A DNA stretch of 44,315 nucleotides from a virus. The notes under the pieces are model-generated. The model saw only the letters and a program-made list of their open reading frames with translations. It ran no database searches and was not told the origin of the DNA. The translations under genes and the position numbers were made by a program. Where the stretch lies: IMG/VR virus record IMGVR_UViG_3300031623_000011, positions 1 through 44,315 of that record; one strand, 5' to 3'. Positions 1 through 44,315 of the stretch are shown here, piece after piece (the stretch's first letter is position 1; each line of letters begins with the position of its first letter).

Positions 1-279
1 CCAGTACTTGATTCTTTGTTAAAATATAAGCCGTATTTTATAGGCGAAGAAAAATTAGAGTACAGTCACTTTGTCAGTATTATTAATAACTGTAACTTGT
101 TTGTGGGTACTGACAGCTGCGGTGTGATCATAGCAAGAGGCTTGAATAAAAAAGTCATTGGCATATATAAAAACAAAGCAAGACTAAAAGTTCTTTCGTT
201 TGATAAGATGGAAACCTTTTCAGAGGGCGACAAAATATACAAGCTAGCGAAAGCAATTGTTAGTGCAGCAGGAAACTAA
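1..279 (+). CDS. GT9-family glycosyltransferase (heptosyltransferase type), C-terminal fragment
   Basis: The frame is open from the left edge, so the 5' part lies outside the window. About 92 codons remain. The readable piece carries the C-terminal signature of GT9 transferases: a helix followed by FVGTDSCGVIIARGL and then a strand (KKVIGIY). In this family that segment binds the nucleotide-sugar donor, often ADP-heptose. The usual 'GTDSG..H.AA' appears here as GTDSCGVIIA. The gene ends just before a strong terminator and converges on the minus-strand operon. It resembles in strand and style the heptose cassette at 23968-25903. Family call is fairly sure; substrate is inferred. Confidence 0.7.
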   Translation, partial: PVLDSLLKYKPYFIGEEKLEYSHFVSIINNCNLFVGTDSCGVIIARGLNKKVIGIYKNKARLKVLSFDKMETFSEGDKIYKLAKAIVSAAGN

Positions 280-297
280 CCGTTGTCGCATAAAAGC

Positions 298-351
298 GAC
301 CCCGGCAGGTCGCCTGGAAGGAGACTTAAGGTTAACGCACCTGCCGGGGTC
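298..351. terminator. Bidirectional rho-independent terminator
   Basis: A perfect 13-bp inverted repeat (298-310 GACCCCGGCAGGT against 339-351) encloses a 28-nt loop. T-rich tracts follow on both sides (TTCTTGTTT on plus, CTTTTAT on minus). It sits between convergent genes, the GT9 fragment and the alpha-CTD-like gene, and can terminate both. Confidence 0.85.
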
Positions 352-363
352 TTCTTGTTTGTC

Positions 364-672
364 TTACTGCAAGCAATGCGGAATATTAAGATTTGCCAAA
401 AGGCGAGTACATTGTCCTAATGTTTGCTCGCCAAAATTGGTGATACCTAGCAACACATCTGTTGTTTGTTTCGTCAAGTCCTCCACAGTAAAAACCCCTG
501 CTTCTTCCAAACAATTCACCACGCGAACCGGCAGGCCAGTATCAGCTAGCGATGTATCCAGCCATTCTCTTTGTCTTAGTCCCTCTTTTTCGCTCGCCGA
601 CATAAACTGGAGCCATTCGTTTTCCGGTGGTTTACGCGTTTTACGTTTACTAGGTCCAAATCGCTGTACCAT
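364..672 (-). CDS. RNA polymerase alpha-subunit C-terminal-domain-like protein
   Basis: A 102-residue protein. Its second half (about 38-97) looks like the bacterial RNA polymerase alpha-CTD, a helix-hairpin-helix fold that binds UP-element DNA and activators. LPVRVVNCLEEAGVFTVEDL followed by GITNFGEQTL aligns with E. coli alpha LTVRSANCL...LGKKSL. The DNA-contacting Arg (R50), Asn (N53), Cys (C54) and Gly (G81) are kept, while the Lys near the Gly is Gln. The first 35 residues are basic and look disordered. An SD, AAGGAT, precedes the ATG. Inference: a phage mimic or competitor of alpha-CTD that redirects host polymerase. A generic HhH DNA-binding protein is the alternative. Confidence 0.65.
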   Translation of the reverse strand: MVQRFGPSKRKTRKPPENEWLQFMSASEKEGLRQREWLDTSLADTGLPVRVVNCLEEAGVFTVEDLTKQTTDVLLGITNFGEQTLGQCTRLLANLNIPHCLQ

Positions 673-702
673 CTTCGAATCCTTTCTACATGGTTACTTT
701 AT

Positions 703-969
703 TTAATTTTCTGTGAAGTTAAAATAATAGCGTGGACTGTGTTGAAATTCCAGTGAGCCGCCGACACTATCTGTTTTACGTGTTACAACCACGTATGGGG
801 CTCCAAAGCCAGTTACCGCAAAATCTTCTTGAAGTTGTTTCATATCCCACACTTGTCCGTATTTTGCTTCAAGTCTTGCTCGTTCAGCATCCTCGTCTGA
901 ACTTTCTACCGCTGTATTAATCCTATTAACTTCACTGCTACGAATAGTTTCAGTAAAATCGTGACTCAT
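703..969 (-). CDS. Small conserved phage protein with GGSLEFQHSPRYYF motif
   Basis: 88 residues, with SD GAGGAA before the ATG. The N-terminal third is charged and the C-terminal half is beta-rich: LEAKYGQVWDMKQLQEDF, then VTGFGAPYVVVTRK, ending in GGSLEFQHSPRYYFNF. This arrangement occurs in many small phage proteins of unknown function. The downstream mini-gene at 990-1115 ends in a similar GGSIEFGHC, so the two may be related. No function is assigned. Confidence 0.7.
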   Translation of the reverse strand: MSHDFTETIRSSEVNRINTAVESSDEDAERARLEAKYGQVWDMKQLQEDFAVTGFGAPYVVVTRKTDSVGGSLEFQHSPRYYFNFTEN

Positions 970-989
970 AATTTAAGTTCCTCTTTGTT

Positions 990-1115
990 TTAACAATGTC
1001 CAAATTCAATAGAGCCTCCTAGGCTTTCCACTTCAAAGGGGGTTAACCCAAGACTTTTATCACGTCCTGTAACAATTTGATGACTGCATTTAGTACATTC
1101 CCATAAATCTCCCAT
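990..1115 (-). CDS. 41-residue possible zinc-binding mini-protein
   Basis: An open frame reads MGDLWECTKCSHQIVTG... and ends LGGSIEFGHC. It has a CxxC pair near the start and a final Cys. The tail resembles the GGSLEFQHS of the next gene, which argues that this is a true or decaying relative. No convincing SD precedes the ATG, and the frame is closed by a stop four codons upstream. It could be a pseudogene fragment. Confidence 0.4.
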   Translation of the reverse strand: MGDLWECTKCSHQIVTGRDKSLGLTPFEVESLGGSIEFGHC

Positions 1116-1158
1116 CCAAATATTCAGTTAAGTCTGCCGTGTGAGAGGTAAGGTAACA

Positions 1159-1452
1159 TTAGTTTGTGGCCTCAACAGGTGTGTAATCACTAAGTTCTTC
1201 TAACTTCACACGATCCATAGATAACCACACTTTCGGTCGAAGGTCATCGAAATTTGCAAATCTGTCAAACTCTTCGATACAGTAACAGAAACCTGCCGCT
1301 TCAAACGTCGGATTGGTTACAACGCAAACGACGCCCAATCCTGCAAGCACCATAACGCCTGCTTCTAACTGATCAATAATTTCAGCATCGTGATTGTCAA
1401 TCAACCATTGTACTTTGCCAGAACTATCACAAGTCTCTACATAATATCCCAT
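1159..1452 (-). CDS. Small conserved phage protein, unknown function
   Basis: 97 residues starting MGYYVETCDSSGK, with SD GGGAG seven bases ahead of the ATG. The centre is hydrophobic (VMVLAGLGVVCVVTNP), followed by an acidic C-terminal half with FDRFANFDDLRP. No catalytic motif is seen. The terminator hairpin of the upstream operon ends only 16 nt before this start codon, so the RBS lies directly behind the U-tract. Confidence 0.7.
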   Translation of the reverse strand: MGYYVETCDSSGKVQWLIDNHDAEIIDQLEAGVMVLAGLGVVCVVTNPTFEAAGFCYCIEEFDRFANFDDLRPKVWLSMDRVKLEELSDYTPVEATN

Positions 1453-1468
1453 TAAATCTCCCTATAAA

Positions 1469-1494
1469 AATACCCCGCTTATTGCGAGGGTATT
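1469..1494 (-). terminator. Rho-independent terminator in a gene leader
   Basis: Arms 1469-1475 (AATACCC) and 1488-1494 (GGGTATT), extended inward by CGC/GCG with one bulged base. On the minus strand the hairpin is followed by TTTTT. It ends the dcd/nuclease transcript and lies 16 nt upstream of the ATG at 1452. Confidence 0.75.
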
Positions 1495-1523
1495 TACTTC
1501 TAACTAGCGTGTTTTAAATAGTA

Positions 1524-1865
1524 CTATTTAATATACGGCCATCGCTTTTCTAACACCTCGTTAATATTTAAGTTACGATCTAGGCTTATAAACTCACCTA
1601 ACCACCGCCCATATTTGCCTCTTTTTTGCGTCCTTAGGTACAGGCGTGGATCTGACTCAGTTGCCTCCTTCAAGAGGTCACGAAATACCTGCGTAGCTTC
1701 GTGGAAATTTTCTTCGCCTCTTTCCGGGGTATCTACCAGCAGAAGCCGTATACGTAGCTTCTGGAAGGTATGAAACCCTAAATCGACCATGACATCTACC
1801 GTATCTCCGTCTACGGCTCCCATTTCGTACTTACTTTGGTCGAGGGTGCAGAAATACTCGTGCAT
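1524..1865 (-). CDS. Staphylococcal-nuclease-like (thermonuclease/SNase) protein
   Basis: 113 residues from the ATG at 1865, which has a strong SD (GAGGAG) and begins one base after the dcd stop; the longer in-frame extension overlaps dcd and lacks an RBS. The SNase core is clear: VDGDTVDV (Ca-binding Asp at 19/21), RLLLVDTPE (catalytic Arg 40, Asp 45, Glu 48) and GKYGRWLGEF (Arg 87). All active-site residues of S. aureus nuclease are present, so an active Ca-dependent DNA/RNA phosphodiesterase is likely. No signal peptide is seen, so it acts in the cytoplasm. A role in host DNA breakdown, feeding nucleotides next to dCTP deaminase, is inferred. Confidence 0.88.
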   Translation of the reverse strand: MHEYFCTLDQSKYEMGAVDGDTVDVMVDLGFHTFQKLRIRLLLVDTPERGEENFHEATQVFRDLLKEATESDPRLYLRTQKRGKYGRWLGEFISLDRNLNINEVLEKRWPYIK

Positions 1866-1866
1866 G

Positions 1867-2403
1867 TCAGTTCCACTCCTCTGCTTCTTTCCATAGGCCA
1901 CTAGGTCTAGGTAATGTTTGCCCTTGATACTTGTCTGATTCATAGGGCATGAAATCGCCCATTAGAGGCTCATAGTATATCTGGCAAATACGTACGCCAG
2001 CATAGATTCTAACCGGTCGTACGACGCTTAATTCTAGCGTCCATGTCCCTTTAAAGCCAACATCCCCGAAACCTGCGGTTGCGTGAATAGTGATTCCTAG
2101 CCGTCCTACACTACTACGCCCTTCGATACCTGGAATCAAATCCGCTGTCTCTGTGTACTCTACAGTTGATCCTAGATATATTTCTCCGGGGCGTAGCAGG
2201 GCACCCTCCATGGGTATCTTAACTTGAAAACTGTCGCGTTCTTTTGCCATGTCCAGCGGCATGTCATCGTGGGCATAAGTCACTAACGTATCCGCTAGTC
2301 TTAGGTCGTAGGAATTAGGGTTAAGCTGAGATTCGTCAAACGGATCAATAACTATTGAACCGTCCCGCACTCGTTTGAGTATTTCTAAGCCGCCTAGTTT
2401 CAT
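1867..2403 (-). CDS. dcd: dCTP deaminase
   Basis: 178 residues from the ATG at 2403; GTG codons at 2412 and 2415 are alternatives and no start has a clear SD. The family core is present: QLNPNSYDLRL, GRSSVGRLGITIHATAG, then GFKGTWTLELS with the catalytic Glu, and GVRICQIYY. The enzyme converts dCTP to dUTP (some members continue to dUMP) and feeds dTMP synthesis. Length fits the family. It is followed at once by the SNase gene, a nucleotide-salvage pairing. Product is quite certain; mono- versus bifunctionality cannot be told. Confidence 0.9.
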   Translation of the reverse strand: MKLGGLEILKRVRDGSIVIDPFDESQLNPNSYDLRLADTLVTYAHDDMPLDMAKERDSFQVKIPMEGALLRPGEIYLGSTVEYTETADLIPGIEGRSSVGRLGITIHATAGFGDVGFKGTWTLELSVVRPVRIYAGVRICQIYYEPLMGDFMPYESDKYQGQTLPRPSGLWKEAEEWN

Positions 2404-2499
2404 TGCTAACACCACAAATTAAAAATTCCCGCCGTCCCCACTTAATGACGAGGACGACGAGAATAACACGAAAAAAGACAACAAACGCGTCAATTAACG

Positions 2500-2904
2500 T
2501 TATTTTGCCATAACATCAGATAAAATATTCTTTGCTGCGCACTCACCAACGCTATGAATAATACCCTGCATCGCGTTGCGAGCGTTAAGAATCTGCTCTG
2601 TGCTTGGGGCAGCTGCTGAGGTAGACATCGTTGTAGCTCTCTTAGCTAAAATTCTTTTCTTTGGCTTAGTTGGGGCCGCAGACGCACTATTTGTCTTATG
2701 ACGTGTCTTCGTCGCTTTTCCTGTTACTTTCATATAATCACTCCAGATCTTCGATGAATAAGTTTGAGAACAACCGGCTGTCTTGGCTACGCTGACATTA
2801 GTCATAGTCGGGTTATTCCTACGTAATAGAATAACCGTAGTAGCTTTGTTGTCCTTCGATGCTTCTTCTGCCTTCGTTAGTGTTGAACTACTTGTGTTTA
2901 CCAT
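2500..2904 (-). CDS. Basic protein with predicted helix-turn-helix, unknown
   Basis: 134 residues. An N-terminal segment (about 20-55) with LLRRNNPTMTNVSVAKTAGC and SQTYSSKIWSDYM reads like a helix-turn-helix of the 'N.....A...G.S..Y..KIW' type. A Lys/Arg/Ala/Thr/Ser-rich linker (about 60-100) and a short C-terminal helix follow. A DNA-binding or regulatory role is inferred. The ATG at 2904 has a weak SD (GGAC). A sigma70-like promoter lies about 80 nt upstream. No named family recognised. Confidence 0.65.
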   Translation of the reverse strand: MVNTSSSTLTKAEEASKDNKATTVILLRRNNPTMTNVSVAKTAGCSQTYSSKIWSDYMKVTGKATKTRHKTNSASAAPTKPKKRILAKRATTMSTSAAAPSTEQILNARNAMQGIIHSVGECAAKNILSDVMAK

Positions 2905-2980
2905 TAAAAAAGTCCTTAATATCTTTATTGCAATAACTAACCTACCGTCCGTGTTAAACTTCTACTCCCTTATGCCGCTG

Positions 2981-3007
2981 TATTTACCAGTTAAAATTTC
3001 ATGTCAA
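2981..3007 (-). promoter_or_regulatory. Candidate sigma70-type promoter in the 2905-3140 intergenic stretch
   Basis: On the minus strand a perfect TTGACA (3002-3007) is followed after 15 nt by TAAATA (2981-2986) with a TGG extended -10. It would drive the gene at 2500-2904. The rest of the 236-nt gap holds no convincing gene. A strong SD (GGAGG) precedes an ATG-AAA-TTT-TAA minigene at 2991-3002 that overlaps this promoter. The short spacer lowers confidence. Confidence 0.4.
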
Positions 3008-3140
3008 GCCTCCTAAGTTATATTATTTAGCAAAAATGCGGTCCTTCGTACCACGTTGCTAGTTTATAGCACGTTCCGTGTGTAACAGGAATAACCTTAT
3101 ACTTTTATTTGCCGCAGACTCTGCATATTAAATAATTTTG

Positions 3141-3722
3141 CTAGGGATTAAAGTGGTAAGGCCCTGTCGAACTACCTGGGTTTAAGTTTGTTTGGACCTC
3201 CGCTAAGGATTTACGTGCCGCTTTACTCACTTTATCCGCGTATACATTCAAACTAACTGTATCTCGTGGTATCCAGTGCCAATGCAGCAAAATACCGTGC
3301 CTTTGAAAGCCGTCGAACATTTTCCACAGCACAGAATTTTTCTTAGACGTAAATAATTTTCTACTGCCTTGTTCCTTGCAGTATTTTGAGTCGGTAACAA
3401 TGTGAACTTTTCTGAAACGGACGTTACCAGATTTTTTACGTTTAGTAAGCTCAGCAGAAGCATACCAATTAAGGGGCTGTAGATAAGCCATCATCTCCGC
3501 AAAATTAACCGTTCCTCGGTTCATGGCCCCTAGCCATACACGCCTTTCTAACGTAGCACGTTCAATTGAAACAGAGGCCCACCCACTTTCACGAGTCCAA
3601 TTAGAGCCAGAACCGTCTCCTATTATTAAAAGATCCCATTCGTCCGGCTGAATATTTAACCTACTCAGAAGCTCCTCCAGAGACTCCTCCTCGTTCTTCA
3701 AGTTCTTTTTTAACTTGCTCAA
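3141..3722 (-). CDS. Ribonuclease HI-family protein
   Basis: The RNase H fold is shown by the four acidic catalytic residues in order: IIGDGSGSNW (D36), TVNFAEMMAYL (E76), HIVTDSKYCKEQ (D111) and SLNVYADKVSKAA (D163). Such enzymes cut RNA in RNA-DNA hybrids. The listed start is TTG at 3722, overlapping the previous gene by 62 nt with a weak SD (GGAAAG). A shorter form starting at a CTG just after GAGGAGGAG is equally possible and would bring the first Asp nearer the N terminus, as usual. The C-terminal tail past residue 170 is disordered. A role in primer removal or R-loop processing is inferred. Confidence 0.8.
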   Translation of the reverse strand: MSKLKKNLKNEEESLEELLSRLNIQPDEWDLLIIGDGSGSNWTRESGWASVSIERATLERRVWLGAMNRGTVNFAEMMAYLQPLNWYASAELTKRKKSGNVRFRKVHIVTDSKYCKEQGSRKLFTSKKNSVLWKMFDGFQRHGILLHWHWIPRDTVSLNVYADKVSKAARKSLAEVQTNLNPGSSTGPYHFNP

Positions 3723-4095
3723 GTTCTGCTTTCCTTTCGTGGAGTGCTTGAATAGTTTCTTCCAAGTCTTCGCGAATTGCGTTTCTTAGTAGAAATGCGC
3801 GATCAAGCATATGAGCTACCGCCTGGAGTGTAGCACCTATCGACCCTATAATACCTGCCGGTTCTTGTTGCGCACCCTGAGGTCCAAGCCATATAGCTTT
3901 ATTCAAATCAGGCGCGTCATTTAACGACCCGTAATAATCAAAAGACACCAGCACAGAGCGAAGAACATCTGAATGTTCCATGAAGGCTTTGTCAATTGTC
4001 GGGTGAAATAGTTCAACAAGTTGGCTATCAAACATAACTCCAGGTTGCTTAGCATTAGAAGCTGGATCAACCGGTGGTGTATTGGTCTCGGCCAC
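3661..4095 (-). CDS. Unknown protein with C-terminal coiled coil
   Basis: About 144 residues from GTG 4095, which sits five bases after SD AAGGAG; GTG 4101 overlaps that SD and the previous stop. The middle (ATLQAVAHMLDRAFLLRNA) is helical and the last 40 residues (LEETIQALHERKAELEQVK) form a charged coiled coil ending in a Gly-rich tail. No enzymatic motif is seen. The tight fit between a membrane-protein gene and RNase H shows translation coupling. Confidence 0.65.
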   Translation of the reverse strand: MAETNTPPVDPASNAKQPGVMFDSQLVELFHPTIDKAFMEHSDVLRSVLVSFDYYGSLNDAPDLNKAIWLGPQGAQQEPAGIIGSIGATLQAVAHMLDRAFLLRNAIREDLEETIQALHERKAELEQVKKELEERGGVSGGASE

Positions 4096-4097
4096 GT

Positions 4098-4460
4098 TCA
4101 CTCCTTCACGTCAGTGTCAAAAGAATCTAAAATGCCGTCAAAAGATTTCGGCGTTCGGGATAGTTTATGTGTTATGTCATTGCATATATTAGCTAGCCGC
4201 GAAACTGCAAAAGCATACCATATTATATGTGCGGTTAATACGTACCGCCCAGATAATTGTAACCAGGCGGGAACAAGTAATACCATTACAGACAAAGCGG
4301 CGACCCAGGGAGACAAGCAAAAAGGACATACCAATAATTCCCCTAACTTGTTCTCCCAGAGTTCCACTCGTGCTCTGGCTCCAGCAAACAGCAAACTGTG
4401 ATGCCAAATTTCAATAATTTGCCATGTAGCTAGAACCGCAATAAACACGTCAAACAGCAT
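4098..4460 (-). CDS. Small integral membrane protein, DUF1360-like
   Basis: 120 residues with three or four hydrophobic segments: residues 1-18, about 50-68, and 76-92. The signature LLVCPFCLSPWVAALSVM (CPFC near a membrane entry) and FAVSRLANICND match small phage and Bacillus membrane proteins of the DUF1360 type. Function is unknown. SD GGGGTAGG precedes the ATG. It overlaps the next gene's possible start by a GTGA. It lies beside another tiny membrane protein, so an envelope role is plausible. Confidence 0.7.
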   Translation of the reverse strand: MLFDVFIAVLATWQIIEIWHHSLLFAGARARVELWENKLGELLVCPFCLSPWVAALSVMVLLVPAWLQLSGRYVLTAHIIWYAFAVSRLANICNDITHKLSRTPKSFDGILDSFDTDVKE

Positions 4461-4466
4461 AATTAC

Positions 4467-4622
4467 CTACCCCAGAGAACGAATTAACATTATTCCTATA
4501 AGCCAACCGCCAATACCGCAAACGGGTATCAGCCATTCACCGCTTACTATAAACGCACAAGAGGCACCCAAAGCTAAAAACAAAGTTGCCCCTGCGACTA
4601 GTGCCCCAGTAGATTTTCCCAT
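4467..4622 (-). CDS. 51-residue membrane protein with two transmembrane segments
   Basis: ATG at 4622 to TAG at 4467. The peptide runs MGKSTGALVAGATLFLALG, a short turn with GEW, then WLIPVCGIGGWLIGIMLI. Two hydrophobic helices with a basic start and end give a hairpin topology. The upstream GAGGAAAC is a plausible but distant SD, inside the end of the previous gene. Function unknown; a holin-like or accessory envelope role cannot be told apart. Confidence 0.55.
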   Translation of the reverse strand: MGKSTGALVAGATLFLALGASCAFIVSGEWLIPVCGIGGWLIGIMLIRSLG

Positions 4623-4630
4623 AAAGCATT

Positions 4631-4843
4631 TTACGTTTCCTCAGGAGTACGCCACTGAACCATTGTGGCTCTATTTGGAGCGTCTCCTTGCCCCTCAGAC
4701 GCCATTAACTTGTCGATAGTCAATCCCAACGGATACTTACGCACCAAAAACTCGCCGGTATCAAACCCGGGAACTTCACCAAACAAATTTGTATGTCTGA
4801 GCCGTTTTCTCTTTTGATACCCCCACGGGTTACGACTTGGCAT
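4631..4843 (-). CDS. Small basic protein, unknown
   Basis: 70 residues from the ATG at 4843, chosen because SD GGAG lies nine bases ahead; the upstream extension to 4906 has none. MPSRNPWGYQKRKRLRH is strongly basic, followed by GFDTGEFLVRKYPLGLTIDK. No family recognised. It is the first gene of the minus-strand operon that diverges from the terminase gene, behind a candidate promoter at 4911-4940. Confidence 0.55.
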   Translation of the reverse strand: MPSRNPWGYQKRKRLRHTNLFGEVPGFDTGEFLVRKYPLGLTIDKLMASEGQGDAPNRATMVQWRTPEET

Positions 4844-4910
4844 AGTGAAAATACTCCTGTTAATAGTGAAAAAATTATAGCGTGTATTACGATACATGCC
4901 ATACAATTAA

Positions 4911-4940
4911 AGTTTACCCGCAATTGCACATTGTAGTCAA
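4911..4940 (-). promoter_or_regulatory. Candidate sigma70-type promoter for the leftward operon
   Basis: Minus strand TTGACT (4935-4940), an 18-nt spacer ending GCGGG, then TAAACT (4911-4916). It lies in the divergent gap between 4843 and the terminase start and would give a leader of about 60 nt. The pattern TTGAC...GGTAAA recurs at 2981-3007. Confidence 0.4.
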
Positions 4941-4954
4941 AATAACTCCTTTCT

Positions 4955-6916
4955 ATGAATACTCAAACAAACACAACGCTAACCGCCCTCGAAAAAACTG
5001 AGGAAACTTTAGAGGAAGTTGAAGCTGCCCAAGGAGTTGACTTTGAAAATCTAATACGATCTTCCCTGGGGGAAGGCGTCAGGTGGTCTATTGGAGACGA
5101 CCAAATTACAAAACGATTGAAAACGGCTTCACACATTTTGAGTAAAAGTGGTTATCTCACACTAAAACCTTTGCTACCGCTTCTGCTGGAAATTCGTGGG
5201 AAGCCCTATCACCTTCACGATCATTTCCCGTTTTCCCCGTTTTTTCGTACACGTATGCCACGTCGTACGCTTTTAAAAACAGGACGACAAGTCTCTAAGT
5301 CTACTTCTTTAGCTGCCCAAGGGGTTTTATTTAGTAATTGTATTCCTTATTTCAGTACTTTGTATATTACTCCACTTTTCGAAATGATTCGTCGTTTTAG
5401 TCAAAATTATGTTCGTCCATTTATTGAGACATCTCCGGTAGTCGATCTTTTTATGGGTTCTACTACTATTAATTCAGTTCTTCAGCGTTCGTTTAAAAAT
5501 AGATCTCAAATGCTTTTTAGTTTTGCTTATCAAGACGCCGAACGTACTCGCGGGATCTCGGCGGACAAAAATGTAATTGACGAAGTCCAGGATATGGACA
5601 TATCTTTTTTGCCTATAATTCACGAAACAATATCTGCTTCTCAAGAGTGGGGACTGATTCAATATGCTGGTACTCCGAAGACGATGGATAACACGATACA
5701 AGTTTTATGGCAGGATTCGTCGATGGCTGAATGGATGATTAAGTGTCCTCATTGTTCTCGTTGGAACATTCCGTCATTAGACTACGATCTCATAGCTATG
5801 ATTGGTCCGTATCATTCAGACATATCTGAAAATTGTCCTGGAGTAGTTTGTGCTAAATGCCGTAAACCAGTTAATCCTCGTCCCAGTTATCAAGGCGGAA
5901 CAGGACGATGGGTGCATCGAATAAAAGACAGGCGTTGGACCTCCGCAGGGTATCATATACCTCAGATTATTATGCCTATGCATTATGCCAATCCCGAAAA
6001 ATGGGAAATATTGGTAGGCAAACAACAAGGAAAAGGTAACACACCTGTTAATGTATTTATGAACGAAGTTTGCGGCGAATCTTATGATTCAGGCAGCAAG
6101 CTCGTAACCCTGACAGACCTTAGAAAAGCTGCTTGTCTTCCGTGGAAACGAGACGTAGATGAAGCTAAGGCACACGTAAGTGAATACAACTATAAAGTTG
6201 TTTCTGTAGACTGGGGCGGCGGGGGCGTAAAAGGCGGTAAATCAGTTATGGAATACCAGTCTTATACGGCAATTGCTGTGTTAGGCATGGGGCCAGGCGG
6301 AAAAATTGATGTTCTTTACGGGTATCGTAGTTTGCACCCACACGACCACGTAAGAGAAGCTCGAATGATTTTAGGTGTTATGAATCATTTCCAATGTAGT
6401 CATCTTGTTCATGATTACACCGGAGCTGGTTCTATCCGAGAAACAGTGATGAACCACGCAGGTTTACCCTTACGTAACATTATTCCTATTGCATATACAG
6501 GCCCTGCAAGAGGAAATGTTCTTCAGTTTAAACCTGCCACGTCACTTCATCCCCGTGAACACTTTAACATGGAGAAAGCTAGAAGCCTTAGTTATACCTG
6601 TCAGTTCATTAAATCAGGAGTCCTCAGATTCTTTGCTTACGATTATGTAAGTTCCGGTGAACCTGGGCTATTACATGATTTCCTTTATCTTATAGAAGAC
6701 AAATCAGAAACGGGGTTTGGCAGAGATCGTTATCAGATCCTTAGAGATCCGGCTGGTCCCGATGATTTTGCACAAGCAGTTAATATGGGTACTATGATGC
6801 TTTGTCACATGTCAGGACAATGGCCTAACTTGGCTGAATATGAAAACGTCTCAATGGGAGACGAAGTAAAGCAGGCAGTCCAGCCAATAACTGTTAGTGA
6901 TTGGGAGGATGAGTGA
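4955..6916 (+). CDS. terL: Terminase large subunit (DNA-packaging ATPase/nuclease)
   Basis: 653 residues. The ATPase domain has a deviant Walker A (LLKTGRQVSKSTSLA, about 107-120), Walker B NVIDEVQDMD (about 206-215) and the coupling motif AGTPKTMDNT (about 238-247). A zinc-finger insert with CPHC (264/267) and C294/CAKC (299/302) resembles GpA-type terminases. The RNase H-like nuclease has VVSVDWGGGG (Asp 419), LVHDYTGAGS and a C-terminal DDFAQAVNMG, which supply the metal-binding acids. It packages DNA into the prohead. It is one of few plus-strand genes, has no clear SD, and overlaps the convergent primase-like gene by 23 nt. No small-subunit gene was recognised beside it. Confidence 0.9.
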   Translation: MNTQTNTTLTALEKTEETLEEVEAAQGVDFENLIRSSLGEGVRWSIGDDQITKRLKTASHILSKSGYLTLKPLLPLLLEIRGKPYHLHDHFPFSPFFRTRMPRRTLLKTGRQVSKSTSLAAQGVLFSNCIPYFSTLYITPLFEMIRRFSQNYVRPFIETSPVVDLFMGSTTINSVLQRSFKNRSQMLFSFAYQDAERTRGISADKNVIDEVQDMDISFLPIIHETISASQEWGLIQYAGTPKTMDNTIQVLWQDSSMAEWMIKCPHCSRWNIPSLDYDLIAMIGPYHSDISENCPGVVCAKCRKPVNPRPSYQGGTGRWVHRIKDRRWTSAGYHIPQIIMPMHYANPEKWEILVGKQQGKGNTPVNVFMNEVCGESYDSGSKLVTLTDLRKAACLPWKRDVDEAKAHVSEYNYKVVSVDWGGGGVKGGKSVMEYQSYTAIAVLGMGPGGKIDVLYGYRSLHPHDHVREARMILGVMNHFQCSHLVHDYTGAGSIRETVMNHAGLPLRNIIPIAYTGPARGNVLQFKPATSLHPREHFNMEKARSLSYTCQFIKSGVLRFFAYDYVSSGEPGLLHDFLYLIEDKSETGFGRDRYQILRDPAGPDDFAQAVNMGTMMLCHMSGQWPNLAEYENVSMGDEVKQAVQPITVSDWEDE

Positions 6917-9149
6917 GTTGTATTGCCGCTTGAAATACAGGAAATAGCTTTTTAATTTCTCTCTCTGTGGCCCATTTCTGTACAAGACGCAATGTCTGCT
7001 TTTCCCACGAACTTTGCTCGTCAAAACAAGTAGCAAAGTCCTGTAGCGTAAACCACGCTAAAAAGTTTGGAATCACAGTTCTAAACGCTGTAGGAATATT
7101 TACAGGGCGCAATTCGTGAGCAGAAGGCGCTTTAATTCGGTAGATACCTCTGCCTTTTATTATCTCGTCTTGTGACGATACAGTAATAGCTTTAAATTTT
7201 TGGTGTCGGGTCGGCTTTTCTACTGATATAGCGGGCCAATTGTGCCTCCAAAATTCTGCGGTAGTTGGAACCCCCAACAAACGCAAGATACGTGTAAAAG
7301 CTGTATTATGATATTCATCGTACTCAAACACGAGTTTTGATACAGGACGTTGAGCCACTGGGGACAAAATCTGGTTGATACACCCAAACACTATAGCCCA
7401 CGCCCATGTTGACTCTAGTGACGTAGCTTGAAGTAACGAACTTACTACTTCAGCACGCCACCTGTAGGAACTACCGTCTGGCCCATCAAATTGATGTAAA
7501 AATAACTCTGGCGGAGTCTTCTCGTATTTGCCTCGAATAATTTTACAGTTTTGTAACTGAAAGCCAGCGCCATCCCACCCAAGTATATCTTTGCCTTTCC
7601 ATATGTCAGGCTTATAGAAAGCTAATGCCAGTTGAATAAGACCTACACCACAAGGGGCTTTCCTCTCCGAAAAATAACCGGAGGATTCAATAACGTCCCA
7701 AACAGCCTTATTTAACTTAGCTCGTGTGCCGCCTTTCACACGGAACGGCATCGTAGAATCTCGTATAAATATCTCTCCCACATACTCCGGTAAACAACCA
7801 TCCCGAACGATCACACGGTCTACACGAATGTTACCGTCAAATAACGGTTTTTCCGTGCTGTTTTGATACCACACTCCGCCACGATCAGTGTATGTATTGC
7901 TATTTATCGTAACAGAACGTGTATAATGTTTAGCTTGTGTACGTTCCCAGCCGATTGCGGATCGGACTTCCTCTGCAAGCTTGGAGCTTAGATTGTTACA
8001 TTCCAACAATAAAGTTGAAATTCGTCCTTCCGTTGCGTCCCTAGTTCGAATCCAATTTCGTAATGCTTTTTTCCATGGTTTCGCTTCTCGTACAACTTGT
8101 CGTTCTATGTCCAACATAGACTTTTGATTTCGTACCCAGTGGCTAATATTTCGCACATCGTATTTCGTAGGGCCGACATTAATAACTAAATCTGCGTTTG
8201 TTGTCATACACTGATACAACACGCTAGCTTTTGGTTCCCACGCCCAGAACACTAAACGTTTGCCGCTAAAAAGACCCCAGTTAGACGCATAAACGCCCCC
8301 AGGATCGTCATACCAAGAAACCAAGGGCAACGGAGTTACACTAGTTAGAAAGTGTCGTGTTTGTATGCGAAAATTAGCTAACACGTCGCTCGTTAATATG
8401 ACGTGACCACAGTCATAATCAATAACTGAATGTAGCCCTGCAAAACCAGAAGACGCATTACTTGAGTTACTACTCCGTCCTCGTCTAGCGTAAGTCTGAA
8501 AAATTTGATCGCTAGTTTCTTTGCCCTCTCTCCCTACAAACAAAATGCTGGCCACGTTTCCGGGAGCCTTAAAGTACGGAATTACCAGCACATCTTCCCA
8601 CCCTTTACCTTTAAAAAACTCCGCTTTTCGATAAGCTCGATTCTTGCCCCCATACATCCATAAACGTTTTACGTCAGAAACGTGTATAATACCAAACAAG
8701 CGGGCAGGCCCATCTACAATACGAGAAATACTCAGTTGACTGATATTCAACCCGAAATGTGTTCGCAGTTTGGACAACCCTGGACTAGGACGACCTAGAT
8801 TATTTTGTGCCTTATTCCAGAGCTTATTTGCTTTTTCATGGGTTAAGACACATCGTTTGATATAGGTTTGAATCTCGCTCTCAGTTACGCTAGTATTATG
8901 TAACTCTGCGAGACGTTCGACTGCCACCGTAAGAGGGACGTTCCAAAGATGCGCAGCTAATTGCAGCGCGGAGGAGGACCATCGGCAATCCAAACAGTAT
9001 GCCCATTCTTCACCGCTTTTGTTATCCTTATATATAGACAATGCTCCCTCACACAGAGGGCACAACGTCTGTACTGGAAATACCGGATTTGTTTGTGGCA
9101 ACCCCAATGAAGGGGCAATCACCGGCCACGTTAACTGATGGAGACTCAT
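6894..9149 (-). CDS. Large zinc-ribbon primase-like protein
   Basis: 751 residues from the ATG at 9149 (SD GAAGG). A CHC2-like zinc ribbon opens it: CPLCEG then YCLDCRW about 20 residues on, as in DnaG/phage primases that read template DNA. Next is a region like the primase core (VLVIPYFKAPG..SILFVGREG) and a Toprim-like stretch (GFAGLHSVID...VILTSDVLANF), but the Toprim EG and DxD acids are not seen. The C-terminal half (GKDILGWDGAGFQL and following) recalls primase-helicase DUF927-type segments, yet no Walker A is visible. Best reading: a diverged or inactive primase/helicase-like replication protein. It converges on terL. Confidence 0.5.
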   Translation of the reverse strand: MSLHQLTWPVIAPSLGLPQTNPVFPVQTLCPLCEGALSIYKDNKSGEEWAYCLDCRWSSSALQLAAHLWNVPLTVAVERLAELHNTSVTESEIQTYIKRCVLTHEKANKLWNKAQNNLGRPSPGLSKLRTHFGLNISQLSISRIVDGPARLFGIIHVSDVKRLWMYGGKNRAYRKAEFFKGKGWEDVLVIPYFKAPGNVASILFVGREGKETSDQIFQTYARRGRSSNSSNASSGFAGLHSVIDYDCGHVILTSDVLANFRIQTRHFLTSVTPLPLVSWYDDPGGVYASNWGLFSGKRLVFWAWEPKASVLYQCMTTNADLVINVGPTKYDVRNISHWVRNQKSMLDIERQVVREAKPWKKALRNWIRTRDATEGRISTLLLECNNLSSKLAEEVRSAIGWERTQAKHYTRSVTINSNTYTDRGGVWYQNSTEKPLFDGNIRVDRVIVRDGCLPEYVGEIFIRDSTMPFRVKGGTRAKLNKAVWDVIESSGYFSERKAPCGVGLIQLALAFYKPDIWKGKDILGWDGAGFQLQNCKIIRGKYEKTPPELFLHQFDGPDGSSYRWRAEVVSSLLQATSLESTWAWAIVFGCINQILSPVAQRPVSKLVFEYDEYHNTAFTRILRLLGVPTTAEFWRHNWPAISVEKPTRHQKFKAITVSSQDEIIKGRGIYRIKAPSAHELRPVNIPTAFRTVIPNFLAWFTLQDFATCFDEQSSWEKQTLRLVQKWATEREIKKLFPVFQAAIQLTHPPNH

Positions 9150-9150
9150 G

Positions 9151-10323
9151 ATGCCTTCAACAAATGCTTTAATTATTGATGCAGCTAGCGACACGAATCG
9201 AGAAGAACTAGCTCGTATGATTAAATTGTACGAGATTCCTGACTTCGTAAAGCAGGCCAACTTAGATTTTACTATGAATCCTGACGGTATTTCTATTAAT
9301 TCGTACGCAGATCCTGTACGCCAGAAATTTGCGTGTCATACCGCTGCTGCTACATGGGTTTCAGGTATGTATTTCCACGAAAAGAAAGCTGAATATCACC
9401 CCAAAGACCGGCAACGTATTGAATCTAGGCTAGAAAATTACGTTAATTACTGGAGAATTCGTCCTGCTTACGATACTTTAGTTAAACAAGCAAATGACTT
9501 GATTTCACAAGAGCTTCCTGATTCTTCCTACGCCTACGTATGGGTAGACGATCGGGGAGGCAAAGAAAGATATCTTCCGCTTAATTCCTCTATGAACATT
9601 AAGGCAGCCGCTGAGTGGCTGCACAAGTACCAAGACCGGCTACCATTTTCAGACCGGAATGTTATTGCTAAAAAGATCCTGGAAAAAGCCGGGAATACTG
9701 GTACTAACTTAGGGGAGCAATTGGGCGAGCACACAGAAAAACAAGCAGGACACGGTATCCCCGATCCTGACGAAGTTATTTCTATGATTAAACAACGCGC
9801 TAATTTAGCTACAAAAGCTACACATAAAGAAGAAATTCTCAAGCTAGCTTCAGCAGTAAAAAATCACGCACGTATTGCTTTACAACCAACAGAGCTCGTT
9901 AAGCTAGCAGAGACAATCGATATTATCGATAGTGCGTTACACATCAAAGGCAAGTACACAGATAATATCCAACGCCCTGAAGACGTTATCTTCAAAGTTA
10001 CTTTTACTAAAGCTGCATCGGAGCAGGCAGAGTTGTGCACTCTTCAAACCGGTAGTGTCTACAATAAAAATCAACTAGCCAAGTTAGCTAAAGACGACGT
10101 AGAGTCTTTGTTTGGCTCTGATTTTGCTAACGAAGTTTGTACCGGGTTAGAGATTGATTCGGAAAAAATGGCTGAAATTGCACATACACTGCCCACTCCT
10201 GACGCAGAACTACTAGAGCATTTACTGTCAGAAGCCGGGCAAAACCCAGCTTTTGGAAAAACAGCTTCGCATGAAGGACCTCCTCAAGAGGTTCTAGAAG
10301 CTCTAGCTAAACTATACGACTGA
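9151..10323 (+). CDS. Unknown phage protein, possibly virion-associated
   Basis: 390 residues from the second ATG (9151), seven bases after SD GGAG; ATG 9148 is the alternative. The protein is mostly helical, Lys/Ala-rich and without transmembrane segments. A stretch with RYLPLNSSMNIKAAAEWLHK and FSDRNVIAKKILEKA resembles a segment seen in phage proteins coded near head genes, which hints at a structural role. No catalytic motif found. It shares the plus strand with terL. Its start region interlocks with the primase-like start, and its last 12 nt overlap the convergent GP88-type gene. Confidence 0.6.
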   Translation: MPSTNALIIDAASDTNREELARMIKLYEIPDFVKQANLDFTMNPDGISINSYADPVRQKFACHTAAATWVSGMYFHEKKAEYHPKDRQRIESRLENYVNYWRIRPAYDTLVKQANDLISQELPDSSYAYVWVDDRGGKERYLPLNSSMNIKAAAEWLHKYQDRLPFSDRNVIAKKILEKAGNTGTNLGEQLGEHTEKQAGHGIPDPDEVISMIKQRANLATKATHKEEILKLASAVKNHARIALQPTELVKLAETIDIIDSALHIKGKYTDNIQRPEDVIFKVTFTKAASEQAELCTLQTGSVYNKNQLAKLAKDDVESLFGSDFANEVCTGLEIDSEKMAEIAHTLPTPDAELLEHLLSEAGQNPAFGKTASHEGPPQEVLEALAKLYD

Positions 10324-11001
10324 TGGGCTAAGCTCGACGAGCTTTTTCTTAGCTATTATCTCGTCTGTAAAGCACAGCTTGCATTTTGAGCAAGTTGTAA
10401 GTGTTACCCCGTTATCGTACGGGCACACTTGATTGCCCTTAGGGTCATATTTCATCACTGTCTTACGCTTATCTCGAAACACGAGATCAACCTTGTAAGA
10501 AGCGATGTCATCGTCATTCTCCATTAGGTAAGCTCGCCTAGCGTAGCTACTACGCGGCGGAGCCCCTGTGTCTTTGTCACAAGACCACCACATGAAGAAA
10601 TTAGGCTCTTTTGCCAGCTCTTTCAGCGCTGGAAGTATGTCGTCGCTACGCCAGCTCCGTGTATAGGCATAGAACGCGATATATGGCCTCCTACGGACGA
10701 TCTTGAGCCATTTCCGTACGTAGGCCTTATTATAGAAGTCCCCGCTTACATGGACGCGTACGACCCTAGCAAAGACATTGCTCAGGGCCGTGCTCATGTA
10801 CTGCGAGAAGTCCTTCTCTAGGGACATTTGGTAGTTTTTGTAATATGCGTCCTGCACACTGGGCATTCGAAAGAAGCCCTTCATTGCATAACATAATCTT
10901 CTACAGACCTCTGTGGATCCAACACAAATAGCTGCTAATGTAGGTAACGACCAACACCAAATGAGTTTACCCAGCTTGGTATTACCCGCTGTTATTGACA
11001 T
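10312..11001 (-). CDS. GP88-family phage protein
   Basis: 229 residues beginning SITAGNTKLGKLIWCWSLP, with conserved Cys (C27 to C42 region, VGSTEVCRRLCYAMKG), RVVRVHVSGDFYNKAYVRKW and AFYAYTRSWR. This matches the 'gene product 88' family of phage proteins, whose biochemical role is unknown. Late Cys clusters (CPYDNG, TTCSKCKLC) could bind metal, and four or more Cys near the N terminus suggest a metal or Fe-S site. It overlaps the previous gene by 10 nt and the convergent gene by 12 nt. Confidence 0.75.
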   Translation of the reverse strand: MSITAGNTKLGKLIWCWSLPTLAAICVGSTEVCRRLCYAMKGFFRMPSVQDAYYKNYQMSLEKDFSQYMSTALSNVFARVVRVHVSGDFYNKAYVRKWLKIVRRRPYIAFYAYTRSWRSDDILPALKELAKEPNFFMWWSCDKDTGAPPRSSYARRAYLMENDDDIASYKVDLVFRDKRKTVMKYDPKGNQVCPYDNGVTLTTCSKCKLCFTDEIIAKKKLVELSPSVV

Positions 11002-11429
11002 TTAAAATCCTCCTCCGCAAACGCTTGAAGAAGGCCCCAAATAGGCGCAAAACTTTCGCATCGGGCAAACAGACCGCAGCTGTCTGTAGGCATATCCCCC
11101 CAAGACATGCCTCCGCTTATCAGGACGTCATATTTCATTCCTGGAAAACGTATAGTACTCGTATCTCGAGGTTCGTCAGCATCGCGCAAAATCTCAAGGC
11201 AGGCTTCAAGAATATCTTCTCGCACTTCCTTGGCAAGTTCCTTATCGTGTTCCTCCTCGCTTAAACTAGAAGGATCTTTCTCGTCCGATAACTCCACGCA
11301 GCGAAAATCGCTATTAAATGCAAGAACTTCCTTATCGGGTACTCCTTCTACTGCTTCTCTAATCTTTACTTTCCTCTCGTCAGTAAGTTGACAATGAGGA
11401 AGTGAAGTTAAAATAAGATCAGCTCCCAT
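10992..11429 (-). CDS. Conserved phage protein with GGMSWGDMPTD motif
   Basis: 145 residues from the ATG at 11429 (SD AGGAGAAGG). The start MGADLILTSLPHCQL, the acidic centre and the C-terminal LISGGMSWGDMPTDSCG, then FAPIWGLLQAFAEED, recur in phage proteins of unknown function. An Asp/Glu-rich linker (LSDEKDPSSLSEEEHDKEL) joins the halves. No catalytic residues can be named. Overlaps neighbours by about 10 nt on each side. Confidence 0.7.
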   Translation of the reverse strand: MGADLILTSLPHCQLTDERKVKIREAVEGVPDKEVLAFNSDFRCVELSDEKDPSSLSEEEHDKELAKEVREDILEACLEILRDADEPRDTSTIRFPGMKYDVLISGGMSWGDMPTDSCGLFARCESFAPIWGLLQAFAEEDFKCQ

Positions 11430-11832
11430 TGCCTTCTCCTTTTCTAATTGTTGCCCAGTCACCGTCGCTTGAAATGTCGATAGAGTTGCCGAAATGCTTT
11501 TCTGCAAGTAACAACGCCTTTACAACATATTTGTCGTAAGGTTTATGGGCTGTCTTGCAGAAGTTAAAATACCCCCGTGGCTGGCTTGGGCAGATCGGCC
11601 AACCAAGTGGGCGCTCAACGCGAGTAAAATGAAAAGTTTCGTGGCCTGCGACGCCTTTACCGTTAAAACGAACTTCTTGCTCGCTGATGGTTGGCGGACT
11701 ATTAGGCTTATCATATTCCTCGCATAATACGCCGTTGGCGTCCGCTATTTCCGAGCTAAGTTCGTTAGTAAAATTAGCCCAGTCCTCCAGGCTCAATTCG
11801 TAATCCTTATCCCAATAATGTGCATAACCCAC
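11419..11832 (-). CDS. Conserved phage protein, MGYAHYW family
   Basis: 137 residues with a GTG start at 11832 after a strong SD, GAGGAGG. The opening MGYAHYW and the later HETFHFTR, YFNFCKTAHKPYD and ISSDGDW are hallmarks of a small protein spread across phages and some bacteria, function unknown. Conserved His, Cys and Trp suggest a compact alpha/beta fold. It is coupled to the 46-residue gene upstream. Confidence 0.75.
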   Translation of the reverse strand: MGYAHYWDKDYELSLEDWANFTNELSSEIADANGVLCEEYDKPNSPPTISEQEVRFNGKGVAGHETFHFTRVERPLGWPICPSQPRGYFNFCKTAHKPYDKYVVKALLLAEKHFGNSIDISSDGDWATIRKGEGNGS

Positions 11833-11973
11833 TTATTCTTCCTCCTCTACTAGCCAGTCGACTTCGTTTTTCATCAGGCGCTCGATCAACGTTTGTCGAG
11901 CCTCCTCCTTAGCGGCTTCTTCCGATTCCGCATCCGAAGCAATCATTGTTTCTACGTATACGAAGAAGGTCAT
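11833..11973 (-). CDS. 46-residue acidic helical protein
   Basis: The ATG at 11973 forms an ATGA overlap with the stop of the GHKL gene, and SD GAGGAGG lies six bases ahead. The peptide MTFFVYVETMIASDAESEEA continues as a Glu/Lys/Arg-rich helix and ends WLVEEEE. The short beta-then-helix start recalls small phage 'MTFFVYVE..I.AdseEEA' proteins that carry a single beta-beta-alpha unit. Function unknown. Excellent translation signals make it a real gene. Confidence 0.7.
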   Translation of the reverse strand: MTFFVYVETMIASDAESEEAAKEEARQTLIERLMKNEVDWLVEEEE

Positions 11974-13487
11974 CTCTGTGCCTCCTCATAAGAGACACCA
12001 TCATCAATAGCCTTTTGAGCGACCTGCAATTGGTTCAAAGGCACCGCCTTTAGTTTTGCACCTAAATAACACAAAGCTTCGTGGTACTTAGAGCTAAGAT
12101 GATCAAACTCGAAATGATGACCAAACTCGTGAATCAGTAACGCATCTAACGTTTCGGATCCAACCGCATACTTTGTGGCAAATGCTTTCTTACCAATCTT
12201 ATGCACATTAAAGTCAAGTTGTTTGGCCCCAAAAGCCGCAATCCAAGGTTTTCCTGGGAACCTCTTCATACGTACAAACCTAACGCCGATTGCCACACCC
12301 AAAAGCTCCATACCAAGCACCTTGGAGTAATGACGAACCGCTACCATAGCTTCGGTTAAGTCATCCTCTTCAAGTACTTCCACTGGTGGAGATGTAGGGT
12401 CATCGCTGTACGCGCCTACACCTGCGGTAGGAAACTCTTGAGACGACGAACTTAATGTTCCCGCCTCTTTCAAATTACCTCGCTGCCCCGATGTCAAACC
12501 ACGCGAAGGGATAATCGTGTATCCCTCGCTCATGGCTACAGCGTTTGCTTCCGGATTAGTGGGATCAAACGCTACGCTTTTCTCCCCGTACTTTTTAATA
12601 CGAAAAGTCTCAGCTGCGTCGTCATTACAACGCTTATCGGATGTAGCCTCGTTGACCCACGCCGCTTGAGTATCTTCCTCCTCCAACTGCTTGTGCATGT
12701 TGTTCATGACAGACACACGCACCTCCCTTAGGAACGAAAGCGTTACGTTGTCCCGCTCTGTGTTAAGAGGAACCTTCTGCTCAACAGAAACATGCCACTT
12801 ATCACCTGTCTCGACGACGGGGATACCCATTTCGTAAAGCATAGGTACTTCGCCGATTTCGGTCTCATAGATACGAACTTCTGTTTTACGGCGGCTCTTC
12901 CGTAAATCTTCTCCGATCTCGGTAGGGATAGTTTCTTCCCATGTTGCAACCGGTTCGCGATGATGTATCTCCGCGCCATTTACGCAAAGACGTAATCCTT
13001 CACGCACAATAAGTGTAGGTATGTAATCCAGCATTTCATCGAACTGTTTTTGATTACACATCAACTCCAAAGTAACGCGAGTACCGTCCGCATATTTTCG
13101 TCGCACATCCAGTTTTCGATCGTCATCATCCTCATTAAACTCAACGGTACCGCTAGTCGTCTCGATCTTCGCACTGTGGCAGAACGATAGCACCATCTTC
13201 TCGCCCAGGTTAAAACGACCGGCTTTTGTAGGGTCGTCTTTCTTCATAGACGGCGCAAACATTGTCCAGGCGTCCGAAAGACGAGCAAAACCAGGACCAT
13301 TGTCTGTTATAACTACCTCAACTCGAGGACGTCCTTCGAGCTTCGTCGTAGTGATGAAACACTCCGTCGCATCTGTATCCATTACATTCTGATACAACTC
13401 TCCAATCATGATGCCGAATCCACGGCGATCAACAATCCTCTGATTAACCTGTCTCATCCCTTTTCGATCTACTTCAAACCAACTCAT
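11970..13487 (-). CDS. GHKL ATPase fused to a metallopeptidase-like HExxH region
   Basis: 505 residues. The N-terminal GHKL (Hsp90/MutL/histidine-kinase-type) ATP-binding fold shows an N box ELYQNVMDTDATE (E30, N34), G1 TDNGPGF (61-67) and G2 GRFNLGEK (90-97). A transducer-like segment follows to about residue 250, then an acidic, Ser-rich linker. The C-terminal part contains LLIHEFGHHFEFDHLSSKYHEA (451 on, quoted as LLIHEFGHHFEFDHLSS), an HExxH zinc site with a later His/Glu as possible third ligand. Phage rIIA proteins are also GHKL ATPases, but this fusion differs. It is preceded by a terminator hairpin 14 nt before its ATG. An ATP-switched protease is inferred. Confidence 0.7.
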   Translation of the reverse strand: MSWFEVDRKGMRQVNQRIVDRRGFGIMIGELYQNVMDTDATECFITTTKLEGRPRVEVVITDNGPGFARLSDAWTMFAPSMKKDDPTKAGRFNLGEKMVLSFCHSAKIETTSGTVEFNEDDDDRKLDVRRKYADGTRVTLELMCNQKQFDEMLDYIPTLIVREGLRLCVNGAEIHHREPVATWEETIPTEIGEDLRKSRRKTEVRIYETEIGEVPMLYEMGIPVVETGDKWHVSVEQKVPLNTERDNVTLSFLREVRVSVMNNMHKQLEEEDTQAAWVNEATSDKRCNDDAAETFRIKKYGEKSVAFDPTNPEANAVAMSEGYTIIPSRGLTSGQRGNLKEAGTLSSSSQEFPTAGVGAYSDDPTSPPVEVLEEDDLTEAMVAVRHYSKVLGMELLGVAIGVRFVRMKRFPGKPWIAAFGAKQLDFNVHKIGKKAFATKYAVGSETLDALLIHEFGHHFEFDHLSSKYHEALCYLGAKLKAVPLNQLQVAQKAIDDGVSYEEAQR

Positions 13488-13501
13488 ATTTTCTCCAAAA
13501 A

Positions 13502-13529
13502 CGGGGGCGACACTAATATGCCGCCCCCG
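13502..13529 (-). terminator. Rho-independent terminator in a gene leader
   Basis: Arms CGGGGGCG (13502-13509) and CGCCCCCG (13522-13529) with a 12-nt loop. On the minus strand the hairpin is followed by TTTTT running straight into the SD (GGAG) of the GHKL gene. It ends or attenuates the transcript from 13543-13986. Confidence 0.75.
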
Positions 13530-13542
13530 CGATCTAATTTAG

Positions 13543-13986
13543 TTAGCTGATAACTGTTACTTCGCCATGGAAAGACATCGCGCCTTTTCGTGGCTTAAGC
13601 ACGACACGTTTCTTATAGTAAGATTCTGCGTCATCTACCATGTCTTTAGTAACCACTAATTCACCCGGATAATTCTTCTCAATTCTCTCCGGTTTTGTAG
13701 CACATTCCCTTAGTGTTCTTCGCATATTCTCCCGTACATCGTCCGCAATTTCAGGATGGTAGGTTTCGATATTACCTATCAGCACAGCTAGAACATGCGC
13801 GATTGGCAGCTTTAACGGTGGCTTTACTTCTGTGTCGGGCTTCCGCTCAATCGTTCCAACGATGCGAAGAGATATTTCTTCGTCAATTATATGCGAGCCG
13901 GGGGCAATGGTAATGTCTTTTGTTTTCTTAGTGTAATGCTTACCTAAGGCTATTTTTGTTACGTCTTCTATTGTTGTTGTTATCAT
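13543..13986 (-). CDS. Unknown phage protein
   Basis: 147 residues, SD AAGGG before the ATG. It has a beta-rich N-terminal half (ITIAPGSHIIDEEISLRIVG), a helical centre (AHVLAVLIGNIETYHPEIAD, VRENMRRTLREC) and a final beta segment (RVVLKPRKGAMSFHGEVTVI). No transmembrane segment and no catalytic motif. It opens the transcription unit that reads into the GHKL gene through the terminator hairpin. No family recognised. Confidence 0.65.
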   Translation of the reverse strand: MITTTIEDVTKIALGKHYTKKTKDITIAPGSHIIDEEISLRIVGTIERKPDTEVKPPLKLPIAHVLAVLIGNIETYHPEIADDVRENMRRTLRECATKPERIEKNYPGELVVTKDMVDDAESYYKKRVVLKPRKGAMSFHGEVTVIS

Positions 13987-13990
13987 CTTG

Positions 13991-14299
13991 TTACCCTTTC
14001 ACCAATTGATTTTCAATGTGTTCCACTTCTGCCCCAATGGCGTCGCTCCTGCGATTAAACGGACCCAACGTAGGCCCGTCAAATATCCTGGCTCTCCACT
14101 TACATGGCCACAACCGTGTAAAGTCTGCCAGGATACTGGTGTCGTGCACCCACCTACGAATAAAGTGGAACAAAGCACGAAGAACCGGGTTAACCGGCTC
14201 AACGTGCGATGCCCGTTGATGCGTGAGACCAAGCTCATCATCAAATTCTTTTTCGTAGATCTTATGGACAGTAGCGTCCTTATCGATCACGATTTTCAT
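13991..14299 (-). CDS. Small conserved phage protein with RASHVEP and GPF motifs
   Basis: 102 residues. Pattern MKIVIDKD, then QRASHVEPVN, a hydrophobic middle, then FDGPTLGPFNRRSDAIGAEV and a C-terminal helix. The order RASHVEP ... GP.LGPF..R..A...E is typical of a widespread small phage family without known function. Its ATG forms an ATGA overlap with the previous gene, and its SD (AAGGAGA) lies inside the codons for the previous protein's C-terminal tag. The insert HFIRRWVHDTSILADF is longer than usual. Confidence 0.7.
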   Translation of the reverse strand: MKIVIDKDATVHKIYEKEFDDELGLTHQRASHVEPVNPVLRALFHFIRRWVHDTSILADFTRLWPCKWRARIFDGPTLGPFNRRSDAIGAEVEHIENQLVKG

Positions 14300-14691
14300 A
14301 TGCCTAAATTTCTCCTTGATACTCTCTTTTTAATTTTAGGTAGTTGAATAACTTGTTGCTTAACAATTACTTCCTTAACCTTAGGTTTCTCGGGCATTTT
14401 TGTTGCCCCAGAGATAAACTCCTTGCAGCAACGGGCCTGAAATCTACCCAGGTAATACTCTAAATCTAGCGTATTGCTATCTCGACGTTCATCAATGCGT
14501 ACAAGTACGAAGTAGTATCTTTTAACTTCGCGCTCTGAGTTACACGCCTCAAGATGCTCTGCAACTGCGGCAGAAAAAGCATGCAACTTTTCCGGCTTCG
14601 TTATACGATTTAGTCTAGTCAGTAATTGAGGCGGAGTCATATCATCTACCCGTTGTCGTGCATGCTCCATATCACGAGTAGTTAGGGACAT
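14296..14691 (-). CDS. Unknown protein ending in the VSRRNLGI tag
   Basis: 131 residues. The first 95 are helical and charged (TPPQLLTRLNRITKPEKL, HAFSAAVAEHLEAC), followed by a linker (KMPEKPKVKEVIVKQQVIQL) and a basic tail KKRVSRRNLGI. The tail is almost identical to that of the next upstream gene (KKKVSRRNLGV) although the bodies differ. SD GGGAG comes from the upstream tag codons. No enzymatic motif. Likely partner or client of the same machinery as its neighbour. Confidence 0.65.
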   Translation of the reverse strand: MSLTTRDMEHARQRVDDMTPPQLLTRLNRITKPEKLHAFSAAVAEHLEACNSEREVKRYYFVLVRIDERRDSNTLDLEYYLGRFQARCCKEFISGATKMPEKPKVKEVIVKQQVIQLPKIKKRVSRRNLGI

Positions 14692-14692
14692 A

Positions 14693-16087
14693 CTAAACTC
14701 CCAAGTTACGTCGGCTTACCTTTTTCTTCTTGCCTTGAATAGTAAGTTGCTCCGCCAATTTTCCTTTTAAATCAGACAATTGACCATGCACAGTATCTCG
14801 TCGTAAGCCACTATTTTTGAGGCTGTTAGTGATAGATGAACTAGATTCACCATGTGCAGTCAAGATAGTTTGCACTTGGTCTGAAAACGATTTCAACGGG
14901 CTATTCCCTGCGTCCAACAAGCCTTCAAATTTGTGCAGCTTCTCGCCCATATCAATCAGAGCTTGAATTTGTCCGTCAAACAATCGACAGTATTCGTCAT
15001 TCGTTTGGCGGGGCTTCAAACGACTGTTAAACTCTTCCTCGGGAATTAATAACACTTCCGTCGCTGGATTACCCTGCTGATCACGCTTATTCGTTCGCTT
15101 TCCGTTCTCGTCTGTCTTAACGATTTGGATTTTCACACGAACAAAATCCTCCGGAATATCTTCATTGGCATCTTCGTGACTCTCAAAGAAAGCTACTTCT
15201 CCGTCTCGAAGATGGGCGTAATCCGGATCTTCAATTGCAGGATTAACTCGAGTCCTTCGTCCCAACTGCTTAGTAGCAAGCGTTACCGCATCCAGAAGCG
15301 CTTGCATCATAGCCTCACAACAAGCCTGAACCTGCGAAGCAGCTTCGGACTTATATTGCTCAGTTAATGCTTCTCGCATCTTATACGGCAAATGAGTCGT
15401 ACTCAGCATGTGGTTAGCTGCTTCAAACGAGGGCGAGCGAACACGAATCTTTGACTCCACATAAGCCTGGCTTGGATACTTATGTCTAATCAACGCCCAG
15501 AAATCAGCTAATCGCGTCTTATCGCGTTCTTTAATGGTTTCATACCGTTGCAACAATCGTTGCCCCCAATCCATGTAAGAAGACATAATCACATCGAATT
15601 GGGTAACGAACGTTTCAATATTCTCATTGAGAATCATATAACGTCCTTTATCACGCTCGTTGTCTACAACTTGTTTAAGACCACCATTTTCCTCTGCGGT
15701 CTTTGCAGCTAACCCCCGCACAAGTGTTTGCTTCGGAACTGCGTATTTGCTAATGAGCGCATCAAAGCGCTTTTGTACTGCCGCTCCCTCCTTGATAATA
15801 GGAAATTCCTTTGGATCAAAGATCTTCAAAGAAGTTTGAACTGCATCTGGATCTGCATGAGCAGCAGACGCAATAACTTCCATCTCATTCCTAGGAATCG
15901 TACGAGATTTGGGCGGGCTGCTAATGCTATAACAAAAGAATGAACAATTACTGCCCACCCAATTCGCTGCTTGCTCCACGTCAATTTCACCCAAATTATC
16001 TACTGCATCTTGGGGTGTTTGTGGGGGTTGTTCTCCTGATGTCATTCCTTCTTCCTCCGTCATTTGTAGAAGTAAATCGTCACTCAT
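14693..16087 (-). CDS. Large helical protein ending in the VSRRNLGV tag
   Basis: 464 residues, largely alpha-helical and charged, with an acidic N terminus. Segments such as FDVIMSSYMDWGQRLLQRY and EAASQVQACCEAMMQALLDA suggest long helices; an inserted beta part (VRVKIQIVKTDENGK) and a C-terminal helix precede the tag KKKKVSRRNLGV. It is coded beside the Ycf46-like AAA+ ATPase, as helical DUF3150-like proteins often sit beside AAA+ genes in phages, but that family link is only a suggestion. Likely partner or substrate of the ATPase (inference). SD AGGACTAGGACG, five bases after the previous stop. Confidence 0.65.
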   Translation of the reverse strand: MSDDLLLQMTEEEGMTSGEQPPQTPQDAVDNLGEIDVEQAANWVGSNCSFFCYSISSPPKSRTIPRNEMEVIASAAHADPDAVQTSLKIFDPKEFPIIKEGAAVQKRFDALISKYAVPKQTLVRGLAAKTAEENGGLKQVVDNERDKGRYMILNENIETFVTQFDVIMSSYMDWGQRLLQRYETIKERDKTRLADFWALIRHKYPSQAYVESKIRVRSPSFEAANHMLSTTHLPYKMREALTEQYKSEAASQVQACCEAMMQALLDAVTLATKQLGRRTRVNPAIEDPDYAHLRDGEVAFFESHEDANEDIPEDFVRVKIQIVKTDENGKRTNKRDQQGNPATEVLLIPEEEFNSRLKPRQTNDEYCRLFDGQIQALIDMGEKLHKFEGLLDAGNSPLKSFSDQVQTILTAHGESSSSITNSLKNSGLRRDTVHGQLSDLKGKLAEQLTIQGKKKKVSRRNLGV

Positions 16088-16091
16088 CGTC

Positions 16092-16316
16092 CTAGTCCTT
16101 TCTACTTTTGTCGTACCACTTCTTAGCGCTAGATACCGCTATGAACGGAAACGCTAAAGCAATTCCCGCTATCATTCCTGCATATGCCGTGGTCTTATAA
16201 ATAACCTGCACGGACTTCGGAGGAGAATGCAAAAATCCCCACTCATCTTGCGACTCGTGGGGATTTTCGATTGCTTTCTCTTCCAACGTTCCCACTAAAG
16301 GATCGCTAGAAATCAT
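16092..16316 (-). CDS. 74-residue single-pass membrane protein
   Basis: Acidic N-terminal half (DPLVGTLEEKAIENPHESQD), one transmembrane segment about 46-63 (AYAGMIAGIALAFPFIAV), and a basic tail KKWYDKSRKD, which fits an N-out or short C-in topology. It lies between the AAA+ gene and the tagged helical protein, so it may anchor that system to the membrane (inference). An 11-bp perfect hairpin with a U-tract lies inside its coding sequence. SD GAAAGG is weak. Confidence 0.6.
   Translation of the reverse strand: MISSDPLVGTLEEKAIENPHESQDEWGFLHSPPKSVQVIYKTTAYAGMIAGIALAFPFIAVSSAKKWYDKSRKD
16232..16267 (-). terminator. Terminator-like hairpin inside a coding sequence
   Basis: Perfect 11-bp inverted repeat: AAAATCCCCAC (16232-16242) against 16257-16267, 14-nt loop. 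On the minus strand the second arm runs into TTTTT. It is intragenic, about 50 nt into the membrane-protein gene, and could attenuate transcription from the AAA+ gene. Confidence 0.5.
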
Positions 16317-16318
16317 GC

Positions 16319-18208
16319 TTAATCAACCTTTCTGACACCTCGACGAGGTGCACGAGTAGTGGCTTTAGAACTAGATGCCTTAGCTCTCTTCTGCTTACGC
16401 AGCGGCACGAACTTTTCACCAGTTTCAGCGTCCAGAATTTCGGCTTCTTCTGCCCACTTAAATAGTTCGTCAATCTTCTTCTTACCTGTGCCGCGATAGC
16501 ACAACGGAACCTTGGTAGCTGCTTTCACTAATGAAATACCCTGCTGCTCAGCCATCTCACAACAACCAGCTATTTCACCGACAGTCCAGTTCTCATCAGT
16601 AGGGGTCTCCTGTTCTTCCAAGTCATGACGTTTCCTATACATTTCCCAACCCGCATCCTTAGCCTCCCGGCCAGGAAAACCAAAAAGGAACCAAGCATTG
16701 AATCGGCCAGATCGAAGAAACTGGGGCGGAATAAAGCTGATGTCATTAGCACACGCTAGGATCAACACTTCTCGTTGCTCCTGCATAAAAGTTAACAAAC
16801 TACCACCGAGTCGCTTAGTAGTTCCCGAATCGCTGTTATCATCACCAACAGGAATAAACTGCTGAAACTCATCGATATCGAGAATACCGCCAATACTCTT
16901 CACAGCTGTAGTCAAGCGGCTCATATTTTTGTCTGTCTCGCCCTGCCATTTACTGAAGAGTTTACCGGGGTCAATCGAAGTAACGACTTTGTTATATTCC
17001 CCAGCGACACACTTAATGGTGTGGCTTTTTCCTGCGCCGGGTACTCCGACAAATCCAAGACCGTAAAGCGCCGCACGAAGTGGGACTCCTGCCCGTAATC
17101 CATTGCGGATATAATCTTTTAGCCCCTGCTGCCCAATCAGATTATCAAGACAATAAAAGTTTCGCTCCGGGCGAAATTTAGCTTCAAAATCTTCTGCGGG
17201 CATCGAATCTAACCAATGCTCACGAATAGCTGATCCATCTGAGTAACGAACTCTTGTTCGTACATGACCTTCGGGAAGCTCCCGATTCATTTGGTGCGTT
17301 TCTTCGATCAAACACGTTACATCCTTATATTCATTAAATTCGTGTCCAGGAATCGGCCAGAGTTTGAAATCTTCTAAGTCTGCACTCCAAAAGTCTAAGT
17401 CTTGTTTTGCCAACTGCTCCCCTTTGAATTTTTGCATGCTTAGATAATTCAAAGCGTGATAAGTGGTAAGACTCTTTGCTACACATCGTTCTGTAGCTGA
17501 ACGACTTAAGCCGCTAGTTACCTCTACCGTCTTAGTTATCATCTCTTCAGATATATTCGAGGCAAATGTAACACCTAGAACAAGATCATCAATGATAAGT
17601 TGACGTTCCTCCCCTTGAGGAATACCGTGCTCGATGATTGCGCAATACTCGGCAAGTTCGGCGGGTAACTTTATACCCGGCTGAACTAACAAGATTACAG
17701 AAGTATTAACCTGAGCTCCCTTATCTCGTAAATGAGTCAATGCAGCCAATAACTCTGTGTGAACATTTGCATCTGACCCGTTAGGCATTAACGCACGATC
17801 AGCATACGCCAGCATCAATATTTGAAGAACTGAATCACCTGGTTGAGATGTGTCATTCTCTACGCGGTTGCAGCGACTCTCAGCACTACCCAGAAAAAAT
17901 TGAACTGCTGTCAATGCATCTTCAACGTCTTGTGCCTGCGGAGTAATTCCAAGCTTTGCCAAATCGTCATCTTGCTGTACGGAGGACGGCGTGGCAGTAA
18001 ATGGCATTCCCTCTGAGTCATACAAACCTTTAATGGGATCGTGAATAGCTACGATCGCTGATTTCTCTACGTCTTCTTCTTCTTTATTTCTACGATAAAT
18101 CTCTGCCGTGATCTCGTAGATTACTTCCATTGGCTCTACTGTTTCGATAACAATACATGCTTCGTGACAAGTGAAAGCGTGATTTAAGTCAGCAATTAAC
18201 TTACTCAT
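16319..18208 (-). CDS. Ycf46-type AAA+ ATPase
   Basis: 629 residues. An N-terminal domain of about 350 residues (CIVIETVEPMEVIYEI..., resembling the Ycf46 lead region) precedes one AAA+ module: Walker A GVPGAGKS (388-395), Walker B GILDIDEFQ (441-449), the family-typical SDSGTTKRLGGSLLTFMQEQ (459-478), sensor-1 Asn in ACANDI (N488) and the Arg pair FLRSGRFN. This matches Ycf46 of cyanobacteria and red-algal plastids. A basic, Ser/Lys-rich tail follows residue 600. It remodels unknown substrates using ATP. Its ATG overlaps the DUF2997 stop (ATGA), so the two are translationally coupled. Confidence 0.85.
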   Translation of the reverse strand: MSKLIADLNHAFTCHEACIVIETVEPMEVIYEITAEIYRRNKEEEDVEKSAIVAIHDPIKGLYDSEGMPFTATPSSVQQDDDLAKLGITPQAQDVEDALTAVQFFLGSAESRCNRVENDTSQPGDSVLQILMLAYADRALMPNGSDANVHTELLAALTHLRDKGAQVNTSVILLVQPGIKLPAELAEYCAIIEHGIPQGEERQLIIDDLVLGVTFASNISEEMITKTVEVTSGLSRSATERCVAKSLTTYHALNYLSMQKFKGEQLAKQDLDFWSADLEDFKLWPIPGHEFNEYKDVTCLIEETHQMNRELPEGHVRTRVRYSDGSAIREHWLDSMPAEDFEAKFRPERNFYCLDNLIGQQGLKDYIRNGLRAGVPLRAALYGLGFVGVPGAGKSHTIKCVAGEYNKVVTSIDPGKLFSKWQGETDKNMSRLTTAVKSIGGILDIDEFQQFIPVGDDNSDSGTTKRLGGSLLTFMQEQREVLILACANDISFIPPQFLRSGRFNAWFLFGFPGREAKDAGWEMYRKRHDLEEQETPTDENWTVGEIAGCCEMAEQQGISLVKAATKVPLCYRGTGKKKIDELFKWAEEAEILDAETGEKFVPLRKQKRAKASSSKATTRAPRRGVRKVD

Positions 18209-18408
18209 TCTGTTTCCCTTACTTTTGTGGTTGCTTCGGCTTTGTAAAAGTCTTCCGTCTTTTTGTCTGTTTTAGTGCCGGGAGCCAGCAGTTCATCAAA
18301 CGGTGCCGTAGCCTCATAACAAGCATTTGGTCCCGAATATCCTACGGGTTGAATACTTTCTACGTCCCCGTTTTTCGCAATTGTAATAAACACTTTCTTA
18401 AGACCCAT
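18205..18408 (-). CDS. DUF2997-like small protein
   Basis: 67 residues: KKVFITIAKNGDVESIQPVG, then SGPNACYEATAPFDELL and a charged tail. The pattern 'I.I...G.......G..G..C...T..' is that of DUF2997, a small beta-alpha protein often coded with DUF1257 and a Ycf46-type ATPase. SD AAGGAGG lies seven bases before the ATG, inside the end of the previous gene. It is coupled to the AAA+ gene by ATGA. Function unknown; likely adaptor or subunit. Confidence 0.65.
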   Translation of the reverse strand: MGLKKVFITIAKNGDVESIQPVGYSGPNACYEATAPFDELLAPGTKTDKKTEDFYKAEATTKVRETE

Positions 18409-18637
18409 TTTTTTCCTCCTTTAGAGGTTGTTGTACGTGCGAATCGAAAAACATAGCTCTCACACCAAACTCTGGGTATGTTTTCCAGGTGGTAGCAATG
18501 CATTCGTCTTTCTGCCACACGTCTAGAACCACCCCCTCATCTTCCAGTTTTACGCTAATGCTTATCGGATCACCTTCTCCCGTGTCTTGAACACTTCCAA
18601 AACAATCCAAATGAATATATCTGTCTTTGAAGGTCAT
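18398..18637 (-). CDS. Small beta-rich conserved phage protein
   Basis: 79 residues from the ATG at 18637, which overlaps the DUF1257 stop (ATGA) with SD GGAG inside that gene's tail. MTFKDRYIHLDCFGSVQDTG and ISISVKLEDEGVVLDVW form alternating strands; the end is charged. Its place between DUF1257 and DUF2997 makes it a candidate member of the same complex. No family name can be given. Confidence 0.65.
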   Translation of the reverse strand: MTFKDRYIHLDCFGSVQDTGEGDPISISVKLEDEGVVLDVWQKDECIATTWKTYPEFGVRAMFFDSHVQQPLKEEKNGS

Positions 18638-19374
18638 TCTTCTGTCTCCACGCATACTTTACCGTTAGGCAACTGTTCAACAGCCTTAACCTTTCTTCCA
18701 GCTTGCTTAGCCCTGTTGGCGTAAGCCGCTGCGGTATATCGCTGCTTCAAGTCTTGCCCCCAATCCGTGGTGTTAACTTCCGTCTTTTTACCATCGGGGC
18801 CAATTTCTGTCTTCTTTTCGTGAACCACTCCACCTAAACCTTTGGCATCCATTAACCCATAGCCATTTTGCCAATAGTCTGCACTGAGCCAGTACTCACC
18901 TTTTCGAGTAGGATGGGGGATCACGCCAATTTCGTACGACTCACCGCTTTTACTATGCTCCTTCTTGTAGCGAATAACATACTCAGCATCCTTACCAATC
19001 TTCTCGTTCTGCTTGTCAAACGCTTCCTTAAATTGTGCTATTTTGAGAAGCTTGCGAGTCTCATTCAAATCGAGCGGATTCTCCTCAATCTGAAGAGGAC
19101 TTTCCGGTAATTCTACCCCGGCACCTTTTGCTAATTCTCGTACTTCTTCCCACGAGAGATTCATCTCTTTAACCATGTAGATCATGGCCTGAAGCTGGTA
19201 GACAGGTGTAGGCGCAGAATCACCCACAATACTGCCGAACCACTTATATGTATTTTGTTTGACTAGCTCGAGTTCTGGACATCCATCTATGCCGTACTCA
19301 GGCATCCCTTTCACTGCCTGAAGTAATGCCACAAGATCTTTTACCTTTATTTTTCCAGCTGATACATGACTCAT
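18634..19374 (-). CDS. Ycf35/DUF1257-like protein
   Basis: 246 residues. It opens MSHVSAGKIKVKDLVALLQA, like DUF1257 proteins (MSHfs.i.t.i.d...L..al). The C-terminal part has YEIGVIPHPTRKGEYWLSAD, a W/G-rich turn, QRYTAAAYANRAKQAGRKVK and a final strand, again as in long phage DUF1257 proteins. The plastid Ycf35 is about half as long; the extra middle is helical. Function unknown. It is coupled by ATGA overlaps to genes on both sides, in one operon with DUF2997 and the Ycf46-like ATPase. Confidence 0.7.
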   Translation of the reverse strand: MSHVSAGKIKVKDLVALLQAVKGMPEYGIDGCPELELVKQNTYKWFGSIVGDSAPTPVYQLQAMIYMVKEMNLSWEEVRELAKGAGVELPESPLQIEENPLDLNETRKLLKIAQFKEAFDKQNEKIGKDAEYVIRYKKEHSKSGESYEIGVIPHPTRKGEYWLSADYWQNGYGLMDAKGLGGVVHEKKTEIGPDGKKTEVNTTDWGQDLKQRYTAAAYANRAKQAGRKVKAVEQLPNGKVCVETEE

Positions 19375-19712
19375 ACCTTCTCCTTTTCATTTTTAAACTC
19401 TTGGATTAACGTCTCAATAATATCCCACGTAATACCCTGTGTTGAATCGTGTTGGTTTACTGCTTTACAAAGAATATTGGCTGCTTCTAGCTTAGTTATC
19501 CATTCTGGTCCATCGCCTGGGTGCGCTGCTGTAAGAACTTCATCCACTGTCCAGACAATAGCCGCTTTATCTTGCCATTCCCCGCCCATGCATTCGGCTG
19601 CTTGCTCTATCACGTACTCTTTCGGTAACTCAGGTTCTGCTGTAAATAGCCATCCGGCTTTCTCTAACCTCTGAGCCATTGCTTTTAAATATCGTTGGTT
19701 TAGCCCACTCAT
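19371..19712 (-). CDS. Unknown helical phage protein
   Basis: 113 residues from the ATG at 19712, which has SD GGAGAT; the longer frame to 19763 runs through the terminator and is rejected. MSGLNQRYLKAMAQRLEKAG, YVIEQAAECMGGEWQDKAAI and WITKLEAANILCKAVNQ are helical. No catalytic motif. It is the first gene of the DUF1257-DUF2997-AAA+ operon and sits 20 nt after a terminator hairpin. Confidence 0.65.
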   Translation of the reverse strand: MSGLNQRYLKAMAQRLEKAGWLFTAEPELPKEYVIEQAAECMGGEWQDKAAIVWTVDEVLTAAHPGDGPEWITKLEAANILCKAVNQHDSTQGITWDIIETLIQEFKNEKEKV

Positions 19713-19732
19713 AACGTATCTCCATAAAAAAA

Positions 19733-19758
19733 GCCCGCGAACCAAGTGGTGTGCGGGC
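19733..19758 (-). terminator. Rho-independent terminator in a gene leader
   Basis: Arms GCCCGC (19733-19738) and GCGGGC (19753-19758) with a further inner ACCA/GGT pairing, followed on the minus strand by seven T (19726-19732), then SD GGAGAT of the next gene 20 nt from the hairpin. Confidence 0.85.
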
Positions 19759-19778
19759 CTCATGCCATACTTCTTAAA

Positions 19779-19922
19779 TTAAAACTCCTCGGTCCCCTCT
19801 TCGTCTTCGTCTTCGAACTTCAACGTATCTAACACGTTATCCCATGCGTCGTCCCATTCGTAATCCCAAGGTTCTTCGTCATCGTAGTTATCAGGAGTTA
19901 ACGGTATACTTGGATTGGACAT
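19779..19922 (-). CDS. 47-residue extremely acidic protein
   Basis: The ATG at 19922 follows SD GGAGAAG and overlaps the previous gene by 32 nt. About 19 of 47 residues are Asp or Glu, with a single Lys and four Trp (YDDEEPWDYEWDDAWD, KFEDEDEEGTEEF). No fold is recognised. Such charge patterns occur in DNA-mimic inhibitors and in chaperone-like acidic tails; either is speculation here. It is the last gene before a terminator. Confidence 0.6.
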   Translation of the reverse strand: MSNPSIPLTPDNYDDEEPWDYEWDDAWDNVLDTLKFEDEDEEGTEEF

Positions 19923-20661
19923 GTTCTTCTCCGGCTGAAATTCGTTTCATTAACGCTTCCTTATCCCCCTCCTCAATTGGAAGGACCCGTAGTTGTTCGT
20001 GTAAATCACGGAAATTATTGTGCAAGAACATTTTCATGTCGTCCATTTTTTGTTGCTGGAGTTCATAAATCGCCTGGTACATTTCCGGGTCATCTGACCA
20101 TGTATCTCGAACAAACGATGTTTCGTCTAGGCCGGATACGTTTAATACATCAGGGGCTTTTAAGAACCCCTCTTCGGTAAGAGTTTGCCGTATGTACTCA
20201 ATAATTTCCTTAGAAAAGTGTGTGTCATAAGGGGCATCTTCTTGTTCCGGCGGCCATAACAAAAATGCTTCTGAGATGCCCCAAAGAATTTCAGAGACAT
20301 CCGCAGGATCAAATTCATCGTGTTCTGCGCTATCGCCGCTAAATATATTACACAACTCTACAAATCTGATGGGGTCCTGGTAAAAATAGTTTGTGGTAAC
20401 AACAGTAATTGCAGACATCAGCTTGTCTAAATTACTATCTGGTAGCGTAACGGAAAAATCTTCTTCCAGCTGCATTCGAATAGTGGATGGTGACCATTCT
20501 AAAGCTTCATGACCGTACTTGTCTGTTAACAGTAGTAACAGAACTGTGGCGTACGTCTCGTCCGATCCTAGAAAAGATCGTAAAACCGCACGTGTATTAG
20601 GCGTTGCGGCTTTTGATGTAGCTGAACGCATTAACAAGTTTGCAGCTTTAGTTGTTAACAT
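19891..20661 (-). CDS. Unknown phage protein
   Basis: 256 residues, helical, with an acidic centre (SGDSAEHDEFDPADVSEILW) and a coiled-coil-like segment (YELQQQKMDDMKMFLHNNF). The N terminus (KAANLLMRSATSKAATPNTR) is basic. No transmembrane segments. Overlaps the upstream gene by 14 nt and the acidic gene by 32 nt. The order of three such size-matched genes may reflect a morphogenesis or tail-assembly set, but no motif proves it. Confidence 0.6.
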   Translation of the reverse strand: MLTTKAANLLMRSATSKAATPNTRAVLRSFLGSDETYATVLLLLLTDKYGHEALEWSPSTIRMQLEEDFSVTLPDSNLDKLMSAITVVTTNYFYQDPIRFVELCNIFSGDSAEHDEFDPADVSEILWGISEAFLLWPPEQEDAPYDTHFSKEIIEYIRQTLTEEGFLKAPDVLNVSGLDETSFVRDTWSDDPEMYQAIYELQQQKMDDMKMFLHNNFRDLHEQLRVLPIEEGDKEALMKRISAGEEHVQSKYTVNS

Positions 20662-21109
20662 CCGGAGCTTCCTTGCCCTTACCCATACGACTAACGCGAT
20701 ACTCCATTCTAGCGTATAACTGCGTTACATCACACATAATATGTGTAATACTATACTCGGGTAATTGCTCTACTTCTTCGTATTCTTGTAAATCAAAGAA
20801 ATACTCTTTACCTGAGCAAGACACCCAACGACCGTCGCATATCACTAGAGTAAACACAGGAACTGCTGTGTCATTAAGTGTATTTGCGAAAGATTTTAAC
20901 GGATTGTCAATAGCAGATAATAGTTGATATATCTGTGCGTCCGTGAATAATCCCAGGTGCGAGACCCAATCTGCCACGGCCATTTTTAACCCTACTAAGG
21001 GTTCTAGTTCATCTTCCAGGGAAACAGCAATGTCTAAGCTTTTGAGCAACCGTTTAGATTGGCCTTCATCCAACACTGTTAAACATTTTCGCCACTGGTC
21101 AACGATCAT
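20648..21109 (-). CDS. Unknown phage protein
   Basis: 153 residues with an ATGA overlap at its start. Helical first half (RKCLTVLDEGQSKRLLKSLD) and a beta-rich second half (PVFTLVICDGRWVSCSGKEY, ITHIMCDVTQLYARM). The C-terminal tail KGKEAPDVNN is flexible. No family recognised. Part of the 19779-21423 transcription unit. Confidence 0.6.
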   Translation of the reverse strand: MIVDQWRKCLTVLDEGQSKRLLKSLDIAVSLEDELEPLVGLKMAVADWVSHLGLFTDAQIYQLLSAIDNPLKSFANTLNDTAVPVFTLVICDGRWVSCSGKEYFFDLQEYEEVEQLPEYSITHIMCDVTQLYARMEYRVSRMGKGKEAPDVNN

Positions 21110-21423
21110 AGCATACGGCCACGCACTTCAATCTGTACACGATATGCCGCAGGCTGGCGAGCAGGAGCTTCTGGCGGTAGATTGTAATGCTCAGTTCCGA
21201 TTTCTTCGCCTTTATGATTTACTGCAAACGGTGATAACTTAGTATTACCAAGTCCCGGCCCGGAAATACCATTTTCGTGAGCCCAGTCTCTGGCAACTTC
21301 CCAGCTTTTGAGTTCTAACTCAGAATGAGCTTTACTAAAGTCTTGCAAATCGCTTTCAATAACAACAGTTGCGGTAGCGTCCGAAGTTACCTTCGATTCT
21401 GATTTAATCACTTCTAACGACAT
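21106..21423 (-). CDS. Unknown phage protein, first gene of its unit
   Basis: 105 residues from the ATG at 21423 with an ideal SD (GGAGG) six bases ahead; the upstream in-frame extension to 21564 crosses a long hairpin and is rejected. MSLEVIKSESKVTSDATATV is followed by a helix (FSKAHSELELKSWEVARDWA) and a Gly/Pro-rich part. No function can be given. Confidence 0.65.
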   Translation of the reverse strand: MSLEVIKSESKVTSDATATVVIESDLQDFSKAHSELELKSWEVARDWAHENGISGPGLGNTKLSPFAVNHKGEEIGTEHYNLPPEAPARQPAAYRVQIEVRGRML

Positions 21424-21491
21424 TTGAGGCCTCCTTTTTTCACTGATAGCTAAAGGTAAGGTACAATAATGTAACATATTACACACCCTTC

Positions 21492-21559
21492 GTCCTGCAT
21501 GGAACGCAGTAAACTCGAGGAAATGTTCCTTACAGTTTATCCGCAATTCCATGCAGGAC
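21492..21559. ncRNA. Long near-continuous stem-loop, candidate structured RNA
   Basis: A 68-nt segment folds on itself: 13 perfect pairs (GTCCTGCATGGAA, 21492-21504, with 21547-21559), then after single-base bulges about 5 further pairs including wobbles, 6 pairs (TAAACT/AGTTTA), a small internal loop and 5 pairs (AGGAA/TTCCT) closed by a 3-nt loop. There is no U-tract on either strand, so it is not a typical terminator. It lies in the 157-nt gap 21424-21580, which holds no gene. A processing site or small RNA is possible. Confidence 0.5.
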
Positions 21560-21580
21560 AACAATACCTATTGGCATTGC

Positions 21581-21868
21581 CTATTTTACTCGCTTACGTC
21601 GTGGTGTGTACACAAACGGCTTTCGCCGCTTCCCGCTCAATTTAACTGGGATAGATGCCTGAGCGACAGTTGCGACGTATCGCAGCGGTGCCACCACAGT
21701 AGTATTTACAAACACTTTAGTAACACCAACAAGAATCCCAGTAACACCAACAAGAATCCCAGCCGTTTGTTGGATAAGTTCCTCACCAGTCTCCACTCCG
21801 TTTACGAACGAACTTTTTGTAGCCATCTTTTTATTCTGCGTAGTCGTCTTTTTCGTCTGCGTAGCCAT
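21581..21868 (-). CDS. Small basic protein with an in-frame heptapeptide duplication
   Basis: 95 residues. Lys/Thr-rich start (MATQTKKTTTQNKKMATK), a hydrophobic or amphipathic centre with GILVGVT twice in tandem, and a very basic end (KLSGKRRKPF, PRRKRVK). SD AAGGAG lies before the ATG. The two basic ends around an apolar core suggest binding to nucleic acid or to the membrane face. A second start at Met15 is possible. Function unknown. Confidence 0.6.
   Translation of the reverse strand: MATQTKKTTTQNKKMATKSSFVNGVETGEELIQQTAGILVGVTGILVGVTKVFVNTTVVAPLRYVATVAQASIPVKLSGKRRKPFVYTPRRKRVK
21720..21761 (-). repeat. Perfect 21-bp tandem duplication
   Basis: Two identical 21-nt copies (21720-21740 and 21741-21761) encode GILVGVT twice in the basic protein. 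Absence of any mismatch indicates a recent in-frame slip. Confidence 0.9.
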
Positions 21869-21892
21869 CTTTTTTCTCCTTGCAAAAATTAG

Positions 21893-22171
21893 TTAAACAG
21901 TTGTTAAAACCTCTAGCTCCTTGACCGGTATTCGGAGGATGTTGAATATTTTATCCCCACGACATTGAACTCGGGTTCGGGAGCCGTTATTTTTCAAAAT
22001 GAGTTTTTCCGTGTGGAAATCTTCAGCCACCTTTGCAGCAGTATCGGGATCAAAATCGTGCTCAGTTATCAAATATTCCGTAAAGACTGCCGACTGAATA
22101 CAGATTTGAATATCCTCCTTTGCTGTAAAAGACAGGCTCAATCCACCACCGCCGTTTGTTGATTTTGTCAT
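21893..22171 (-). CDS. Unknown small phage protein
   Basis: 92 residues with a Gly-rich start (MTKSTNGGGGLSLSFTAKED), then IQICIQSAVFTEYLITEHDF, a helix (DPDTAAKVAEDFHTEKLI) and a final strand-rich part. The last pattern looks like a small alpha/beta fold. SD GAGAGAG region before the ATG is weak. No family recognised. Confidence 0.55.
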   Translation of the reverse strand: MTKSTNGGGGLSLSFTAKEDIQICIQSAVFTEYLITEHDFDPDTAAKVAEDFHTEKLILKNNGSRTRVQCRGDKIFNILRIPVKELEVLTTV

Positions 22172-22220
22172 ACTAGTACACTCTCTCTATCCTTTTGGAC
22201 TGTTAACGATATTAACGATT

Positions 22221-22625
22221 TTACACGCACAAAGATGCGCGAAGGTGGCTTTCCTTTTGGACGTTATCCCAGAACTCATCCGCTTGTACTGTGCGAGCAA
22301 CGGCAATATTTGCTGCTCGTGCTTCCGCCACATAGGCGGACAGAGGTTTTGCTTCGTTTGGTAAACTAGCTTGACCATTGGCCAAGTTAGTTGTAGCTAG
22401 CAAAGGTTCCAACACGATTGGATTCTTCTTTGCCTTTCTTATACGCCCTACTATGACACGTTGGATATCGTCGAACCTATCCACGTTGCACGGAACCCCG
22501 TTGCTGAGATTCCGTAACATAAACTTCGCGTTATGTCGGTCTAGACGTTCACCTATACTCGCTTCGACTTCAACCTGCTCCTCTGTCGCACAACGTACAC
22601 AAGTACCTTTCTCGTGAGTACACAT
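22221..22625 (-). CDS. Unknown protein with N-terminal Cys cluster
   Basis: 134 residues from the ATG at 22625 (SD AGGA); the longer frame has no RBS. MCTHEKGTCVRCATEEQ has three Cys and a His that could bind zinc. Then follow helical stretches (LDRHNAKFMLRNLSNGVP, FDDIQRVIVGRIRKAKKN) and an Ala-rich C-terminal helix. No named family. A terminator hairpin lies 35 nt upstream of its start. Confidence 0.6.
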   Translation of the reverse strand: MCTHEKGTCVRCATEEQVEVEASIGERLDRHNAKFMLRNLSNGVPCNVDRFDDIQRVIVGRIRKAKKNPIVLEPLLATTNLANGQASLPNEAKPLSAYVAEARAANIAVARTVQADEFWDNVQKESHLRASLCV

Positions 22626-22660
22626 TTTTTCTCGATCCTTTCGAATTAAACACAAAAAAA

Positions 22661-22690
22661 GCCCGGTAGAATCCGAAGACGCTACCGGGC
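22661..22690 (-). terminator. Rho-independent terminator in a gene leader
   Basis: Perfect 9-bp stem GCCCGGTAG (22661-22669) with CTACCGGGC (22682-22690), 12-nt loop, then seven T on the minus strand (22654-22660). It ends the prepilin-like gene and precedes the gene starting at 22625. Confidence 0.9.
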
Positions 22691-22710
22691 TACAACATTA
22701 AAAACTTAAA

Positions 22711-22830
22711 CTAGAAACTTCCGAGAACCTTGCAGATAAGGCGACATACGCCTATGCCTGCGATGAATACCGAAGTTACCAGTATCACACCCATAATTGC
22801 TTCCGGAAGCGCATAACCAGAACGACGCAT
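22711..22830 (-). CDS. 39-residue type IV prepilin-like peptide
   Basis: From the ATG at 22830 (SD AAGGAG seven bases ahead) the peptide is MRRSGYALPEAIMGVILVTS then VFIAGIGVCRLICKVLGSF. It has a short basic leader, Gly at the -1 position, a hydrophobic +1 residue, Glu at +5 and about 22 apolar residues, exactly the prepilin-peptidase cleavage and assembly motif, with the LPE variant common in pseudopilins. No globular pilin head follows. It sits alone between two terminators. A host prepilin peptidase could cut it and it could enter or block pilus or type II secretion assembly (inference). Confidence 0.6.
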   Translation of the reverse strand: MRRSGYALPEAIMGVILVTSVFIAGIGVCRLICKVLGSF

Positions 22831-22850
22831 ATCTTTCTCCTTGCAAAAGA

Positions 22851-22880
22851 CCCGCCCCAAGAAGATTTTCCTGGGGCGGG
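22851..22880 (-). terminator. Rho-independent terminator in a gene leader
   Basis: Perfect 9-bp GC-rich stem CCCGCCCCA (22851-22859) with TGGGGCGGG (22872-22880) and a 12-nt loop, followed on the minus strand by TCTTTTGC and then the SD of the prepilin-like gene, 20 nt from its ATG. Confidence 0.8.
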
Positions 22881-22895
22881 GTATGAAAAGAATAA

Positions 22896-22982
22896 TTAAA
22901 GTTTCATCAGGTACAACAGAATGACAACAAAAGCTATCAGTTCTATTGCTACCCAAATACATCCGGCTCTTCTCTTGCTCAT
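22896..22982 (-). CDS. 28-residue single-pass membrane peptide
   Basis: ATG at 22982 after a run of six G (SD) five bases ahead. MSKRRAGCIWVAIELIAF continues as VVILLYLMKL: a basic start and one transmembrane helix containing a Glu. The SD abuts the stop of the preceding gene, showing an operon. The longer frame to 23078 overlaps that gene in another frame and is rejected. Function unknown. Confidence 0.5.
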   Translation of the reverse strand: MSKRRAGCIWVAIELIAFVVILLYLMKL

Positions 22983-22992
22983 CTTTGCCCCC

Positions 22993-23184
22993 CTAAAAGA
23001 TGCCACGGCAGGGAGTCGAACCCTGCAACACCCGCGACAAAGCATGGGATAAAGCCTTACCCGTTGGTTCCCCCGCAAGCCTAGCTAAGACTTCCGGATT
23101 GTTTCTAGCATACTTTGAAGGACTTACAGGTGTCATCTCCACGATCGCAGCGTTCAAGCCCAGCAAGCTAAAATGTTCCGCCAT
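22993..23184 (-). CDS. 63-residue protein of unknown function carrying a tRNA T-arm-like sequence
   Basis: MAEHFSLLGLNAAIVEMTPV then a helical middle (KYARNNPEVLARLAGEPTGK) and a tail RVLQGSTPCRGIF. It overlaps the previous gene by 17 nt and its stop runs into the next gene's SD, which favours a true gene. The final codons contain a perfect tRNA T-arm-like hairpin (23008-23026). Its own SD (GAAAG) is weak. It may be a gene whose 3' end was reshaped by integration. Confidence 0.5.
   Translation of the reverse strand: MAEHFSLLGLNAAIVEMTPVSPSKYARNNPEVLARLAGEPTGKALSHALSRVLQGSTPCRGIF
23008..23026 (-). other. tRNA T-arm-like hairpin, possible att core
   Basis: On the minus strand GCAGGG-TTCGACT-CCCTGC: a 6-bp stem with a 7-nt loop that fits the TTCRANY rule of tRNA T loops, followed by CGTGGCA as an acceptor 3' strand would be. 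No matching 5' acceptor strand, D arm or anticodon arm could be found, so it is not a complete tRNA. Confidence 0.4.
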
Positions 23185-23416
23185 CTTTCAGGCGGTCGTA
23201 AATCTCTTCCGTACATGTGAAAGAGATGTCAGCCCACGTGTGGGCGACATAGCGTGGAACGGGATCGTCACACGGCTCACTAGTGTGTCTAATGAGGTGC
23301 GAAATATCTTCCGCTCCCGCCGCCCTAATGGCCTCCAGCGTGGCTTCCAACCGATCCTCGCTTACGGTCACTTTGTATACACGACATCCTCGGCTCTTAA
23401 GTATTGCTACTTTCAT
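23168..23416 (-). CDS. Unknown small alpha/beta protein
   Basis: 82 residues from the ATG at 23416 (SD AAGGAG); the upstream extension runs through two hairpins and is rejected. MKVAILKSRGCRVYKVTVSE, a helix (RLEATLEAIRAAGAEDISHL), then DPVPRYVAHTWADISFTCTE form a likely ferredoxin-like beta-alpha-beta fold. Function unknown. A terminator ends 34 nt upstream of the start. Confidence 0.65.
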   Translation of the reverse strand: MKVAILKSRGCRVYKVTVSEDRLEATLEAIRAAGAEDISHLIRHTSEPCDDPVPRYVAHTWADISFTCTEEIYDRLKDGGTF

Positions 23417-23450
23417 CGTCAAGCTCTCCTTGCTAAAAGGTAATAAAAAA

Positions 23451-23485
23451 GGCCCGATAAAGGGCCTAGGAATCCTAAGGATTCC
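23451..23485 (-). terminator. Double hairpin terminator in a gene leader
   Basis: Two hairpins in series: GGCCC/GGGCC (23451-23455, 23462-23466), followed on the minus strand by TTTTTT, and GGAATCC/GGATTCC (23469-23475, 23479-23485) just before it. It ends the lipoprotein transcript and lies 34 nt before the ATG at 23416. Confidence 0.8.
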
Positions 23486-23526
23486 CTTCACTATATAATG
23501 ACGCAAAAACGCCCAAAATTTAGGTG
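23485..23526 (+). repeat. Direct repeat copy 1, partner of 23955-23996
   Basis: 42 nt matching 23955-23996 at 38 positions, beginning with 22 identical bases (CCTTCACTATATAATGACGC, then AA) and ending AATTTAGGTG. It contains a perfect -10-like TATAAT. Copy 1 overlaps the 3' end of the 60-codon minus gene and part of a 10-bp inverted repeat (23501-23510 with 23526-23535). Confidence 0.8.
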
Positions 23527-23702
23527 TTTTTGCGTCCCTTGTTACTTGGGTGATTTGGATCGTTAAGCTCCACTACCCCCTGGGCATCACTCCGAGTCAT
23601 GCCCTTTGCTTCTAACTTTTGAATCTCTACTTCTTCTTCGACCACTTTCATGGTCTGGAAATGGCTTAAACCTTCTGATCTAAGCCTGCCATATAATGTC
23701 AT
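23520..23702 (-). CDS. 60-residue charged protein coupled to a lipoprotein gene
   Basis: The ATG at 23702 overlaps the lipoprotein stop as TAATG, the usual mark of coupled translation; a GTG at 23738 and an ATG at 23708 are alternatives. MTLYGRLRSEGLSHFQTMKV then VVEEEVEIQKLEAKGMTRSD form a helix rich in Glu, ending PNHPSNKGRKNT. No transmembrane segment. Function unknown. Confidence 0.55.
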   Translation of the reverse strand: MTLYGRLRSEGLSHFQTMKVVEEEVEIQKLEAKGMTRSDAQGVVELNDPNHPSNKGRKNT

Positions 23703-23842
23703 TACCATGCCCTCGTTACGCCGTGGCAAACTTCCCACGACAGGTGATGCTCCGGGACCACTTGCTTCACTGTGAAGTTCGTGGTGGTTGCGCAGCCCGA
23801 AGCGAACAAAATTAACGCGATAAGTATCATCCGTGAAGTCAT
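23702..23842 (-). CDS. 46-residue lipoprotein, possible outer-membrane spanin
   Basis: ATG at 23842 after a strong SD (GGGAGGG). MTSRMILIALILFASGCATT is a short signal peptide with a lipobox (ASGC); the Cys would be lipidated by signal peptidase II. The mature part is only about 30 residues (FTVKQVVPEHHLSWEVCHGV). Size, lipobox and coupling to a small charged gene recall Rz1-type outer-membrane spanins, though Pro content is low and the partner is not an obvious inner-membrane spanin. A surface-exclusion lipoprotein is the alternative. Confidence 0.6.
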   Translation of the reverse strand: MTSRMILIALILFASGCATTTNFTVKQVVPEHHLSWEVCHGVTRAW

Positions 23843-23954
23843 CACTAGTCCCTCCCTGTTAAATTGTACTATTTACGTATAATAAAAAAGCCCCACAAGC
23901 GGCTGTACATACCACTCGTAAGGCTTGACCGTTGAGGTCGCTGAAGGATAATAT

Positions 23955-23996
23955 CCTTCACTATATAATGACGCAATTAGGCCCAGAATTTAGGTG
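23955..23996 (+). repeat. Direct repeat copy 2 at the heptose kinase start
   Basis: Copy 2 of the 42-nt repeat, 470 nt from copy 1. It spans the kinase ATG (23968) and a TATAAT at 23963-23968, and is preceded by an inverted repeat AAGGATA-A-TATCCTT. No good -35 box is seen. Confidence 0.8.
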
Positions 23997-24798
23997 CTTA
24001 AATATTCAACAACTAAAATCATCAAAGATATTGCTAATAGGTGATGGGTGTAAAGATATTTACTGCTTTGGCAGTTGCACCCGGATAAGCCCAGAAGCGC
24101 CAGTGCCTATTTTTAATATGATAAGAGCCGAGGAAAAAGACGGCATGGCTCTGAATGTCGCTAAGAATTTAAGGGGCCTAGGCAATGAAGTTGATGTTGT
24201 ATCAAACGAAGAAGAAATAATAAAAAAAAGATTTATTGATAAAAAGACAAATCAACATTTATTGAGAGTTGATATTGGAGACATGCGACCCATTCGTGAA
24301 ATTTCAGGCAAGACCATTTCTGAAATAGATTTTGCAAAGTATGATTGTTTAGTTATCTCCGATTACAACAAGGGATTCATAACACAAAATGCTTCAAGAA
24401 TTATTATCGACGCTGCGTTGAGCTATAACAAAGATTACAAAATTTTTGTCGATTCGAAGAAGAAAGATCTTGGTGTGTTTCGAGGATGTATCCTCAAAAT
24501 TAACCAGCATGAGTATAAAGACGCAAGTTTCGGAGTAAGGCCCGGCTTGGACGTTATTGTTACGATGGGAGATCAAGGGGCAACGTACAAGAATAAAATA
24601 TACGAAACAGATCGAGTTGAAATGTTTGATGTTTGCGGCGCTGGCGACACATTCCTTTCTGCTCTTGTTACAGCAAACCTATCTGGCTTTTCAATTGAAG
24701 AATCAATTGTTTTTGCAAATAAGTGCGCTTCATATTCTGTTAGGCATTTAGGCGCTTATGGCATTAAGTTGGAGGATTTAGATGAGATACGTTTTTGA
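23968..24798 (+). CDS. Heptose-7-phosphate kinase (HldE N-terminal/RfaE1-like, PfkB family)
   Basis: 276 residues from the ATG at 23968; no strong SD, and a TTG at 23932 is the alternative. The sequence KILLIGDGCKDIYCFG, then TRISPEAPVPIFNM, is the HldE signature, and DVCGAGDTFLSALVTANLSG is the PfkB ATP/anion-hole motif with the catalytic Asp. The usual GGAANVA substrate loop is changed to DGMALNVA. The enzyme phosphorylates D-glycero-D-manno-heptose 7-phosphate at C1. It is somewhat shorter than bacterial homologues. First gene of a plus-strand cassette that looks AT-richer than its surroundings, so transfer is likely. Confidence 0.8.
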   Translation: MTQLGPEFRCLNIQQLKSSKILLIGDGCKDIYCFGSCTRISPEAPVPIFNMIRAEEKDGMALNVAKNLRGLGNEVDVVSNEEEIIKKRFIDKKTNQHLLRVDIGDMRPIREISGKTISEIDFAKYDCLVISDYNKGFITQNASRIIIDAALSYNKDYKIFVDSKKKDLGVFRGCILKINQHEYKDASFGVRPGLDVIVTMGDQGATYKNKIYETDRVEMFDVCGAGDTFLSALVTANLSGFSIEESIVFANKCASYSVRHLGAYGIKLEDLDEIRF

Positions 24799-25105
24799 TA
24801 TCGACGGTACAATTTGTACGCGTACATATGGTGTGTATGAGACTGCTGAGCCTTATGTGGATAGGATTAAGTATATTAATGAGCTACATGATGACGGCCA
24901 TGAAATTATTTTTATGACTGCGCGCGGCATGGGACGACACAATGGCAATGCGGAGCTAGCTCATCGCGATTTATATGATTTTACACACAATCAGTTAACT
25001 CAGTGGAATGCCAAATTTCATGATCTGGTTCTAGGCAAGCCGGATGGGGATTTGTTTGTAGATGACAAGGGTATCAACTGTGAACGATTTTTTAACCGTG
25101 AATAA
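24782..25105 (+). CDS. HAD-superfamily phosphatase, polysaccharide-type
   Basis: 107 residues, SD GGAGGA, overlapping the kinase by 17 nt. HAD motifs are all present: motif I FDIDGTICT, motif II FMTARG, Lys and motif IV in GKPDGDLFVDDKG. Such small HAD proteins appear in capsule and LPS clusters. Between heptose kinase and nucleotidyltransferase the needed step is removal of the C7 phosphate (the GmhB step), which this enzyme could do, although it is shorter than GmhB. Function is thus inferred from context. Confidence 0.75.
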   Translation: MRYVFDIDGTICTRTYGVYETAEPYVDRIKYINELHDDGHEIIFMTARGMGRHNGNAELAHRDLYDFTHNQLTQWNAKFHDLVLGKPDGDLFVDDKGINCERFFNRE

Positions 25106-25115
25106 GACTTCAGAG

Positions 25116-25457
25116 ATGAACTATGTCCCCAAGGGCTGGGGACATGAACTATGGGTAGTAAATAAGCCGGAATATTGCGGGAAGCTGTTGTTCTTTGAGA
25201 AGGGCAAAAGGTGTTCATGGCATTATCATAAATTAAAAGACGAAGTTTTTTATCTACAGTCTGGAAAATTGCTAGTAAAATATGGTACGACAGATGATAT
25301 AGAGGAAGCGGAGGAGATGATTCTAGAGACCGGGCAAAATTTTCATGTGTACACTGGGCTTAGGCATCAAATATTGTCACTAGAAGACTCTGAATTATTT
25401 GAGTTCTCAACGCAGCATTTTGATTCTGATAGCCATAGAATTACTAAAGGGGATTAA
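25116..25457 (+). CDS. Cupin-fold sugar-pathway protein
   Basis: 113 residues from the ATG at 25116, ten bases after the previous stop; earlier GTG/ATG codons in the overlap cannot be excluded. MNYVPKGWGHELWVVNKPEY, CSWHYHKLKDEVFYLQSGKL and HVYTGLRHQILSLEDS hold the cupin metal ligands (HxH, E, H). Related cupins next to nucleotide-sugar genes are mannose-6-phosphate-isomerase-like or sugar epimerase/isomerase. It could act as sugar isomerase in place of a GmhA, which is absent here, but that is speculative. Confidence 0.7.
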   Translation: MNYVPKGWGHELWVVNKPEYCGKLLFFEKGKRCSWHYHKLKDEVFYLQSGKLLVKYGTTDDIEEAEEMILETGQNFHVYTGLRHQILSLEDSELFEFSTQHFDSDSHRITKGD

Positions 25458-25496
25458 ATGAAAATTTTAGATACGTGGTCAGGCCATAAAGCTTAA
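25458..25496 (+). other. 12-codon open frame between cupin and nucleotidyltransferase
   Basis: An ATG abuts the cupin stop and encodes MKILDTWSGHKA before TAA, five bases ahead of the next ATG. It may be a truncated gene start left after deletion, or a coupling leader. Too short to prove. Confidence 0.3.
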
Positions 25497-25501
25497 TAAG
25501 T

Positions 25502-25903
25502 ATGAAAACTGTATGGACAAACGGATGTTACGATATTTTGCATATAGGTCACATAAGACTTTTTAAATATGCAAAATCTATCGGGGGCCAACTTATCGTA
25601 GGCATCGACAGCGATCAACGAGTACGCAAATTGAAAGGTGTAAACCGCCCTATAAATTGCCAAGAGCACAGAAAAGAAATGCTGTTAAGTATTAAATATG
25701 TTGATAAGGTTATCGTATTTAATACCGAAGAAGATCTTGCCAATCACGTTAAGAGGTGTAACGCAAATATTATAGTTGTGGGATCTGACCATAAAAACAA
25801 ACGTATTATAGGTTCTGAATATGCGCAAGTGAAATTTTTTACTAGACTAGACGACATGTCTTCTACTAGAACACTAGAATTAATTAGAACTCATGCGTCT
25901 TGA
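25502..25903 (+). CDS. Heptose-1-phosphate nucleotidyltransferase (HldE C-terminal/RfaE2-like)
   Basis: 133 residues. The cytidylyltransferase-type signature is complete: VWTNGCYDILHIGHIRLF (HIGH catalytic motif), VGIDSDQRVRKLKGVNRPIN, a VDKVIVFNTEEDL segment and the final SSTRTLELI. This fold moves AMP from ATP to the heptose 1-phosphate to give ADP-heptose (or uses CTP for glycerol-type sugars). With the kinase and phosphatase it completes the HldE-type pathway that in E. coli is one fused protein. Its end overlaps a convergent minus gene by 20 nt. Confidence 0.8.
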   Translation: MKTVWTNGCYDILHIGHIRLFKYAKSIGGQLIVGIDSDQRVRKLKGVNRPINCQEHRKEMLLSIKYVDKVIVFNTEEDLANHVKRCNANIIVVGSDHKNKRIIGSEYAQVKFFTRLDDMSSTRTLELIRTHAS

Positions 25904-26204
25904 CTTCTTTCCCAGCAAGGTATTTAACCTGTATCTTATTGGCATTCATGAGCTTCTTCATTTGGTCTTTCTTATCTTGCCCTAGACCTATGATTGCCAT
26001 CTTAGCCGAGTTTAATAGTTGAACACGTTGCTTAGCGGCTGAATTGCATTTACCGCAACCGCCAACACGTGCTTTAGTTAATTTCTTTAGTGGGGCTAAA
26101 AAAGGAAAGGCAGTCACGAATTGATGATTATTAGATAATCCAATAATCATACCGTCTTCCATGATTACAAGTTTCCTTACCGGTACACTAGGCTCAACTG
26201 CCAT
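25884..26204 (-). CDS. Unknown phage protein with CGKC motif
   Basis: 106 residues, SD GGAG. A beta-rich N-terminal half (RKLVIMEDGMIIGLSNNHQF) is followed by a basic segment with GGCGKCNSAAKQRVQLLNSA and a helix (KDQMKKLMNANKIQVKYLAG). The CxxC and basic residues suggest a metal site or nucleic-acid contact. It is the last gene of the leftward structural operon. No family recognised. Confidence 0.65.
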   Translation of the reverse strand: MAVEPSVPVRKLVIMEDGMIIGLSNNHQFVTAFPFLAPLKKLTKARVGGCGKCNSAAKQRVQLLNSAKMAIIGLGQDKKDQMKKLMNANKIQVKYLAGKEVKTHEF

Positions 26205-26222
26205 TGTTTACTCCAATAATAA

Positions 26223-26678
26223 TTACAACGAATCAGACGCTGACTCAGACTGCGAAGAAGCCGGAGGTGCGGACGGAAACCAAACGTCTTCCACAGCAAC
26301 CAAAGCAGTCAATTTACCCATGCCTTCAACTAATTTACCGACCTCAACCTTAATATCTTCCCAGGCCTGATCCGCTTGATTAACTGACATGAAATCAAGT
26401 TCAACGTAATCTAATCTATAGAAAGGCCACCCTTGATTAGCATCCGGAGCAACGGCAGGAATTGCCGCAAATTGACTGGGGCCGCAAACAGCTGAAAATT
26501 CATCTTGGCTAGCGTTCGTATACGGACTGTCCGGGTGGCGTTGATAAATGAAGATGTATTTATCAATATCATCGCCCTCTACGTCCGTAACCGCAACTTT
26601 CATGCGATATGCCCCGTAGTACGAGTAGTTAACATTTTCCGCAGCATACTTGGTTAATCGTATTCGGCGAGTAGCCAT
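26223..26678 (-). CDS. Unknown protein of the virion operon
   Basis: 151 residues with SD AGGAGAGG. MATRRIRLTKYAAENVNYSY, YIFIYQRHPDSPYT and WPFYRLDYVELDFMSV give a beta-rich, Tyr-rich body; the end (VWFPSAPPASSQSESAS) is Ser-rich. Aromatic, low-Cys composition and place in the operon fit a small structural or adaptor protein, which is inference. Confidence 0.6.
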   Translation of the reverse strand: MATRRIRLTKYAAENVNYSYYGAYRMKVAVTDVEGDDIDKYIFIYQRHPDSPYTNASQDEFSAVCGPSQFAAIPAVAPDANQGWPFYRLDYVELDFMSVNQADQAWEDIKVEVGKLVEGMGKLTALVAVEDVWFPSAPPASSQSESASDSL

Positions 26679-26689
26679 CCTTACCTCTC

Positions 26690-27070
26690 CTAAAATTCAA
26701 CAGTACGAGTTTTACCCGCCTTATTTTCTAATCGCATAACAATTGATTCGGGTCGGTATCCTAAACGTTTAGTTAAGTAAGAAACTAAATTATCTGTCTT
26801 TTCCGGTGACTCGTCTAGCCATTGTGCGATTTGTAAGCTGAGTTTATTTAATATAGGTTGCAATGTTGTTTTTATGGTAGCGCAATCCATACATCCTGGC
26901 GCTACTTCTCGAGGATTGAAAAACCTATCCAACGCTAAATAGTGTGCTAATTCACCGTCGTCTTTCATATCTAGCAACTCAGGCACTTTTTCCCAAAACA
27001 ACGGGTCAGAGAACATTTGATACACAACATTATGCTCTAAAATCAACTTTTTACCAGCTCGTGTATTCAT
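26690..27070 (-). CDS. Unknown helical protein of the virion operon
   Basis: 126 residues whose ATG forms an ATGA overlap with the GT9-GT2 stop. Helical throughout (NVVYQMFSDPLFWEKVPELL, TTLQPILNKLSLQIAQWLDE), with one CMDC pair and a basic C terminus (RLENKAGKTRTVEF). No motif assigns a function. Tight coupling to the glycosyltransferase gene. Confidence 0.6.
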   Translation of the reverse strand: MNTRAGKKLILEHNVVYQMFSDPLFWEKVPELLDMKDDGELAHYLALDRFFNPREVAPGCMDCATIKTTLQPILNKLSLQIAQWLDESPEKTDNLVSYLTKRLGYRPESIVMRLENKAGKTRTVEF

Positions 27071-29151
27071 ACCGTAAATATTCTCTGAAACACGTTTTTA
27101 GGGTTTACCCACGGAAAAGATTCTTCATAGCCACCTACTCGCCGTCCGCCTTCTTCCTTTTTAGGCGTACTGATTAATGATTTCCCTTTATTAAATTGTT
27201 GTATTTTATACCCTGCCTGATGTACTTGTGCTCCAATAGTGATATCTCCTCCGTTATGATTTAAACGCTTGTCGGGTATATTCGCTGTCTTCATTAAAAC
27301 GGCATCTAAAGCCCAAAACCAACCAACAGCAAAATCTATGACACTACCGTTGGGAGCTAATCTCTCTGAACCCCTAGTACGTAACGGCAGTCCAGTAAAC
27401 CAATCGGCATTTCTGAACCAACGCAAAGGATTGTGACCTTCTATATTATATGCGTTAATGTCATGAAACATTTTATTACCGTATAGCCGATAATCTTTGT
27501 TATGTCCGCCAACAATCATTGACGTCAATAAGGATAACCAACGGGGGTCCACAACATAGGCATCGTCGTCAAACCACAGCAAATATGACGTGCTAACTGG
27601 ATGATTCGGATCAGAAAACATTTCACGCATTAGCGGATATTTTTTAGAGTTTTCTGTGTGAAGATATAATTTAGTGGCAGGAACAGTTTGCAGATATTGA
27701 ATAGTTGCGGGGCCTAATTCATTACCTCCAACACGTAAATCAATTCTATTTATTGGTACTGTTTCTAAGATACTATCAATACAACGTTTTACTAACTCAA
27801 CATGATCACCGTAACACAATACAAATACTGTGTACCGACCGCCAATAATTGGATTATCAAGCTCCGAGACCGCAGCTCTTGCTTTAAGAGGAGGTTTATT
27901 TAACTGCAACTGTGCCTCTTGCGGATGGGCTTGCTGGTCCGGACGTTGTGTTTTAGCGTGAACTGATGGATCTCGAAGAAGAACGGGGCCTCCTGATATT
28001 TTTGGAGCTTCTCGCAGTTCTACTGTTGGAACCACAATGTTAGGCGGAGCTTCTGGAGCTACTACTGGTTTTTCAGTAACGGGAGCTGTGGTATTTTCTG
28101 TGGGCACAATATCTGGGTATGCCCCCTTAGGCTCCCCAATAGGCGGCAATACGTCTTTATCGTAATAGTCCATTACAGCCTCCACTACATGATCCACAGT
28201 TATCAAATCCATGCACCTTGGCACAGCATGGGTATTCATAGGTCGCACAGGTTGACGACATAAAGTGTGTGCTTTGCTAGACAAATCCGATTGATCGATA
28301 GGGATAACTCGTTTTTTCCAGCACCCCTGAATATCACAACAATCCAACAAACCTATAGTATGCAGGAATTTATGTGGCATTACTACGGGTTTAGCCGAAG
28401 GGCCGAAAGCTTCGAAATTATCACAATAAGCCTCAAACCAAGGCTCTTCACGGCCTCCTGCAATAACTACACATGGGCGATTGAACGCTGCTGCAATATG
28501 CATAGCTCCTGTCACCGGACAGATAACGCCTTCAGAATGAAGTACGATGTTCCAGAAATCTCTAACGTTGTCTGTCTTACCTACAAGATTTAAAACACCT
28601 TCTAAGGGAGGATGGATATGTCTGCTGTGAGTAGCACCACATTGGACAAGCTGTAATCCGTAGGATTTTAGCCTATTTACAGTTTCTTGTACTCTATGAG
28701 CATGCCAATGTTTATTAGTGAGATCTAGCTTACCGCCGGATAGTATGACCCAATATCTTCCCTGCACTCGTGGTTTAATTTCAGCAGGCGATAGATGTAA
28801 GTCAGGGCGTGGGTCGGTAACAGGAACTTCGATACCAGTCTTACGAGTAAAATCGTAATGATACCAAGCTAGAATATGCCGCATTTCTTTCTTATCGTTA
28901 AACTTTGCGTACCCATTCCACTTAATGCCATCTCCCCACCCTATTTCAATACGTTGTGCTCGCGGTAATCCGGCTTCTTCGAAGCTAGTAACATGGGGAT
29001 TGTTAGTCCACACAGGAGACCAGTTTGTTTCAACTTTAATTTCGTATTCGTCTGGGTATGCGCGGTGAATATCTCGAACAAGGGAAGTTAATAATACCGT
29101 ATCGCCTAGAGCCCAGCGATGTCGGAGAATTAATCGGTATTTATTGCGCAT
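27067..29151 (-). CDS. Bifunctional glycosyltransferase, GT9-like domain plus GT2-like domain
   Basis: 694 residues. The N-terminal part (about 1-260) is GT9/heptosyltransferase-like: LRHRWALGDTVLLTSLVRDI (the GD motif), GRYWVILSGGKLD and the donor loop SEGVICPVTGAMHIAAAFNR. A Pro/Ala-rich linker (about 345-425) joins a GT2-like domain: YTVFVLCYGDHVELVKRCID, then YLLWFDDDAYVVDPRWL with the metal-binding DxD, and WFTGLPLRTRGSERLAPNG. No membrane segment is seen, so it acts in the cytoplasm. Position in the structural operon suggests virion or capsular polymer glycosylation (inference). The convergent heptose cassette could supply its sugar. Confidence 0.75.
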   Translation of the reverse strand: MRNKYRLILRHRWALGDTVLLTSLVRDIHRAYPDEYEIKVETNWSPVWTNNPHVTSFEEAGLPRAQRIEIGWGDGIKWNGYAKFNDKKEMRHILAWYHYDFTRKTGIEVPVTDPRPDLHLSPAEIKPRVQGRYWVILSGGKLDLTNKHWHAHRVQETVNRLKSYGLQLVQCGATHSRHIHPPLEGVLNLVGKTDNVRDFWNIVLHSEGVICPVTGAMHIAAAFNRPCVVIAGGREEPWFEAYCDNFEAFGPSAKPVVMPHKFLHTIGLLDCCDIQGCWKKRVIPIDQSDLSSKAHTLCRQPVRPMNTHAVPRCMDLITVDHVVEAVMDYYDKDVLPPIGEPKGAYPDIVPTENTTAPVTEKPVVAPEAPPNIVVPTVELREAPKISGGPVLLRDPSVHAKTQRPDQQAHPQEAQLQLNKPPLKARAAVSELDNPIIGGRYTVFVLCYGDHVELVKRCIDSILETVPINRIDLRVGGNELGPATIQYLQTVPATKLYLHTENSKKYPLMREMFSDPNHPVSTSYLLWFDDDAYVVDPRWLSLLTSMIVGGHNKDYRLYGNKMFHDINAYNIEGHNPLRWFRNADWFTGLPLRTRGSERLAPNGSVIDFAVGWFWALDAVLMKTANIPDKRLNHNGGDITIGAQVHQAGYKIQQFNKGKSLISTPKKEEGGRRVGGYEESFPWVNPKNVFQRIFTV

Positions 29152-29157
29152 ATGTTA

Positions 29158-29310
29158 TTACCAGCCTGTAACAGTAGCGGTAATACTAGATCCAGGCAGC
29201 GACGTCGTAGTTATCAGCATTGAGCCGTCCATGGCTATGATGCCCAGGTCGCCTGGGAATACCTTCTTCCCCAGGTGAATACATTGGCTGAATCGTCGGT
29301 GGTTGGTCAT
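29158..29310 (-). CDS. 50-residue small protein, unknown
   Basis: ATG at 29310 with SD GGGAT. MTNHRRFSQCIHLGKKVFPG, then DLGIIAMDGSMLITTTSLPG and SSITATVTGW. The basic start and beta/Thr-Ser-rich end look like a small exposed structural peptide. It ends six bases before the GT9-GT2 gene begins. The longer in-frame upstream frame has no RBS and overlaps the next gene. Confidence 0.5.
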   Translation of the reverse strand: MTNHRRFSQCIHLGKKVFPGDLGIIAMDGSMLITTTSLPGSSITATVTGW

Positions 29311-29345
29311 TAAACATATCCCTAAATGTTTGCAATGTTTGAAAT

Positions 29346-29837
29346 TTAACACAGTCCGGTTACAGTTATAGTTGCACCCGTGAAATCGCAAGTAGTAGCC
29401 CCATCGGTGCGAGATGTGGGCGTCATCGCACCCGACACGGTCGAGCAAGCATTGCCTTTCGTAAAGTCGATGTATGCGTTAATATGTCCGGCGGCGAGCT
29501 GGTACAGGAAGGTGACAGCCAATCGACAAGTTCCATCTCCGTTGTCTGTAATGGTGTAAACGCCTATCAGCGGCCCGCACCCAGGGGTTACCGTTTCACT
29601 CATGGTGCCTCTGCAACCGTCTCCATCATCCGCCACATAACAGAACGCCGTAGTATTAAGGCCCGCGCAATTCGAACAACCACTATCCACTACTCCACTC
29701 AACGTAAACTCAAAGCCGTCAATCGAGCCAGTGCAGCACTCCGTACAGTCTTCTTCGCAGCAGCAGTCCTCGTGCATCGCAATGTCGCCGTTATCGAACA
29801 GTATCTTGCCATCCCATAGGTAAATTGCATCGCCCAT
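29346..29837 (-). CDS. Cys-rich beta protein of the virion operon
   Basis: 163 residues from the ATG at 29837, sharing one base with the previous stop (TGATG). DCCCEEDCTECCTGSIDGFE near the start and many later Cys (CSNC, GDGCRG, PGCGP, GNACS, TTCDF, GLC at the end) give about 16 Cys with Thr/Gly-rich strands. Such proteins may be disulfide- or metal-stabilised exterior decorations. Likely part of a fibre or appendage (inference). Confidence 0.65.
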   Translation of the reverse strand: MGDAIYLWDGKILFDNGDIAMHEDCCCEEDCTECCTGSIDGFEFTLSGVVDSGCSNCAGLNTTAFCYVADDGDGCRGTMSETVTPGCGPLIGVYTITDNGDGTCRLAVTFLYQLAAGHINAYIDFTKGNACSTVSGAMTPTSRTDGATTCDFTGATITVTGLC

Positions 29838-31510
29838 CAGCAATCTGTTCCCTCATATGTACCTGTGGCAGTTCCAGCAGTTCCCGCCTCTGAACCAAGT
29901 ACCGTTAGATTCAAAGTATCATAATTTATTGCTAAGGTAAGCGTTGTACCACTTGTTGTCATAGTAACACTTGTGATCTTTTCCATCACAGTAACGCCAG
30001 TAGCGCCAGCCACTCCACCCGTCGGACCCGTCGGACCCGTCGGGCCTCCCTCAGGAAATCTAATGTAAAATGTAAAACCATATTCACACGCGGTAGGTGT
30101 GGATGTCCGCTCGAACTCAATATAGGCTGTTGGGTCCTCGGATGGGTCGGTTGCGAGGACTTCAACCTTTGCCAGATCAAATTTGGGACATGGAAATAGA
30201 ATCTCGTATGACAAGTCAAACGCACAATCATCGCCGCCTGTTTCGTCATAGAACTCTAGGACGGCTTTACCAGTGGGTGCGTTTGTCCACTGCGAGTTGT
30301 AATCGGCTGCCGTTGTCTCGATGTTAGGACAAGGAAATTTTATGTCGAGCGAGAAGGTGAAGTCGCAGGCTGTGTAGTAATCCCCTTTTGTGACTGTAAG
30401 CAATGCCTTTCTATCTTCAACAGGTACCATAGGCCAATCTGCACCCGTCGGGCCTCCCGCACCAGCACTTGTATAAATGGCAGGGCATGGAAATGCTATG
30501 TCGAGAGTGAAGATGAAGTCGCAGTCTTCATCTGGTACAACGGCTAATGTTGCCGATTCGCTGCCAACATTTACTACTGATGTGGTTGCCGTGAAGGGGC
30601 TACCGGCAACAGTGGGACATGGAAATTTAATATCGAGCGAGAAGGTGAAGTCGCAATCAGTATCCTCAATCCCTTTTTCGACTTTGAGCAATGCCTTTCT
30701 ATCTTCAACAGGTACCATAGGCCAATCTGTACCCGTCGGGCCTCCATCCCCCGGTTCCACGACCATTTGAGGGCATGGAAATTTAATATCGAGAGCGAAG
30801 ATGAAGTCGCAGTCTTCGCCCTCACGCATTGTAATGTCAAGGTCGACAGATTCTTCCCCGATCAAAACAATACTTTTAGTTTGTATCCCCTGCATCTGTG
30901 GGCACGGAAATTTAATGTCTAACTCAAAATCAAGGTTACATTCCTCAGTTTTAGTAACGTTTAATGTTGCCGATTCGCCGCCAACAGTTACTATTTCTGT
31001 TGTGCCTGCACCACTACCAGAAATAGACGGACAGGGAAAGTTTATTTCTAGCCCCAAATCAAAATCGCAACCTTGATCGCCACCACCGGTGCAACTTGTA
31101 ATTGTAAGTGTAGAGGTACCCGGATAACTGCTTAGTGTAGAGATCGTTACTGGAGAACCAGTTATTACTGGACACGGTATCTCTAGCTCAAAATCTAAGT
31201 CAAAAGCGCAACAATCTTTCTTGGTAAGTTTAACTTCAAGATTACCTTGTGCACCGCCTGGGCATATAAAACTAACTGCTCTTTTTACAGTACTAGCCTG
31301 CGATCCAACGGTAAACACAGGACATGGAATATCCGGCGCTAGTGGAATTTGAACAGGATCTTCAAAGTCATATATAAACTCAGGTCTTTGCGGTAACCAG
31401 AAATTACCCCATGTCCCGTCGGGAATAGGGAATATGCACGGAACTTGACATTTTTCAATGTCAAATACAGGCGTTTGATTGCCTTGCGGGCATTCGGTTG
31501 ATGTAGCCAC
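29837..31510 (-). CDS. Tandem-repeat virion protein with FPCP repeats
   Basis: 557 residues built of at least eight units, each ending C-[DN]-F-x-[FL]-x-L-[DE]-I-x-FPCP (for example CDFTFSLDIKFPCP, CDFIFALDIKFPCP, CDFDLGLEINFPCP). Each unit has two or more Cys and is about 45-60 residues. A collagen-like Gly-Pro-Thr stretch (GGPTGPTGPTGG) lies near the C terminus, and twin PTG-DWPMVPVEDRKALL segments occur mid-protein. A long exposed fibre or stalk is likely. The DNA carries a 58-bp direct repeat (30400 and 30688). Confidence 0.75.
   Translation of the reverse strand: MATSTECPQGNQTPVFDIEKCQVPCIFPIPDGTWGNFWLPQRPEFIYDFEDPVQIPLAPDIPCPVFTVGSQASTVKRAVSFICPGGAQGNLEVKLTKKDCCAFDLDFELEIPCPVITGSPVTISTLSSYPGTSTLTITSCTGGGDQGCDFDLGLEINFPCPSISGSGAGTTEIVTVGGESATLNVTKTEECNLDFELDIKFPCPQMQGIQTKSIVLIGEESVDLDITMREGEDCDFIFALDIKFPCPQMVVEPGDGGPTGTDWPMVPVEDRKALLKVEKGIEDTDCDFTFSLDIKFPCPTVAGSPFTATTSVVNVGSESATLAVVPDEDCDFIFTLDIAFPCPAIYTSAGAGGPTGADWPMVPVEDRKALLTVTKGDYYTACDFTFSLDIKFPCPNIETTAADYNSQWTNAPTGKAVLEFYDETGGDDCAFDLSYEILFPCPKFDLAKVEVLATDPSEDPTAYIEFERTSTPTACEYGFTFYIRFPEGGPTGPTGPTGGVAGATGVTVMEKITSVTMTTSGTTLTLAINYDTLNLTVLGSEAGTAGTATGTYEGTDC
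30400..30745 (-). repeat. Near-identical 58-bp direct repeat within the FPCP gene
   Basis: Copies at 30400-30457 and 30688-30745 differ at one base, 288 nt apart (two protein units). They encode the PTG-x-DWPMVPVEDRKALL segments. The match indicates recent duplication or gene conversion of repeat units. Confidence 0.85.
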
Positions 31511-31525
31511 AATATAAACTCTTCG

Positions 31526-32857
31526 TTAACCGACAGAATATGTACTATATTGACATAAATCCATGTTTTTTAGATCTACGTCAATTATTACTTTATTTTT
31601 ACTGGGGTCTGGAATAATGCTAATTCCCTGCCCTCCCACAAAATTTATAAGCGGGCCGCCAATTCCATTAACAGATCTCGCCACCTCCTTACAAATTGGA
31701 CCACCTTCTAATAGGTTATTATCCCAAGTATTAGCTTCTGAAGTAGGTCCAGTTTCGGCAGGAAATAGTTTTGTTTCGTGATTACATGGCTGACCTTCGC
31801 CTGTGCCTAATGCAGCACGAAACGTAATTGTGTTATTAGTCGCATCTGAAATTATTATTGTATTATATCCGGGTTTAAAACGGACATCACCCATAAGACA
31901 TTGTTCTGATACATACGTTAACCCCGGGTTAAACGGCCATTTGAAAGGATCACAACCATCCGAATTTGTCCCGCCCTCAGTCTTCATGTTGGGGGGAGTA
32001 GCTCTAGTGCGATCGTCATTCGCAATGTTTATCCCAGATACAACTGAACGAGATAAATTCTGGATAACAGCCGGTTCAACTACAGCCTCTTGCGACTCGA
32101 TAGGAGTATTGCTTGCAGTTAAAGCCCAATCTAACGCTATTATACTTTCCCCGTCGGGTAAGTTTGCAGCAATTAGAGCCATATCGCCTGTAACGAGATA
32201 GCCGCTCCAAAAAGGCATCTGACAACTTGCGGGCACAGACTCGCTAGTACTGTCAGGCGCATCCGGAGAATCACTGTCTGCATACTCTACGTCATACTCA
32301 GTGTGGACAGTAATATCTCTTGTAAATATTAAAGGATATTTCTCGTTGATCTTCGGGTCTGTGCAACGAAACTCAAAAGTAACTTCATTGCCAGCACGGT
32401 AAACTCTTTTTAAGTAAACTGCCGCCTCTAGGTTTTCAATTGTGGGAAGTCTACGGGCAGTGTCCACGGGAAAAGAAGCATTACCGCCTAGAGTAAACCC
32501 ACAATCAACAACGAAATAACTCGGTAAATATTTCATTGACGGTGGTTTTGGCAGGCTCCACGATGCGGACGCAATGTAAATTCCGTCCCCCGTACTACCG
32601 TTAAGCGAAAATTCATTCTCATCTATTTTAGTGATTGTCCATGTCCCATTAGCTGCGGTATTTCCTGTTGAACCGCTGATTACAATTTCGTAACCGGATT
32701 CTAACCCGTGAATCGCAGAGGTAATTATTATTGGGGAGACCTGATCGCCTGTCATAGCGGAAACGGCCTGTGACTCAAGATAATATTCGCCTGTAGTCGT
32801 TTCTAAAAACGGAAAGGACCGATTTACGTTATCGTTGTACCAACCAGGACGTGCCAT
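31526..32857 (-). CDS. Virion/appendage protein with W-N-R-YPL-type start and FCCH-like domain
   Basis: 443 residues. Start MARPGWYNDNVNRSFPFLE belongs to a motif shared by neighbouring virion genes. Residues about 40-100 form a beta domain (HGLESGYEIVISGSTGNTAA, ANGTWTITKIDENEFSLNG) like the E1_FCCH-type domains of phage tail proteins. The centre is Ser/Asp-rich and the C-terminal third has many Cys and GGPLINFVGGQGISIIPDPS. Likely a fibre or adaptor subunit. Confidence 0.7.
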   Translation of the reverse strand: MARPGWYNDNVNRSFPFLETTTGEYYLESQAVSAMTGDQVSPIIITSAIHGLESGYEIVISGSTGNTAANGTWTITKIDENEFSLNGSTGDGIYIASASWSLPKPPSMKYLPSYFVVDCGFTLGGNASFPVDTARRLPTIENLEAAVYLKRVYRAGNEVTFEFRCTDPKINEKYPLIFTRDITVHTEYDVEYADSDSPDAPDSTSESVPASCQMPFWSGYLVTGDMALIAANLPDGESIIALDWALTASNTPIESQEAVVEPAVIQNLSRSVVSGINIANDDRTRATPPNMKTEGGTNSDGCDPFKWPFNPGLTYVSEQCLMGDVRFKPGYNTIIISDATNNTITFRAALGTGEGQPCNHETKLFPAETGPTSEANTWDNNLLEGGPICKEVARSVNGIGGPLINFVGGQGISIIPDPSKNKVIIDVDLKNMDLCQYSTYSVG

Positions 32858-32875
32858 TTTTATAATTCCTACGTG

Positions 32876-33790
32876 TCAAACTTCATAATTAGGTGATCCA
32901 GCAATAGCTATTTCAATAGACCCCTCAGCACTGGTATTAATACGTAATGACGTATGGGCGGCTAAGTCATCGTTTCCTTGTATAAATAATTTCCCGTCCC
33001 GTTCTTTTAAATTAACGTCAAAATAGTTTACGGCATTTCCGTCTTCGTCTTCTTGCCCTGTGTCACAACCTTTAACTGTATTTTGAACACGAATTGTTTT
33101 TATAAATGCGGGTGTGGCATAACCATCAGTTGTTGCACAAAGTTTTCGAAGCGCCAAAGGATCTCCCACTATGTCGACACGAATAGCCGGGAAAGTATCT
33201 AAAGCCGATGCACATTTAACTTTAGCGGTACTTAATTCGTAGGATAAAATAACGCCATCTCCGCCTACAAACCACAAATCGTCAGTGTATAGTTCTGGCA
33301 AAATTGAACCGTCTTCCAGCACGACACCCCGCACGCCGATTTCAGGAGTGGGCATACATACTGTAGTTACAAACTCAGTCTCTGGTTGTAAAAAATTATG
33401 CGTTCCAAGACCTAAAGTACTGAAAGCACATATTCCAATAGCGCTAGCAACTAAAACACCAGCAGGACGACTATGTCCGTCTGAAAGCTGTACAATAACA
33501 CCACGCTTATCTAATGGCACGGCTGAGAGAGAATGCATATCTACTTTTCCAGAAGCAATAGATGAATTCTCACTGTCTCCAATATGAAACGTAATATAAT
33601 CATAAGTAATTACTATTTGAGACATATAAATCCCATCTTTACCCCCGATTGGGTAGAGATGGGCGTCAATAAGCCCTTCTTCAGGCAGAGATATTCCGGC
33701 ACTGTTTACTAGAGACGAACCGGGGGCAAACGGGTACTTCGTACCCTCTAACGACGATCGCCACTCAGGATGTCGTACTTGGCTGGGCAT
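32876..33790 (-). CDS. Virion/appendage protein, YPF-start paralogue
   Basis: 304 residues starting MPSQVRHPEWRSSLEGTKYP, then FAPGSSLVNSAG, a diverged version of the shared start. Mid-protein beta strands (IYMSQIVITYDYITFHIGD, GVLVASAIGICAFSTLGLG) and a Gly/Asn-rich end (LFIQGNDDLAAHTSLRINTS) suggest a beta-structured appendage protein. No enzymatic motif. It follows the same direction and spacing as the genes beside it. Confidence 0.65.
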   Translation of the reverse strand: MPSQVRHPEWRSSLEGTKYPFAPGSSLVNSAGISLPEEGLIDAHLYPIGGKDGIYMSQIVITYDYITFHIGDSENSSIASGKVDMHSLSAVPLDKRGVIVQLSDGHSRPAGVLVASAIGICAFSTLGLGTHNFLQPETEFVTTVCMPTPEIGVRGVVLEDGSILPELYTDDLWFVGGDGVILSYELSTAKVKCASALDTFPAIRVDIVGDPLALRKLCATTDGYATPAFIKTIRVQNTVKGCDTGQEDEDGNAVNYFDVNLKERDGKLFIQGNDDLAAHTSLRINTSAEGSIEIAIAGSPNYEV

Positions 33791-33824
33791 CGTTAAATTC
33801 CACTATTTAAAAGTTTTATAACGT

Positions 33825-35669
33825 CTACTGTGAGGTATCTTCACGATTATCTTCTATTCTCCAGGCGGAAAACTGTGCTGCTGATTTGCGGGCGAAAAAA
33901 CCGGCTAATCCTGATTCTCCGCCGTGCACAGCTTCATTTTCGTATTCGTTAACAGGCACCAACACATAACCTATAGTCAGTGTTTGCGGTGTTTCTGATC
34001 CAATCGACCAGGGAGATAACGGTCCAGTTAATGTTGACTTCAAACATACGTTTCTATTTGAATGATTATTTCGTTCTATAGATACGTCTAATGTTAATCG
34101 ATACCAAACATCTGGGTATAAGCTTTGCCCAGTGAATTCTGCTATATTACCGTTGGGGTGCGTAAGTTTAACCAATTGCACGCCGTTATAATAATAAAGG
34201 CCAAACGTACCTGACGCTGGAGTGGTACTAGTTTCTACATGAGCCATCCAAAACGTTTGACCGCCTGTAGCAGGATCAATGCGATAATTTACTAGTAGTC
34301 CGCCGCTCTGCTGGACATTATCTGGGTCCACTGTTGCTACTAATGGCGTATCGGTAGAATTCACTACAATTCTTAGGTCTGTCGTAAACGTACGGTAAAT
34401 CGTTTGATTTGTATTTGGAAACGCATCAGGATCAGTGCCCCTATACCAAACGGACATATTATTAGATGTAACGCCCGTTTCGGTGTTAGTGGAATAACTG
34501 CCTGATTGTGTTACAGATTCTGATGCCGAAATTGACGCATCACGACAAATATCCTCAGGACTTGTAGCTAAATCGAATTTCCACGCACTCCCTGCTCCTG
34601 CGTCGGTATCAACTCTACCTACATCATAGAAATTGTCTGCCACGTCATCTTCGAAAGTCTCACAATAAGGTAGCGAGATTGGGGATTCAAACGGTTCACT
34701 CACACTCTCAGTTGTAGAAGGCGGAAGAGGCGCTGGTTCTGGAGGAAATGGCGCAACAGGAGTATATTCGCTAGGTAAGTTACCGTCAGACAATCGAGGT
34801 AAAAATGGTGGAGTACAGGTATCTTCAATATCAGAAGCACAATCTATAATAATAGTATCGTCAGCGTAACTAGTTGTATTTAAATCTGATACATTACGGC
34901 CTACTATAGCGCAGCCAGTAAATTCCAACGTAAGCAATCCGTTACAATCAGGACCAACTGCGTTAATAAATTCAATTGGCTCGGGAGATCCGCAGTTACC
35001 TGATTCTGGCCTTTTACCGCAATTACCGGCTAACGACTGAAGTATCGTTTCTATTGCGTCTTCGGTAGTAATCTTACTAGCGTCTTCAGTTATTGAAAAT
35101 ACAATCGCATCCTTAGAATCGCCATTAATAATCCGCCTTTCTTTAGTAATAAAAAGTGGCGCCTCCGCACGTAAATTAATTAAGCCAGTTAGTGCTGTCT
35201 GGTCATTAAGCCTATTTAAACTTGTAACCGGTAGTCCGGGGTGAGGCTTTGCTGCTCGGGAAATTAAAAGTGTTTGAGACGGGCCTAAAAACCGACCACT
35301 ATAATTCACCGTTATGCCCGATCCAAATGTTATGTACCCAAAAGCACCGGGATACATAGATTCAAGAGGGTACTGTCGCCCCTCTTGAAAATCCGCTAGT
35401 GAAACGGAAACTACTGCTATTGGGATATAAGAAGAATCGCTAGAAAGGCTTGTTGATACTAAAATAGTTACAGTAGCTATGCTAGGTGAAACAGCAACAG
35501 AACCTATAAAGGCGTATGTTCCGACCCAATCAGGCCAGCGTACACGTAAATCTGTAATAATATTTGACGGAAGAAGATTACCTTCGTTATCTAAAGATGT
35601 AGCGTTGTCTGCCAATGGATAAGGCCGTGATTCATTTAAGTTGTACCAGTCTTGGTTTACAACAGCCAT
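33825..35669 (-). CDS. Virion/appendage protein with C-terminal lectin-like jelly roll
   Basis: 614 residues. Start DWYNLNESRPYPLADNATS is the clearest copy of the shared N-terminal module. Residues about 1-250 are the common domain; a Ser/Pro linker (APFPPEPAPLPPSTTESVSE) leads to a beta-sandwich with YRTFTTDLRIVVNSTD, WYRLTLDVSIERNNHSN and GESGLAGFFARKSAAQFSAW, which reads like a concanavalin/laminin-G-type carbohydrate-binding fold. A receptor-binding or glycan-binding role is inferred. Confidence 0.7.
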   Translation of the reverse strand: MAVVNQDWYNLNESRPYPLADNATSLDNEGNLLPSNIITDLRVRWPDWVGTYAFIGSVAVSPSIATVTILVSTSLSSDSSYIPIAVVSVSLADFQEGRQYPLESMYPGAFGYITFGSGITVNYSGRFLGPSQTLLISRAAKPHPGLPVTSLNRLNDQTALTGLINLRAEAPLFITKERRIINGDSKDAIVFSITEDASKITTEDAIETILQSLAGNCGKRPESGNCGSPEPIEFINAVGPDCNGLLTLEFTGCAIVGRNVSDLNTTSYADDTIIIDCASDIEDTCTPPFLPRLSDGNLPSEYTPVAPFPPEPAPLPPSTTESVSEPFESPISLPYCETFEDDVADNFYDVGRVDTDAGAGSAWKFDLATSPEDICRDASISASESVTQSGSYSTNTETGVTSNNMSVWYRGTDPDAFPNTNQTIYRTFTTDLRIVVNSTDTPLVATVDPDNVQQSGGLLVNYRIDPATGGQTFWMAHVETSTTPASGTFGLYYYNGVQLVKLTHPNGNIAEFTGQSLYPDVWYRLTLDVSIERNNHSNRNVCLKSTLTGPLSPWSIGSETPQTLTIGYVLVPVNEYENEAVHGGESGLAGFFARKSAAQFSAWRIEDNREDTSQ

Positions 35670-35715
35670 AATTAAAACTCAACGTATAGTTTGTTAGTAC
35701 AGTTAGCTACAAATG

Positions 35716-38007
35716 TTAACTAGTACTACAGTTCGGCGGCCTCTCGCAAGTTTCATCGTCAGCGTTACAAAACGCACTTGAATTGTTTAGCTCTTTAATA
35801 GGCGACGATGCTGCGTAGGTAATATCGTAAGGGGGAACGTCCATATCTGCGGCTGCCCAAATAGTTAAAAGGCTACTATCAATAGTTATTTGCGCGGGAT
35901 AATCACACGTTATATGTGCGGGTGTTATTGTATTTTCCCACCAAATATGTGCGTAATATCGAAACTTGGATGCGGGTATACAGCCAGGAAAACATAATTT
36001 AACTGCAACTTGGAACGTGGCAGATGCCGGTAAATAGTCTTCTAAAATGTCGATAACTGGAAACTTGCCCATCGGCGCAGCGGACTTTACTTCGCCTCGG
36101 CTTTGAGTCGTTTTAACGTCTATAGCGCGGATAATACCTTTATCACACAATTCGTCTGTAGGGTAGACCACCCATTCAGAACCGTTATAGTATTCAAACG
36201 TTAATCGCATATGAACGCCAACTAAACAACACCCACTCGCATTACCAAAAGTTACGCCTACATCTACAGTACAATTCGGTAATACACGAACTATCAACAT
36301 AATCGGATTACTTTCCCGACATTCTTTTTGATAGTTCCATCGCGTAACGTTTTGTTCAAACTGATCCCTAGCTTCTATAGTATCGTCCGCAATTACTTGA
36401 TAAGCATTCCATTGTCGCTTTAAACCTTGATACGTGCGTGCAAAATAATCACAATCGCAACACGATACACAATCGTTAACAAACCGGTTAGTGTGCGCAG
36501 CGTCTCCGGAGGGTGTGACTGTTGCGTCAAACTCAAACTGACGAGGACAATCATTTACTAACGTCACAGGCCGTTGTAGCCTAATACAGTCAACACCAGA
36601 ATCCAAAATTATATTTTGCTTATCGTCGGCTTTTGCGTTATTTAGACGCCGCAAAGGAGCTTTGATTTCATCCGGGTCACAACTTGGAAAAGTACCGGTA
36701 CCTAATCCTGGCTCTGAATTAATAGCTATGCGATTTACTAAGCGAGAACCTTTGCTAACAGGATTACCGGAATCAAGGCCTAATTCGTCTAGGTTAAAAT
36801 CTATAAATCCAATAGACGCAGGATTATCCTGTAGTTCAATATTGTAATTAGAATGAAAAGATATATTGCCCTGGAGAACAGTTCCCAGATCGCCATATAC
36901 TCCTCTTACTGTTAGACTGCGTACCCTTAAAGGAAGTTTGCTGTAAGTTCTTGGATCTAAAATACCGCCTGGATCCTGCCAAAGACCAGTGGTAGTAATT
37001 GCCTGCGAATACGCGATATCCGTAACAACCTTCATTGGTGCCCGCCACGTCCCGCCTTTAGTATATGCTCCGTTTCCAGTAGAGCCATCAAGAGTAAAAA
37101 CATTCGCCTCTATGTTTGCGACAATAAAAGTACCATTGGCAGCCGTATTCCCTTCAACATCGTTGATATAAATCTGGTCGCCTGTGGAAAGACCATGGTT
37201 GTTAGAAGTAACGGAAATTGGCGAGGTACCATCGCCTGTGGTGCTAGTTATTTTTCCTTCAATCTCAGTAACAACTGTGTGCGCTACGTTATAACCCGGA
37301 ACGTCAGTCTCTTTAACATAAACCACATCGCCTACTTGAAGCAGAGCAGCAGGTTGATCGTATGTGACTGTTAATTCAGTTTTTCCTCCGGAATTTGTGA
37401 CATCCGTTACTGTACCCGTACTGTAAACCGGAACAATATATTCGTCATACTCCTGGTAATCAGTGGAGTAGGAATCCCACCCGATAAATTTAGTGCACCG
37501 GCATACAATGTCTTTACTTTCATCTGTCCATTCAATAACGACATATCTAGAATACCACTCACTCCATTTAAATGGAGATACGTTATTTGCATCGTCACCA
37601 GTACCAACTACAGTCGAATCAAATACAGTAACGTCATTAGCATCTTTGACTAAAATATCGTACTCGTGCGTTGGCGTAGGATATCCTGGCAGAGGATCTA
37701 CTTCTGAACCCGACTCTGAGTATTGCCTTGTTCCAAACCCATACATCCATTCAATACGAAACGGATACGCATAAGAACAAGTGTCGTCTGCGTACGACAA
37801 GTAGAAGTCCCCCAACAAAAAATAAACGTCAGGAGAGGGCCGTACAAAAGGGTAATCATTACCGCCATTGGGCGGTTGATTTACACCAATCGAATGACGG
37901 GCACGGGGTGGTGTTGGATCTGGCGGCTGATACTGAAATCCAAAGTTTTCAACCTCTAACGGTTGAAAACCATGATAACGTCCGTTATAGCCATAAGTGT
38001 AAATCAT
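35716..38007 (-). CDS. Large virion protein with FCCH-like domain and Cys clusters
   Basis: 763 residues beginning MIYTYGYNGRYHGFQPLEVE. A beta domain (ISVTSNNHGLSTGDQIYIND, EGNTAANGTFIVANIEANV, FTLDGSTGNGAYTKGG) matches the FCCH-like domain in the 31526 protein closely. C-terminal region has CVSCCDCDYFART and other Cys pairs (GCCLVG, CFPGC), ending CNADDETCERPPNC. Probably a fibre or baseplate component stabilised by disulfides or metal. Confidence 0.7.
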   Translation of the reverse strand: MIYTYGYNGRYHGFQPLEVENFGFQYQPPDPTPPRARHSIGVNQPPNGGNDYPFVRPSPDVYFLLGDFYLSYADDTCSYAYPFRIEWMYGFGTRQYSESGSEVDPLPGYPTPTHEYDILVKDANDVTVFDSTVVGTGDDANNVSPFKWSEWYSRYVVIEWTDESKDIVCRCTKFIGWDSYSTDYQEYDEYIVPVYSTGTVTDVTNSGGKTELTVTYDQPAALLQVGDVVYVKETDVPGYNVAHTVVTEIEGKITSTTGDGTSPISVTSNNHGLSTGDQIYINDVEGNTAANGTFIVANIEANVFTLDGSTGNGAYTKGGTWRAPMKVVTDIAYSQAITTTGLWQDPGGILDPRTYSKLPLRVRSLTVRGVYGDLGTVLQGNISFHSNYNIELQDNPASIGFIDFNLDELGLDSGNPVSKGSRLVNRIAINSEPGLGTGTFPSCDPDEIKAPLRRLNNAKADDKQNIILDSGVDCIRLQRPVTLVNDCPRQFEFDATVTPSGDAAHTNRFVNDCVSCCDCDYFARTYQGLKRQWNAYQVIADDTIEARDQFEQNVTRWNYQKECRESNPIMLIVRVLPNCTVDVGVTFGNASGCCLVGVHMRLTFEYYNGSEWVVYPTDELCDKGIIRAIDVKTTQSRGEVKSAAPMGKFPVIDILEDYLPASATFQVAVKLCFPGCIPASKFRYYAHIWWENTITPAHITCDYPAQITIDSSLLTIWAAADMDVPPYDITYAASSPIKELNNSSAFCNADDETCERPPNCSTS

Positions 38008-38066
38008 TTCGAACCCAACTAATTAACTTTTGTAATTGTTGCTTGTATACCGCCATAATTACGGAG

Positions 38067-40211
38067 TTATTCTTTAGGTTGGGTTAGTAAAATAATTAAA
38101 CGATCATCAACACCTGCGGCAGAGAATCTAAGGGTAATGTTATTTCCATTCATGTCGGAAGCAGATAGGTCAACTCTATACATGCCGTTGCCAATAACTG
38201 AAACTCCGCCGGCTATAGCGCTAAATGTACCGCTATCGATAGCACGTTCTGCCGTGATACTGCTTAGATCTGCCACTGGTGATACATGATCAACGTCAGA
38301 TACCATTAAAAACGGGAAATTAGCTAGGGCTACATTTTTTACCGGATGTATTGGCGTTCTGCTTTTAAGAGTAGTTGTGTCAGCCAAAAGGCTCGTTGTA
38401 TCTTCCTTGATGTCATAAAGCTTTAAACCGGTCCCCGTGGAACCAGCATCCACAGTTGACGCCCATACAGACTGCGCTATTGCGGTTGGGATAGTAGAAT
38501 GTAACTGGCTTGGCACTGCAATAATATTTACAATGTCGTCGGCTTCAAACGTCCAGGTGGTAGCTGCGTTATAGTCTAACGTGACAGTTTTTGTTGCGCC
38601 AACATAATCAGAAACAATGCCTACCGCTTTTTCGCCATCATCGTGATCGGTTATAATTATTGTGGAGCCGACATACGCATCATTAAGAGAGCTGCCCGCT
38701 GCGAGAGTGAATGACGTTTGCGATGTGTAAGTACCTATAGTTGTACTTAATAACAACGAATTAAGATTGCCGCCTAAGTTACGAATAACATTGCCGAAAG
38801 TACCAGGAAGCGAGTATCCAACACTATTTTCACTCCACGTTGAAGCTACCAGCTGAGTTTGCGTAGCAGGAGATACTTTATTTGGCACAGCAATGATATT
38901 TATACTATCGCCAGCCGCAAAGGTAAAAAGCGGATTTGGATCGTAAGATAACGTGATAGTCTTTGAAGCACCAAGGTAATCAGAAATAATGCCTACTGCT
39001 TTCACCGAAGCATCACTAGCGTCTCTTATAATTATTGTGCAGCCAAGATACGTGTCATTAACTGTACTGCCGCTGTCAATAATAAACTCAGTGTTTGACG
39101 AATAAGTATCTATAGTTGCTTGCAACATCAATGTATTATCGTCATGCTCTGCCTCCATGTTGTTCATAACTTTGCCCATGGTACCGGCACTGACATGCGA
39201 AGAAGCAGTAGCGTCCCACGTTTGAGCCGCAATTTCAGCCTTCATGCCAGTGGACATACCGCCCAAGTCAGTCAGGCCATCTCCGGCAGTCCCTAGCGTT
39301 GTGGCTATCCCGTCCGCCACGCCGTCAACCGTCGTGATGAGTCCATCCGTGGTTGAGAACTTTGAATCCATTTCGGCTGTTGTTGGCGCGTCATAATCAG
39401 ACAAGGCCGTGTCGACTTCCGTATTAACCTCGGCCTTCATGCCAGTGGACATACCGCCAAGATCGTCTAAATGATCGCCCGTACCGCCAGCTTCAGTAAG
39501 TCCTGCTCCTGCCGTACCGATCTCTCCCAGTGCAGCTCCAGCCGTACCAGCACCGGCGTGACCAGCCAGGGCCGCATCTAGCACCTCGTCTTCAATGGCA
39601 GACAGCGCCGAAGCCGCCAGCGTGGCTGATGTGATAACGCCTGAGGCTATTCCGTTCACGTTCGACACGTCGGTGACGGAGGTGATCATTCCCGCCGAGA
39701 TGTTCGTTGTCGAAGCGACTGTCAGCGGGAATGTCGCCGCCGCAAAGCCCGTAGGTAGATTCGTGATCGTCGCAGTCGTGTCGCACAGCTGGATATCTGT
39801 TGCCGACAGATCGACTGCCGTGGTCGGATTCTCGACGTTGCCCCAGTCGATCCCTGCCGCACCCGTCGCCGTAACGTCGAGCGTGTTTCCCTCGGTCGTT
39901 TCGGGTCGATATAGCTCCACTACCCTCGTCACAGGAGCCATGCTCGCCTGCGTAATGTGGAATACCATTTCCTCGGTGTCGTTGCCCGCCGCCAGTGCCG
40001 TGTCCTCGTCGAGAAGAAGCTCGTACACTCCCGGCATGTATGTGGCATTCGTCTCATTGATCGTGGGGGTGGTCATCGCCACCGCCGCAGCCCCGTTGCG
40101 CGAGCGCCACACCGTGAACGTCGTCAAGCCCGTCTCCCGTGTTTTCATGTCCGTGGCATCCACGGCCACGAAATAGATGTATCTGTCGGTCGATCCAGTC
40201 GTTATTCTCAT
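38067..40211 (-). CDS. Tail-fibre/baseplate-type protein with duplicated beta domain
   Basis: 714 residues. N-terminal 140 residues (STDRYIYFVAVDATDMKTRE, FTVWRSRNGAAAVAMTTPTI, PGVYELLLDEDTALAAGN) match a fibre N-terminal domain common in phage genomes. Then an Ala/Gly/Thr-rich helical region and two tandem beta units of about 75 residues (SNTEFIIDSGSTVNDTYLG and SQTSFTLAAGSSLNDAYVG, each ending DIVNIIAVP or SINIIAVP). The first third of the gene looks clearly GC-richer than the rest, a mosaic join. Overlaps the beta-helix gene by ATGA. Confidence 0.75.
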   Translation of the reverse strand: MRITTGSTDRYIYFVAVDATDMKTRETGLTTFTVWRSRNGAAAVAMTTPTINETNATYMPGVYELLLDEDTALAAGNDTEEMVFHITQASMAPVTRVVELYRPETTEGNTLDVTATGAAGIDWGNVENPTTAVDLSATDIQLCDTTATITNLPTGFAAATFPLTVASTTNISAGMITSVTDVSNVNGIASGVITSATLAASALSAIEDEVLDAALAGHAGAGTAGAALGEIGTAGAGLTEAGGTGDHLDDLGGMSTGMKAEVNTEVDTALSDYDAPTTAEMDSKFSTTDGLITTVDGVADGIATTLGTAGDGLTDLGGMSTGMKAEIAAQTWDATASSHVSAGTMGKVMNNMEAEHDDNTLMLQATIDTYSSNTEFIIDSGSTVNDTYLGCTIIIRDASDASVKAVGIISDYLGASKTITLSYDPNPLFTFAAGDSINIIAVPNKVSPATQTQLVASTWSENSVGYSLPGTFGNVIRNLGGNLNSLLLSTTIGTYTSQTSFTLAAGSSLNDAYVGSTIIITDHDDGEKAVGIVSDYVGATKTVTLDYNAATTWTFEADDIVNIIAVPSQLHSTIPTAIAQSVWASTVDAGSTGTGLKLYDIKEDTTSLLADTTTLKSRTPIHPVKNVALANFPFLMVSDVDHVSPVADLSSITAERAIDSGTFSAIAGGVSVIGNGMYRVDLSASDMNGNNITLRFSAAGVDDRLIILLTQPKE

Positions 40212-41395
40212 GCGGTTATCCCACTTTCAATTGCGTGCAAGCCCTGATTGACAATCGCACCTGCCGACGGCTCAGCTGGCTCAACAGCGCCCTTCCAAGT
40301 CTTCCAGGGTGCTGTCAACGCTCCGTCAGCAGACGGAGCACTCTGCGGCCAAGACCCTTCTTTCACGTCGCCGGTATCAACCGGTGTGAAATTTTCATTA
40401 TCTGCGTCGGTGAAAGCTGTTGTGTCTGCAATGTCCTCGTTGCCACCATCGTCATGGTAAACCGGGATTGCAGAATAATTAGTTTCACAATTTGTCACGT
40501 AGTTGTTAGCGAAAACTGTGTACAGTCCGGTAACACCACTGGCATCAATTCCGTCGCCACCGCTGCCGCTGAATCCCTCAATGATGTTGTTTCCGATGTA
40601 CTCTGGTGACGAGTAACTGCCATAACCTACGATTCCCTTACCCGTACCACCAGCAGAATAAATTGAGTTGTTTGCGCAAACGGAGGATCGGCAGTATAGC
40701 TGTATCCCATAACAATTACCATCGACACGGATGACGTTCCCAATGATGCATTGCCCATAACTGGGAGCATATATCGCAACAGTCGCGGCACTTCCAACGA
40801 GATCGAAATAGTTGTGCATCGCCGTATGCGATGCGGACGAAAACTGTAAACACATCTCGGCTGATGTGACTGTGTGAAAATGACACCGTATCACCATGTC
40901 GGCCAGACCCACTCGCAGAAGTGCCTCCGTGCCAGAGTGCGTGTGAAATTCACATTCCACAAAAGTGTTGTAGTCATCAATGTCGATCAAGTAGGTATAG
41001 CCCGCGCCTGCCTTCCCGAAAATCTCCAGATGACGGAAATGCATGTAGTCGTAAGTCTGGCTAGCGAACATCGTGTTGCCATCGCAACCGATTGCACCGA
41101 TGCCGGTCTGTGCATCCCAGTCACCATCATCGGCAGCAGAGGCGTACCCCTGGAAAATCAAAAACGCGGTCGTACTCGGCGCGCCACCCGTAGTGAAATC
41201 AGAGAGGTCCAGAGGGGCAGAAAGTACCTCGGCGGTTCCACTTTTTATATTGATCCGCGTCCCGTTGGTCGTATCAAACGCTTCGCCTGCGGTTGCCGAC
41301 AGGCAGTACTCCAGATCGCCGTAAGGGTCACCAACTGTGCCTGCACCGGAATCGGCAGCTATACTAGGGTCAATATATAGTTCTGTTAGTGCCAT
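40208..41395 (-). CDS. Right-handed parallel beta-helix protein (tailspike/fibre type)
   Basis: 395 residues. Start MALTELYIDPSIAADSGAGT is followed by successive short strands with Asn/Gly turns (FRHLEIFGKAG, FVECEFHTHSG, MVIRCHFHTV, CIIGNVIRVDGNCYG, VCANNSIYSAGGTG, IGNNIIEGFSG, VFANNYVTNCETN), the pattern of pectate-lyase-like beta-helices in phage tailspikes and polysaccharide depolymerases. Catalytic acids cannot be named. A C-terminal Pro/Ala-rich end follows. It resembles its tail-fibre neighbour in GC richness. Confidence 0.8.
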   Translation of the reverse strand: MALTELYIDPSIAADSGAGTVGDPYGDLEYCLSATAGEAFDTTNGTRINIKSGTAEVLSAPLDLSDFTTGGAPSTTAFLIFQGYASAADDGDWDAQTGIGAIGCDGNTMFASQTYDYMHFRHLEIFGKAGAGYTYLIDIDDYNTFVECEFHTHSGTEALLRVGLADMVIRCHFHTVTSAEMCLQFSSASHTAMHNYFDLVGSAATVAIYAPSYGQCIIGNVIRVDGNCYGIQLYCRSSVCANNSIYSAGGTGKGIVGYGSYSSPEYIGNNIIEGFSGSGGDGIDASGVTGLYTVFANNYVTNCETNYSAIPVYHDDGGNEDIADTTAFTDADNENFTPVDTGDVKEGSWPQSAPSADGALTAPWKTWKGAVEPAEPSAGAIVNQGLHAIESGITA

Positions 41396-41412
41396 TGTTC
41401 ATTACCCATGAT

Positions 41413-41505
41413 TTACTGACCGTCGTTAGGGACACTGCCGCACAATGAGCGGAGATCGTTCAGAAACGAATCTAAAATTACCTTATCTTCAGGACTCAAT
41501 GACAT
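41413..41505 (-). CDS. 30-residue small protein, tentative
   Basis: ATG at 41505 to TAA at 41413: MSLSPEDKVILDSFLNDLRS then LCGSVPNDGQ. A single helix with a Cys. The start is 11 nt past the stop of the upstream gene, and the SD (AGAAAAAAG) is weak. Gap otherwise empty. Could be an untranslated spacer. Confidence 0.35.
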   Translation of the reverse strand: MSLSPEDKVILDSFLNDLRSLCGSVPNDGQ

Positions 41506-41516
41506 CTTTTTTCTAC

Positions 41517-42470
41517 TTATTCACAAGTAACACATCCTCGATCACCAAGGCGCGAACCGAGAACTGTCGTATTCATTTCAGTTACAGACGTTTTCAATTC
41601 TTTTACAAACACTTCTAAGTTCGTCTGCTGCTGGAGAAATCTCTCTAAATCTTTCGTTATGGATTCTAGCTCAGTACAGCCACAACAAGGAGCACAACAA
41701 TTATCACCAACCTCGATTGCATTTTCGTTTGAAGAAAACTCTAAGCAATCATCGCCCACCAAGTACATTTGCCCGTCATTATTAGGGTAAATTCCATTAA
41801 TTGTTTTTATACACGGAAGAGCCGCAGCATCTCCTTCACACTCACATGTAGCAACAGTTCCTGCACCGTCAATTGCACTAATCCATACCTCTTGACCGTC
41901 TACAGTAAGCTCGATGTTATCTCCTGCTATCAGCTCTATATCACCGTAAAGTTTATTGCTGGGTATGCCAGCACCCTGAGTGACACTTATGGATTGCACG
42001 CCCTGTATAATAGGACGGATGGCATCCGGAGTTAAACCGGCACCAGCAAGAGTGAAGTTCCATAGCCCTGCTGGTTGAAGAGAAACACCCGCAAGACTGT
42101 TAATAGTTATCTTACCTACTGTATCGTCAAAAGGTTCAATTCCGCCTAACGCATACGTTTTATACTCTGTTGTATGCGAAGAAATAGGTATATGTGCTGC
42201 CGCTACATCAACTGCTGATTCTAGGCTTTCTTGAAAAGCAACCACAATTGAGTAGCCCGTACCGGTAGCTACAATTTGACGAATAAAGAAGCCAGCTGGA
42301 TCCATCTCCATAGCACTATGTATGGGTAGATCTATCTGAACTATAAAGTCATTAGGAATTCGAAACGAAGGTTTAGTCCCACTGTCATACCCACTTGCAT
42401 CGTCTGCAAGGGGGTATTTTCGTTGGCTGTTGTGATTTAACCACTCTAAATTCCATGTTGATAGAGGCAT
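41517..42470 (-). CDS. Virion/appendage protein, YPL-start paralogue with Cys-rich coiled-coil end
   Basis: 317 residues. Start NLEWLNHNSQRKYPLADDAS is the shared N-terminal motif. Middle is beta-rich (GKITINSLAGVSLQPAGLWN, SISVTQGAGIPSNKLYGDIE), then VATCECEGDAAALPC, DNCCAPCCGCTELESITKDL and a coiled coil (LERFLQQQTNLEVFVKELKT). The Cys cluster before the coiled coil may lock a trimer. Structural role inferred. Confidence 0.7.
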   Translation of the reverse strand: MPLSTWNLEWLNHNSQRKYPLADDASGYDSGTKPSFRIPNDFIVQIDLPIHSAMEMDPAGFFIRQIVATGTGYSIVVAFQESLESAVDVAAAHIPISSHTTEYKTYALGGIEPFDDTVGKITINSLAGVSLQPAGLWNFTLAGAGLTPDAIRPIIQGVQSISVTQGAGIPSNKLYGDIELIAGDNIELTVDGQEVWISAIDGAGTVATCECEGDAAALPCIKTINGIYPNNDGQMYLVGDDCLEFSSNENAIEVGDNCCAPCCGCTELESITKDLERFLQQQTNLEVFVKELKTSVTEMNTTVLGSRLGDRGCVTCE

Positions 42471-42529
42471 CCATACCTCGGCTATATTCTAATGGCGTAA
42501 CAATTAAATAAATGTACTTGTTTCTATGT

Positions 42530-44315
42530 CTAGACCGTCGTGGGATACCAAGGCGATTCTGATACGGGCCTGTTAAGAACTGCCGTTTGAGCAATAATAC
42601 CTAACTCACCTACGTAGTTATCCAGTTGATCGCTGCCAATTATTCTGGAAACAGTGATATAAACAATGTCACCGGGGTTAACACCAAATCCAACCCCCTT
42701 CTTGGCGGCATCGGAAGGGTGCCCTAGATAAGCTAAGTCAGACGTTAAAATGCTTTCGTTAGCTACACTAACCTGCGCCGCCGTCATCATTGTTCCATAT
42801 TGAGATAAAATACCAAAACTCTGCTCATTAGGAGCCTGTGCGTCATACCCGGTCGTTGTATCAATTATTCCGCCAGTTACGTTTGGTACTGCAATTGTTG
42901 TTCTTTTGTACCCCGTACCTGTAGCTGGCGCTTCGGACGGTTCTTTGGCCGCCTCATATTTAATTGATAATTTTGGAAATATGCCGTCTACACGTCCGAT
43001 CATTCTAAGTCTAAAAGAAAGAAAAGAATAACTAGGTGCGTCAGAAGGTACCTCAAACTTAACAACGTAAGAGGTAGAGTATTCGTGATTCATGCCTAAA
43101 TAAAGCAACGGTGTGTGTTCTTCCGTAACACCGTCTAAACGAACCAATTGTGCCGCTAAAATTTGAGAGGGCTCTGTCGTTAATCCAATACCCACTATAC
43201 CTTGATAAACAGCCTGATTGACACCATCAACTACCTTTGCCTCGGCTGCGATATTATCACTTACTAATATAACTGTTCCAGGCGTCGTGGCGTAAATTCC
43301 TTCAGTTACAGGCCCTCGTGTAATTATAGACGTTTCCGAATCTAAAGATTTTAGTACTTCAAACCCCGCTGTCGCTTCTGTCGTAGCAAAACTAAAATCC
43401 AAGTCTATGTCTAAATCGCCAACAGCTTCAGTAGTTGTACTACCAGCACAGTAAACTTTGATTCTACTGTCAACTGACGTTAAGCTGCTAACGACGGAAT
43501 GATCAGTGGCAAAGTTTACTTTCGTAAAGTAGAGCCGCATTTTAGACCCAGAAGAACTGGGGCAATCAGGATCCGATTCAGAATCCGCAGAAGCGAAAGA
43601 ATCAAGATCAGTAGGCCACGGCACCTGATCGTAACAATTCTTCATCCACCAAATACCGTAACGATCGATTTTGACGAAGTCATCAAGCACCTGCTTGGAC
43701 ATCGTCATCATCTTCCAATTCAACTTATCTTTTATGACTGTAAGTCGTAAATGTACGCCAGCGTCCGGGAAATTTATTGCCGAGGTTGTGGGATTTGTAA
43801 CGCATACCTCTACGCGCGGTGCCTCTCCAGCGGTGCCTGCGGTCCACAAAAATGCCCTATAAACAACGTCTGTATCAGCTGACACCAATCCGCCATAACC
43901 AACTGGCATTGTATGTGCAAGAATAGTATCGCCAAATTCTGGCGCTGCCCCTACAATTCCGCCAGAAGAATTAAGCTGATTAATATAAAAGACTTTAGAT
44001 TGCGTTACGCCAGCGGCGATAGAATAAGTAACATCGCCGTTATCCGCCTTGTTAAACGCCTCCGTCATGTCAATCTGCACACTGCCCATAGAGTCATATA
44101 TGGACGGACGTTGTAGCTCAACATCAACACTTTCCAAAGGAATTGGCGGAAACAGATTATCAAGCTGGGGCTCCGCAGACAAGTTATAGCCAAATTTTGC
44201 ACCGTCCGGTGCGTTGCCTTCAAACACAGCATCGTCAGCTGGTAACCACCCACGTAAACTTGAGTCTGCGTTACCAATTGTGTGTACTACAGGATTATTT
44301 ACTGGGGACGGGCTA
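42530..44315 (-). CDS. Large virion protein, 5'-truncated by the window edge
   Basis: The frame runs open to the right edge (about 594 codons visible), so its N terminus lies outside; a GTG at 44227 is only one of several internal candidates. The visible part starts with SLRGWLPADDAVFEGNAPDG and is beta-rich, Ser/Thr/Val-rich with long extended strands (TVILVSDNIAAEAKVVDGVN, SYVVKFEVPSDAPSYSFLSF). No Cys cluster and no catalytic motif. By position and composition it is another appendage or tail protein, first seen in the right-to-left operon. Confidence 0.65.
   Translation of the reverse strand, partial: SPSPVNNPVVHTIGNADSSLRGWLPADDAVFEGNAPDGAKFGYNLSAEPQLDNLFPPIPLESVDVELQRPSIYDSMGSVQIDMTEAFNKADNGDVTYSIAAGVTQSKVFYINQLNSSGGIVGAAPEFGDTILAHTMPVGYGGLVSADTDVVYRAFLWTAGTAGEAPRVEVCVTNPTTSAINFPDAGVHLRLTVIKDKLNWKMMTMSKQVLDDFVKIDRYGIWWMKNCYDQVPWPTDLDSFASADSESDPDCPSSSGSKMRLYFTKVNFATDHSVVSSLTSVDSRIKVYCAGSTTTEAVGDLDIDLDFSFATTEATAGFEVLKSLDSETSIITRGPVTEGIYATTPGTVILVSDNIAAEAKVVDGVNQAVYQGIVGIGLTTEPSQILAAQLVRLDGVTEEHTPLLYLGMNHEYSTSYVVKFEVPSDAPSYSFLSFRLRMIGRVDGIFPKLSIKYEAAKEPSEAPATGTGYKRTTIAVPNVTGGIIDTTTGYDAQAPNEQSFGILSQYGTMMTAAQVSVANESILTSDLAYLGHPSDAAKKGVGFGVNPGDIVYITVSRIIGSDQLDNYVGELGIIAQTAVLNRPVSESPWYPTTV

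Follow-up and report, generated by a model that had tools for sequence, protein, structure and literature searches.

Short terminal tags determine the targets of AAA+ machines, shells, and proteases. The terminal tags that AAA+ machines recognize are often disordered, and a disordered linker is the usual place for a short linear motif. In encapsulin-type cargo loading, unrelated cargo proteins carry a common short terminal peptide, often behind a flexible linker. Phage genomes contain many AAA+ genes whose substrates are not known. One described phage signal is the C-terminal tag of the phage Mu transposase MuA (RRKKAI), which is read by ClpX (PMC5143411, PMC9775585). The five listed members of ClpX C-motif-2 have KK, KK, KK, KH, and RK at positions -4/-3 (PMC9775585). 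The locus described here lies in a 44,315-nucleotide stretch of phage DNA, the whole of which is referred to as the window. Two adjacent proteins encoded in it end in closely similar short, basic peptides, and their genes run in the same direction as a nearby AAA+ gene.

Two adjacent proteins with a shared C-terminal tail

Both tagged proteins are encoded on the minus strand. The small protein (131 aa, 14296–14691) ends in KKRVSRRNLGI (14299–14331; stop codon at 14296–14298), and the large protein (464 aa, 14693–16087) ends in KKKVSRRNLGV (14696–14728; stop codon at 14693–14695), so both open reading frames and their endings are as the original prediction gave them. Nine of the 11 tail residues are identical between the two proteins, as are 17 of the 33 tail nucleotides, and the codons differ at eight of the nine identical residues (e.g., TCA vs. 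AGC for the serine). Over the last 12 residues the pair has a BLOSUM62 score of 46; when the tails of the window's ORFs are compared in 30,876 pairs, the runner-up scores 28. Shuffling the 141 tails of a related phage (described below) 300 times never gave a best pair above 31, against the 46 of the tagged pair. The likeness of the two tails is unlikely to be due to chance.

With the tag removed, the two bodies give a local alignment score of 29 against a shuffle median of 31; there is no signal of relatedness, and common ancestry of the bodies was dropped as an explanation. A recent DNA copy of the tail is ruled out by the nucleotide identity of just 17 in 33. The claims that the bodies differ and that the likeness is held at the protein level thus both stand. 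Because the residues are kept while the codons have diverged, the tail is not unselected sequence. Two further causes were considered and rejected. Neither gene end folds better than shuffled sequence, which rules out RNA structure. The small gene encodes Arg-Arg as AGG AGA, which resembles a ribosome-binding site placed for the following gene; the CGA CGT of the large gene shows no such resemblance, and a ribosome-binding constraint was set aside.

The AlphaFold2 model of the small protein has a mean pLDDT of 61, with values of 70–86 at residues 11–70 and below 50 at residues 83–118. A helical domain occupies approximately residues 1–94, and the predicted linker that follows it (approximately residues 95–131), at the end of which the tag sits, is probably disordered. 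A fold search with the small protein gave no match, and no family is assigned to it. The large protein is mostly helical, and its model (pLDDT 41) is too poor for use. Its sole family lead is a similarity to DUF3150 that falls below threshold (E=1e-4; 22.1 bits, or 23.7 bits for the version in the related phage, vs. a Pfam gathering cut-off of 24.9). A literature search on DUF3150 returned no mention of the family, and searches on RRNLG and on Ycf46 in phage found nothing relevant.

A single relative and the distribution of the tag

Querying IMG/VR with the large protein yielded one relative, IMGVR_UViG_3300020447_000001 (116,382 bases). Its large protein is 95% identical to that of the window and ends in the same KKKVSRRNLGV; the adjoining small protein is 92% identical and ends in KKKIARRNLGV. 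Tail position, gene order, and adjacency of the tagged pair are the same in the two phages, and the core common to the four tails is KK-x-[VI]-[SA]-RRNLG-[VI]-COOH. In this one relative, then, the counterparts of both proteins keep the tag, whose loss there would have told against the original prediction.

Conservation of the tag is judged here from two phages only, the second being a close relative (92–95% identity in the tagged proteins). Since the large proteins are 95% identical, the unchanged tag of the large protein tells little. The small proteins of the two phages differ at 10 amino acids, four of which lie inside the 11-residue tag; the four changes are all conservative (R/K, V/I, S/A, and I/V), and RRNLG is fixed. 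With four of the 10 differences within it, the tag outside RRNLG is kept no better than the body, and the RRNLG core looks constrained.

A search for more proteins ending in S-R-R-N-L-G-[IV], proposed with the original prediction, produced none in the relative or in pattern scans across sequence collections. Of the 141 genes called for the relative, the 139 outside the tagged pair have no tag-like ending. When IMG/VR was scanned with degenerate DNA patterns derived from the tag, the only matches were the relative and one further site outside any ORF in its frame. A strict pattern scanned against 84,980 prokaryote genomes gave two matches and no credible tagged ORF: both matches, in Paenibacillus, lie opposite a conserved membrane-protein gene and end in TGG rather than a stop codon. 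Each scan accepts only sequences that fit its pattern exactly, two of them with a restricted set of codons, so diverged tags would escape. On these sequence comparisons the tag appears to be a lineage-specific feature, present in one known phage lineage and on two proteins per phage.

A candidate recognition motif and the AAA+ operon

The motif is exactly C-terminal in both proteins, has been retained at the protein level while its codons diverged, and is kept in the relative. The explanation that we favor, at somewhat better than even confidence, is that the tail serves both co-translated phage proteins as a short linear recognition motif, by which they are recruited to the same partner. The core KK-x-[VI]-[SA]-RRNLG-[VI]-COOH would act as a binding or docking motif, a single partner would read the copies on both proteins, and the free carboxylate and the aliphatic last residue would be part of what is read. 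Foremost among the candidate readers are the AAA+ protein encoded in this operon and an AAA+ unfoldase of the host; nucleic acid, or the two tagged proteins for each other, are also candidates. The original prediction proposed a docking, encapsulation, degradation, or localization tag. A recognition tag is indeed the simplest reading of tails that are kept in the relative, but the proposed tie to the AAA+ protein is without comparative support. The suggestion of an undescribed system is possible and unproven.

The AAA+ ATPase (16319–18208, minus strand) lies upstream of the tagged pair and has a classical AAA module at approximately residues 382–522 (Pfam AAA, E=2.9e-17); in profile comparisons with solved structures it matches VCP/CDC48 chains best. 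The minus strand also encodes a DUF2997-like small protein (18205–18408; Pfam E=0.088) and a weakly recognized DUF1257-like protein (18634–19374; Pfam E=0.048), both below the Pfam cut-off. Of the claim that the tagged pair shares one co-directional operon with a Ycf46-type AAA+ ATPase and with DUF2997 and DUF1257 genes, the common direction and the AAA+ assignment hold, whereas the two DUF assignments are weak. In Rhodobacter phage RcTiptonus, a gene next to the AAA-ATPase encodes a relative of the DUF2997-like protein (hhalign probability 72, phmmer E=0.0038), which lends this assignment some support. In Rhizobium phage RHph_I4, annotated ATPase, DUF1257, and DUF2997 genes occur together, a grouping which indicates that the AAA+/DUF1257/DUF2997 cassette recurs in phages. 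A literature search on DUF2997 and DUF1257 found no functional study.

The reader favored by the original prediction is this phage complex, on which the tag would dock both proteins as substrates or adaptors. We consider this unlikely, though it has points in its favor: the tagged pair and the AAA+ gene share a co-directional operon in both phages, and AAA+ machines often read disordered terminal tags, as noted above. Against it, AAA+ genes of this type occur in other phages without the tagged proteins. Six phages with related AAA+ genes have no detectable homologue of either tagged protein and no tag, and the link between tag and AAA+ protein therefore amounts to operon co-location in one lineage; the predicted tie to the AAA+/DUF1257 machinery was not borne out. 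The AAA+ proteins of the two phages are moreover 60% identical while the large protein's tag is unchanged, and no co-variation is visible. The fuller version, in which the operon's machine recognizes the tag core and remodels or positions both proteins during infection as a tag-and-reader pair, seems to us quite improbable. To our knowledge, no substrate signal has so far been defined for this AAA+ family, and a tag read by the operon's AAA+ protein would be the first. As a merely private docking motif of one lineage, the tail would still be a clean short linear motif common to unrelated phage proteins.

The AAA+ gene is itself mosaic. Its coding region (16350–18250 in the window, 52588–54486 in the relative) has about 60% nucleotide and amino-acid identity between the two phages, with many synonymous changes, and its flanks are mostly 90–97% identical. 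The block, which comprises essentially one gene, may be a sharply bounded allele exchange or may diversify fast. Should the AAA+ protein be the reader, its recognition of the tag has survived exchange for a version that is 60% identical. The AAA+ tail (TTRAPRRGVRKVD) was considered as a third tag and rejected: it fails to align with the tag, and its DNA is identical in both phages because the divergent block stops immediately ahead of it. The identity of the last codons probably marks a recombination edge rather than a conserved tag. In the relative, a small gene (46654–47025) holds an in-frame scrap of the window-type AAA+ gene from the Walker A region (window 16982–17047; 88% nucleotide identity over 66 bases, followed by a 14-codon gap and then ETDKNLSR). 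The window's counterpart of this small gene is without the scrap.

Several neighboring genes on the minus strand were also characterized. The ATG of an untagged 102-aa protein (13991–14299) overlaps the stop codon of the small tagged gene (ATGA). This protein is 35% identical to the product of a Tunturiibacter phage Tunturi_3 gene that lies four genes past that phage's AAA+ gene, and is possibly a further member of the AAA+ cassette. Two adjacent Tunturi_3 genes with like tails (gp110/gp109) were considered as a parallel case and proved to be partial paralogues instead. A 505-aa protein (11970–13487) has an N-terminal GHKL/sacsin-like ATP-binding domain (HATPase_c, Pfam E=1.7e-5, just below cut-off) and a zincin-like HEFGHH near its C-terminus; it has relatives in two other IMG/VR phages (38% and 33% identity), from which the tagged pair is absent. 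A stretch of about 400 bases that the otherwise near-identical relative lacks contains a 137-aa ORF (11419–11832), and a GP88-family phage protein (Pfam E=2.2e-30) is encoded at 10312–11001.

Other candidate readers and comparison with known systems

The tail might instead be a C-terminal degron or remodeling signal for a host AAA+ unfoldase (e.g., ClpX), in the manner of MuA RRKKAI, and time the removal of the two proteins. The arginines at -6/-5, the small residue at -2, and the Ile/Val at -1 match the MuA tag (PMC9775585, PMC5143411), but the tail has Asn-Leu at -4/-3, where five of the five listed C-motif-2 members are basic (PMC9775585), and we regard this reading as a serious rival but an unlikely one, more so than docking on the phage complex. 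Somewhat less probable again is binding between the tagged proteins, which would compete for or share a site on each other, the small one mimicking the tail of the large one and capping or regulating its self-assembly; the confinement of the tag to these two adjacent, translationally coupled proteins fits such an arrangement, for which the unusable model of the large protein offers no support. Least credible is a tail that was copied long ago between gene ends and tolerated, or a basic tail that binds nucleic acid in a generic way. Fragments of genes do get shuffled in this lineage (the Walker A scrap), and the tag is Lys/Arg-rich, but its residues stayed while its codons diverged, unlike unselected sequence, and a generic basic tail would not preserve N-L-G-[VI] at a constant spacing from the C-terminal end.

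A recognition motif common to the two proteins remains the preferred reading, and several described systems offer comparisons for it. Like the C-motif-2 signals of MuA and its E. coli relatives, the tag is short, basic, and C-terminal. Unlike them, it has a longer conserved upstream stretch (KK-x-[VI]-[SA]), and because Asn-Leu replaces the basic pair found in all five members, the tag is not filed as a member of the class. Like ssrA and C-motif-1 tags, it is a terminal peptide on otherwise unrelated proteins; in contrast to these, it ends in Gly-Ile/Val rather than Ala-Ala, and is genome-encoded on two fixed proteins rather than added by tmRNA. It likewise resembles encapsulin cargo peptides in being a short terminal peptide common to unrelated proteins; we recognize no sequence likeness to these peptides, and no shell gene was recognized among the operon proteins scanned. 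Finally, the operon resembles those of phages with Ycf46-type AAA+/DUF1257/DUF2997 cassettes (RHph_I4 and RcTiptonus) in having weakly assigned DUF2997-like and DUF1257-like genes near its AAA+ gene, and differs from theirs, from which both tagged proteins and the tag are absent, in carrying two adjacent proteins that end in the same core.
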